Source of the DNA: Bacteroidota bacterium
GTDB lineage: Bacteria; Bacteroidota; Bacteroidia; AKYH767-A; OLB10
Reading direction: 5' to 3'
NCBI GenBank assembly: GCA_024638565.1
Contig: JAHEKC010000014.1
Coordinates: forward strand, 1 to 42,334
DNA: 42,334 nucleotides
Position 1 is the stretch's first letter. The number at the start of each line of letters is the position of its first letter. The translations under genes were made by a program, and so were the position numbers. The notes under the pieces are model-generated. The model had not been told where the DNA came from and made no database searches. It saw nothing but the letters and a program-made list of their open reading frames with translations. Below, piece by piece: positions 1-42,334 of the stretch.

Positions 1-1959
1 CGCTGCCTTGCCGGCGCTGGTGCGGCCGTAACCCATGGCCACAGCCACCGTGTGGTCTGCCAGGCCGGGTTGTACGAGTACCGGTCCGCGAAGTATGGTA
101 TCCCCCACCTTCACTTCGATCACGTTGCCCTGCCGGAGGCCTTTCTCTTTTGCATACGTGATGGATACTGCGAAGTAATTGTCCCAGGTGATCTTTGAAA
201 TGGGATCCGGAAGTTCCTGCAGCCAGGGGTTGTTGGCCTGTGACCCGTTACCCATGGATACCTTTTCATATATCACCACATCCACCCCGCTGCTTTTCCT
301 GGAAACGATCGAAGCCGCGGCTTCAGCAATATTTCCGGCAAAGGCAGGAGACGTCTTTTCAATCGCAGGATCACTGTACACGCCAGTCTGCAAAACCTTC
401 ATCCAGTCACCTTCCGTGGCGAACGGACCCAGGCGTACTTTCCATTCGTCCACCAGGAGCCGGTGGTAATCCGTCGATTCCGTACCGGACCATGCCAGCA
501 GGCTCTGCTGGGCCTGGCGGGTATTGAAAAGGGGGCGGATGGTCGGCTGGGTGGTGCTGAACAACCCGCGGAAAGGCTCGGCGTCATTCCACGACTCCAG
601 GTAATGATGATCCGGGCATATATACTTGCAGCGGCCGGCGGTTTCGTCTGCACGGTCGGCGAACGATACGGTCAGCGGCACTTTCTTGAGTGATTTCGCG
701 AATGCCTTGCCGCCGGGCAGATGGTAGACCGGGTTGGCATTATAAATGATGAGGGCCTGCACCTCGCCGGATTCTATCTCGCGGGCCAGCGCTTCCATGG
801 CCGCATCATCACCCTGGTGGAGGTTACAATAGCGGTCCATGTCTATGGTGGAGGCATAACTATTCAGCAGGTGGTTGATGCCGGCAGCTACCACCTGGTC
901 CTGGATATCGTTGGATCCTGAAACCACCAGTGCGTGGCCTTTCTGCCGCCACAGCTCGGCTGCCACCTTTTGGATCTCCTCACGAATGCCGGTCTTCGCA
1001 TTTCCAGCCTGTGGTGCGCCGGAAACGGAAGCAATGGCATTATAAAGTTCTACCAGCGCCGCACCGTGTTCGGCAGCCTTCATCTTCACCCGCTTGTCCG
1101 CATTGGCACCGGCGAGTGACATGTTGGCCTCGAACTGGACATGGCGCGACATCTCCTTCTTTTTCTTTCCCAGCCTTCGCGTGATGGCATATTGCCTGCT
1201 ATATTCCGCCGGCAGGATCCAGTTACCCAGGAAGTCGCATTCGAAACCCACGATCATGCGTGCCAGGTCGAACCGGTATCCCGGAATGACGGCTTTGCCG
1301 AAACACCGCTCATGTGCCTTGCGGATGCCGTGAAAGGAGGTCCCGTCGTACTGGATATGCCTGGTGGTGGGATGCTTTTCGATAAACTGCCCGATGACCT
1401 TCTTCGTTGCGGGGCTGATCACAGATCCGGACAGAATCCTGATGTTGCCCTGTGCCGCATCGATCTCAGCAAGTTTTTTGTTGATGGCTTCATCGGCCTT
1501 TTCCCAGGTGGTGGCGGAGCCATCAGCCGTGGGGTCCTGCAGCCTTACGCTGTCATACAGCCCGAGCACTGATGCCTGCGTCCTTGCGCTCGTACCGGCA
1601 GGACTTACGGGACTTTTCCCGTTCGCTTCGATCTTGATGGGCCTGCCTTCCCGTGTCTTGACCAGCACAGGGGAGAAATCACGTCCGTCATAATAGGTAG
1701 AGGCGTAAAAGTTGGGAATCCCGGGTACGATTTCCTCAGGTTTTACAAGGTACGGGATGGCCTTGTTGACAGGCGCCTTGCATGCGGCCAGCGAAGCGGC
1801 CGCTACCCCGAAACCCATGTACTTGAGAAAATCGCGTCGGGGCGTGGTGGAAGGTTCGTCCCTCAGGGGCAGTAATTCCGCGAACTCGTTGTCGCGCTGC
1901 TTTACGAATTCAGGGTCGTTATGCAGTTCGGGTAATCCCTTCCAGTATTTCTTTTCCAT
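1..1959 (-). CDS. actB: Alternative complex III subunit ActB, N-terminal 653 residues (C-terminus beyond window)
   Basis: ActB is the large periplasmic subunit of alternative complex III, which oxidises menaquinol and passes electrons to cytochrome c or directly to an oxidase. The N-terminus carries a twin-arginine motif (RRDFLKYMGF, residues 41-50), then a hydrophobic stretch ending in LAAC with Cys60, which could be a lipobox. The body resembles the molybdopterin-oxidoreductase fold (segments such as NPWLQELPDPISKI and VAMGYGRTSAGKAA near the window edge). In this family that fold has lost the molybdenum cofactor and is structural. The ATG at 1959 lies 29 bp after the actA stop, so the two are probably co-transcribed. 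The frame is open to base 1 with no stop. The iron-sulphur (ActB2) part, if fused as is usual in Bacteroidota, lies outside. The alternative of a catalytic Mo enzyme is unlikely given the actA neighbour. Confidence 0.93.
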   Translation of the reverse strand, partial: MEKKYWKGLPELHNDPEFVKQRDNEFAELLPLRDEPSTTPRRDFLKYMGFGVAAASLAACKAPVNKAIPYLVKPEEIVPGIPNFYASTYYDGRDFSPVLVKTREGRPIKIEANGKSPVSPAGTSARTQASVLGLYDSVRLQDPTADGSATTWEKADEAINKKLAEIDAAQGNIRILSGSVISPATKKVIGQFIEKHPTTRHIQYDGTSFHGIRKAHERCFGKAVIPGYRFDLARMIVGFECDFLGNWILPAEYSRQYAITRRLGKKKKEMSRHVQFEANMSLAGANADKRVKMKAAEHGAALVELYNAIASVSGAPQAGNAKTGIREEIQKVAAELWRQKGHALVVSGSNDIQDQVVAAGINHLLNSYASTIDMDRYCNLHQGDDAAMEALAREIESGEVQALIIYNANPVYHLPGGKAFAKSLKKVPLTVSFADRADETAGRCKYICPDHHYLESWNDAEPFRGLFSTTQPTIRPLFNTRQAQQSLLAWSGTESTDYHRLLVDEWKVRLGPFATEGDWMKVLQTGVYSDPAIEKTSPAFAGNIAEAAASIVSRKSSGVDVVIYEKVSMGNGSQANNPWLQELPDPISKITWDNYFAVSITYAKEKGLRQGNVIEVKVGDTILRGPVLVQPGLADHTVAVAMGYGRTSAGKAA

Positions 1960-1988
1960 GCTTTTCCTGATTAGGTCCTTCCTCCTGG

Positions 1989-3236
1989 TCAATAATGACA
2001 GCGGATACATTCCGTTCCGCCTATGTCTTCAACGGTGAACTTCGCATCCGGTCCGTGCATCTCCTGCAGCTTCTGGTGAAACCCGTCATAATAGCCGTTG
2101 CCGGCCATGTCCACCTCCGTTTTCCGGTGGCAGTCGATGCACCATCCCATCGTCAGGGCCGAAAATTGTTTTAACACATCCATTTCCTCCACCGGCCCAT
2201 GGCATGTCTGGCATTCGATTTTCGCCACGTTGACATGCTGGGCATGGTTAAAATAAGCCAGGTCCGGTAAATTATGCACCCGCACCCACTGCACCGGACT
2301 CGGGTTGTCACCGTATTCCCCTGTGGCGGGGTCGAAATCCAGCGCCGCGTAAATCTTTGCAATCTCCTCTTTCCCGTATACCGGTCCTTCCTGGATGTAG
2401 TTATGGCAGTTCATGCACTGGCTGACCGACGGGATACCGGCCGTTTTGCCCTTTGAAGCACCTGAATGGCAGTACTGGCAGTCGATCTTGTCCTGCCCGG
2501 CATGTAGTTTGTGTGAGAATTTTATCGGCTGTTCCGGGGCATAATCCTGATGGATGCCGATGGCCGCCAGTGCGTACCAGCCCTTGTAGCTGCCCCAGGC
2601 AAACAGGAGCAGCACCATGATAGCAATGAGTTTCTTGTTGCCCCGGATCCACCGCTTGGTTGCCTTGCCCGCCGGCAGGCTTTCAGGGATCTTCTTCCCT
2701 TCTTTGGCCAACAGTGCGTTTTCAAGCCCTTTCTTGACCCGGTTTAGAATGGCGGCCAGCACCAGCAGGACCAAGAATACGGTCAGCAGGGTCCAGGGGC
2801 CGCCTTTCTCCTCTGCCGCTTCCCCGGCCTGTGCGACAGGCGCCGCTGCCTGGGCAGCGGCCGCCCTGGCCTCTTCTTCCTTTACAAAATCGAAAATGGC
2901 CACGATCTCCTCATCGCTGAGCGCGATGGCAGGCATCACCAGGTTATTGTATTCTGCTGCCAGGGCCGCGCCGTATTCGTCCCCGGCCTTGATCATCGCC
3001 TGGGAGTTCTTCACCCATGGGATAAGCCATTCCATGTCGCGGCGCTGGCCGATACCCTGCAGCCCGGGCCCGATCATTTTCTGTTCCGTAACCGTATGGC
3101 ACTGCTTGCAGTTGGCATCGAAAAGTGCCTTGCCATCGGGCTGGGCGGACAAGGGTCCGGCAAAAAGGAAACAGGTGAGGGTGATAACAAACGTACGGCA
3201 ATACGCTGTTAGCGATCTTTCAGTCAGACCTGTCAT
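1989..3236 (-). CDS. actA: Alternative complex III cytochrome subunit ActA with an extra N-terminal monohaem domain
   Basis: A 415-aa multihaem cytochrome c, the electron-transfer subunit of alternative complex III. Residues 1-31 look like a signal peptide. A first haem site CKQCH (43-47) with a likely Met ligand in VMPAI (near 101) forms a small monohaem cytochrome c domain. An Ala-rich linker follows, then a membrane helix (about 147-165), a short basic stretch and a second helix (about 203-222). Five more haem sites follow: CQYCH (253-257), CMNCH (274-278), CQTCH (342-346), CIDCH (366-370) and CIRCH (410-414), the classical pentahaem ActA part. Six haems are therefore predicted, with both haem regions on the periplasmic side. 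It directly precedes actB (29 bp). The remaining subunits (ActC-F) must lie left of the window. Confidence 0.93.
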   Translation of the reverse strand: MTGLTERSLTAYCRTFVITLTCFLFAGPLSAQPDGKALFDANCKQCHTVTEQKMIGPGLQGIGQRRDMEWLIPWVKNSQAMIKAGDEYGAALAAEYNNLVMPAIALSDEEIVAIFDFVKEEEARAAAAQAAAPVAQAGEAAEEKGGPWTLLTVFLVLLVLAAILNRVKKGLENALLAKEGKKIPESLPAGKATKRWIRGNKKLIAIMVLLLFAWGSYKGWYALAAIGIHQDYAPEQPIKFSHKLHAGQDKIDCQYCHSGASKGKTAGIPSVSQCMNCHNYIQEGPVYGKEEIAKIYAALDFDPATGEYGDNPSPVQWVRVHNLPDLAYFNHAQHVNVAKIECQTCHGPVEEMDVLKQFSALTMGWCIDCHRKTEVDMAGNGYYDGFHQKLQEMHGPDAKFTVEDIGGTECIRCHY

Positions 3237-3310
3237 TTCCGGATTGGTTAAGGATGTTTGGAGTCAGGTATAAGTGTCAGTAAATCGTAAAAAACAGGCT
3301 TTCAGGCCCG

Positions 3311-3318
3311 CAAATGTA
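3311..3318 (-). promoter_or_regulatory. Bacteroidota -7 box (TACATTTG) for actA
   Basis: On the minus strand the sequence TACATTTG fits the phylum consensus TAnnTTTG exactly. It lies about 75 nt upstream of the actA start, giving a leader of roughly 70 nt. I found no clear TTG element at the normal 17-23 nt distance, so the call rests on one box. The operon may also have promoters for upstream gene products elsewhere. Confidence 0.4.
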
Positions 3319-3439
3319 AAAAGAACATTTTTTAGTTAAAAAATTTTAAATCAAGAATTTTAAAATATATTTCGGCCTCCATGTTGCTTGTTTTCAGGGG
3401 TGTTTTTTAATTTCCGCCCAGCACCACGTACATCGAAAA

Positions 3440-3892
3440 ATGGAGTCTAACCGTTCGGTTCTTGCCTGGATTCTGAGACTGATTCATGGCCCTGCCGGAA
3501 TACTGATATTGATCATGTGCCTGTCCGGGATCGCCGGGCCTGCCGGGGCGGGATACCGGTCCCAGACGGACGACAGCCTGGCCCAGGCGCTGGTCCGGAA
3601 GCATATAAGGCTCAACGCCATGAAGATGTCCATGCCCGGGTACCGCGTCCAGATCTACTATGGCGGCACGCGTATGAAAGCCACCGAGATCAAAAGTGCA
3701 TTCATGCGTGATCACCCCGGTGTGGCTACCTACCTCGTGTATCAGCAGCCCAACTTCAAGGTACGCGTGGGAGACTTCGAGACCCGTATGGACGCCCTTC
3801 GCATGCTGGATGATATCCAGGGCGAATACCCCGCTGCTTTTGTGGTGGCCGACGAGGTGTCACTACCGGATTTGAGCCACGTGAAAGAGTAA
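3440..3892 (+). CDS. SPOR-domain protein with N-terminal membrane segment
   Basis: A 150-aa protein. Residues about 12-36 are hydrophobic and end in small residues (GPAGAG), fitting a signal peptide or anchor. The C-terminal half (about 66-140) reads as a SPOR domain: YRVQIYYGG opens it and FKVRVGDF with the RMDALRMLDDI helix closes it. SPOR domains bind denuded peptidoglycan glycan strands, often at division sites, and small SPOR proteins of this shape are common in Bacteroidota. It is divergent from actA across a 203-bp AT-rich gap and has no other gene in its transcription unit. No catalytic residues are expected. The function beyond peptidoglycan binding is inferred from the domain only. 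Confidence 0.75.
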   Translation: MESNRSVLAWILRLIHGPAGILILIMCLSGIAGPAGAGYRSQTDDSLAQALVRKHIRLNAMKMSMPGYRVQIYYGGTRMKATEIKSAFMRDHPGVATYLVYQQPNFKVRVGDFETRMDALRMLDDIQGEYPAAFVVADEVSLPDLSHVKE

Positions 3893-3946
3893 GTGGCAGT
3901 GGCAGTAGCAGTGGCAGTAGCAATGGCAGTGGCAGTGGCAGTGGCA
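3893..3946 (+). repeat. Hexanucleotide tandem repeat, nine GTGGCA-type units
   Basis: Nine consecutive 6-bp units start at the base after the stop codon of the SPOR gene. Six are GTGGCA, two are GTAGCA and one is ATGGCA. Single-base differences between units show some age. Short pieces of the same motif (TGCCAC doublets) occur at about 15510-15520. Because the repeat begins immediately after the stop, unit gain or loss would not change the protein unless the stop were lost. Confidence 0.9.
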
Positions 3947-4036
3947 GTTTTGAGTCAGGGTTCAATTGGGATTTCCCTTTACAACCGGGTTCATTCCAGG
4001 CCGGGGAAGGAAAAACGGCAGCGTGTTTTTGCCATT

Positions 4037-4084
4037 CGTCATTGAGGGAAGTCCCGATGGCAATCGTGACGACGAAGCATCCTC
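4037..4084 (+). repeat. Dispersed-repeat-like element, copy A
   Basis: The segment begins CGTCATTGAGGG and ends GACGACGAAGCATCC, with an imperfect hairpin in the middle (GTCCCGAT / AATCGTGAC). From memory this resembles the widely scattered intergenic family that starts GTCATTGCGAG and ends GAAGCAATCTC. Copy B at 4114-4182 lies in the opposite orientation. I cannot see whether other copies exist in the genome. Confidence 0.55.
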
Positions 4085-4113
4085 TGTCAGTGAAAATAAC
4101 CCGAAGGCAGGTA

Positions 4114-4182
4114 CGTAATCCTCATGAGATTGCCGCGCCCGCTCCTCCCGACATTAGTCGGGATGCCCTTGCTCGCAATGAC
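4114..4182 (-). repeat. Dispersed-repeat-like element, copy B (inverted)
   Basis: Read on the minus strand it starts GGTCATTGCGAGCAAGGG and ends GCGGCAATCTCATGAGG. It carries a strong internal hairpin, TCCCGAC / GTCGGGA with a 4-nt loop (about 4146-4164). The ends match the same family as copy A better than copy A does. The two copies face each other across about 30 bp, so the pair forms an inverted composite between the SPOR gene and the 3' end of the neighbouring minus-strand gene. Confidence 0.6.
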
Positions 4183-4216
4183 CTTTTGCTTGGGCGAACC
4201 GCGCGCTTTGAACTTT

Positions 4217-4708
4217 TCAGGGATTACATGCCACGATACTCGTGGCAAGCACGGAGTCCTTATTCTCCAGGAACAGGATATAAGTCTCCTTGGGAATGGA
4301 TGCCGGTACCTTGCATTGCAAAAAGTTGTCACCGGCTTTCACGGAAAAATTCTCGAACAGCACCACGCTGCCTTTCATGGTCACCAGCTTCATCGAGATA
4401 TCTTCCCGCTTGTCAGAAGTATACCTGGCCGTGATCACTTCGCTGAAGGAGTTCGAAAGCAGCTTGAAGTTTTCGTAGGATACGTCCTCAGTGTTATAAG
4501 GTACATGCGTTCCGCCCTTGTAGTCGCCGGAAGCCGCATTGGTCATTTTGGGAGAGCTGATATTTGTGAGCAAAAACAGGGAAATGCCCGCCACGGAGAT
4601 GACCCCACCGGCAATATATATGTGGATCGTCCGCAGCCGCAGCCTGAACCGCTGGCGCTGGCGCTGTACCGGCGCCTGCCTTTGAACTATGCGTATCCTT
4701 TGTCTCAT
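4217..4708 (-). CDS. Small membrane-anchored protein made of a degenerate T9SS sorting-domain-like module
   Basis: A 163-aa protein. The N-terminus is very basic (QRQRQRFRLRLR) and runs into one hydrophobic segment (about 32-49), followed by a short linker. The last 80 or so residues align without a gap to the C-terminal sorting domain of the next upstream gene (4844-6910). Examples are ISMKLVTMKG against VSLQLLTLEG and PASIPKETYIL against PANINPGIYML. Sorting domains of this kind are normally attached to a large cargo and cleaved during type IX secretion. Here no cargo is attached, and hallmark positions are changed: PNP has become SNS, PGxY has become KETY, and the basic end is replaced by ACNP. 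Both proteins also share the QRQRFRL N-terminus. It is 135 bp downstream of its relative and on the same strand. A role is not known; a remnant of duplication or an anchored decoy are both possible. Confidence 0.7.
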   Translation of the reverse strand: MRQRIRIVQRQAPVQRQRQRFRLRLRTIHIYIAGGVISVAGISLFLLTNISSPKMTNAASGDYKGGTHVPYNTEDVSYENFKLLSNSFSEVITARYTSDKREDISMKLVTMKGSVVLFENFSVKAGDNFLQCKVPASIPKETYILFLENKDSVLATSIVACNP

Positions 4709-4843
4709 ATCCCTGGGATTCCTGGGAACCCCTGTTTGATATATCTACACAATTATGTATCCATTCCGGGCCGCTGCCCTGCCGATTTTGCAGTGAACCT
4801 TACACGTTCCGGGGCAGCCCTTTTGCGAATAAATGCCTGGTTT

Positions 4844-6910
4844 TCAATGGAACCTCTTTAAAACCTTGGCAGAAGCGACCATGGAGCTTTCATTTGTCAC
4901 GTGGAGCATGTAAATGCCCGGGTTGATATTCGCCGGAAGGCTGAGGCTGATGGAATTGACGCCCTCCCCGGTGACGATGCGCTCATCGTAGATCTTCTTT
5001 CCTTCCAGGGTCAGCAATTGAAGGGATACCTCCTCGTTCTGGTCTGCCGTAAACTGGGCGGTCAGGCTTTTGTCGAAGGGATTGGGAAACGCTTTCAGCG
5101 ACCCGGCCCGGACATTACGCAATGGCAGGTTGACCTGCGCGCGGCTGAAGACCTCCGATCTCCCGTTATAATCCGTCTGGCGGAGGCGATACCAGGATAT
5201 ACCCGGCAATGGCTGCTCGTCAGTATGGCCGTACTTGGTAGCCGTGGTGGTCGTCCCCGCGCCCTCCACGCGTGCCACCTCGTCCCACCGCCAGCCGTCA
5301 GCCGATCTTTCAATCGTGAAGTAATCGTTATTGACCTCGCTCATGGTCATCCACTCGAGATCCACCTGGTCATTCACGTTCACCTTGGCCCTGAATGCCG
5401 CCATGGTCACCGGCAATAAGCTGGGTGAATAGTTAAAAGGCACCGAAACTAAATTGAGGCGATTGCATGCATCCGTAATGGTAACGGAAACATATCCAAT
5501 GGTATCGCTCAAGTAATTTAATGGCGTAAAATAGGTTGTTGCCCCGTTGGGATTTGAGAAAACGCCGTTTATAGTGGCTGTCCACTGGAATGTATAGTCC
5601 AAGGTATCTTCCGTTGTTCTGACATATAACAAATGACGTGTCTGGTTATACGATGTGGGGATGGAAAAACTTGAAATATCAGGGGCCTTTTCTATGCCGG
5701 TCAATAGCACATAGTTCAACAATGAGCGTTGCGCTGCCACATGCTCCGGAACCGTACTCAGGCTGTCCGGCCCCCCGGAAAGAATATGGCCACCTGTATA
5801 CATGATCCTGCCATTGTTACTGTTTCCCAAAGCATGTCCGTAAACCATCGCAGCTCCTTTGTAGTCCCCGGCTCCGTCACTCGTTTCAATCAGCAGCTTC
5901 GTTCCCGTACGCCATTTGCCGGTGGTTTGAGGAATATACCATTGCTCAGACCCGTCTTTAGTTACATTATCAAAGGATCCCAAGAATTGCATGACCGGAT
6001 CACCCGGATAGTTATACGAAAATGGTGTTGTCGCAGCGTTTTTATGATCCTGGGATATAGAATCTCCACATGCTCCGGCTTTTTTGAAGCACTGCAGGCC
6101 GTCACTAGCAAGAAAAGACATTCTTACTGCAGTCGTTGTTGCATTAATCGACATAGTGCCAGAAAGACCCTCCAGGACACTAGGTGCATGGCACTGGCTC
6201 CATATGTTTCCCTTCCATTCGGTAGCAAACTTGTAAAGGTTTGAATGTGAGTTAAAGTCAGGATCAGCATGAGGGTTAATCCACAAGTCCATGCATTCGG
6301 TTAAATCATCCGGGGCCCCGAAAGAATAAGCAGAATCAGGGATACCTGCATTCTGAAAGTAAGTTTCCCCAAGGTATCCAAAACCTGCCAACGTGTCTAT
6401 AATTATATTGGGAAATCTAGTTAGCATTTCATAAACAGGTACACTAATACTGGATGTCGTGTAAACACCCGTGACACCTTGTGTCTGCCAGGAAGCTATA
6501 ACATCTGTAACCGGCTTGATCATGAATCCAGCATCAATGATAAAAGCGCTTCCTTTATAATCAGTGCCGTCATAGCTAAAATCAGCGCCGTCCTTGGATT
6601 TCGTCGTGTCAATTACCCAGTAAACCGGCACTTTATGGTCAGTCATCAATTCGTAGACCATCCCGTAGGGCAGCAACCCATTTTCATACGTCTGCGGCGT
6701 GATTCCCATGTTCACGATAAAGGACCCTGGCGTAAAGGTGGATAGTGCAGGTGCCGCTTTTGCATCACGCATTTCCGCTAGCTGATGCAGTGCTGTAAGC
6801 TTGATAAATACCGCTAAAAAGAACCCCATGGACGCAGCAACCAGGACCGGCTTGGCCGTTAGCCTGAAACGCTGTCTCTGCCTTGGGTTCATGCTAAGTT
6901 TTTTTCTCAT
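4844..6910 (-). CDS. Secreted T9SS cargo protein with unnamed conserved N-terminal domain
   Basis: A 688-aa exported protein. A basic start (MRKKLSMNPRQRQRFRL) precedes a hydrophobic segment at about 21-45, acting as signal peptide or anchor. Residues about 57-400 form a domain I recognise as recurrent in Bacteroidota secreted proteins but cannot name. It includes GITPQTYENGLLPYGMVYEL, VPVYWVID, INPHADPD and WSQCHAPSVLEG; the last resembles a Cys-His site, but that is only an impression. An Ig-like region follows (about 500-600: LPVTMAAF, NNDYFTIERS, WYRLRQTDYNG). The final part is a type A T9SS sorting domain (about 606-688, with FPNPFD and PANINPGIYML). The product should cross the outer membrane and lose the sorting domain. 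It lies 135 bp upstream of the small sorting-domain-like gene. Confidence 0.85.
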   Translation of the reverse strand: MRKKLSMNPRQRQRFRLTAKPVLVAASMGFFLAVFIKLTALHQLAEMRDAKAAPALSTFTPGSFIVNMGITPQTYENGLLPYGMVYELMTDHKVPVYWVIDTTKSKDGADFSYDGTDYKGSAFIIDAGFMIKPVTDVIASWQTQGVTGVYTTSSISVPVYEMLTRFPNIIIDTLAGFGYLGETYFQNAGIPDSAYSFGAPDDLTECMDLWINPHADPDFNSHSNLYKFATEWKGNIWSQCHAPSVLEGLSGTMSINATTTAVRMSFLASDGLQCFKKAGACGDSISQDHKNAATTPFSYNYPGDPVMQFLGSFDNVTKDGSEQWYIPQTTGKWRTGTKLLIETSDGAGDYKGAAMVYGHALGNSNNGRIMYTGGHILSGGPDSLSTVPEHVAAQRSLLNYVLLTGIEKAPDISSFSIPTSYNQTRHLLYVRTTEDTLDYTFQWTATINGVFSNPNGATTYFTPLNYLSDTIGYVSVTITDACNRLNLVSVPFNYSPSLLPVTMAAFRAKVNVNDQVDLEWMTMSEVNNDYFTIERSADGWRWDEVARVEGAGTTTTATKYGHTDEQPLPGISWYRLRQTDYNGRSEVFSRAQVNLPLRNVRAGSLKAFPNPFDKSLTAQFTADQNEEVSLQLLTLEGKKIYDERIVTGEGVNSISLSLPANINPGIYMLHVTNESSMVASAKVLKRFH

Positions 6911-7465
6911 TTCGACTGTTTTGTTTGTTATCTTACGCAGGCTGACTGAAATAGTTGCCTTGATTTTGAATTTATACTATTGATTATCAGTGTGCTATGT
7001 GTATTTGCAATAGTCGTCCGGAGACTGCAGCCATCCGCAGGGCTAAATATATAAGTGGCTGTTGATCAGCCGGATGTTGTGAGGCAGGGAGACCTCTTGA
7101 TACCGGACTCTTTAGCGCGGGCCAGGAGCCGCCGGTCTGAATACCTGCTTCATCTCTAATCATCGTTGATCGCTCCAGGACAAGACTGCCGCTACAAATG
7201 CAAGAATGCTGCCCAACCGTTCAGTCATGAGGCGGGGGTGGTTGTAAGAAAACCGGGGTTCCGGTTTGGTTTTACCTGCCCCATATCGCTTCGGATCCCG
7301 TAACTGCCTGGTGAATGCGAAAAGCATGAGCCCCTGCCTGATTCACCTTAACCGGTCATGTTGTAACGAACGGATCCGAATAGGTGCAGGAATATTTAAA
7401 AAACTTGTTGGAATTGCCTCACGGGCATGGAAAAGCCGTTAAAAACGGAATGGGACAGCACTTTC
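6911..7465. other. Gene-poor intergenic stretch
   Basis: This 555-bp stretch lies upstream of the T9SS cargo gene and downstream of the biotin-carrier gene. I see no convincing gene, tRNA or repeat family. It contains a small hairpin GGCTG/CAGCC at 7057-7071. No exact TAnnTTTG box is evident at a normal distance from the cargo gene start. Whether it holds a long leader or a small RNA cannot be decided from sequence. Confidence 0.5.
7436..7448 (-). terminator. Weak terminator-like hairpin after biotin carrier gene
   Basis: On the minus strand CCGTT-TTT-AACGG is followed by CTTTTCC, 17 nt beyond the stop codon of the biotin carrier gene. The stem is only 5 bp and the T tract is short. Confidence 0.25.
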
Positions 7466-7969
7466 TTACCCGAAATGCACCAGCACTTCGTTCTTCTCCA
7501 CGGCTTGCCCTTTTGCCACCGCCACCCTTGATACGACCCCGTCGCCTGCCGCCTTCAGGGTATTCTCCATTTTCATGGCCTCCAGGGTAACGAGGAGATC
7601 GCCCTGCTTCACTTCCTGCCCGTCTGCCACATGCACCTCCATCACCATTCCGGGCATGGGTGCCTTCAGGTCATTTACCTTGAGTGCCGAGGCGACGTCC
7701 ATGCCGAGTTCATGCAACAAGTCGTCGTACCTGTCCTTTAGCTGTACCTGGTAGCGATTGCTGTTAACTCTCACATCCAGCATCCTGGTGACCGGGTTGG
7801 TGCGAATGACCTCGAGGGTCATGGACCTGTTGTCCAGCAACAGGTGAAAAGTGCTACCTTGCAGCCTGATCACGTCGACGGATGTTTCATGGCCGTCGAG
7901 GATGTAGGAACCGGGTTGCCTCCCGCGCCCTACCTTGTATGTTTTTCCATTGATAATGGCCGTGATCAT
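7466..7969 (-). CDS. Stand-alone biotin carboxyl carrier protein (acyl-CoA carboxylase type)
   Basis: A 167-aa protein from the chosen start (MITAIINGKTYKV); an in-frame ATG ten codons earlier overlaps the likely promoter. The last 75 residues form a biotinyl domain, with the acceptor lysine in EAMKMEN and the typical APMPGMV strand before it. The N-terminal half (MITAIING to about residue 85) is the small beta region common to carrier subunits of acetyl/propionyl-CoA-type carboxylases of Bacteroidota. The carrier shuttles carboxybiotin between a biotin carboxylase and a carboxyltransferase. Neither partner is in this window, so it must act with subunits encoded elsewhere. It is transcribed alone, divergently from rnr. 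A lipoyl domain is less likely because of the EAMKMEN motif. Confidence 0.88.
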   Translation of the reverse strand: MITAIINGKTYKVGRGRQPGSYILDGHETSVDVIRLQGSTFHLLLDNRSMTLEVIRTNPVTRMLDVRVNSNRYQVQLKDRYDDLLHELGMDVASALKVNDLKAPMPGMVMEVHVADGQEVKQGDLLVTLEAMKMENTLKAAGDGVVSRVAVAKGQAVEKNEVLVHFG

Positions 7970-7973
7970 GAAA

Positions 7974-7981
7974 CAAAGATA
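7974..7981 (-). promoter_or_regulatory. -7 box TATCTTTG close to biotin carrier start
   Basis: An exact TAnnTTTG match on the minus strand. Its end is only 4 nt from the start codon chosen at 7969, and the longer in-frame start would lie upstream of the box. This favours the shorter protein and implies a very short or absent leader. No good TTG partner is seen. Confidence 0.45.
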
Positions 7982-8025
7982 GCCAGAAAGGACTGACATT
8001 TAAAGCGGTGGTGATGGGCGTGCGG

Positions 8026-8033
8026 TAATTTTG
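8026..8033 (+). promoter_or_regulatory. -7 box TAATTTTG for rnr
   Basis: Exact TAnnTTTG match, followed by GC, 35 nt before the rnr start codon. The predicted leader is about 25-30 nt. With the minus-strand box at 7974-7981 it forms a compact divergent promoter region. Confidence 0.5.
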
Positions 8034-8068
8034 CGCTTGACACATGGTGCTGATTCTATTTACATTCA

Positions 8069-10309
8069 ATGAAGAATAATCAAAAGGGTTTCTCCCCCGG
8101 AGATCTGAAAAAACATCTTCGCGAAGTTTTCAGAAAACATCCCTACAAGACTTTCAATCACAAACAGCTGCTGAAGCAGCTAAAAAATATTCACGGTTCC
8201 AGGGTTCACAGTTTTATCCACCCCGATGAAACCAGTCCGGAAATTCGCCGGAGGATACTGACGGCCGTGACCGAGTTGGCTGCCGATAACGAGGTGGTCG
8301 AAATGGATGCCGGCAAGTACAAGCTGTTCCCCCAGGAGTCCTACGCGGAAGGGCTTATTGACATCGTGTCGTCCGGTGCGGCTTATGTAATGGACGAGGA
8401 CTATGAGGATGACATTTACATTTCACCGCGCAACGTCAAGAATACATTCCCGGGGGACCGGGTAAAGGTATTCCTGTATGCGCGGAAGCAGGGCCGGCGG
8501 CCGGAAGGCGAGGTCGTGGAAATCCTTGAACGCGCACGTTCCGAATTTGCAGGCACCATTAAGTCGTCCGGCAAATTTGCATTCCTGGTACCGGATAATG
8601 CACGCATCCCGGTCGACATCCTGATTCCACCCGGCAAACGAAAGGGCGCCCGGGACGGACAGAAAGCTGTCGTACGTTTCCTCGACTGGCAGCCGGAAGC
8701 CGGCAACCCCACCGGCGAGGTGACCCATGTGCTGGGGGCACCCGGCGACAACGACGCCGAGATGCACGCCATCCTGGTGGAATTCGGGTTTCCCCTTTCC
8801 TTTCCTGAAAAAGTGGAAAGCCAGGCGGGCACCGTCCCTGAAAAGATCACACAAAAAGAGATTGCGAAACGGAGGGACTTCCGGGAAACGGTCACCTTTA
8901 CCATCGACCCGGACGATGCCAAGGATTTCGACGACGCCCTCTCGGTGCGCAGGCTGGACAAGGACCGCTGGGAAGTGGGCATCCATATAGCGGACGTGTC
9001 GCACTACATGCCGGAAGGATCCGACCTCGACAAGGAGGCCGCGGCACGGGCAACTTCCATTTACCTCGTGGACCGGGTCATCCCCATGCTGCCGGAAAAG
9101 CTGTCCAACATGGTCTGTTCGCTCCGTCCGGGTGAAGACAAGCTGTGTTATTCGGCCGTTTTTGAAGTCAATGAAAAGGCCGAGGTACACAAGGAATGGT
9201 TCGGGCGTACCGTCATTCATTCCCGGCACCGTTTTACGTATGACCAGGCCCAGGAAGTGATCGATTCGGAGACAGGGCCGCTTGCCGGAGAGGTAGGACT
9301 GCTGCACAAACTTGCGGTGATCCTTCGAAAACAGCGGTTCGGGAACGGCGCCATTACGTTTGAAAAGGAAGAAGTGAAGTTCAGGCTTGACAAGAAGGGC
9401 AACCCCACCGGCGTATACCTGAAGGAATACAAAGACTCCAACAAGCTGATCGAGGAGTTTATGCTGCTGGCGAACCGGAGAGTGGCTGAATTTATAGGAA
9501 GCCGTTCGGCCGGAAGGAAGAATACACCGCCTCCTACGTTCGTGTACCGCATCCACGATTCCCCACCCTCTGACAAGCTGGAAGATTTTGCCCGCTTCGC
9601 AGAAGGATTCGGGTACCGCATCAACACCTCTAGCGACCGGGACATCGCGTTTTCGTTAAACAAGCTGCTTGCAGACGTCAAAGGAAAACCCGAGCAGCAT
9701 TTGCTCGAGCAGCTGGCCATCCGTTCCATGGCCAAGGCGAAATACACCACGGACAACATTGGCCATTACGGCCTTGCATTCGAGTATTACACGCACTTCA
9801 CTTCCCCCATCCGACGCTATCCCGACGTGCTCGTGCATCGCCTCCTTGAGCAATACCTCCACGGGGCAAAAGCACATTCCCAAAAGGACCTGGAGAAGAA
9901 ATGCATGCATTCCACGGCCATGGAAATCCAGGCGTCCGATGCGGAACGCGCTTCTGTCAAATACAAACAGGTCCAGTACATGGAAGGCAGGCGGGGCGAA
10001 TCTTTCGAAGGCGTGATTTCCGGCGTGACGCAATGGGGCCTGTACGTCGAGCTCTCGGAAAACAAATGTGAGGGCCTCGTGCGACTGCGCGACCTCGAGG
10101 GAGACTATTACGAACTGGATGAAAAAAACTACTGCATACGGGGCAAACGTACCAGGCAGGCCTACACACTTGGTGACCGCGTCCGGGTGACACTCAAAAA
10201 GGCAAACCTGGAAAAAAAGCAAATCGACTTCCTGCTGGAGGAAAAGAAACCCAAGATGGAACGGAACGGAAAAAAAAAGAAGCACAGGCGCAATCGCGAC
10301 CGGCCATAA
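8069..10309 (+). CDS. rnr: Ribonuclease R
   Basis: A 746-aa 3'-to-5' exoribonuclease that degrades structured RNA and takes part in RNA quality control. Order of parts: N-terminal winged-helix region (about 10-90), cold-shock OB folds (about 90-250), the RNB catalytic domain (about 265-595) and a C-terminal S1 domain (about 640-725). The catalytic aspartates are in IDPDDAKDFDDA (D280, D286, D288, D289). The second signature THFTSPIRRYPDVLVHRLL is at 575-593. A lysine/arginine-rich tail (from about 727) is typical of RNase R rather than RNase II. Length is normal for the family. The ATG at 8069 fits the -7 box at 8026-8033. Confidence 0.97.
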   Translation: MKNNQKGFSPGDLKKHLREVFRKHPYKTFNHKQLLKQLKNIHGSRVHSFIHPDETSPEIRRRILTAVTELAADNEVVEMDAGKYKLFPQESYAEGLIDIVSSGAAYVMDEDYEDDIYISPRNVKNTFPGDRVKVFLYARKQGRRPEGEVVEILERARSEFAGTIKSSGKFAFLVPDNARIPVDILIPPGKRKGARDGQKAVVRFLDWQPEAGNPTGEVTHVLGAPGDNDAEMHAILVEFGFPLSFPEKVESQAGTVPEKITQKEIAKRRDFRETVTFTIDPDDAKDFDDALSVRRLDKDRWEVGIHIADVSHYMPEGSDLDKEAAARATSIYLVDRVIPMLPEKLSNMVCSLRPGEDKLCYSAVFEVNEKAEVHKEWFGRTVIHSRHRFTYDQAQEVIDSETGPLAGEVGLLHKLAVILRKQRFGNGAITFEKEEVKFRLDKKGNPTGVYLKEYKDSNKLIEEFMLLANRRVAEFIGSRSAGRKNTPPPTFVYRIHDSPPSDKLEDFARFAEGFGYRINTSSDRDIAFSLNKLLADVKGKPEQHLLEQLAIRSMAKAKYTTDNIGHYGLAFEYYTHFTSPIRRYPDVLVHRLLEQYLHGAKAHSQKDLEKKCMHSTAMEIQASDAERASVKYKQVQYMEGRRGESFEGVISGVTQWGLYVELSENKCEGLVRLRDLEGDYYELDEKNYCIRGKRTRQAYTLGDRVRVTLKKANLEKKQIDFLLEEKKPKMERNGKKKKHRRNRDRP

Positions 10310-10782
10310 AGCACTTCGCCATGCAAGGAAAATTCGTCAAGGCTCACAATGCCCGGTTGCGTTCATTGACGCCCGATCCGTCCCCTGTGCATATTTTTGA
10401 CACTGAACATCTTAGCTATTAAGTGCCTTTAGCTTTTCCTGCAAACCTTCCCTGCAGCCCGCTGTTTCGTAAAGGATTATGGCATTTCAAGCACCGGAAA
10501 AGGAGACCCGGCCGCCCGTTCTCAGCCTGATATCTGAATTGCCAGCTGCGAATTCTTGTAAGAAAAATCGGCCAAGCAGATTTTCATTCCGTCAATAAAA
10601 CAGGGCCAAAACATAGCTTATGCCCTTTAAGCCTGTTTTAATATGACTTAGCTGGCTTTTCCGTTTGAAAAACATTGAAAGGTAGCGAGCCAGTTACCCT
10701 TCTATACCCAGCCAGATCAGTAACTTAAAGCGTCCGATGGTCGTTTATCCAGGCAGGTTCTTCAGGCAAGAACACGCTTTCC
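10310..10782. other. Intergenic stretch with inverted repeats before the repetitive T9SS gene
   Basis: 473 bp without a convincing gene. It holds a 9-bp inverted repeat, TAAAACAGG (10596-10604) with CCTGTTTTA (10632-10640), enclosing a smaller GGGC/GCCC pair. A CTGGCT/AGCCAG pair (near 10652 and 10692) follows closer to the next gene. A promoter candidate at 10366-10399 would make a leader of roughly 375 nt containing these structures. A 33-codon frame from 10321 has no supporting feature. Confidence 0.45.
10366..10399 (+). promoter_or_regulatory. Candidate promoter TTG-N23-TATTTTTG
   Basis: TTG at 10366-10368 and an exact TAnnTTTG box at 10392-10399 are separated by 23 nt, at the long end of the normal range. 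The nearest downstream gene starts at 10783, so it would give an unusually long leader or serve an unrecognised small RNA. Confidence 0.3.
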
Positions 10783-13700
10783 ATGACGCTGCGAATTTTT
10801 ACTATCAGAATAATTCCGCTCCTGCTGTTAATCTGCATTGGCTACAGGGAATCAAACGGGACGGTTTATTACTCGCGTGCGTCCGGGAATTGGAACAGCA
10901 ACGCCACATGGTCCACTACCTCTCATACCGGCGGGGCAGCCGCCTCCTGGCCCGGCGAGCTCGCGTCCGGCGATATCGTATACATAAGCGGTCATGATGT
11001 GGCGGTCAACGTGACACCCGGGTATGCGCTTTCCGCCATCTACATGACACAGGACAACGCATCTGCTGACACAAGGCTGAACATAAACACCGCAGGCATA
11101 ACGCTTACGTGCAGCAGCTTCTCTATGTACGATAATGGCGAGAACAGGCACATGGACCTTGAAATTTCATCGACTGCCATTTTCCAGGTGAACGGCGATG
11201 CAAGTATCTCGCGCAGCACGGCAAATACCTGGAGCAGGCGTATGCAATTATGGATATGGGATTCCGGGCGCATGAATGTAACAGGGAATTTCACCTATAC
11301 TTTCGGACGCGCTGCCAACGGGACCGGGCAGGGTACTGAAATCCTGCTCGGGGATAACGGAATGCTGGATATAGCGGGAACGCTTACCATGGAAATCGGC
11401 TACACGCGGGGGAACAATAACCTGCTCGACCTGGTCATGACAGGCAGTTCCGTATTGAATGCAGGGAATATGGTCCATACCGTCACCGACTCCGATGACG
11501 GGGACGACCTTTTCATGGACCTGGACGGAGGAACGATATCGGTTTCAGGTTCCTGGGACGCACATGTTGACGTGAACTGCACAGGCAATACGTCCATCAC
11601 TTACTATGTTGACGCGGCATCCGTCACCTGTGGCCATTTTGAGTTTCTTCAGCAAGGCGGCAAGAACGGCGACATGAGCCTCCTGATGAACAGGGATTCA
11701 ACAACTGCAAGCTCATGGACTATCAACGGGAATATGACCCTTTTGCACGACGACGGCGATAACATGGAAGTGGAAACCAACACGGGTGCCAGCATAGTCA
11801 TCACGGGAAAATTCCTGTCGGAAGTTCACCAGCCTTCCAACGGTGATATATATATCCTTGACCTGAACGGCGGGTCCATGTCCGTGGCTGACTCCATGGT
11901 TATCGATATGGTTTCCAATACGAACTATTTCCAGATCCGCATCGATGGGGCAAGCCTATCGGCCGGCGGCATTCATTTCATCCAGACCGGTAACGGCATT
12001 GGCGATATGTACATATACCTTAACGATGCTTCAACGGCGAATCCTGCCTCACTGACGGTAGGATCACATGGCATTGTATTCGATGACAACGGCGGCGACA
12101 ACATGGATATAGACCTGAACGGAAATTCAACCTTGGTGGTCAATGGCGATATCACCATCAATAATAACCTGGCCAACGGGAACGACCGGAATCGTATCCG
12201 GATGCAATCCGGCACACCCGCCCCTGTGTTTACCGTTAACGGAAATATTACCGGCACCCTGGCCAACGGGACCGGAACGGGCGACGAAATCATCCTGGAT
12301 ATCAATGCCGGCACCTTTACATGCACAGGCGATATCACGCTCACCTCCGAGGCTTCATGTACCGGCAATACGGAATGCGTTATCGACATCGACGGTGATG
12401 GGACGGTATTCAGTGCAGGTGGCACCATCACGATGAACCACCTGGGCGGGAACGGTTCCTCGGATGATATTATCGATATAGGGACCAATGCCGGTTCGCC
12501 GGTATTTTCCGCCGGTGCCATTGTCCTCAACGGGCAGGGGGGCGACGAAACGAGGCTGAAAATGAACAATTCGACGGTCGGGACGGTGAACGGGGACATT
12601 ACCCTGGTGGCTGCCGCCGATGACATGACCTGGATCGACCTGAACAACTCCGCCCACCTGAAAATAAAAGGCAGCTTCAACCGGTCTCCCTCCCCGAACC
12701 GGTTCGGGGAACTGTCCTCGACCGCGGGCACCACGGTTGAATACTGTGGCACCGGAAACACCCAGGTAATAGCGGGCGACCAGGGCGATGGCAGCGATGG
12801 GTTTAGCTACGCGGACGTAATTATCAACAATTCCTATGGCAGCACACCCCAGCTGATGATGAATGCAACGGAAGGAAACGCCACCATTCCAGGCGGCGGC
12901 TCACTCACGTTTATTAGCGGCATCGTTTCCTCACTCCCGGATGCGATGTTCGTCGTCAGCCACAATGCTACCTCCACCGACGGCAACGATACGAGTTACG
13001 TGGACGGACCCATTAAAAAGGTCGGCACGCTGCCAACATCATTCGTCTTCCCGACAGGCGACGGGGTGGTCTGGGCCCGGCTGGGCATCGCTGCATTTAA
13101 CGGTTTCTCCACGACCACCGAATTCACCTGCGAGTACTTCTTCCTGCCTTCTCCCTTCAATTCTCCCGGGTACATGGGAAATACCGTAGGTCCCCAGCTT
13201 GACCATGTCAGCTTCATTGAACACTGGGAACTGGACCGCGTATACGATGTGGGAGATAATGCGAACTGCGAAGTCACGCTTTACTGGGAGGACTCGGTTC
13301 GCAGTGTGATCAGCAACCTGCCCGACCTGCGGGTGGCCCACTATGAAACAAACGGCACTGCCATGTGGGAGAACCATGGCCAGTCCTCGGTGACCACTTC
13401 CGGTACCGCGGGAACGATTACCTCTTCAGTGAACGTGGCAAACTTTTCCCCGATATCATTCGGCTCCTGGTCAGGGGCCAACCCTTTGCCGGTGGAACTC
13501 CTGTATTTTACGGCTTATGCGGAAAAGGACGGGTCGGTTTCGCTCGCCTGGGAAACGGCTTCCGAACAGAATAATGATTACTTCACCGTGGAACGATCGC
13601 ACAACGGCGTTGAATTCAACGACCTCTTGCGGGTTAATGGTGCCGGTACGACCACCTCCGCCAACAGGTATGAAGCGATCGACCCGGCCCCATTCAGCCC

Positions 13701-14031
13701 GGTGACATGGTACCGGCTCAGGCAAACGGATTATGACGGAACGGAAACCACTTCCGGAATCCGACGGGTCAGGCTTACCGGAAAAAACCTGGGCGGCGGC
13801 CTGGAGGTGTATCCCAACCCTGCCACCCGTTCCCTCGTCTTGGACTGGCCATCCGGATCGCCGGCCACCAGAACGCTGTCCCTGGTGGATATCACCGGGA
13901 AACAGGTAAAGAAAATCGTCATGACGGAGCCCGTTCACCGGCTCGACATTTCGGATTTGCCCACAGGGATGTACTTTCTCCATTCAGCGGAAGAGGGTCC
14001 GGTTGTCCGGAAGGTACAGGTGATCCGGTGA
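10783..14031 (+). CDS. Large repetitive secreted T9SS protein, probable beta-helix surface protein
   Basis: A 1082-aa exported protein. Residues 1-26 are a signal peptide (IRIIPLLLLICIGY core). About residues 27-640 are imperfect repeats rich in Asn, Asp, Gly, Ser and Thr, with recurring pieces such as VNGDI, DLNGGS, NGDMS and MDLD and a spacing of several tens of residues. This is typical of right-handed beta-helix or adhesin-like folds. A less repetitive region follows (640-900), then an Ig-like region (about 905-1000: NNDYFTVERS, WYRLRQTDYDG) closely similar to that of the cargo protein at 4844-6910. A type A T9SS sorting domain ends it (1003-1082, with YPNP at 1010-1013 and LPTGMYFL). It is expected on the cell surface or released. 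No enzyme motif was seen. Its stop is 17 bp from the stop of the convergent transporter gene. Confidence 0.85.
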   Translation: MTLRIFTIRIIPLLLLICIGYRESNGTVYYSRASGNWNSNATWSTTSHTGGAAASWPGELASGDIVYISGHDVAVNVTPGYALSAIYMTQDNASADTRLNINTAGITLTCSSFSMYDNGENRHMDLEISSTAIFQVNGDASISRSTANTWSRRMQLWIWDSGRMNVTGNFTYTFGRAANGTGQGTEILLGDNGMLDIAGTLTMEIGYTRGNNNLLDLVMTGSSVLNAGNMVHTVTDSDDGDDLFMDLDGGTISVSGSWDAHVDVNCTGNTSITYYVDAASVTCGHFEFLQQGGKNGDMSLLMNRDSTTASSWTINGNMTLLHDDGDNMEVETNTGASIVITGKFLSEVHQPSNGDIYILDLNGGSMSVADSMVIDMVSNTNYFQIRIDGASLSAGGIHFIQTGNGIGDMYIYLNDASTANPASLTVGSHGIVFDDNGGDNMDIDLNGNSTLVVNGDITINNNLANGNDRNRIRMQSGTPAPVFTVNGNITGTLANGTGTGDEIILDINAGTFTCTGDITLTSEASCTGNTECVIDIDGDGTVFSAGGTITMNHLGGNGSSDDIIDIGTNAGSPVFSAGAIVLNGQGGDETRLKMNNSTVGTVNGDITLVAAADDMTWIDLNNSAHLKIKGSFNRSPSPNRFGELSSTAGTTVEYCGTGNTQVIAGDQGDGSDGFSYADVIINNSYGSTPQLMMNATEGNATIPGGGSLTFISGIVSSLPDAMFVVSHNATSTDGNDTSYVDGPIKKVGTLPTSFVFPTGDGVVWARLGIAAFNGFSTTTEFTCEYFFLPSPFNSPGYMGNTVGPQLDHVSFIEHWELDRVYDVGDNANCEVTLYWEDSVRSVISNLPDLRVAHYETNGTAMWENHGQSSVTTSGTAGTITSSVNVANFSPISFGSWSGANPLPVELLYFTAYAEKDGSVSLAWETASEQNNDYFTVERSHNGVEFNDLLRVNGAGTTTSANRYEAIDPAPFSPVTWYRLRQTDYDGTETTSGIRRVRLTGKNLGGGLEVYPNPATRSLVLDWPSGSPATRTLSLVDITGKQVKKIVMTEPVHRLDISDLPTGMYFLHSAEEGPVVRKVQVIR

Positions 14032-14048
14032 TGCCCGGTTGAAAGTTC

Positions 14049-15299
14049 CTACCAGGCCCTTTTGCGGAACCCACGGGCAGAAAACCACCAGATAAAAATA
14101 TAGCAGGGCAGCAGGATCACATAGCTCATGCGCGGTCCCAGGAAACCATCTGCAAGCCATCCGTAAACCAGCGGCAGCAGCGCGCCACCGGCTATTCCCA
14201 TGATTAGAATGGCAGAGCCCGTTTTGGTGAACCTGCCCAGGCCCTGGATGGCCAGTGGCCAGATGGCGGGCCATACAAGGGCGTTGGCCAGCCCCAGCAA
14301 CGCCACGAAAAGTACCGACACGTAGCCTTCCGTAAACACAATGACCAGCGAAAACAGCGTGCCAACTTTAGCGGATATCGAGAGTGCTTTGTGTTGTGAG
14401 AGGTATTTCGGGATCGTGATGATGCCCACTATGTATCCCACCACCATCGCGGAAAGCGTGAAGGAAGTGAAATGTTTCGCCTGGCTGAGCGGGATGCCCT
14501 GTGCCTGTCCGTACAGTCCGATGGTGTCACCGGCGATGACTTCCGCGCCCACGTAAACGAATATGCCCACGGCACCGAGGACCAGCTGCGGGAACCTGAA
14601 TACGCTGTCCCGCTTGTCTCCCTCACCCTGTTCGGCCTTTTCATCCGTAACCTCGAGTTCGGGCAGCGGCGAAAGCCGGACGTACAATGCCAGTACCAGT
14701 AGCGCGACCACCATCCAGGTATAGGGGTTGATGACGCGCGTCGCCAGTTCGTCGAGTTTTGCCTCCTTTTCTGCAAAACCCATCGACGCCAGTGATGTCG
14801 TAAGCGTATCGGCATCATGCAGCACGATGGCGCCAAGTATCAAAGGCGCCAGCACGCCCGCCACCTTATTGCAGATGCCCATAATGGAAATCCGACGGGC
14901 CGCGCTTTCCATGGGGCCGGCTATGGTGATATAGGGGTTGGACGCCGTCTGGAGCAGGGATAGGCCGGTCCCGATCACAAACAGCCCCACCAGGAAGATG
15001 CCGTACGTGCGTGATTGCGCCGCGGGGATAAAGAGCATGGCGCCGGCCGCCATCACCACCAGCCCCAGCATCATCCCTCTTTTGTAACCGGTCCATCGCA
15101 ACACGACCGACGAAGGAAGGGCCATGAAAAAATAGGATATATAAAACGCGAATGCCACCAGCAGTGACTGCTGCGTATTGAGTTCGCAGGCGATTTTCAG
15201 GTAAGGTATGAGCGTCCCATTCAGCCAGGTGACAAATCCGAAAATGAAAAACAACACCCCGAGGATGAGGACGGGAAGAATGGAATTGCGGGAAGACAT
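14049..15299 (-). CDS. Sugar permease of the major facilitator superfamily (FucP/GluP-like)
   Basis: A 416-aa polytopic inner-membrane protein with about twelve hydrophobic segments. The start (ILGVLFFIFGFVTWLNGTLIPYLKIACEL) and the ALPSSVVLRWTGYKRGM segment match the fucose/glucose/galactose proton-symporter branch. QTASNPYITIAGP and the IMGICNKVAGVLAPLILGA segment are further family marks. The substrate cannot be fixed from sequence; glucose, galactose, fucose and mannose are all possible. The neighbouring phosphoglucose/phosphomannose isomerase on the same strand fits hexose use. A near-consensus box (TAAATTCG, 15313-15320) lies just upstream of the start. Confidence 0.9.
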   Translation of the reverse strand: MSSRNSILPVLILGVLFFIFGFVTWLNGTLIPYLKIACELNTQQSLLVAFAFYISYFFMALPSSVVLRWTGYKRGMMLGLVVMAAGAMLFIPAAQSRTYGIFLVGLFVIGTGLSLLQTASNPYITIAGPMESAARRISIMGICNKVAGVLAPLILGAIVLHDADTLTTSLASMGFAEKEAKLDELATRVINPYTWMVVALLVLALYVRLSPLPELEVTDEKAEQGEGDKRDSVFRFPQLVLGAVGIFVYVGAEVIAGDTIGLYGQAQGIPLSQAKHFTSFTLSAMVVGYIVGIITIPKYLSQHKALSISAKVGTLFSLVIVFTEGYVSVLFVALLGLANALVWPAIWPLAIQGLGRFTKTGSAILIMGIAGGALLPLVYGWLADGFLGPRMSYVILLPCYIFIWWFSARGFRKRAW

Positions 15300-15557
15300 G
15301 CGTTGATGAGCACGAATTTAGGCAAGCGGTGTTGATTACCGCAACACATGCCTGGCAATTATCAACAGGATGTTACAGCGTCCGTGAGGAATTAGGGACG
15401 AGTGGCAGTCGGTCTTGCCAATGAAGCGACACGCCGGTCAACAAGTTGAGTCGAAATGGCCAGAAATAAGAGCGACAGCAGGCATCTGCAATATCCATCC
15501 AATTTACTGCCACTGCCACTTGTTTACAGCAGTCGGCGGCCTCCTCATTTCCGATGC
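15300..15557. other. Intergenic region with traces of the TGCCAC repeat
   Basis: 258 bp between two minus-strand genes. It contains the doublet TGCCACTGCCAC near 15508-15520 and a nearby TGGCAG, the same 6-bp unit as the tandem repeat at 3893-3946. A small inverted repeat GTGTTG/CAACAC lies near 15330-15350. No gene is visible. Confidence 0.4.
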
Positions 15558-16541
15558 TCACATCCTGGCAAGCTCCCCCTTCAGAAAATCGATCACCTTC
15601 ACTTCGGTGGCGTCGATCTTCCGGATGTCGGACAGGTACCAGCTCACCCAGTCGCCGTAGTGTACCAGGTAAAAAACGCGTTCGAGCATATGATTACCCT
15701 TCGAAAACACCTCGAAAACATGCGGTGTGTATTTCCGGATGACTTCCCTGCTGATTTCCATCCTGGCCTGGGTGCGCGCATAGTCGTCGCCGTTGCGCAA
15801 AAACACCACCGCCAGCCTGTCATCCGGTATGGTCCATCCCACCAGCTCGTTATGGTTCATTTCAGGCAATGCATGATGCCAGCACAGCATCTTGCCGTTC
15901 TCGTTCAGCTGCTGCCTGAATCGCACACATACCCCCTCGAATGCCGCCTCGCTGTAAATGACTGTAATCTTTCCGGTAAGGCTTTCAGCGAGCCTTTGCG
16001 CATCGTCGCGAACCGCTGCCGCTTCTCTTTCCAGCAATGCAGCGGCATTCTCCAGGTGATGCCTGAATCCGTCCTTGATCAAACCATAGCCATGCAGGAT
16101 GAACAACAGCTGGGTGAAGGAATAGCCGAAAGCGGCACGCGGCGGCAGGCCATCGGGAATGAGCACATGGTCGCATCCGTTTTCCTTTGCCATTTCAAGT
16201 ACCTGGCCGCCGCTGGTGACACAGCAAACGATTGCCTTGCGCTTCAGTGCGGTGGACATGGCAGCCGTTGTTTCTTCGGTATTTCCACTGTAGGAGCTGA
16301 CGATAACCAGCGTATGGGCATCAATGAAGCCCGGCAGGAAATAATCCTTGTTCACGATTACCGGGACCCTGATCTCGCGGGCGGTGACCTGCGAAACGAT
16401 GGTCCCGCCGATGCCGCTGCCCCCCAGGCCCGTGATCACCACGTTCCTAATCTCCCGGCCGGGCGCCGGGAATTCTGCCTTTTCGCCGATGGCGATTGCC
16501 TTGCGCAACTGCCCGGGAAACTGTTCAATGAGTTCTTTCAT
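15558..16541 (-). CDS. Bifunctional phosphoglucose/phosphomannose isomerase
   Basis: A 327-aa cytosolic SIS-fold enzyme interconverting glucose-6-phosphate or mannose-6-phosphate with fructose-6-phosphate. Visible marks are the glycine-rich GLGGSGIGG (38-46), the phosphate-binding SSYSGNTEET (82-91), GLPPRAAFGYS (131-141), and the C-terminal NEN and PEMNHNELVGW segments. Glu214 and His230 are 16 residues apart, matching the spacing of the catalytic Glu203/His219 pair in the Pyrobaculum enzyme. This type is distinct from the classical Pgi. The start ATG at 16541 is preceded by a -7 box at 16589-16596. It sits downstream of no other gene on its strand and could share a role with the sugar permease to its left. 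Confidence 0.92.
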   Translation of the reverse strand: MKELIEQFPGQLRKAIAIGEKAEFPAPGREIRNVVITGLGGSGIGGTIVSQVTAREIRVPVIVNKDYFLPGFIDAHTLVIVSSYSGNTEETTAAMSTALKRKAIVCCVTSGGQVLEMAKENGCDHVLIPDGLPPRAAFGYSFTQLLFILHGYGLIKDGFRHHLENAAALLEREAAAVRDDAQRLAESLTGKITVIYSEAAFEGVCVRFRQQLNENGKMLCWHHALPEMNHNELVGWTIPDDRLAVVFLRNGDDYARTQARMEISREVIRKYTPHVFEVFSKGNHMLERVFYLVHYGDWVSWYLSDIRKIDATEVKVIDFLKGELARM

Positions 16542-16588
16542 GTGGATTTGTTAATCAAAGTGGCTGCCGCCAGGCGGCAACCCGGCCT

Positions 16589-16596
16589 CAAAATTA
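16589..16596 (-). promoter_or_regulatory. -7 box TAATTTTG for the isomerase
   Basis: Exact TAnnTTTG on the minus strand, ending 47 nt upstream of the start codon. No clear TTG element at normal spacing. Confidence 0.4.
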
Positions 16597-16678
16597 AGAA
16601 ACCCGGAACCTTCCGGCCCCGGTTGTCCTCCGGACCCCGGAAAAGGATCAGCTTACATTTCGCTGCACCAAAGTGAGT

Positions 16679-16686
16679 TATCTTTG
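16679..16686 (+). promoter_or_regulatory. -7 box TATCTTTG for the membrane protein gene
   Basis: Exact TAnnTTTG match, 26 nt before the ATG at 16713. It supports that start and a leader of about 20 nt. Confidence 0.5.
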
Positions 16687-16712
16687 TCTCTGCCAGAGAT
16701 TCGGTTTATACC

Positions 16713-17720
16713 ATGCAAGCCCTCTCCCTCGAACGTGTCAACCATATCAACATCGGTCTGATGCTGTTTTCATGTGTGGCCGCGTTTATCGTTCCATTCG
16801 AATTGTTTCTTTTCGCCTATGCGGTCCTGGGGCCGTTGCACTACCTGACGGAAATTTCATGGCTGCACGACAGGAGTTATTTTACCAGGGGCAAACATGA
16901 CTACATGTACCTGGTGGGCATTGGCATACTGTTGATGGCTTCCCAGTACTGGTCACGCATGCACCACCTCAGCAACGGCATGATCTACCTCGCGTTCCTG
17001 AGTGCATTGGTGCTGATACTGGTCAGGAACAACGTACTGAAGATATTCGGCATCCTGCTTATACTGGCCACCTACAAGATCGCTGATAACTTCCTCATTT
17101 TCTTTTCCGTTTTCCTGCCTACCCTCATCCATGTATTTGTATTTACAGGATGCTTTATTCTTTTCGGCGCACTGAAAAGCCGCAGCAAGTCCGGCATGTG
17201 GTCTTTCGCTGTATTTCTCCTCTGCCCGTTGTCGTTTTTTCTCCTGTTCACTGACCAGGCATTCATTGACATCACCGCCTACGGCAGGGAGGCCTATGAG
17301 AAGTTCCATACGCTCAATTACTATACCCTGAGCATCTTTTTCAATGAGCAGTTTGCCAATGAAGGTGAAATCGCCAGCAAGATCTATCACTCCCAGGCAG
17401 GCCTTATGATCATGCGGTTCATCGCCTTTGCCTACATGTATCATTACCTCAATTGGTTTTCCAAGACCTCCGTCATCAAATGGCATGAAGTACCCAGGGC
17501 CAGGCTTTTGTTCGTGGTGGGAATCTGGATCCTTTCCGTGGTGCTGTACAGCGTTGATTACGCCCTGGGATTCGAATGGCTGTTCTTCCTCAGCTTCCTG
17601 CATGTATTCCTGGAATTCCCTCTCAACCATCTATCCTTTATTGGAATAGGCAAAGAGATAAGGGGCATTGTGCGCTCCGGTTCCTTTGCACCGTCATCCT
17701 CATCCAGGGCCGGTAAGTAG
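16713..17720 (+). CDS. Unrecognised polytopic membrane protein with conserved-looking histidine motifs
   Basis: A 335-aa protein with roughly nine hydrophobic segments, not recognised. The first pair of helices is followed by GPLHYLTEISWLHDRSYF (about 40-57), an unusual cluster with His43 and His52 flanking acidic and aromatic residues. Further histidines lie near membrane boundaries: MYHYLNWF (near residue 243), IKWHEVPR (near 256) and FLHVFLEFPLNHLSF close to the C-terminus. Several membrane-bound metal enzymes use such histidine sets (fatty acid hydroxylase-like, Brp/Blh-like), but I cannot place it in a named family. The C-terminus is a Ser-rich tail. It is followed by lysS with its own promoter and preceded by a divergent isomerase, so context gives no function. 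Confidence 0.8.
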   Translation: MQALSLERVNHINIGLMLFSCVAAFIVPFELFLFAYAVLGPLHYLTEISWLHDRSYFTRGKHDYMYLVGIGILLMASQYWSRMHHLSNGMIYLAFLSALVLILVRNNVLKIFGILLILATYKIADNFLIFFSVFLPTLIHVFVFTGCFILFGALKSRSKSGMWSFAVFLLCPLSFFLLFTDQAFIDITAYGREAYEKFHTLNYYTLSIFFNEQFANEGEIASKIYHSQAGLMIMRFIAFAYMYHYLNWFSKTSVIKWHEVPRARLLFVVGIWILSVVLYSVDYALGFEWLFFLSFLHVFLEFPLNHLSFIGIGKEIRGIVRSGSFAPSSSSRAGK

Positions 17721-17741
17721 GTTTTCCGTTACCTGAACGAT

Positions 17742-17749
17742 TATATTTG
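17742..17749 (+). promoter_or_regulatory. -7 box TATATTTG for lysS
   Basis: Exact TAnnTTTG followed by C, 17 nt upstream of the lysS ATG. The predicted leader is about 10 nt. Confidence 0.5.
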
Positions 17750-17766
17750 CGATCCATTTCAGACGC

Positions 17767-19290
17767 ATGTCCACACATTTTTCGGAACAGGAGCTTCTGC
17801 GGCGCGAGAAGCTGAAAGAATTCAAGGCCCTGGGTATCAACCCCTACCCGCCTGAGAGCTGGGAAATCACCAGCAATGCATCCGTCATCCATTCACAATT
17901 CGATCAGCTGAATGCCGAAACGGGTTCCGGCAAGATCCTTTCGCTGGCCGGGCGGATCATGGGCGTCCGGGACATGGGCAAGGCTTCGTTTGCCGTGTTG
18001 CAGGATGACCATGGAAAGGTCCAGCTATATGTAAGGCGCGATGACATCTGCCCGGGTGAGGACAAGGCTCTTTACGACCAGGTTTGGAAAAAACTGCTCG
18101 ACATCGGCGACATCATCGGTATCCGGGGGTTCGTTTTTAAAACGAAAAAAGGCGAGATCTCCGTCCATGTGAAGGAGCTGAAACTACTCGCCAAATCGCT
18201 CAAACCGCTGCCCGTGGTGAAGGAGAAGGAAGGAGAGGTGTTCGACGAGGTGACCGATCCGGAATTCAGGTACCGGCAACGGTATGCCGACATGGTGATC
18301 AACCCGCACGTGCGGGAAGTGTTCGTCAAGCGCACCCGCATGATGGACTCCATCCGTTCCTTCCTGAACGGCCACGGGGCGCTGGAGGTGGAAACACCCG
18401 TTCTGCAGAATATTCCCGGAGGGGCTGCTGCCAGGCCGTTCGTCACGCACCATAACGCGCTCGACATCCCGTTTTACCTGCGTATCGCCAACGAACTTTA
18501 CCTTAAGCGACTGGTGGTTGGCGGCTTCAACTGGGTATATGAGTTCAGCCGGAATTTCCGCAACGAGGGCATGGACAGAACCCACAACCCCGAATTCACC
18601 GTCCTGGAGTTCTATACCGCATACAAGGATTACCTGTGGATGATGGATACCACGGAGGCGCTGTTCGAGAAGATGGCGCTGGACGTGAACGGCACTACGG
18701 ACCTGAAGGCAGGGGAGCGTACCGTCAGCCTGAAGCCGCCCTACAAACGCATTTCCATTTGCGATGCCATTGCGGAACACACCGGATTCGATGTCGTGGC
18801 AATGGATGAGGCCGCGTTGCGGGATGTATGCCGGCAGCTCAAGGTACCCGTGGATAACACGATGGGGCGCGGTAAACTCATCGACGAGATCTTTGGCGAA
18901 TGCTGCGAGGACAAGTACATCCAGCCCACCTTCATCACAGACCACCCCATCGAGATGAGCCCGCTTACGAAGAAGCACCGCAGCCAGGCCGGGCTCGTGG
19001 AACGCTTCGAGCTGGTCATCAACGGTAAGGAAATCGCCAATGCCTACAGCGAGCTCAATGATCCCGTTGATCAGCGAGAAAGGTTCGAAGAGCAGCTCAT
19101 GCTGAAGGAGCGGGGTGACGAAGAAGCCATGTTCATTGATTACGATTTCCTGCGTGCCCTTGAATACGGCATGCCGCCGGCCTCAGGCATCGGCATCGGT
19201 ATTGACCGCGTTTGCATGCTGCTGACCGGCCAGCCTTCCATCCAGGATGTGCTTTTCTTCCCGCAAATGCGGCCGGAACACAGGGAGTAG
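17767..19290 (+). CDS. lysS: Lysyl-tRNA synthetase, class II
   Basis: A 507-aa enzyme that charges tRNA-Lys with lysine. The N-terminal anticodon-binding OB fold spans about 57-145 and the class II catalytic domain about 165-507. Motif 2 is FRNEGMDRTHNPEFT (264-278) and motif 3 is GIGIGIDR (474-481). NGKEIANAYSELNDP, the usual ATP/lysine-site segment, lies at about 417-431. Length and ends (RPEHRE) are normal. No paralogue features (missing OB fold or PoxA-type truncation) are present. Confidence 0.97.
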   Translation: MSTHFSEQELLRREKLKEFKALGINPYPPESWEITSNASVIHSQFDQLNAETGSGKILSLAGRIMGVRDMGKASFAVLQDDHGKVQLYVRRDDICPGEDKALYDQVWKKLLDIGDIIGIRGFVFKTKKGEISVHVKELKLLAKSLKPLPVVKEKEGEVFDEVTDPEFRYRQRYADMVINPHVREVFVKRTRMMDSIRSFLNGHGALEVETPVLQNIPGGAAARPFVTHHNALDIPFYLRIANELYLKRLVVGGFNWVYEFSRNFRNEGMDRTHNPEFTVLEFYTAYKDYLWMMDTTEALFEKMALDVNGTTDLKAGERTVSLKPPYKRISICDAIAEHTGFDVVAMDEAALRDVCRQLKVPVDNTMGRGKLIDEIFGECCEDKYIQPTFITDHPIEMSPLTKKHRSQAGLVERFELVINGKEIANAYSELNDPVDQRERFEEQLMLKERGDEEAMFIDYDFLRALEYGMPPASGIGIGIDRVCMLLTGQPSIQDVLFFPQMRPEHRE

Positions 19291-19410
19291 ATTTTCTATT
19301 ATTTGAGCAATGTCAGCATGCCGGGCATTGCCAGCTTTTAAATGCAAGGGGCAATAGGCAGCGGCAGTTGCCGTCAGTTGTAACCATGAGAAGGTTTGCA
19401 TCACCGGATC

Positions 19411-19430
19411 TTTCACATCAATATGTGAAA
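19411..19430. repeat. Perfect 20-bp inverted repeat upstream of the VOC gene
   Basis: TTTCACAT, a 4-nt spacer CAAT, then ATGTGAAA. It lies in the 190-bp gap between lysS and the VOC gene, ending 50 nt before the VOC start. There is no T tract after it on either strand, so a transcription-factor site is as likely as an RNA hairpin. Confidence 0.55.
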
Positions 19431-19480
19431 ATCACTGGCCGGAAATTCTATTCATTTGAGTTCACTAAAAACACAACCCT

Positions 19481-19864
19481 ATGGACAGTAAAGTCAATTC
19501 TATCAACTGGTTCGAAATCCCGGTAGCCGATTTCGGACGGGCAACGGCCTTTTATGAAACCGTATTCGGCATCAAGCTCGAGGAGAGCGACATGATGGGC
19601 ATGAAGATGGGATTCTTCCCCTATGCACCTGAGAGCGGGAAGGTATCCGGCGCCATTGTCCACGGCCCCATGCACAAACCCGGTGCTGACGGCGCCATCA
19701 TTTATCTTAACGGCAACCCGGACCTGTCCGTGGCGCTCGGGAAGGTCGAGGACGCGGGTGGCAAGATCATGATGCCCAAGACGCAGATCACGCCCGAGAT
19801 CGGTCATATGGCCTTCTTTACCGATTCGGAAGGCAACCGGCTGGCCCTGCATTCCCAGGAATAA
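19481..19864 (+). CDS. VOC-superfamily protein (glyoxalase/bleomycin-resistance fold)
   Basis: A 127-aa single-domain protein. SINWFEIPVADFGRATAFYETVFG opens the first beta-alpha-beta-beta-beta module, and the second runs from about residue 66 (GADGAIIYLNGN) to the end (GHMAFFTDSEGNRLALHS). Members bind a metal or small molecule and include glyoxalases, dioxygenases and resistance proteins. The sequence does not reveal a substrate. The gene appears to be transcribed alone, convergent to the DinB-like gene, with a palindrome 50 nt upstream of its start that could serve regulation. Confidence 0.85.
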   Translation: MDSKVNSINWFEIPVADFGRATAFYETVFGIKLEESDMMGMKMGFFPYAPESGKVSGAIVHGPMHKPGADGAIIYLNGNPDLSVALGKVEDAGGKIMMPKTQITPEIGHMAFFTDSEGNRLALHSQE

Positions 19865-19923
19865 TTAGCCTTCAGCCTGAAGCTTGGGCAAATTCAATTG
19901 TTGAAGGTGTAGTGATTAAAGTT

Positions 19924-19940
19924 GAGGATGGATTATCCTC
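19924..19940. terminator. Hairpin between convergent VOC and DinB-like genes
   Basis: GAGGAT and ATCCTC are separated by 5 nt. It sits in the 113-bp gap between two convergent stops. The T content after it on the plus strand is poor, so termination is only suggested by position. Confidence 0.25.
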
Positions 19941-19977
19941 TTCAAACATTTCAACTTACCAACAAGCCTTTTCCAGG

Positions 19978-20496
19978 CTACCAGGGTTGTGCCCGGATCA
20001 GGGCCCGGATGGACGCCAGGTGGTGATCATCATGCTCAGCGGTGAAATAGGCCATGTCGCAGGGCCGCATCCGAACCTGCAGCCGCGGGTGCATGGCTTC
20101 GAATTGCTGTGTTTCATCGTCAAGCTGTTCCAGCCGATCGACAAAACGCAGCCTTACCTCTCGAAACTGCGTGAGGATTTCTCCCAGGTGACGTTTGTTG
20201 TGATAAGCGGCATTCGTCCGGGCATTTGACATGTCCGCAGCCCGCAGGACAGTACTGCGGAGGATAAAGTCGTTGATACGCCCGTCATGCAGATCTTCCA
20301 GGTCCACCAGGTGCCCTACATGCTCCTGGATACTCCACGCTGTGCCGGTTTTGTGTATAAGCTGCTCCGTGGTCAGCGGTGACGTGCACTCCACCAGCCT
20401 GGCATGGGTACCCAGCAGGCGTGTCAGGATATTGGGCATCCACCCTTCCGGCATGTTGAAAAGGAAGCTGCGTTCTGTCCATTTGGTGCGTTCCAT
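19978..20496 (-). CDS. DinB-like metal-dependent protein
   Basis: A 172-aa protein from the ATG at 20496 (MERTKWTERSF); a longer frame upstream would overlap lptB. It is predicted to be a four-helix DinB-fold protein. Histidines that would form the metal site are in WSIQEHVGHLVDLE and AEHDDHHLASI. The family includes mycothiol- and bacillithiol-type transferases and many uncharacterised proteins. The gene starts 40 bp after the lptB stop on the same strand, so both may share a transcript. No substrate can be inferred. Confidence 0.8.
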   Translation of the reverse strand: MERTKWTERSFLFNMPEGWMPNILTRLLGTHARLVECTSPLTTEQLIHKTGTAWSIQEHVGHLVDLEDLHDGRINDFILRSTVLRAADMSNARTNAAYHNKRHLGEILTQFREVRLRFVDRLEQLDDETQQFEAMHPRLQVRMRPCDMAYFTAEHDDHHLASIRALIRAQPW

Positions 20497-20536
20497 GCCT
20501 AAAAAATAATGAAACGGCCGGAAATGCCGTTCCGGG

Positions 20537-21262
20537 TCATTCGCGCAGCGTGAATTTCTTCCCCAGGTAAAGACGCCTGACCTCCTCGTCCTCGGAAAGC
20601 TCCCTGGCGGTGCCGTCCTTAAGAATCCTGCCTTCATACAGGAGGTAGGCACGATCTGTAATGCTTAGTGTCTCGTGCACATTATGGTCGGTAATGAGGA
20701 TCCCGATGTTCTTTTCTTTCAGCCTGGAAACGATATGCTGGATATCCTCCACGGCAATGGGATCCACACCGGCAAACGGCTCATCCAGCAGGATGAAATG
20801 CGGGTTGGTGGCCAGGGCCCGCGCGATTTCGGTCCTGCGCCGCTCACCGCCTGAAAGAAGATCACCGCGCGAACGCCTGACACGGCTCAGTCCGAATTCC
20901 CCGATCAGCGATTCCAGTTTTTCTTCCCGTGCCTTCCTGTCGGGTTGTGTCATTTCAAGCACGGCCATGATGTTGTCTTCCACGCTGAGTTTCCTGAATA
21001 CCGAAGCTTCCTGTGCCAGGTAACCGATGCCAAGCCGGGCCCGTTTATACATCGGCTCTTTTGTGATCTCGCGGTCATCGAGAAAAATCCGGCCTTCCAG
21101 CGGGCGGATAAGACCCACGATCATGTAAAAGGTGGTGGTCTTGCCGGCACCATTGGGGCCCAGCAGTCCAACGATCTCTCCCCGGTCCACATGCACGGAG
21201 ACGTGATCGACTACTTTTCGGCGTCGGTAGGACTTGACCAGGTTCTCGGATCGCAGGCGCAT
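20537..21262 (-). CDS. lptB: Lipopolysaccharide export ATP-binding protein LptB
   Basis: A 241-aa ABC ATPase, the usual length for LptB, from the ATG at 21262 ([12 protein letters not shown]). It powers extraction of lipopolysaccharide from the inner membrane with LptF/LptG and delivery to the LptA bridge. Visible motifs are Walker [10 protein letters not shown], the Q-loop region [17 protein letters not shown], the signature [16 protein letters not shown], Walker [14 protein letters not shown] and the H-loop ITDHNV. The FAGVDP and YLAQE pieces distinguish LptB from branched-chain amino-acid ATPases. LptF/G and LptC are not in the window. It follows the DUF5686 gene by 65 bp on the same strand. 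Confidence 0.95.
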
Positions 21263-21327
21263 GGATGATAAATGATGAGCGTACCACGTGACGACCAGGT
21301 GGCACCGCCCAAATTTCGCCAATTAAT

Positions 21328-23784
21328 TCAGAATAACAGTTGTGCGCTAACCCGCACGCCGAAGCCTGGTTTATCAGGGTCAAGGTAGGTGAGCCGCCAA
21401 ACGCCGTCCACCCGGAAAAACCGCAGGATGTTCTCAAGGCCCACGCCGGCCTCGACATACGGGGTGAGATCCACCAGGTCCAGGCGTGAAGGGTCTTCAA
21501 GGATGTTCTTGTTGCCATCCGATATTTTTCCGAACAATATTCGACCCGTGACCACCTCCCGCCAGTCGAGCATCCGCAGCAGCGGCAGCCTGCGCCACAA
21601 ATACCCGTCAAGATGATGCTCCACCTTTCCCAGGACATACCTGTCCGTGATGAATTCGTAATGGAACATCAAATTAAATGCCGTGTAGTCATACAGCCGG
21701 GTTTCGTTTCCCCGGTGAATGTACAGCAGCGGATAGGGTACCTCGCCCCATACATTACCGGCCTCGGCGAGGTAATTAAGGTGTCCGAACGGAAAAACGT
21801 TTAGCCTGTGCGTCACCCGGGCCGCCAGCTTGAAATAATTATGGCTTCCGCCCAGGAATCCATCCAGGCCTCTGATCATATTCAGGTGAAACACCGGGAA
21901 ATCGGTTCCCAGCGTGATCCTTCTGTCCTTTCGCTCCAGGACCCGTTCCCGGAAGCTGTACCGGAGATTGAGCCATACCTCGGACAAATGCAGGTCGTCA
22001 CTCGTTTCGGTAAAACTGTCATCCCGGAAATATGAATAGGAAATGGATTCGGGCCTGTAGTGGTTGTTCAGGTACTGCAGGCGGGCTGACAAACCCCACC
22101 TGAATTTCGTCTCAAGGAAAAATTTATGTCCCCTTAGTTCGGCCAACTCATCCGTTGGATTGCGCCTGAACAGCACGACTATGAATCCTTCGTCCTTGAA
22201 GGTCGATTCATGGAGGCCCGGTTGCACCAGGTCCTCGGTGTAATGGTATCCGATCGCTGTAACCGGCTTCTTCCGCAGCTTATAGCGCAGGCCTGACATG
22301 AACTTGAAACGTTGGTCACGGAACCCGTATGCACCGTATCCCTCTAAGCGCCACCGCTCATGAAACTTGTCATTTGTCCGGCCGCCAAGCCGCAGCCTGT
22401 ACCCCTCCACTTCGTTTTCCGACAACAGGTGATAATAGGGACCGATGTCCACCTTCCCCACGGGTACATGTCCGGTCACAGCCACCACCGCGGACGCCAC
22501 GTAAACCTGGAAAGCCGGCATGGTTTTAAGCGTGTCGACGAGTCCGAAGATCCGCGCTTCACGTGGCGACAGGTATTCGCATCGGTGATACTCCCAGTAC
22601 TGGTCAGGCTGCTCAAATGCCTCCGGCTCAATCTTAATATAAGAGTGAGCCGCAAACACCGAATCGCCGGGGTTCTCATTAAAAACCTGGTTCGAATACC
22701 ACCTGGACTTCCGCGCGGAAACATGCATGCCCCGCTGCTTCCTTGAAAACCGGACAACCAGTTGCTCATGATCTGCCACCCACCTGAGATCCTCCATGCA
22801 CCTGAATACCTTCACGTATGCCAGGTTTTCGATAAAATTCACCCGGGAAGATTTGTCCAGCGTAAGCGTGATGCGCTGGAGGGCAAAAGTGGTGTCGTGA
22901 AACCAGACGCTGCCATTAAATGCCAGGGCAAACCTGTTCCGGGGCATGAATTCAATCTTGTAGCACCAGCGACCCTCGATGTCTGCGCTGTCAGTGAAAA
23001 CGTACGTGTATTGACGAATCCCTTCGGCCGACAACGGGCTGATAAAACTTTTCCCGAATATGTTTATGTACTCATCGTACACCTCCACATTCCTGTAGAT
23101 ATCCTTCAGGAGCTGGATCAGAACCAGGTTTTCGACACCGGCGGAACGGCTGGCACGCACCAGTTCCACCTTACGTGCCGGCTTGAGCCTGTAATACACA
23201 TCAGAGACGGATTCAGTAAAGAAGAACGGAAGTGATGGGCTTGTGTTGCTTGCCACGGTATCCCCGTCCTCGAACAGGTTGCCGAAAGGCCGCAGGATTC
23301 GTTTCTTCCTGACATCCTCGTTAATGTCATTAAGGTCCAGTTGCATTTTTTCATATGCTCGGTACGTGTAATAATCGTGCAGCACCGGGTTGTTCTTTGC
23401 CCTGTTTCCAAAAATCTTCCGGATAAAACTTTCCGCAGCAGCGGTACCGGCAACCTGGGCCTCGCCTGTCATTTTACCCGCACTGGCAGTCAGCTCAAAC
23501 TTGACGTAGAGCTTTTTTATCTGCCGTACCGGAAGCGTGTCGGGCAGGTACCCCGAATGCATCGCCACGATGTACCGCGCCGATGCATCGACACGGATCA
23601 CGAAGAAACCGTTGTTGTCCGTAAAGGTGAAAATGGTGTCGTTCCCGGTAACGATGTAAGCATATGGCACCGGCTCCTTCGTGAAGCCATCGATGACGCG
23701 GCCTGTCACCTCTACCTGGGCGAAAGCCGTGGCCTGGGCCAGAAAAATCAAACCGGGTATAAGGAAGCGCTTCCGGCCTCTCAT
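21328..23784 (-). CDS. DUF5686 outer-membrane protein with CarboxypepD_reg domain
   Basis: An 818-aa exported protein. A signal peptide (1-22, ending AFAQ) leads into a CarboxypepD_reg-like domain (about 24-100: VTGRVIDGFTKEPVPYAYI). The DUF5686 region follows (about 115-818), with NPVLHDYYTYRAYEKMQLDLNDI near residue 135 and alternating beta strands to the end. The terminal residues (GFGVRVSAQLLF) fit an outer-membrane barrel with an aromatic C-terminus. DUF5686 proteins are widespread in Bacteroidota and of unknown function. The gene is upstream of lptB, and co-transcription with the LPS exporter would suit an envelope role, but that is inference. Confidence 0.88.
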   Translation of the reverse strand: MRGRKRFLIPGLIFLAQATAFAQVEVTGRVIDGFTKEPVPYAYIVTGNDTIFTFTDNNGFFVIRVDASARYIVAMHSGYLPDTLPVRQIKKLYVKFELTASAGKMTGEAQVAGTAAAESFIRKIFGNRAKNNPVLHDYYTYRAYEKMQLDLNDINEDVRKKRILRPFGNLFEDGDTVASNTSPSLPFFFTESVSDVYYRLKPARKVELVRASRSAGVENLVLIQLLKDIYRNVEVYDEYINIFGKSFISPLSAEGIRQYTYVFTDSADIEGRWCYKIEFMPRNRFALAFNGSVWFHDTTFALQRITLTLDKSSRVNFIENLAYVKVFRCMEDLRWVADHEQLVVRFSRKQRGMHVSARKSRWYSNQVFNENPGDSVFAAHSYIKIEPEAFEQPDQYWEYHRCEYLSPREARIFGLVDTLKTMPAFQVYVASAVVAVTGHVPVGKVDIGPYYHLLSENEVEGYRLRLGGRTNDKFHERWRLEGYGAYGFRDQRFKFMSGLRYKLRKKPVTAIGYHYTEDLVQPGLHESTFKDEGFIVVLFRRNPTDELAELRGHKFFLETKFRWGLSARLQYLNNHYRPESISYSYFRDDSFTETSDDLHLSEVWLNLRYSFRERVLERKDRRITLGTDFPVFHLNMIRGLDGFLGGSHNYFKLAARVTHRLNVFPFGHLNYLAEAGNVWGEVPYPLLYIHRGNETRLYDYTAFNLMFHYEFITDRYVLGKVEHHLDGYLWRRLPLLRMLDWREVVTGRILFGKISDGNKNILEDPSRLDLVDLTPYVEAGVGLENILRFFRVDGVWRLTYLDPDKPGFGVRVSAQLLF

Positions 23785-23819
23785 GTCAACAGGTCATGCC
23801 ATGCCGGGTAGACCGGAAT

Positions 23820-23834
23820 CCCGCCGTCGGCGGG
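23820..23834. repeat. GC-rich hairpin in the leader of the DUF5686 gene
   Basis: CCCGCC and GGCGGG separated by 3 nt, a strong 6-bp stem between the -7 box and the start codon of the minus-strand gene. Confidence 0.5.
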
Positions 23835-23853
23835 CTGGTGCCCTGCACTGCGA

Positions 23854-23861
23854 CAAAGGTA
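23854..23861 (-). promoter_or_regulatory. -7 box TACCTTTG for the DUF5686-lptB unit
   Basis: Exact TAnnTTTG on the minus strand, ending 69 nt upstream of the start codon; the leader would hold the GC-rich hairpin at 23820-23834. No TTG at normal spacing. Confidence 0.4.
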
Positions 23862-23901
23862 AATGATTGGGCGGCAAAGCGTCAGGCACCTGACAGGCAA
23901 T

Positions 23902-23934
23902 AAAAAAACCGGCAATTGCTTAAGTTGCCGGTTT
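23902..23934 (-). terminator. Rho-independent terminator of the two-component operon
   Basis: On the minus strand AAACCGGCAA, a 9-nt loop and TTGCCGGTTT form a perfect 10-bp stem whose 3' arm runs into seven consecutive T residues. It lies about 120 nt after the response-regulator stop and ahead of the DUF5686 promoter, separating the two units. A further tight palindrome (GTCAGG/CCTGAC) follows at 23881-23894. Confidence 0.85.
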
Positions 23935-24054
23935 CAGGAATGAAAAGTATAACCTTGCTTGGAAAGTAATTTAAACCTTATAAAAGGCTATACAAAGATG
24001 TGCCCAATTCATGAAACCGGCAATACGTAAAAGGTATGATTTTTTCCGTGTGAA

Positions 24055-24708
24055 CTAGAAGCTGATCCCGGTTCTTCCTGTCTTGTTCAGGGCCTCCACC
24101 CGGTTCTGCACATGCAGTTTTTCATAAATATGATAGATGTGCGTCCTGATGGTATTCACTGATACATAGAGCTTTTCGGCAATTTCCTTGTTCCGGAAAC
24201 CCTGGGCCAGCAGGTCCAGGATCTCATTTTCCCGCTGGGTCAGGGTCTCGCTCTCCGGGATGGGCTTGCTGGCCTGCTGCTGGAAAAAGGAAACCACCTT
24301 TTTGGCGATGGAAACGCTCATGGGAGCGCCACCGTCTATTAGCTGTCTCACGGAATCAATCAGGCTTTCACCGGCCGCCCGCTTGAGGATATAGCCATTG
24401 GCGCCTGCTGACAGGGCCTTGAAAATCTTGTCATCGTCCTCGTATACGGTACACATCATGATATGTGTCTTGGGGTACTTATTCTTGACGATCTTGGTGG
24501 TTGCAATGCCATCCATGCCTGGCAGGTTGATGTCCATCAGGACTACATCGGGTGACTCTTTTTCAAATGCTTCCAGCGCATCCTCCGCCTTGTTAAAGGG
24601 CAGGGCTTCGAATTCGGGTTCACTGTTGATCAGGAATGCCATGCCGTCACGTATGGAGTGATGATCCTCGATGATGGCGATCTTCGTTTTTTTCTCCGCT
24701 TTTCCCAT
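24055..24708 (-). CDS. NarL/FixJ-type response regulator
   Basis: A 217-aa DNA-binding regulator. The receiver domain (about 8-125) has the acidic pair E14/D15, the phospho-acceptor D59 in VVLMDINLPG and the lysine in GYILKRA. A LuxR-type helix-turn-helix (about 152-210) carries LTQRENEILDLLAQG and NKEIAEKLYVSVNTIRTH. Phosphorylation by the histidine kinase 37 bp upstream is the natural inference. Target genes are unknown. A near-consensus box TACCTTTA (24727-24734, minus strand) lies just upstream of the start and may give it an extra promoter. The strong terminator at 23902-23934 ends the unit. Confidence 0.95.
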   Translation of the reverse strand: MGKAEKKTKIAIIEDHHSIRDGMAFLINSEPEFEALPFNKAEDALEAFEKESPDVVLMDINLPGMDGIATTKIVKNKYPKTHIMMCTVYEDDDKIFKALSAGANGYILKRAAGESLIDSVRQLIDGGAPMSVSIAKKVVSFFQQQASKPIPESETLTQRENEILDLLAQGFRNKEIAEKLYVSVNTIRTHIYHIYEKLHVQNRVEALNKTGRTGISF

Positions 24709-24745
24709 GATTTATAGATTTATATATAAAGGTACGGAATTAAGC

Positions 24746-27664
24746 CTAAACCCTCAGGTAGGGTGCCCAAAGGTGAATCGAAGTTCCGGCACCCGGTTCC
24801 GATTTGATCGTAATATCACCGCCCAGCTCCTTCATTCGCTTGCGTACATTCAGCAATCCGTTACCACTGCCCGTGCGGTTGTCGACCTCAAATCCCCTTC
24901 CATCGTCGGTAATATCAACGGATAGCCGGGCAGCCCCCTGGTCAACCCTGATATCCACACGCGTCGATTCAGCTTCCGCATGCTTGACGATATTGTGCAG
25001 CATTTCCTTTACCACCAGGAAAATGTTCCTTCGAAATGCGGCGCTTACCATTACCTTGGGAATCCCGCGCGGAAGGGATACCTTGATCGGAATCTCGTAA
25101 AGGTCCATGTACTCCTTTCCATAATTGTGCAGGTAGGTTACCAGGTTATAGAGCGAATCATTGGATGGGTTTAGCGCCCAAATGATCTCGCTCATTTTAT
25201 TGATCACGTCGTTGGCTGCCGTTTCGATCTTGTCAATGGCATCCTTCTCGTGGGACTGGGGCTTAATGGTCTTCCTGGCGATCTTCGAAAGAATGACAAT
25301 ATTGGTAAGGTCGGCGCCAAGATCATCATGCATATCCTTGGAAATCCTGTTCCGCTCCTTCTCCAGCACCTGCTGTCGTTCATATACCGCAAGCTGCCGC
25401 TTGAACTTCCTGGCCACAAAATCACGCAGGAAAAGGTAAAGCAGGAAAATAAGCGAATTGGCCACCAGGAGCCTGAACCAAAGGGTACCGTAAAAGGGGG
25501 CGATCACCTCGAATTTGACAATCTGGGGCTTGCTCCATTCCGAGTTATGCTTTCGGGCCCGCAACTGGAAAATGTAGTTCCCGGGATTGAGTGTGCTCAG
25601 CTCAACCTCGTTGAACTTCGATTCCTCCCATTCCTCCTGGTGCCCTGTTACCTTGTACTGGAAGAGCAACTGGTCCGGGGCATCGAAGGTAGGCGCGGAA
25701 TAACGAAACAACAGGCGCAATCCGCGGTACCGGAACTCATAGGGTCCCCGGGCAGGATTCCCATTGGCCGCAACCGAGACCACATAAAGCGGTGGCGGAT
25801 CCACCAGTTGCTTTGACTTGCTGAGCGGGAGAATGGTCATGCCACGGTCACCAGCCAGGTATACATGGCCGCCTTCAACCGCCAGGTCGTTGACCACGGA
25901 TGAGATCAGCCCGTCACCGGTGGTGAACCGTTCAACCGCCGTCATCGTGCCACCGGTGGCGATAAACCGGACCAGGCCGGTGTTGGTTGCCGCCATGAAT
26001 ATCCCGTCCGTACCGGAAATGCCATTGACCACACCTGGTTCAAAGGACCGGTATGCGCTGGTCCGTGCCAGGGGCCTTCCATCCCGGAATATCATGATGC
26101 CGTTGCCACGTGTTGCCACCACCAGCAAACTGTCATCCGTTGGCCGCACACCGGAAACCGGATACCTGAATTTGTAATCGACCGCGACACGGTATGCGGA
26201 ATCGATACTAACCGCATACAGTCCGTCACCAATGCCAAACAATTTCAATTCAGTTTCATTACCGAAATTGAGCATTTGCTGGGAATAAGCAGGCAGCTCA
26301 TCAAGCCTGTAGTATGATAAGTTTCCGGGACCGGTGAAACGGCACAGGTGAGTCGAAGTGGTAAAGTACAAGAACCCGTCACCGCTACCCGCAGCCTGGA
26401 TCGGTTCGCCACCGGGAATACCGGGTTCGATCACGACAGGAAGCGCATACCGGTTTTCGCGAATCCTCCGGATCCAGACAATGAAATCCCGGGTGAATGC
26501 CCAGACATGTCCGGCTGGTCCGGATTCCAGCGCCAGCACACCGCTTTTCCCGGCCCTCCGGTACTTGTAGGGATCAATGCGGTTGCCGGCAATCCGGTCT
26601 ATCGCACCCGTTTTGTAGCCGAGCCACGTGGCGCTGTCGATATCCCGCATGACAGCCGTGGCATGCGAGGCGCTGAGACCCTTTTCACGGGTATAAAAGC
26701 TCGTCCTGACATATTGCGAACCCACACGATGCAGCCCCTGCCCGTCCGTGCATATCCAGGTGTTCTGCTCATTGTCGTTAAAAAAAGTGTTGACCTTTAT
26801 ATCCGTGCTGTAAAACCTGTACGGACTGTAATTCCCCTGGTCATACCGGAACCATGCCACCCGTGATTCCCCGTCCGAGATCCAGATATCATTGTTCGAA
26901 CTGTAATGTACACGGCTGTCCCGGCTGGTGAAGGGGAGTTTCTTGTTTTGAATGATTACCCCGTAGTTTTTATTGATCAGCCTCTCCAAACCCTTGTCGG
27001 AAAGGTATAATGCGTTTCCTTTTGAAATAAAATGGTAGGCCAGGCAGTGCAGGGATTTAATCTCCGGCCCGATGAGCGGGACGAGGTCGCTGTTCTCAAG
27101 TTTATAAAACCGGCTTTCAGTAATGATCCAGAATTCACCGTCAGAGGTGAAATAAAAATCAGGGTGTACCGGCAAGTCAATGCCGGGAATCTGGATCCGT
27201 TCCGATCCGGATGCCCCGTAACGGATCAGTTCGCCGCTTTCCGTCGAGAACCACACATTGCCCTGATTGTCTTCAGCCGCGGCGTAAAAAGGGGCCTTCG
27301 CCGCAGCCTGTTCGAGCAGCGAGTCATCAAGGACATTGTAAATACTGCCATCGAGAAAATAGCTGAGTTTTCCGTTGTCAGCAAGCATCCAGATCCTGTT
27401 TTTCGAATCTTCGAACATTCCCGTGATCGTCAGCCCTGCCAGGCCATCGCCAATGCTGAAGTTGCTGAATGTCCGGCCGTCAAACCTGCTGACACCGGCA
27501 TCCGTGCCAAACCACATGAAACCCCGGGAGTCCTGGAGTGCACAAAATACGGTGGATGAGGCCAGGCCCGACTCCAGGTGATAATGCCTGATAAAGGGGT
27601 TATCCGCCAGGGACTTAACCGGGAGACAGGTGGCTAGGGTTAGTATGATGGCAAGTTGTCTCAC
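24746..27664 (-). CDS. Membrane sensor histidine kinase with periplasmic beta-propellers
   Basis: I prefer the GTG at 27664, giving 972 aa. The peptide then begins MRQLAIILTLATCLPVKSLA, a normal signal peptide, whereas the upstream ATGs (to 27790) would bury it behind 42 residues. Residues about 20-640 are propeller repeats of the two-component regulator type (DSRGFMWFGTDAGVSRFDG, DSKNRIWMLADNG). A Y_Y_Y-type Ig domain follows (about 650-725: YKVTGHQEEW, NPGNYIFQLRARKHN), then a membrane helix (about 728-746) and a HisKA_3 domain with phospho-acceptor His779 in DMHDDLGADL. The HATPase domain (about 865-972) shows KEMLHNIVKHA, DDGRGF and GNGLLNVRKRM. It pairs with the adjacent response regulator. 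The signal sensed is unknown. Unlike SusR-type hybrids it has no fused receiver. Confidence 0.92.
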   Translation of the reverse strand: MRQLAIILTLATCLPVKSLADNPFIRHYHLESGLASSTVFCALQDSRGFMWFGTDAGVSRFDGRTFSNFSIGDGLAGLTITGMFEDSKNRIWMLADNGKLSYFLDGSIYNVLDDSLLEQAAAKAPFYAAAEDNQGNVWFSTESGELIRYGASGSERIQIPGIDLPVHPDFYFTSDGEFWIITESRFYKLENSDLVPLIGPEIKSLHCLAYHFISKGNALYLSDKGLERLINKNYGVIIQNKKLPFTSRDSRVHYSSNNDIWISDGESRVAWFRYDQGNYSPYRFYSTDIKVNTFFNDNEQNTWICTDGQGLHRVGSQYVRTSFYTREKGLSASHATAVMRDIDSATWLGYKTGAIDRIAGNRIDPYKYRRAGKSGVLALESGPAGHVWAFTRDFIVWIRRIRENRYALPVVIEPGIPGGEPIQAAGSGDGFLYFTTSTHLCRFTGPGNLSYYRLDELPAYSQQMLNFGNETELKLFGIGDGLYAVSIDSAYRVAVDYKFRYPVSGVRPTDDSLLVVATRGNGIMIFRDGRPLARTSAYRSFEPGVVNGISGTDGIFMAATNTGLVRFIATGGTMTAVERFTTGDGLISSVVNDLAVEGGHVYLAGDRGMTILPLSKSKQLVDPPPLYVVSVAANGNPARGPYEFRYRGLRLLFRYSAPTFDAPDQLLFQYKVTGHQEEWEESKFNEVELSTLNPGNYIFQLRARKHNSEWSKPQIVKFEVIAPFYGTLWFRLLVANSLIFLLYLFLRDFVARKFKRQLAVYERQQVLEKERNRISKDMHDDLGADLTNIVILSKIARKTIKPQSHEKDAIDKIETAANDVINKMSEIIWALNPSNDSLYNLVTYLHNYGKEYMDLYEIPIKVSLPRGIPKVMVSAAFRRNIFLVVKEMLHNIVKHAEAESTRVDIRVDQGAARLSVDITDDGRGFEVDNRTGSGNGLLNVRKRMKELGGDITIKSEPGAGTSIHLWAPYLRV

Positions 27665-27798
27665 CTTATTTTCCAGCAAGATAGCATATGCATGCCATTG
27701 ATGCAACCACGTCATCGCCATGACGGTACCTTTTAAAAAAGCACCGGGCAGGTACATGAAACATCCGTCATCCACACGACGTCCCATCATTCATGCCA

Positions 27799-27806
27799 TA
27801 TCTTTA
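27799..27806 (+). promoter_or_regulatory. Near-consensus -7 box TATCTTTA before the sugar dehydrogenase gene
   Basis: One mismatch from TAnnTTTG. It ends 5 nt before the ATG at 27812, implying a very short leader if used. Confidence 0.25.
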
Positions 27807-27811
27807 CGCGG

Positions 27812-29017
27812 ATGCGCTACCGCCTTTTTCTGGCATTGCTGCCGGCCGTTGCGGCGGCACCGATACTTTTACCGGCACAGGACCCGCTACCGCCATTGAA
27901 GCTTATACTGGTGAAGATAGCCGGAGGCTTTACAAGTCCCGTGGGCGGGGCCGCACCACCTGACGGCAGCGGCCGTCTTTTCATCATCCAGCAGGGCGGC
28001 AAGATGAAGGTGATTGACAATGGACAGGTTTTACCCGAACCGTTTCTCGACCTTTCGCGCAAAATTGACGGTCTCAACATCGCATACAGCGAAAAAGGAC
28101 TGCTGGGCGTCGCCTTCCATCCGGCCTACCGGGAAAACGGCCGCTTTTTCGTTTACTACAGCGCACCATCTGAGAAAGCAACGGATCATGACGGCATCGT
28201 TTCCGAATTCAGCGTCTCACCGGAAAACCCCAACCGTGCAGGGCCGGAAGAAAAGATTATCATGCGCATTCCGCAGCCGGAAAGCAACCACAACGGCGGC
28301 TGCCTGGCTTTCGGACACGACGGTTATCTGTATATCGGGCTCGGTGACGGTGGCGGTGCGGGCGACCGGCATGGCGAAATCGGAAACGGGCAGGACCTGA
28401 CCAGCTGGCTGGGTAAGATCCTGCGGATAGATGTGGATCGCGGCGACCCGTACGGGATACCGGAAGACAACCCGTTTGTTGGACGCCAGGATGCCCGGCC
28501 GGAAATATGGGCATACGGGTTGCGCAATCCCTGGCGCTTTTCCTTCGACCGCGCCACGGGGTGGCTGTTCTGCGGTGATGTGGGCCAGAATGAATACGAG
28601 GAGATCGACCTGATCAAAAAAGGCGGCAACTATGGCTGGCGGATCATGGAAGGCAACCATTGTTTCGACCCCGCCTCGGGATGTAACATGCGCGGCCTCG
28701 AATTACCTGTCGATGAATACGACCATGATACCGGCATCAGCATTTGCGGCGGGTACATGTACCGGAGCCTGCGACATCCCGGACTTCACGGTCATTATAT
28801 TTTCGGTGACTGGAGCGGGAAGCTCTTTTACCTGAAACAACAGGACGACTACAGCTGGAGAAGGGGACCGGTTTACACCGATGGCCGGCAGGATAATGAC
28901 ATTGGTGCCAAGATCAACAGCTTTGCAGAGGACGAAAGCGGGGATGTGTATATCATCACCCAGCGGCTTTTCGGTCCGCGGAGCCCCACCGGATCTGTTT
29001 ATCGCCTGGGCTGGTAG
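27812..29017 (+). CDS. Secreted PQQ-type sugar dehydrogenase (soluble glucose dehydrogenase family)
   Basis: A 401-aa exported six-bladed propeller protein. The signal peptide is at 1-22 (ending LLPAQ). Family marks are EKGLLGVAFHPAY, ESNHNGGCLAFGHDGYLYIGLGD with the probable catalytic His, IWAYGLRNPWRFSFD with the PQQ-contacting Arg, and CGDVGQNEYEEIDLI. Members oxidise aldoses in the periplasm using PQQ, but many homologues have unknown substrates or no PQQ. No PQQ biosynthesis gene is in the window. The gene is alone on its strand, divergent from the histidine kinase. Whether the kinase controls it is not shown. A domestic cytochrome acceptor is not encoded nearby. Confidence 0.85.
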   Translation: MRYRLFLALLPAVAAAPILLPAQDPLPPLKLILVKIAGGFTSPVGGAAPPDGSGRLFIIQQGGKMKVIDNGQVLPEPFLDLSRKIDGLNIAYSEKGLLGVAFHPAYRENGRFFVYYSAPSEKATDHDGIVSEFSVSPENPNRAGPEEKIIMRIPQPESNHNGGCLAFGHDGYLYIGLGDGGGAGDRHGEIGNGQDLTSWLGKILRIDVDRGDPYGIPEDNPFVGRQDARPEIWAYGLRNPWRFSFDRATGWLFCGDVGQNEYEEIDLIKKGGNYGWRIMEGNHCFDPASGCNMRGLELPVDEYDHDTGISICGGYMYRSLRHPGLHGHYIFGDWSGKLFYLKQQDDYSWRRGPVYTDGRQDNDIGAKINSFAEDESGDVYIITQRLFGPRSPTGSVYRLGW

Positions 29018-29023
29018 CTTGTA

Positions 29024-29833
29024 TTACCCGTCAAGGCGTACCCGGTATGCCAGGGTCACACGAATGGAAGGGTTGTCGCCTGCATCCAGTTCGAATTCCC
29101 GCTCTTCGCCAGGCAGCCGGACTTTATACTCCCTGAAAAGGGACTGTCCTGCATCAATACTCAACACTACATTTTTCAGCAGGTACGCATCCAGGAACAG
29201 CCGAAGCTGGTTGTCCAGGATCTTGATATAACTGTCCGGTATGGTCCGGAAGGAATTTTTCACTGATTCGAACAAGGCGCCCGCATGCAGCCTGCCGGGT
29301 TTCAGCTTGTATTCCACCAGCAGCTTCCTGGGAAGGATCCCTCCCAGGTACCAACGGTCATTGATTTTCCACTCCAGCCCGGCCAGCGGGATCATGTAAA
29401 ACCCGAAAAATTCGCTGTTGTAATACGCACCGAATTTAAATGAAAAGTCTTCGCTCTTCGTGCGGGTCATCAATACCGCCGCGCCCAGCTGGTAGTGATC
29501 GCCCGTGACGTCCTCCAGGTTGCTGCTGAGACGCGGGATGATCCAGCCGCCCGCTTTCCAGTTCCCGCCTGCATCGTGAATGTACCCGAGCGGCATGGCT
29601 ATGCCATAAAGCCTTTCGCCGCCCGTTTCATACCGCTCGAACGTAACCGCGGGCAGCATCACATGCATGCCTTTTTCGATAGGTATTGCCAGGCGCCCGA
29701 ACAGCCGCGAAGTCGCATCCCCGCTGCTTTCTTCTGCCCATTGCTGGAAGCTTGCACGGGCGATATCTATAAACGGTTGTGCTGCCGCCGTTTGCACGAC
29801 AAGGCAGGCGATCGCCAGCAAAAACTTCTTCAT
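29024..29833 (-). CDS. Exported probable outer-membrane beta-barrel protein (DUF6268-like)
   Basis: A 269-aa protein with a signal peptide (1-18, ending TAAAQ). The rest is an even run of predicted beta strands with aromatic residues and Gly turns (LYGIAMPLGYIHDAG, FFGFYMIPLAGLEWKIN, WYLGGILPRKLLVEYKL). This fits a small outer-membrane barrel resembling the DUF6268 family, but I hold the family name only moderately. The stop lies 6 bp from that of the convergent sugar dehydrogenase. The end (VTLAYRVRLDG) is not the classic Phe terminus. No function is known. Confidence 0.7.
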   Translation of the reverse strand: MKKFLLAIACLVVQTAAAQPFIDIARASFQQWAEESSGDATSRLFGRLAIPIEKGMHVMLPAVTFERYETGGERLYGIAMPLGYIHDAGGNWKAGGWIIPRLSSNLEDVTGDHYQLGAAVLMTRTKSEDFSFKFGAYYNSEFFGFYMIPLAGLEWKINDRWYLGGILPRKLLVEYKLKPGRLHAGALFESVKNSFRTIPDSYIKILDNQLRLFLDAYLLKNVVLSIDAGQSLFREYKVRLPGEEREFELDAGDNPSIRVTLAYRVRLDG

Positions 29834-29879
29834 CCGGGCTTCTGAATCATGGGGCTGAAATTAAGTAAACTTGCGCTTC

Positions 29880-30551
29880 ATGAATCGATTAATCCAGGGA
29901 TCGTACGTATGGGCGCTTTACTGCTGCCTGTTACCGGCATTCGCCCTCGGGCAAGCCGGGGAAGGAAGCATCGAGCTGCTGGTCGAAAACCATATGCGGA
30001 AACAGGCCATTGGCATCGGGGTTCACCTGGAAACCGACCGTAACTGTGTGCGCGTCGATCCCGGCGAGGGATTTGGCAAGGTACGGGTGATCACCGACGA
30101 TGCCGCAGGCACGCTGGTTTTTCTGAGTGAAAAGGAAGGCGCCAAAAAAGTTGGGATGGTACGCCCGCTGGAGCCCGGGTCATGGAAGAACAAGGAGCCT
30201 CTCGACAGTGTCACCTATACGGGCCGGTCAAGGTTATCCGGGCGCGATACGCTGCTGGAAGGCGTTGTCTCCAACGAACGGCACCGGGCGACCTACTGGT
30301 TTTCCCCCCTCACCCCGTTCGACTATAATAAGGTCCTCGCCCTGCTGAATGCCTATAAAGGACCTGCCTCCGGGTACCTCTATAACCTGCGCGCGCTGGC
30401 GAACCCCATGGGCTTCCCGGTCGAATTTGTCGTCGTACCCGTGGAGCGGGTCGCTGACAGTACAACTGTCACGTTGAGAAGGGCCCTGCCTGGTGAGACG
30501 GATCCGGCGGCATTCGAAACGGAAGGATTTGAAATGTTCGATCTGCACTGA
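29880..30551 (+). CDS. Exported protein of unknown function
   Basis: A 223-aa protein counted from the ATG at 29880 (MNRLIQGS); a TTG three codons earlier is possible but not needed. The signal peptide core WALYCCLLPAFAL ends with a plausible cleavage after GQA. The remainder is soluble and mixed alpha/beta (KQAIGIGVHLETDRNCVRVDPGEG, ERHRATYWFSPLTPFDYNKVLALL). I do not recognise a domain. A weak box TAAACTTG (29866-29873) lies 6 nt upstream of the start. It is divergent from the barrel protein by 46 bp and is followed 45 bp later by the DUF3467 gene. Confidence 0.7.
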   Translation: MNRLIQGSYVWALYCCLLPAFALGQAGEGSIELLVENHMRKQAIGIGVHLETDRNCVRVDPGEGFGKVRVITDDAAGTLVFLSEKEGAKKVGMVRPLEPGSWKNKEPLDSVTYTGRSRLSGRDTLLEGVVSNERHRATYWFSPLTPFDYNKVLALLNAYKGPASGYLYNLRALANPMGFPVEFVVVPVERVADSTTVTLRRALPGETDPAAFETEGFEMFDLH

Positions 30552-30596
30552 ACAGGAATTTTATTATTTAATAATTTTACAATCAAACGCATTTCC

Positions 30597-30905
30597 ATGG
30601 AAGAGAAGAACCAAAATCAACTCAATATTGAACTTAGCGAGGAAGTCGCCGAGGGCACCTATTCTAACCTGGCCATTATCACGCATTCAAACTCTGAATT
30701 TGTGATCGATTTTGTGAAGGTGTTGCCCGGCGTACCCAAGGCAAAGGTCAAATCCCGTATCCTGCTTACCCCCCAGCATGCCAAGCGACTGCTTTCCGCG
30801 TTGCAGGAAAATATCACCAAGTTCGAGGACGCCCACGGGGAAATCAAGCAGACAGAGGCCATCGGCCTTCCCATGAATTTCAGCGGTCCCACGGCACAGG
30901 CCTAG
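30597..30905 (+). CDS. DUF3467 domain protein
   Basis: A 102-aa cytosolic protein. The whole length fits DUF3467: NIELSEEVAEGTYSNLAIITHSNSEFVIDFVKVLPG, then AKVKSRILLTPQHAKRLLSAL. The family is common in Bacteroidota, usually single-copy, and of unknown function. The ATG at 30597 follows a near-consensus box TAATTTTA (30572-30579) by 17 nt, a spacing like that of other promoters in this window. It is convergent with the half EPSP-synthase-like gene (24 bp between stops). Confidence 0.9.
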   Translation: MEEKNQNQLNIELSEEVAEGTYSNLAIITHSNSEFVIDFVKVLPGVPKAKVKSRILLTPQHAKRLLSALQENITKFEDAHGEIKQTEAIGLPMNFSGPTAQA

Positions 30906-30929
30906 GCAACAGTACGCTGAATGGCTTCG

Positions 30930-31547
30930 CTAATCACAGTTGATTAGCTCCAGCCCCGTCGCAGCGATCCATGGCTGGAATTTTCCCGGGAAGTTTTCTC
31001 CAGCTTCAAGAATAAACCGTCCGGTTTTTTCGCAAAGCGGAAGCAAGTGCAGCGCGACAATGGGATTTGCCACTTTTACGGGGCCTGGCGGAACACGCAG
31101 CTTTCCCGTATCCAGCACCTTGAATTTCGACCGGTCACAAAAATCCGTGTGAATACCAAACCGGTATAGCGCCCTTTGCAGCGCGCTTGCCGCATCATTC
31201 CCTTCAAAGTCAAGCAGCGCGTGTAAACCGCGGATATCGGCCGAATGGCCGAAGGCGGCCATGGTCACGGCTGCGGGCAGCGCCGCCACGGGGCAGGCGG
31301 ACAGATCCATGGCAACGGTTTGACCGCCCGGACGTTTTTCCAGTAGAATCCTTTCCCCGTATTGATCAATTTTACATCCCGCTTTCATGAGTTCCGGAAA
31401 CGGCGCCGGGTCTATCCCGGTACCCGAAAATTCAGCGCTTTCCAGGGCGGAAAACATGAAGCACTGCCAGGCAAACAACCACTCACGCTCACCGTTTACC
31501 GCAAGGGCGGATCGCAACGTGTCCCTGGTTTCTACCCTGAATCGCAT
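30930..31547 (-). CDS. Half-length EPSP-synthase-like protein lacking catalytic residues
   Basis: A 205-aa intact frame. Its body follows the C-terminal half of 3-phosphoshikimate 1-carboxyvinyltransferase (AroA): EREWLFAWQCFMFSAL in the position of the usual GDWSAASYW segment, AMDLSACPVAALPAAVTMAAFG for the DxSxCPDxxPxxAVxAA segment, GLHALLDFEGNDAASALQRALYRFG for GxxxLRxKESDRxxAL, and GENFPGKFQPWI for the NKSYPxF end. The catalytic positions seem lost: the KESDR motif reads EGNDA, the DHRMAM motif reads NPIVAL, and the late lysine is Glu. The N-terminal half is absent and the start at 31547 sits right behind a -7 box. I judge it a degenerate paralogue or a pseudoenzyme. It is divergent from proline dehydrogenase; in related genomes a shikimate gene (aroB) is, as I recall, often next to that gene. 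Confidence 0.6.
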   Translation of the reverse strand: MRFRVETRDTLRSALAVNGEREWLFAWQCFMFSALESAEFSGTGIDPAPFPELMKAGCKIDQYGERILLEKRPGGQTVAMDLSACPVAALPAAVTMAAFGHSADIRGLHALLDFEGNDAASALQRALYRFGIHTDFCDRSKFKVLDTGKLRVPPGPVKVANPIVALHLLPLCEKTGRFILEAGENFPGKFQPWIAATGLELINCD

Positions 31548-31552
31548 GCTTC

Positions 31553-31560
31553 CAAACCTA
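31553..31560 (-). promoter_or_regulatory. -7 box TAGGTTTG for the EPSP-synthase-like gene
   Basis: Exact TAnnTTTG on the minus strand, 5 nt from the start codon at 31547, in the context GTAGGTTTGGAAGC. Confidence 0.5.
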
Positions 31561-31602
31561 CATGATTTTGCTCAACCGGCGTCTTCAAACAGAAAAATCA
31601 CG

Positions 31603-31610
31603 TAGGTTTG
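31603..31610 (+). promoter_or_regulatory. -7 box TAGGTTTG for proline dehydrogenase
   Basis: Exact TAnnTTTG in the context GTAGGTTTGAAGC, a near mirror copy of the opposing box at 31553-31560. It lies 17 nt before the ATG at 31628, supporting that start over an in-frame ATG at 31562 that precedes the box. Confidence 0.55.
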
Positions 31611-31627
31611 AAGCGACCCTGAATGGT

Positions 31628-32806
31628 ATGGAAAAGGCTGAACCCGATTTCGGAAATACCGTTAATGCTTTTGCCTACAGGTCGGACAGTGAGCTTCGCC
31701 ACGCGTACTGGTTATTCCGTGTAATCAGTAAAAAAGCGCTCGTCTCCGCATGTACGCCGCTTATCCGCATGGCGATGAGCCTGCGGTTACCCGTCAAGCC
31801 GATAATCCGGGCTACCATCTACCGGCATTTTTGCGGGGGAGAGGATATTGGCGCCTGCGCGCAAACAGTGTCCACGCTGTGGCAACACCGGGTGGGCAGC
31901 ATCCTGGACTATTCGGTGGAGGGGAAGGAACGAAACGAGGTCTTCGAAGCAACGACGCGTGAGGTGATTCGTACCATTGCGCGCTCTTCAGGGGATTCTG
32001 CCATCCCGTTTTGCGTCTTCAAGCCTTCCGGCATCGCACGGACCGGACTGCTGACCCGGCTGAGTGCCGGTATGTCGCTTGATGAAAACGAACAGGCAGA
32101 AATGGAAGGGATCCGGAACCGGTTTGAACGCATTGCAGTGGCGGCCGCTGAGCACGGGGTACGGCTGTTCATTGACGCGGAGGAAACCTGGTTTCAGGAC
32201 TCCGTTGATGACATCGTGCGTGACCTGATGGCCCGGCTGAACAGGAAGGAAGCTGTCGTATTCAATACCGTCCAGCTGTACCGCACCGGCCGGTTGCAAT
32301 GGATGGAAGAGGCATGGCAGCATGCCCGTGACAACGGGTATGTACTTGGGTTGAAGCTTGTGCGGGGTGCCTACATGGAAAAGGAAAGGGAACGGGCAGC
32401 GGAAAACGGGTACCCCTCTCCCATCCAGCCTGACAAGCCCAGCTGCGATGCCTCGTATGATGAGGCCCTGCGTTTTTGCATGGACCGGATTGACCGCATT
32501 TCAATCTGCAATGGCACCCACAACGAAAAAAGCTCGATGTTGCTTACCCGGCTGATGTCTGAAAAAGGCCTGCGGCCTGACGATTCCCGGGTTTGGTTTT
32601 CCCAGCTGCTGGGCATGAGCGACCACATCAGCTTCAATCTCGCCAAGGCCGGATATAACGTCTGCAAGTATGTTCCGTACGGTCCCGTGGAAGCGGTACT
32701 GCCCTACCTGGTCCGCAGGGCGGAAGAGAATTCAGCCATTGCCGGGCAGATGAACCGGGAGCTGATGATGATTGCGCAGGAATGGAAAAGGCGGAGGAAA
32801 AGGTAG
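31628..32806 (+). CDS. Proline dehydrogenase (PutA-domain flavoenzyme)
   Basis: A 392-aa enzyme from the ATG at 31628 (MEKAEPDFGNTVNAFAYRSD). It oxidises L-proline to 1-pyrroline-5-carboxylate with FAD and feeds electrons to the quinone pool, so it can supply complex III. The TIM-barrel marks are VRLFIDAEETW, NTVQLYRTGRL, LKLVRGAYMEKER, CNGTHNEKSS, and FSQLLGMSDH with YVPYGPVEAVLPYLVRRAEEN near the end. There is no fused P5C dehydrogenase. The length fits the monofunctional Bacteroidota type. The gene is convergent with atpG and divergent from the EPSP-synthase-like gene. Confidence 0.93.
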   Translation: MEKAEPDFGNTVNAFAYRSDSELRHAYWLFRVISKKALVSACTPLIRMAMSLRLPVKPIIRATIYRHFCGGEDIGACAQTVSTLWQHRVGSILDYSVEGKERNEVFEATTREVIRTIARSSGDSAIPFCVFKPSGIARTGLLTRLSAGMSLDENEQAEMEGIRNRFERIAVAAAEHGVRLFIDAEETWFQDSVDDIVRDLMARLNRKEAVVFNTVQLYRTGRLQWMEEAWQHARDNGYVLGLKLVRGAYMEKERERAAENGYPSPIQPDKPSCDASYDEALRFCMDRIDRISICNGTHNEKSSMLLTRLMSEKGLRPDDSRVWFSQLLGMSDHISFNLAKAGYNVCKYVPYGPVEAVLPYLVRRAEENSAIAGQMNRELMMIAQEWKRRRKR

Positions 32807-32892
32807 CATTGGCCGTCGGAGTACAATGCGTGCGATGGCTCGCTCCTTCAGGGATCGGGGGTGGAGAGGGAAGTGAATAAGCGGCCCTCAGC

Positions 32893-32908
32893 AGCCTTCG
32901 CCAAGGCT
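32893..32908. repeat. Small hairpin in GC-rich gap between proline dehydrogenase and atpG
   Basis: AGCCTT and AAGGCT with a 4-nt loop. More pieces with the core CCTTCGG occur at about 32913-32945 in the same 190-bp gap. It may help end both convergent transcripts but no T tract is evident. Confidence 0.35.
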
Positions 32909-32996
32909 TCCGGCCTTCGGGCAATCTAGTGCGCCCTTCGGCGGACAAAGTCGGCGGAGCAAGGCAGGAGTGATACGCTGCCTGCAGACGGTATTC

Positions 32997-33881
32997 CTAC
33001 CCGCCCTTCAGCGCCTCGGCGCCGCTGACAATCTCGAGAATCTCGTTGGTGATGGCGGCCTGGCGGGCCTTGTTATACTGCAGGCGCAGTTCGCGTAGCA
33101 GTTCCCCGGCATTATCCGTGGCCTTGCTCATGGCTGTCATGCGGGCGCCGTGCTCACTGGCGAAAGAATCCAGCAGGGCCTTGTAAAACTGGATCTTGAG
33201 TGACTTGGGAATGAGGTCACGAACGATCGCTCCCTTGCCAGGCTCGAAAATATAATCGATGTTCGATTGCTTTTCCTCCGTCTTTTCCGGCGGCGTGATA
33301 GGCAGCATCGGTTCCACCTGCACATACTGTACCGCGGCGTTCTTGAACTGGTTATACACCAGGATCACACGGTCGTATTTCCCGTCCAGGAATTCCTGCA
33401 TGATCTGTTCAACGATGGGTGCCGTATGTTCAAAGTCCAGCTGGTCGTACACGTCGTTGTGTTCGCGCAACAGCATCCCTTTCTGCTTACGGAAATAATC
33501 GGCTGCCTTCTTGCCCACGCAAATCACGTGCACATTACCTGCAGCGGCCTGCTCGGCGTAGTTTTCCCGGATCTCCCTGTTCACCGCCCGGGTGATGGTG
33601 GCATTAAAAGCGCCCGCCAGCCCGCGGTTGGAACTCATCGGTACCATAAGGATCTTCCCCGCCGGCCGGACTTTCGCATACGCTCCACCTTCCGCGGCAT
33701 CGACATTCCCTGAAACGTTGACGAGGATCTCCCGAAGCTTCTCGGCGTAGGGTCGCATGCGGACAATGGCATCCTGGGCACGCCGCAGCTTGGCTGCCGC
33801 CACCATCTTCATGGCCTTGGTGATCTGCTGGGTGGAGTTCACCGACCCGATCCTGTTCCGTACTTCCTTAAGACTGGCCAT
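32997..33881 (-). CDS. atpG: F-ATP synthase gamma subunit
   Basis: A 294-aa central stalk subunit that rotates inside the alpha3-beta3 head. The two conserved coiled-coil ends are clear: SLKEVRNRIGSVNSTQQITKAMKMVAAAKLRRAQ at the N-terminus and YNKARQAAITNEILEIVSGAEAL at the C-terminus. The SNRGLAGAFN segment (near residue 85) is also typical. It is the last gene of the cluster, 42 bp after atpA. No beta (atpD) or epsilon (atpC) gene follows; these are usually elsewhere in Bacteroidota. Confidence 0.96.
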   Translation of the reverse strand: MASLKEVRNRIGSVNSTQQITKAMKMVAAAKLRRAQDAIVRMRPYAEKLREILVNVSGNVDAAEGGAYAKVRPAGKILMVPMSSNRGLAGAFNATITRAVNREIRENYAEQAAAGNVHVICVGKKAADYFRKQKGMLLREHNDVYDQLDFEHTAPIVEQIMQEFLDGKYDRVILVYNQFKNAAVQYVQVEPMLPITPPEKTEEKQSNIDYIFEPGKGAIVRDLIPKSLKIQFYKALLDSFASEHGARMTAMSKATDNAGELLRELRLQYNKARQAAITNEILEIVSGAEALKGG

Positions 33882-33923
33882 ACCGTTTGTTTACCGTTAC
33901 CCGTTCCCCGATGGTGGTGAAGG

Positions 33924-35504
33924 TCAGGCTTTATATTTCATTGAGAGTTCGGAAGCAAGCTTTTCGAGTACGGCCGTGGCCTCGTCCGTCAGCTTGCCCG
34001 CCTTAAGCGTATCGAGTGTATCCTTATGCTGCGCGTCGAGCACATTGAGAAAATCCGCCTCGAAGTCCTTGACTCTTTTTACAGGCACATTCCTGAGCAG
34101 TCCTTTCGTGCCGCAATAGATAATGGCAATCTGCTGCTCCACCCGGAAGGGTGTGTACTGTCCCTGCTTAAGCACTTCCACGTTGCGCGCACCCTTGTCC
34201 AGAACGGCCTTGGTTGCCGCGTCGAGGTCGGAACCGAACTTGGAAAACGCCTCGAGTTCCCGGTACTGGGCCTGGTCGAGCTTGAGCGTACCCGCAATTT
34301 TCTTCATGGACTTGATCTGCGCATTTCCACCCACCCTGGATACGGAGATTCCCACGTTGATAGCTGGTCGTACCCCGGCGTTGAAGAGGTTTGCCTCCAG
34401 GAAGATCTGCCCGTCGGTAATGGAGATGACGTTGGTGGGAATATAGGCCGATACGTCACCCGCCTGGGTTTCGATGATCGGAAGCGCGGTCAGCGAACCG
34501 CCGCCCCGCACCTTGTCTTTCAAACTAGGCGGCAGGTCGTTCATGTCTTTCGCGATGTCGTCGCTGTTGATGACCTTGGCGGACCGTTCCAGCAGGCGTG
34601 AGTGCAGGTAGAACACGTCGCCCGGGTATGCCTCACGGCCCGGCGGACGGCGCAGCAGCAGGGAAACCTCCCGGTACGCCACAGCCTGCTTTGAAAGATC
34701 ATCATATACGATAAGCGCCGGGCGCCCGGTATCACGGAAATACTCCCCGATACTGGCGCCGGCCATGGGTGCATAAAACTGCATGGGTGCCGGGTCCGCG
34801 GCCGGGGCCGATACCACGACCGTATATGGCATGGCACCTGCCTCTTCGAGCACCTTCACCGTGTTGGCCACGGTAGAACCCTTCTGGCCTATGGCGACAT
34901 AGATGCAAAAGACAGGTTCGCCCGCCTCGTAGAATTCCTTCTGGTTGATGATGGTATCTATGGCCACAGCGGTCTTACCGGTCTGGCGGTCGCCAATGAT
35001 CAGCTCCCGCTGTCCGCGGCCAATGGGGATCATGGAGTCGATGGCCTTGATGCCTGTTTGCAGCGGTTCGTTCACGGGCTGTCGGAAGATTACCCCGGGG
35101 GCCTTCCGCTCCAGGGGCATCTCGACGGTTTCACCCTTGATAGGCCCTTTGCCGTCAATGGGATTTCCGAGTGTACCGACCACGCGGCCCACCATGCCTT
35201 CGCCTACCTTGATAGAGGCGATCAGGCCGGTGCGCTTGACCACATCACCTTCCTTAATCTCGCTGGAGGTACCCAGCAATACGGCGCCCACGTTGTCTTC
35301 TTCGAGGTTAAGCACGATGCCCTGAAGGCCGTTTTCGAATTCGATCAGTTCACCCGACTGTACCTTCGTCAGGCCGTAAATCCGGGCGATGCCGTCTCCT
35401 ACCTGGAGTACGGTGCCGACCTCTTCAAGGTCGGTGGCGGTCTTGAAACCGGCCAGTTGTTGTCTGAGTATCGCTGATACTTCGTCTGGTCTTACTTCTG
35501 CCAT
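33924..35504 (-). CDS. atpA: F-ATP synthase alpha subunit
   Basis: A 526-aa catalytic-head subunit. The P-loop GDRQTGKT is at 171-178. The N-terminal crown begins [17 protein letters not shown] and the nucleotide-binding region includes [63 protein letters not shown] is the usual alpha signature region, and [26 protein letters not shown] the C-terminal helical part. The Gln in the P-loop marks alpha rather than beta. It follows atpH by 58 bp. Confidence 0.97.
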
Positions 35505-35562
35505 TGGAGTATATGTTGTTCGTTAGTTATTAATCGCTTTCCGCAGTTACATTCATTGTTCA

Positions 35563-36120
35563 TTAAAAATCCTTGATATACAGGTTGGGCCTGAAGCTCA
35601 TCCTGAGCTCGCGCAATTTACGGCTGATACTCGCATCCACCTGCTGGTCACTCCACCGGAGGATGTACCCACCCACGATGCCGGCATCAACCGTTTCACT
35701 CAATTCGATGCGATGACCCGTTTGCCGGTTCAGGTATTCGATTACCTCGTTGCGCAGACCGTCTTCAAGCTTGCCGGCAGTTATGATCCGGGCAATCGAT
35801 ATGCCTTTCTTATGCTTGTACATGGACACATATTCCCGGGCAATCTCTTCCAGATATCCTTCCCGCTTTTTCCGTGTGATAATCTGCATGAAGGCCAGGC
35901 TCATCTCGGATACCTTATCACCAAACAATCCCCTGATCACCGCGTCCTTCTTATCAGTATTGATCACGGGGTTCTTCAGGAAAACTGACAACTCACGGCT
36001 TTCTTCGCAGGTATCTTCGATCAGCGCCATGTCCGCGTATACCGGATCCAGGACATCCCGCTCCTGGGCCAGTCCCAGCAGCGAGTAGGCATACCTTCTT
36101 GCTAGTTTACGTTCAGCCAT
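35563..36120 (-). CDS. atpH: F-ATP synthase delta subunit
   Basis: A 185-aa peripheral stalk subunit (OSCP type) that joins subunit b to the alpha-beta head. The N-terminal helical bundle starts ERKLARRYAYSLLGLAQE, and the C-terminal part holds SETVDAGIVGGYILRWSDQQVDASISRKLREL, the most conserved stretch of the family. It lies between atpF (27 bp) and atpA (58 bp). Confidence 0.95.
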   Translation of the reverse strand: MAERKLARRYAYSLLGLAQERDVLDPVYADMALIEDTCEESRELSVFLKNPVINTDKKDAVIRGLFGDKVSEMSLAFMQIITRKKREGYLEEIAREYVSMYKHKKGISIARIITAGKLEDGLRNEVIEYLNRQTGHRIELSETVDAGIVGGYILRWSDQQVDASISRKLRELRMSFRPNLYIKDF

Positions 36121-36147
36121 TTGGATCCTTCGTCTGTGTTGCGGGTA

Positions 36148-36642
36148 TTAGTTGAGTTTGATGTCATCCATCATCTTACGGACCAGGGAATTATGCTTTT
36201 CATCGTCCGACAGGCGGCTTCGCATGATTTTTTCAGCAATCTCGATGGAAAGGTTCGCTACCTGGTTTTTCAGGTCGGTAATGGCTGCCATTTTTTCGTT
36301 CTGGATATTTTCACGGGCAATCCTGGTCAGCCGGTCCGCTTCTTCCGTGGCCTTTGTGCGTGCTTCGGTGATGATGGTGTCCTTGGCATTGCGTGCCTCC
36401 TTGAGGATCTCATCCCTTTCATTGCGGGCCTGGGCCAGCAGCTTTTCGTTGTCCGCGGTAAGGCTTTCCATTTCCTCGTGCGCCTTCCTGGCCGCATTGA
36501 GTGCGTCAGCAATGGAATCCTCCCTTTCCCTGAGGGAGTTCAGGATGGGCTTCCATGCATACTTCCTCAGCAGGAAGAATACGATGCCGAATGACAGGGT
36601 CATCCAGAATACAAGGCCGAATGCCGGTTTGATCAGTTCCAT
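36148..36642 (-). CDS. atpF: F-ATP synthase subunit b
   Basis: A 164-aa stator subunit. A single N-terminal membrane helix (about 6-25, GLVFWMTLSFGIVFFLL) precedes a long charged coiled coil (RKYAWKPILNSLREREDSIADALNAARKAHEEME onward). The RKYAWKPI turn after the helix is the usual family mark. There is no second b/b' gene in the cluster, so the stator should be a homodimer. Confidence 0.96.
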   Translation of the reverse strand: MELIKPAFGLVFWMTLSFGIVFFLLRKYAWKPILNSLREREDSIADALNAARKAHEEMESLTADNEKLLAQARNERDEILKEARNAKDTIITEARTKATEEADRLTRIARENIQNEKMAAITDLKNQVANLSIEIAEKIMRSRLSDDEKHNSLVRKMMDDIKLN

Positions 36643-36756
36643 GAGATAATGCTGTTACTTGTTACTTGGTGATTGTATAGCGTGCGCCCTGAAGGCGGCA
36701 TGTTGACAGGGGCCCCGCACCGCAGCCAATCGCTGCGATACGGGACCATTACATAA

Positions 36757-36996
36757 TTACAGGCCGACGATGAAGCCCAGCGCCACAGCGCCCAGGGCTA
36801 CCCCTTCCACGAGGGCGGCAGCCAGGATCATGTTTCCAACGATGTCACCTTTCGCCTCGGGCTGCCTGGCAATGCTTTCCAGGGCACTGGCCCCGATCCG
36901 GCCGATCCCGACACCCGCTCCGAGTGCCGCAATTCCCGCGCCGATCACGGCGCCTGCCTTGGCGATGGCTACATCTGCTAAAATGAATCCTTCCAT
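36757..36996 (-). CDS. atpE: F-ATP synthase subunit c (proton ring)
   Basis: A 79-aa two-helix proteolipid. The polar loop is ARQPEA (43-48) and the proton-binding carboxylate is Glu64 in ALVEGVALGAVAL. Helix 1 has the glycine pattern GAGIAALGAGVGIGRIG. The Gln and Ser/Thr ligands of Na+-binding rings are not seen, so proton coupling is inferred. The gap to atpF is 114 bp. Confidence 0.96.
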   Translation of the reverse strand: MEGFILADVAIAKAGAVIGAGIAALGAGVGIGRIGASALESIARQPEAKGDIVGNMILAAALVEGVALGAVALGFIVGL

Positions 36997-37092
36997 TTTA
37001 TTGATTGTGTTAGTTATTTCCCGCTGGTAGATTCTGACTTCCGGTCCGCTGCAGCGGGAATATCAACGGCCGGTGATTTTTCATTCAGTGAT

Positions 37093-38205
37093 TCAATGCG
37101 CCCCTTCATGCTCTTCCGCCACGGCCATGCCGAAATAAATGGCGGACAGGAAGGTGAATACATAAGCCTGCAACAGACCCACCAGCAGTTCGAGGCAGTT
37201 GATGAATATCGTAAAGGCCAGGGCAGGAACCGAGGTGACAAAACCAGCGGTAGCCGAATCCTTGCCAAAGATGAATATGAGAAAGAAGAAAACCAGCAAC
37301 ACGATGTGGCCGGCCAGGATGTTCGCGAACAGCCGGATCATCAAAACGAACGGCTTGATAAATAAACCCAGGATTTCGATGGGCGTCAGGATAACCAGCA
37401 CCCATTTGGGCACCCCGGGCATGGCCACAATGTGCCTCCAGTAGTGTGCATTGCCGTTTAATGTGGTAATGATAAAAGTGATCAGCGCCAGGATCATCGG
37501 AACGGCGATGTTGCCAGTCAGGTTGGCCCCACCGGGAAAGATGGGCACGAGACCCAGCAGATTGTTAATCCAGATGAAGAAAAAAACCGTGAGCAGGTAC
37601 GGCATGAACCTCAGGTAGTGCTTTTCGCCGATTACCGATTTAGCCACATCATCCCTGATGAACATGATGATGGGTTCGATGGCGGATTGCAGGCCGGATG
37701 GGGCCTGTCCCGCTTTACGGGTGTATGCCTTCGCCACTGAAATGAAGAGCCACAGCATCAGGGCAATCGACATGAACATGGAAAATACGTTCTTGGTAAT
37801 CGATATGTCCCATAAGCTTGCGGTCAGGCCCTCGTCAAGGTTCGCTTCCGACACGGCTACCGGTTGCATTTCCTTTACCGCCACCAGCTTGTTGCCATGA
37901 AGCGCATAGCCCATGTAGGTCATGTGGCCATGGTCGAAATGACCGGAAGAAAATACATCCAGGCCCCTGGCCTCGCTGTATACAATGACCGGAAGCGGGA
38001 TCGAGGTATGACCCCAGAGATGCCAGCTGTAAGCATCGCTGATATGCTCCATGATCATCTCGCCCGGATTGAAGTCTTCAGCGCCATGCGCATCCCCCTC
38101 GACAGGTGTGCCGCTGCCGGCCACCGCTGGCATGGAAAGGACCAGCATGACGGCCATGGAAATGAGCAGGGACGGAGACTTTAATAGTCTAGAAATCAGT
38201 GTCAT
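37093..38205 (-). CDS. atpB: F-ATP synthase subunit a with long exported N-terminal extension
   Basis: 370 aa from the ATG at 38205; a longer start at 38244 overlaps the -7 box and is rejected. Subunit a forms the proton half-channels. The essential Arg is R291 in LMIRLFANILAGH. Unusually long for the general family, the first 135 residues hold a signal-peptide-like segment (LLISMAVMLVLSMPAVAG) and a His-rich stretch (HLWGHTSIPLP, GHFDHGHMTYMGYALHG) before the first membrane helix of the core. I understand this extension to be common in Bacteroidota. It would face the periplasm. Confidence 0.94.
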   Translation of the reverse strand: MTLISRLLKSPSLLISMAVMLVLSMPAVAGSGTPVEGDAHGAEDFNPGEMIMEHISDAYSWHLWGHTSIPLPVIVYSEARGLDVFSSGHFDHGHMTYMGYALHGNKLVAVKEMQPVAVSEANLDEGLTASLWDISITKNVFSMFMSIALMLWLFISVAKAYTRKAGQAPSGLQSAIEPIIMFIRDDVAKSVIGEKHYLRFMPYLLTVFFFIWINNLLGLVPIFPGGANLTGNIAVPMILALITFIITTLNGNAHYWRHIVAMPGVPKWVLVILTPIEILGLFIKPFVLMIRLFANILAGHIVLLVFFFLIFIFGKDSATAGFVTSVPALAFTIFINCLELLVGLLQAYVFTFLSAIYFGMAVAEEHEGAH

Positions 38206-38237
38206 GGAATGGCTTCCGGCATTTGAAAAGAAGGCTG

Positions 38238-38245
38238 CAAACATA
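38238..38245 (-). promoter_or_regulatory. -7 box TATGTTTG upstream of atpB
   Basis: Exact TAnnTTTG on the minus strand, 32 nt upstream of the atpB start. A TTG at 38270-38272 lies 24 nt away, just over the usual spacing. It sits within the 147-bp gap after the AtpZ-like gene, so the main ATP synthase genes may be transcribed separately from the two assembly-type genes upstream. Confidence 0.5.
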
Positions 38246-38352
38246 TATAATTTAAGGACAGATTTGAAACAATTGCGCGACTATTTGTGAAGCCCTCGAA
38301 AGGTTCCATCCATGGTGAATGAAACCCTGAACCTCAAACGTTGAAAAGCACC

Positions 38353-38589
38353 CTATTTCCGCAACGCTTCCTTGAACAGGAAGTACATGGACGCGATCAG
38401 GGCCAGTACCGTAAGCGAAACGGTGAATATGGGAAAATCCCCTTCCTCCCCCACCCGATCATCGAGTTTCACCCCCGCGTAAGCACCAAGTGCCACCAGC
38501 ACGATGACCTGGAAGCCCAGCCCGGAATACCGTACATAGGCATTGATCTTTCGAATGGGCTTCTTCCCGCCGGGTTCCGGTTTTGCCAT
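38353..38589 (-). CDS. AtpZ/AtpI-family protein
   Basis: A 78-aa small membrane protein with two predicted helices (about 20-41 and 55-73) and KLDDRVGEEGDFPIFTV between them. YVRYSGLGFQVIVLVALGAYAGVKLD matches the AtpZ/AtpI group associated with F-ATP synthase assembly and possibly Mg2+ handling. It overlaps no gene and is separated by 6 bp from the preceding small membrane gene, suggesting one transcript. Confidence 0.85.
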   Translation of the reverse strand: MAKPEPGGKKPIRKINAYVRYSGLGFQVIVLVALGAYAGVKLDDRVGEEGDFPIFTVSLTVLALIASMYFLFKEALRK

Positions 38590-38595
38590 GGCGGT

Positions 38596-38970
38596 TCAGG
38601 AGGATTTTGCACTGCTGAACTGCCGGTACAGTACCGCCACCTCAAATACGGTATACAACAGGTACAGGGAAAGAAAATGTACGGTGAACGGGATCACTTC
38701 CTCCTTGCGTGCGAAAACATAGACGGCCAGGACGACCAGTGAAAGCAGGAGCTTGGCCGTGGTGGCCCCCAGGTAACGTGTCACAATGCTGCGGCCCTTC
38801 TTCAGCGGCCGGCTCAGCCACCAGTTGAAAAGGAGCATCAGCAGGGTATAAAACAGGATTAGCTGTGGTACGGCGTGAAATCTGAATGCAGGTGGCAATA
38901 CACCTCTAAGCAACAGGTGAAGGCCGAAGACGACGGCTGAAAATACGACAAGCCGTGAAACGAATTTCAT
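38596..38970 (-). CDS. Small polytopic membrane protein of the ATP synthase cluster
   Basis: A 124-aa protein with four likely helices (about 5-24, 34-53, 65-86, 93-113). I do not recognise it as a named family. Position directly before the AtpZ-like gene (6 bp) is where Bacteroidota and many other bacteria carry an AtpI-like or other small assembly protein, so such a role is inferred. The short C-terminus RQFSSAKSS is hydrophilic. Confidence 0.7.
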   Translation of the reverse strand: MKFVSRLVVFSAVVFGLHLLLRGVLPPAFRFHAVPQLILFYTLLMLLFNWWLSRPLKKGRSIVTRYLGATTAKLLLSLVVLAVYVFARKEEVIPFTVHFLSLYLLYTVFEVAVLYRQFSSAKSS

Positions 38971-39055
38971 CTGGTACGCCCGGAAGGCTGCTTTACGGAG
39001 TTGTTATGTGGAACACGGCCACGTACATGGTTCCGCGTATACAGGCGGTAACCCG

Positions 39056-39502
39056 TCAGGCTGTCTTTTCCTTAAAACGATCCGCCGCCTGCGGCGTTTC
39101 GGACTCCTGTTGCTTGGACAGGTCCTTCACCATAGGCCCCATGTTACAGTTGCCGGTAAAGGATGCACCCACTTCAACAACCAGCTTTCCTGTCTGGATG
39201 TCGCCCTTAATGTTTCCCGAGGATTTCAGGAACAGCATTTCATGGACATTGCTCTTTCCCTTAATCGTTCCGGAAATGTCAGCGTTCTGGCAAAAAATAT
39301 CACCGTCAATCAATCCGGTGCTCCCCAGCACCACTTTGCTTTTGGAATGAACCGTACCAGCCACAGTCCCGTCAATCCGGATATCACCTGTGGACTTCAC
39401 CTGCCCTTCAATGACCGTTCCGGCGCCAATCAGGTTAATGGAGGTGGACGACTGGTCACCGTTGCGGGCGGCGTCCTTGGATTTCTTCTTCTGGTCGAAC
39501 AT
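39056..39502 (-). CDS. Bactofilin (polymer-forming cytoskeletal protein)
   Basis: A 148-aa protein from the ATG at 39502 (MFDQKKKSKDAARN); an in-frame ATG ten codons earlier is in the promoter leader. The core (about 25-120) is a bactofilin beta-helix with short hydrophobic turns (GAGTVIEGQVKSTGDIRIDGTVAG, GLIDGDIFCQNADISGTIKG). Bactofilins form filaments without nucleotides and scaffold cell-wall or other envelope proteins. Disordered charged tails flank the core, as is normal. No M23 peptidase partner is beside it; the gene precedes the ATP synthase cluster by 85 bp and has its own promoter. Confidence 0.92.
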   Translation of the reverse strand: MFDQKKKSKDAARNGDQSSTSINLIGAGTVIEGQVKSTGDIRIDGTVAGTVHSKSKVVLGSTGLIDGDIFCQNADISGTIKGKSNVHEMLFLKSSGNIKGDIQTGKLVVEVGASFTGNCNMGPMVKDLSKQQESETPQAADRFKEKTA

Positions 39503-39529
39503 GGGATTGCCTTTAGGGTTACGAACGTG

Positions 39530-39560
39530 CAAAGCTAGGATAATCGCGCCTGAATGCCAA
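39530..39560 (-). promoter_or_regulatory. Promoter TTG-N20-TAGCTTTG for the bactofilin gene
   Basis: The best promoter in the window: TTG at 39558-39560 and an exact TAnnTTTG box at 39530-39537, with 20 nt between. The leader is about 20 nt before the ATG at 39502, which decides that start. Confidence 0.7.
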
Positions 39561-39780
39561 TATAAAATCTTTGCCTTCCGGGGACGGCACTGGCTGTTCC
39601 CGGTACGGCAATTCCGGAAATTCCGGATATTTTCATTGGCCGGTTAAACCCCGAAGGGTTTCGGCAGTCTACAGAGCCCTTGGCTCCGGAAGGACAAACG
39701 TCATATGCAACCACAAATTCACACATATCTTGCTGATCCTTACAGGGTAAAGCCCCTGGCTCTGCAAAATCATCCCGAGC
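39540..39780. other. Intergenic element with UUCG hairpin and repeated ATTCCGGA
   Basis: The 318-bp gap between the bactofilin and receptor genes has unusual internal order. It contains two tandem ATTCCGGA units (about 39609-39625). A hairpin with AAACCC/GGGTTT arms (about 39645-39660) reads C(UUCG)G on the minus strand. It is also free of stops for about 80 codons in one minus-strand frame, whose end (FYIGIQARLS) runs into the bactofilin promoter. I do not think this is a gene, but the combination suggests a dispersed element. Confidence 0.4.
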
Positions 39781-39794
39781 CGTGTGTCCTTTGG

Positions 39795-39802
39795 TATATT
39801 TG
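39795..39802 (+). promoter_or_regulatory. -7 box TATATTTG for the receptor gene
   Basis: Exact TAnnTTTG followed by CC, 18 nt before the ATG at 39821. It rules out the in-frame ATG at 39782, which lies upstream of the box. Confidence 0.55.
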
Positions 39803-39820
39803 CCGCCCGCCGGCCCGCCC

Positions 39821-42229
39821 ATGAAAAGAAAACTCAAACTACTCATCTCCTTGCTGTTCGCAGGTTTTTTCGTTTCCGCCTCCGCACCTGAAAAAGGCCC
39901 GAAAATAACCGGAATTATTAACGGGGCCGGCGGGGAACCGCTTCCATTTGCCTCGGTGGCTTTATACGAGCTGGCCGACACCTCCCTGGTGGCGGGCACC
40001 GCGGCACGCGAAAACGGGGGTTTTACACTGGAGGCAGCGCCCGGTGACTACCTTTTGCAGGTATCGTTCCTTTCATTCCGGGATCACTGGATGCGTGTAT
40101 CACACGGGGAGCGGCATACGGACCTGGGCATCATCACCCTGCGCCAGGATGCCAGGGCCCTGCAAGAGGTGGAAATCGTTTCTGAAAGGAGCCGGATGGA
40201 GCTTAAGCTCGACAAACGTGTATTCCATGTAGGCAAGGATCTTTCATTTCGGGCAACGAATGCGGCCGATGTACTTGACAACGTACCTTCCGTGAACGTG
40301 GATGTGGAGGGAAATGTCAGCCTGCGTGGCAGCGGGAATGTTCGCATCCTGATCGACGGCCGCCAGTCGGGCCTGGTTGGGCTCAGCGATGCGGAGGGAC
40401 TGCGGCAGTTGCAGAGCAACATGATCGAACGGATCGAGGTGATCACGAACCCGTCTGCCCGTTACGATGCGGAGGGCGAAGTGGGCATCATCAATATCAT
40501 ACTCAAGAAAAACCGCAACGAGGGATTGCATGGTGCCGTTGAGGTAAATGGCGGCATCCCCGAAAAGTACGGCCTGGCACTCAACGCCAACTTGCGGAAA
40601 GACTGGATCAACTTCTTTACCAGTTATGCCATCAACAATGAACGAAGACCTGGTTCAGGATATTCATTCCAGACTTACCGGGATGCCGACACCACCTACA
40701 GTTACGAACGGCTTCGCGACCATGAACGGGGCGGGATTTCCAACCATGTCCGTTTCGGTACGGACTTTTTCATAGGCGAAAAGCAAACGATCACGACCGC
40801 CGGCTCATTTCGCCATGCGGATGGTGACAATGAAGCCCTCATCACCTACCGGGATTTCGACGAAGGCGGCCTGCTTACTCAAACCGTTACACGGGACGAA
40901 GAGGAGGTGGAGGTCAAGGAAAACATTGAAGCAGATATCAACTACCAGTACCGGTTCGGCCGGAAAGGTCACGAATGGAATACACGGGCCAGCTGGGAGC
41001 AAAGTGACGATACGGAGACTGCCAGCCTCGTGGAACAGAACGACCAGGAAAGCGGCAGCCTGCTTCAGCGTACCAGCAATGAGGAGGATGAACAGGAATT
41101 CCTGTTTCAATCGGATTATATTCACCCGTTCGGACGCAATGGCAAAGCGGAAGCCGGCGTGAAAGCCAGCCTGCGCACCATCAATAACGATTACCTGGTG
41201 GAGCAGCAGGAAACAAGCGGCGCCTGGGTGCCGCTCGACGATTTCGATAACCATTTCATTTTTGAGGAAGACATTTACGCCGCATATGCAATCGTGGGGA
41301 ACCAGTACGACAGATTTTCATGGCAGGCAGGATTGCGTGCCGAGTATTCAGACGTCACCACAGAGCTTACTGCCGCGGATTCGGTCAACCAGCGGAACTA
41401 CCTGGATTTCTTTCCCAGTGCGCACTTTTCCTACAAACTGGACAGTGCCGTGCATTCCCTCCAGGTTAGTTACAGCCGCCGGCTGAGCCGGCCACGTTTC
41501 TGGCACCTCCTTCCTTTTTACGGGTATAGTGACAGCCGGAATTTCTTTTCGGGTAATCCGGATCTGGAGCCGGAGTATTCGCACCTGTTCGAGGTGGGAC
41601 ACCTGTGGCAGTTTGAAAAGGGGTCTGTGCTTTCAAGCGTCTATTACCGCCACAGCATAGGTGTCGTGGAGCGGATCGTCATTGCGGATGCAAACGGCTT
41701 TACAAGGACCTTTCCCATTAACCTGTCAACGCGTGACGCGTTCGGGGTTGAGTTCAACTTCAACTACGAGATCGCCAGGTGGTGGAATTTCAACGGCAAC
41801 TTTGATTTTTACAATGCAACCTCCGAGGGTGTGTATTCGGACGAGATCCTTCGAAGCGAATCCAATTCATGGTCGGCACGGGCCACGACCAAGTTTTCCA
41901 TCCGCAGGAAAACCGATTTCCAGTTATCCCTGCGTTATAACGGGCCCTCGAAGACCACCCAGGGAGAAAGCCTGTCCAGGTACGAGCTCAGGGCCGGCAT
42001 CAGCCACGATGTACTGAAAGGCAATGGCACGTTCACCCTCACCGGTCGCGACCTGTTGAACACGCGCAAGCGCCGCACGATTACGGAAACCGAAACGCTT
42101 GTATCGGAATCCGAATTCCAGTGGCGATCCCGCCAGGTGGTGCTCAGCTTTACCTACCGGCTCAAGCAATCAAAGCGCCAGCAACGCCGCATGATGCAGC
42201 AGGACGGTGGCGGGGATGACGGGTTTTAA
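39821..42229 (+). CDS. Outer-membrane beta-barrel receptor (TonB-receptor-like, OMP_b-brl_3 type)
   Basis: An 802-aa exported protein from the ATG at 39821 (MKRKLKLLISLLFAGFF signal peptide, cleavage near SAS). A CarboxypepD_reg domain (about 30-110: ITGIINGAGGEPLPFASVALYEL) precedes a plug-like region (about 130-230: NAADVLDNVPSVNVDVEGNVSLRGSGNVRILIDGR, then ERIEVITNPSARYDAEGEVGIINIILKKN). The barrel fills the rest, with the RLSRPRFWHLLPFYGYSDSRNFFSGNPDLEPEYSHLFEVG stretch typical of the outer membrane barrel family PF14905. A clear TonB box is not seen. The C-terminus is a basic, Gln-rich tail (KQSKRQQRRMMQQDGGGDDGF). No SusD partner is adjacent, so it is not a classical SusC pair. Substrate unknown. 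Confidence 0.9.
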   Translation: MKRKLKLLISLLFAGFFVSASAPEKGPKITGIINGAGGEPLPFASVALYELADTSLVAGTAARENGGFTLEAAPGDYLLQVSFLSFRDHWMRVSHGERHTDLGIITLRQDARALQEVEIVSERSRMELKLDKRVFHVGKDLSFRATNAADVLDNVPSVNVDVEGNVSLRGSGNVRILIDGRQSGLVGLSDAEGLRQLQSNMIERIEVITNPSARYDAEGEVGIINIILKKNRNEGLHGAVEVNGGIPEKYGLALNANLRKDWINFFTSYAINNERRPGSGYSFQTYRDADTTYSYERLRDHERGGISNHVRFGTDFFIGEKQTITTAGSFRHADGDNEALITYRDFDEGGLLTQTVTRDEEEVEVKENIEADINYQYRFGRKGHEWNTRASWEQSDDTETASLVEQNDQESGSLLQRTSNEEDEQEFLFQSDYIHPFGRNGKAEAGVKASLRTINNDYLVEQQETSGAWVPLDDFDNHFIFEEDIYAAYAIVGNQYDRFSWQAGLRAEYSDVTTELTAADSVNQRNYLDFFPSAHFSYKLDSAVHSLQVSYSRRLSRPRFWHLLPFYGYSDSRNFFSGNPDLEPEYSHLFEVGHLWQFEKGSVLSSVYYRHSIGVVERIVIADANGFTRTFPINLSTRDAFGVEFNFNYEIARWWNFNGNFDFYNATSEGVYSDEILRSESNSWSARATTKFSIRRKTDFQLSLRYNGPSKTTQGESLSRYELRAGISHDVLKGNGTFTLTGRDLLNTRKRRTITETETLVSESEFQWRSRQVVLSFTYRLKQSKRQQRRMMQQDGGGDDGF

Positions 42230-42237
42230 CCCGCAGG

Positions 42238-42334
42238 TCATTTTACGATCATTAAGCTGTCCCTGTGGACAATCATTCCGGCCCTGACCTCGCACAAATA
42301 GGTGCCAGCCGGCAGCGCAGAAATGTCGATTTGC
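42238..42334 (-). CDS. C-terminal end of a T9SS cargo protein (partial)
   Basis: The last 31 codons before a stop at 42238 read QIDISALPAGTYLCEVRAG and end MIVK, the final strands of a type A T9SS sorting domain (LPAGTY is the usual near-terminal motif). The rest of the protein lies right of the window. It is convergent with the receptor gene (8 bp between stops). Confidence 0.75.
   Translation of the reverse strand, partial: QIDISALPAGTYLCEVRAGMIVHRDSLMIVK

Follow-up and report, generated by a model that had tools for sequence, protein, structure and literature searches.

A stand-alone T9SS sorting domain, probably no longer a working sorting signal, encoded beside its cargo-bearing relative

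What is a T9SS sorting domain doing on a protein that carries no cargo, next to a full-length relative that does? The question is raised by two adjacent genes in a 42,334-nucleotide stretch of DNA (the window), which is contig 39 of a metagenome-derived Bacteroidota genome (3.02 Mb, 165 contigs, 97% complete, ~2% contamination), the only member of its genus in the comparison set. The small protein, P0001, is encoded 135 bp downstream of the cargo protein P0002 on the same strand (Table 1). A first-pass annotation of the DNA had described P0001 as a stand-alone, membrane-anchored, degenerate sorting domain, either a decayed duplicate or a product that binds or competes for the proteins recognising sorting domains. 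Since the genome has PorU (1358 bits), a T9SS is expected in the source organism. The reading we prefer, with about even confidence, is that P0001 is a lineage-restricted, Sec-exported derivative of a P0002-like cargo that consists of the sorting domain (CTD) only, is folded, and is probably not a working sorting signal and probably retained in the periplasm.

Table 1. Features of P0001 and P0002 in the window.
Feature	Position	Strand	Basis or remark
P0001, stand-alone CTD protein, 163 aa	4217..4708	-	coding score and CTD relationship
CTD-like seven-strand sandwich of P0001 (residues 79-163)	4220..4474	-	PNP to SNS, GxY to ETY, basic end to ACNP
Predicted signal peptidase I site TNA/A of P0001 (residues 56-58)	4535..4543	-	sequence comparison, inference
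Hydrophobic segment of predicted P0001 signal peptide (residues 30-50)	4559..4621	-	hydropathy; gap-free to P0002, C161 and C9 leaders
RQRQRFRL, end of Arg/Gln-rich n-region of P0001 (residues 16-23)	4640..4663	-	sequence comparison
P0002, T9SS cargo, 688 aa, Por_Secre_tail CTD	4844..6910	-	TIGR04183 E 1.2e-8; PF18962 E 6e-7
P0002 CTD (residues 604-688)	4847..5101	-	genome's closest relative of P0001 CTD
RQRQRFRL of P0002 (residues 10-17)	6860..6883	-	sequence comparison

The frame of P0001 is intact, as the first-pass annotation had stated, with an ATG start and 163 codons without a stop or frameshift. Its length is weak evidence, since an ORF as long was found in 6.7% of shuffles of a 951-bp stretch. 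The codon score of 0.266, as compared with a wrong-frame mean of -0.195, was reached by 0.35% of wrong-frame windows, and the 245-aa antisense ORF scored -0.069 and looks non-coding. The composition of P0001 matches that of the contig, and its codons, also in the CTD, are used as elsewhere in the genome. Overall, the P0001 ORF looks coding. No promoter-like site was found on the minus strand near or upstream of P0001, and the 138-nt stretch between P0002 and P0001 folded no better than its shuffles (z -0.62). The surroundings contain repeats of two kinds. Parts of the intergenic segment at window positions 4030-4216 recur at four other places in the genome (22-59 bp with 80-100% identity), so that the segment is perhaps a small dispersed repeat; at 3892-3948, 9.5 copies of the hexamer AGTGGC lie at the stop codon of a SPOR-domain gene (3440-3892).

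The last ~80 residues of P0001 had been said to align without a gap to the sorting domain of the neighbour, and the comparison agreed: P0001 residues 80-159 and P0002 residues 604-683 form 80 gap-free columns with 30% identity (pairwise E = 2e-12). In a whole-genome search with P0001, the P0002 CTD was the best match (E 1.4e-9), followed by those of two paralogues named here after their contigs, C52 (1.4e-7), a P0002 homologue 44% identical to it, and C161 (1.2e-5). Against 112 CTDs of the genome, P0002, C52 and C161 scored 42, 36 and 30 bits and the next one 10; a genome-specific CTD model built without P0001 gave P0001 21.5 bits. By these scores the P0001 CTD falls in the clade of P0002, C52 and C161, far from the other ~109 sampled CTDs, with its exact sister not pinned down in a tree of 20 sequences (deep-node support 15-31%). 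The Por_Secre_tail models in Pfam and NCBIfam, both of which P0002 passes, did not match P0001 up to E 10. At the DNA level, no long match between the two genes was found beyond the overlap deliberately put in the query. The cargo is absent, in line with the original description of a stand-alone domain: about 20 residues separate the predicted cut site from the CTD, and P0001 holds no cargo domain and no domain beyond leader and CTD. An SGDYKGG in this linker resembles GDYKG of P0002, but at E 0.1-0.15 no claim of a cargo remnant is made.

The structure predictions agree with this kinship. AlphaFold2, run with a 31-sequence alignment, placed P0001 residues 81-163 at pLDDT 90-98, with strands at 81-83, 91-98, 102-110, 115-123, 126-133, 142-148 and 153-161. 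For the P0002 CTD, a separate AlphaFold2 run gave the same set of seven at corresponding offsets (mean pLDDT 93.7), and the unrelated fold that would have spoken against the relationship was not seen. Based on the models, P0001 is predicted to keep the complete seven-strand Ig-like CTD sandwich. The top Foldseek matches of both models are generic Ig/FN3-like domains, so it is by sequence kinship that the P0001 domain is identified as a CTD. Solved T9SS CTDs were matched by a profile made from the P0001 alignment (8glk, E 1.4e-7; mirolase 8qb1, 4e-6; 8glj, 4.5e-4; RgpB 5hfs, 0.04), although this profile favours P0001 because its members were collected by similarity to P0001.

The residues by which CTDs are recognised fared differently. 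P0001 has SNS for PNP, ETY for GxY, and the end SIVACNP as compared with KVLKRFH in P0002; its last strand is without lysine, and it retains the beta3-beta4 glycine (G113). Among the 112 CTDs of the genome, a sample biased by its selection with a CTD model, PNP or PTP occurs in 94, GxY in 109 and a basic residue in the last five positions in 96, and none lacks all three. The alteration of the hallmarks noted at first was thus confirmed. Secretion by way of type A CTDs requires their last 13 residues and the lysines of motif E, and contact with PorV/PorM is made by motifs B, D and E (PMC10202324). RgpB without its last two residues stays in the periplasm, and the beta3-beta4 glycine has been reported as needed for recognition (PMC11285876). 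Because the last-strand lysine, PNP, GxY and the basic end are lost, P0001 is probably a poor or dead T9SS sorting signal. The term degenerate applies to recognition, in which three hallmarks are gone and no Pfam or NCBIfam model matches, but not to the fold: of the 25 columns that are hydrophobic in all three full-length paralogues, 23 are hydrophobic in P0001 (binomial p 1.4e-6).

The N-terminus also ties P0001 to its neighbour. The rare QRQRFRL start said to be common to both proteins is part of an exact 8-mer, RQRQRFRL, as compared with a longest shared word of 6 in 20,000 shuffles of both 30-residue N-termini, and the codon pattern of QRQRFRL occurs twice in the 3.0-Mb genome, in the P0001 and P0002 genes only. 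In P0001 the site overlaps a CGCTGG hexamer repeat on the plus strand (4650-4666). From the F of FRL to the cut site there are 38 residues, gap-free in P0001, P0002 and C161, with predicted sites TNA/A, AKA/A and AKA/A, respectively. Related leaders are found in C161 (QKQRLRL), C9 (QRQRVRL), C96 and C52, and in cargo-like proteins of other genera. P0001 has the predicted features of a Sec signal peptide, namely a basic n-region, a hydrophobic core, and a TNA/A site aligned to those of cargo leaders. As the aligned leaders belong to ordinary CTD proteins expected to leave the inner membrane, the hydrophobic stretch is probably a signal peptide that can be cut off, and less probably an anchor. 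The proposal of an anchored membrane protein was set aside as probably wrong.

Several observations concern this leader beyond P0001. Some of the T9SS cargo proteins of this genome, and of other genera within the order, carry an Arg/Gln-rich extended n-region of the [QK]RxRxRL-like kind (loci L093, L094, L061, L067, L069 and L155), and it ends ~38 residues before the AxA site in the three best-aligned leaders. Most other cargo has short ordinary leaders. The Arg/Gln-rich n-region may mark a separate class of leader, similar in concept to the YSIRK or ESPR leaders. Locus L255 in genome G013 encodes, at 1288-1578 (minus strand), a 96-aa protein that has this Arg-rich type of leader but no CTD, 42 bp upstream of a same-strand gene for a product of at least 415 aa whose end lies outside the locus. 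A third match to the QRQRFR pattern, in G003, was rejected, no P0001-like gene being among the ORFs given for that locus.

The first-pass annotation had suggested looking for conservation of the domain-only architecture and of the gene pair across relatives. Neither was found. No P0001 homologue of similar length was present in 100 relatives or in 24 family, 42 order and 395 class genomes, and none was confirmed in a GTDB r220 scan with P0001, from which the source genome was possibly left out. The short CTD-matching frames of relatives either were fragments at contig ends or contained stops. Within the source genome, several of the other short CTD-matching frames are cut by contig ends; of those examined, the smallest that seems complete has 200 aa. 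No P0001-like gene lies beside the P0002 homologues, which speaks against a conserved pair, and the family does not preserve the RNase R neighbourhood. As far as searched, the architecture of P0001 is restricted to the source genome. The lack of a similar-length orthologue in the genomes searched, which leaves conservation of P0001 without support, counts against the preferred reading.

How, then, might such a protein have arisen, and what would become of it? In the preferred reading, a tandem paralogue of a P0002-type cargo would have lost the cargo and the Ig/FN3-like domains while the leader and CTD were kept, so that an Arg/Gln-rich Sec signal peptide came to be joined through ~20 residues to a stand-alone type A CTD. 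The product would be exported by Sec, cleaved after TNA58 and folded in the periplasm as an Ig-like sandwich of ~105 aa. With the PNP, GxY and basic C-terminal features gone, it would stay there.

The main rival, possible though tentatively held, is a young pseudogene, in which an internal deletion removed the middle of a P0002-type cargo and left an in-frame fusion of leader and CTD that is drifting, the hallmark losses being its first neutral changes. The orphan status of P0001 in the family, order and class genomes, the joint loss of three hallmarks, unlike any sampled CTD, the repeat-rich intergenic region downstream and the absence of a promoter-like pattern upstream are what this reading would expect. 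The uninterrupted frame, the genome-typical codon usage of the CTD and the retained core speak against it, as does the substitution pattern. Between P0001 and P0002, pN (0.49) was lower than pS (0.67; bootstrap P 0.02), in pairwise comparisons near saturation, and pN from paralogue to paralogue is 0.49-0.51. These values fit a domain whose evolution was mostly constrained by its fold; they carry no date for the loss of cargo, a recent relaxation is possible, and selection that acted while the cargo was still present may account for pN being below pS. The decayed duplicate of the first-pass annotation is thus partly upheld: P0001 belongs to the P0002 clade and has lost its cargo, but with fold core and codon usage intact and pN as among paralogues, its decay is limited or recent, if there is any. 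P0001 may also have no function left.

Small CTD proteins are known already. Fjoh_0547 of Flavobacterium johnsoniae, a 112-aa CTD protein, was found in culture supernatants without SprA or PorV according to the account cited in PMC7712824, so periplasmic retention of P0001 is not certain. Along this line, P0001 could be a mini-cargo, a small surface or secreted protein that, consisting of a CTD only, gets to the cell surface or into the medium by some path other than the T9SS channel. We consider this unlikely. The two very small CTD-containing proteins are alike in size and layout as Fjoh_0547 is cited there, and the leader and fold of P0001 are predicted to be intact, but the likeness is by description and not by sequence, and the hallmark losses of P0001 have no known counterpart in that description.

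PorA (PGN_0123) of Porphyromonas gingivalis is a 246-aa protein with a FimH-like N-terminal domain and a CTD that binds PorV, and its regulatory role was shown by mutants (PMC7712824). P0001 resembles it as a small CTD protein without an enzyme domain but lacks the FimH-like domain, and nothing points to regulation. PorA is a precedent for a small CTD protein that affects T9SS gene expression (PMC7712824), and P0001 might likewise act as a decoy or regulator by mimicking a sorting domain; it would bind PorV, PorM or PorU unprocessed and tune the secretion of P0002 or the T9SS, somewhat as PorA feeds PorXY-SigP. Its place downstream of a cargo gene on the same strand and the kept CTD fold with G113 would suit such a role. 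However, it is the motifs with a reported PorV/PorM contact (B, D and E) that are lost, the pairing is not conserved at P0002 homologues, and the PorA-like lectin domain is missing, which makes the role improbable. Slightly more doubtful still is a cargo-free mimic kept by selection, which would stay in the periplasm, bind the recognition parts of the T9SS from there and tune secretion of the neighbouring cargo or of the whole system; the competition for recognition proteins proposed at first was not supported, contact residues being lost and neither pair nor architecture recurring. An assembly or binning artefact, which a genome in 165 contigs with ~2% contamination might invite, is hardly credible, because P0001 fits the composition of its contig and, at 30% identity or less to any other CTD in the genome and with residues absent from P0002, is not a collapsed copy.

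Compared with T9SS type A cargo (TIGR04183/PF18962), P0001 shares the Sec-type leader, the C-terminal ~80-residue Ig-like seven-strand sandwich and the gap-free alignment to P0002, but lacks a cargo or pre-CTD domain, a model match, PNP, GxY and basic C-terminal residues. Small CTD proteins as a kind being known from Fjoh_0547 and PorA, what marks P0001 as a variant is the absence of cargo combined with the loss of all three hallmarks. Provided that P0001 is produced and stable, it offers a natural experiment on the CTD features that are read by the T9SS, with the fold and the beta3-beta4 glycine kept and PNP, GxY and the basic end lost. A functional P0001 would be a rare case of a CTD that has its own role in the absence of cargo; as a relic, it would show what becomes of sorting domains in genomes that contain over 100, where they can be left behind. 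The weight of P0001 is limited, as it is an isolated orphan in one metagenome-derived genome.

The neighbour P0002 has features of its own. Its N-terminal ~330 residues, with invariant NPH.DP, QCH and GSE blocks, had no Pfam or NCBIfam match. Third-position GC is 0.35-0.48 over much of the cargo part and 0.68-0.77 in the C-terminal part, and because of this shift the cargo portion may have a history different from that of its tail. Seven homologues of P0002 were aligned and an eighth was found in G035, all from the same order (loci L061-L066 and L155). In locus L155 of G035, a P0002 homologue of another family forms a divergent pair with a 367-aa protein bearing a CTD-like end (3524-4627, minus strand, and 4968-6995, plus strand), and both proteins of the pair have Arg-rich extended N-termini.
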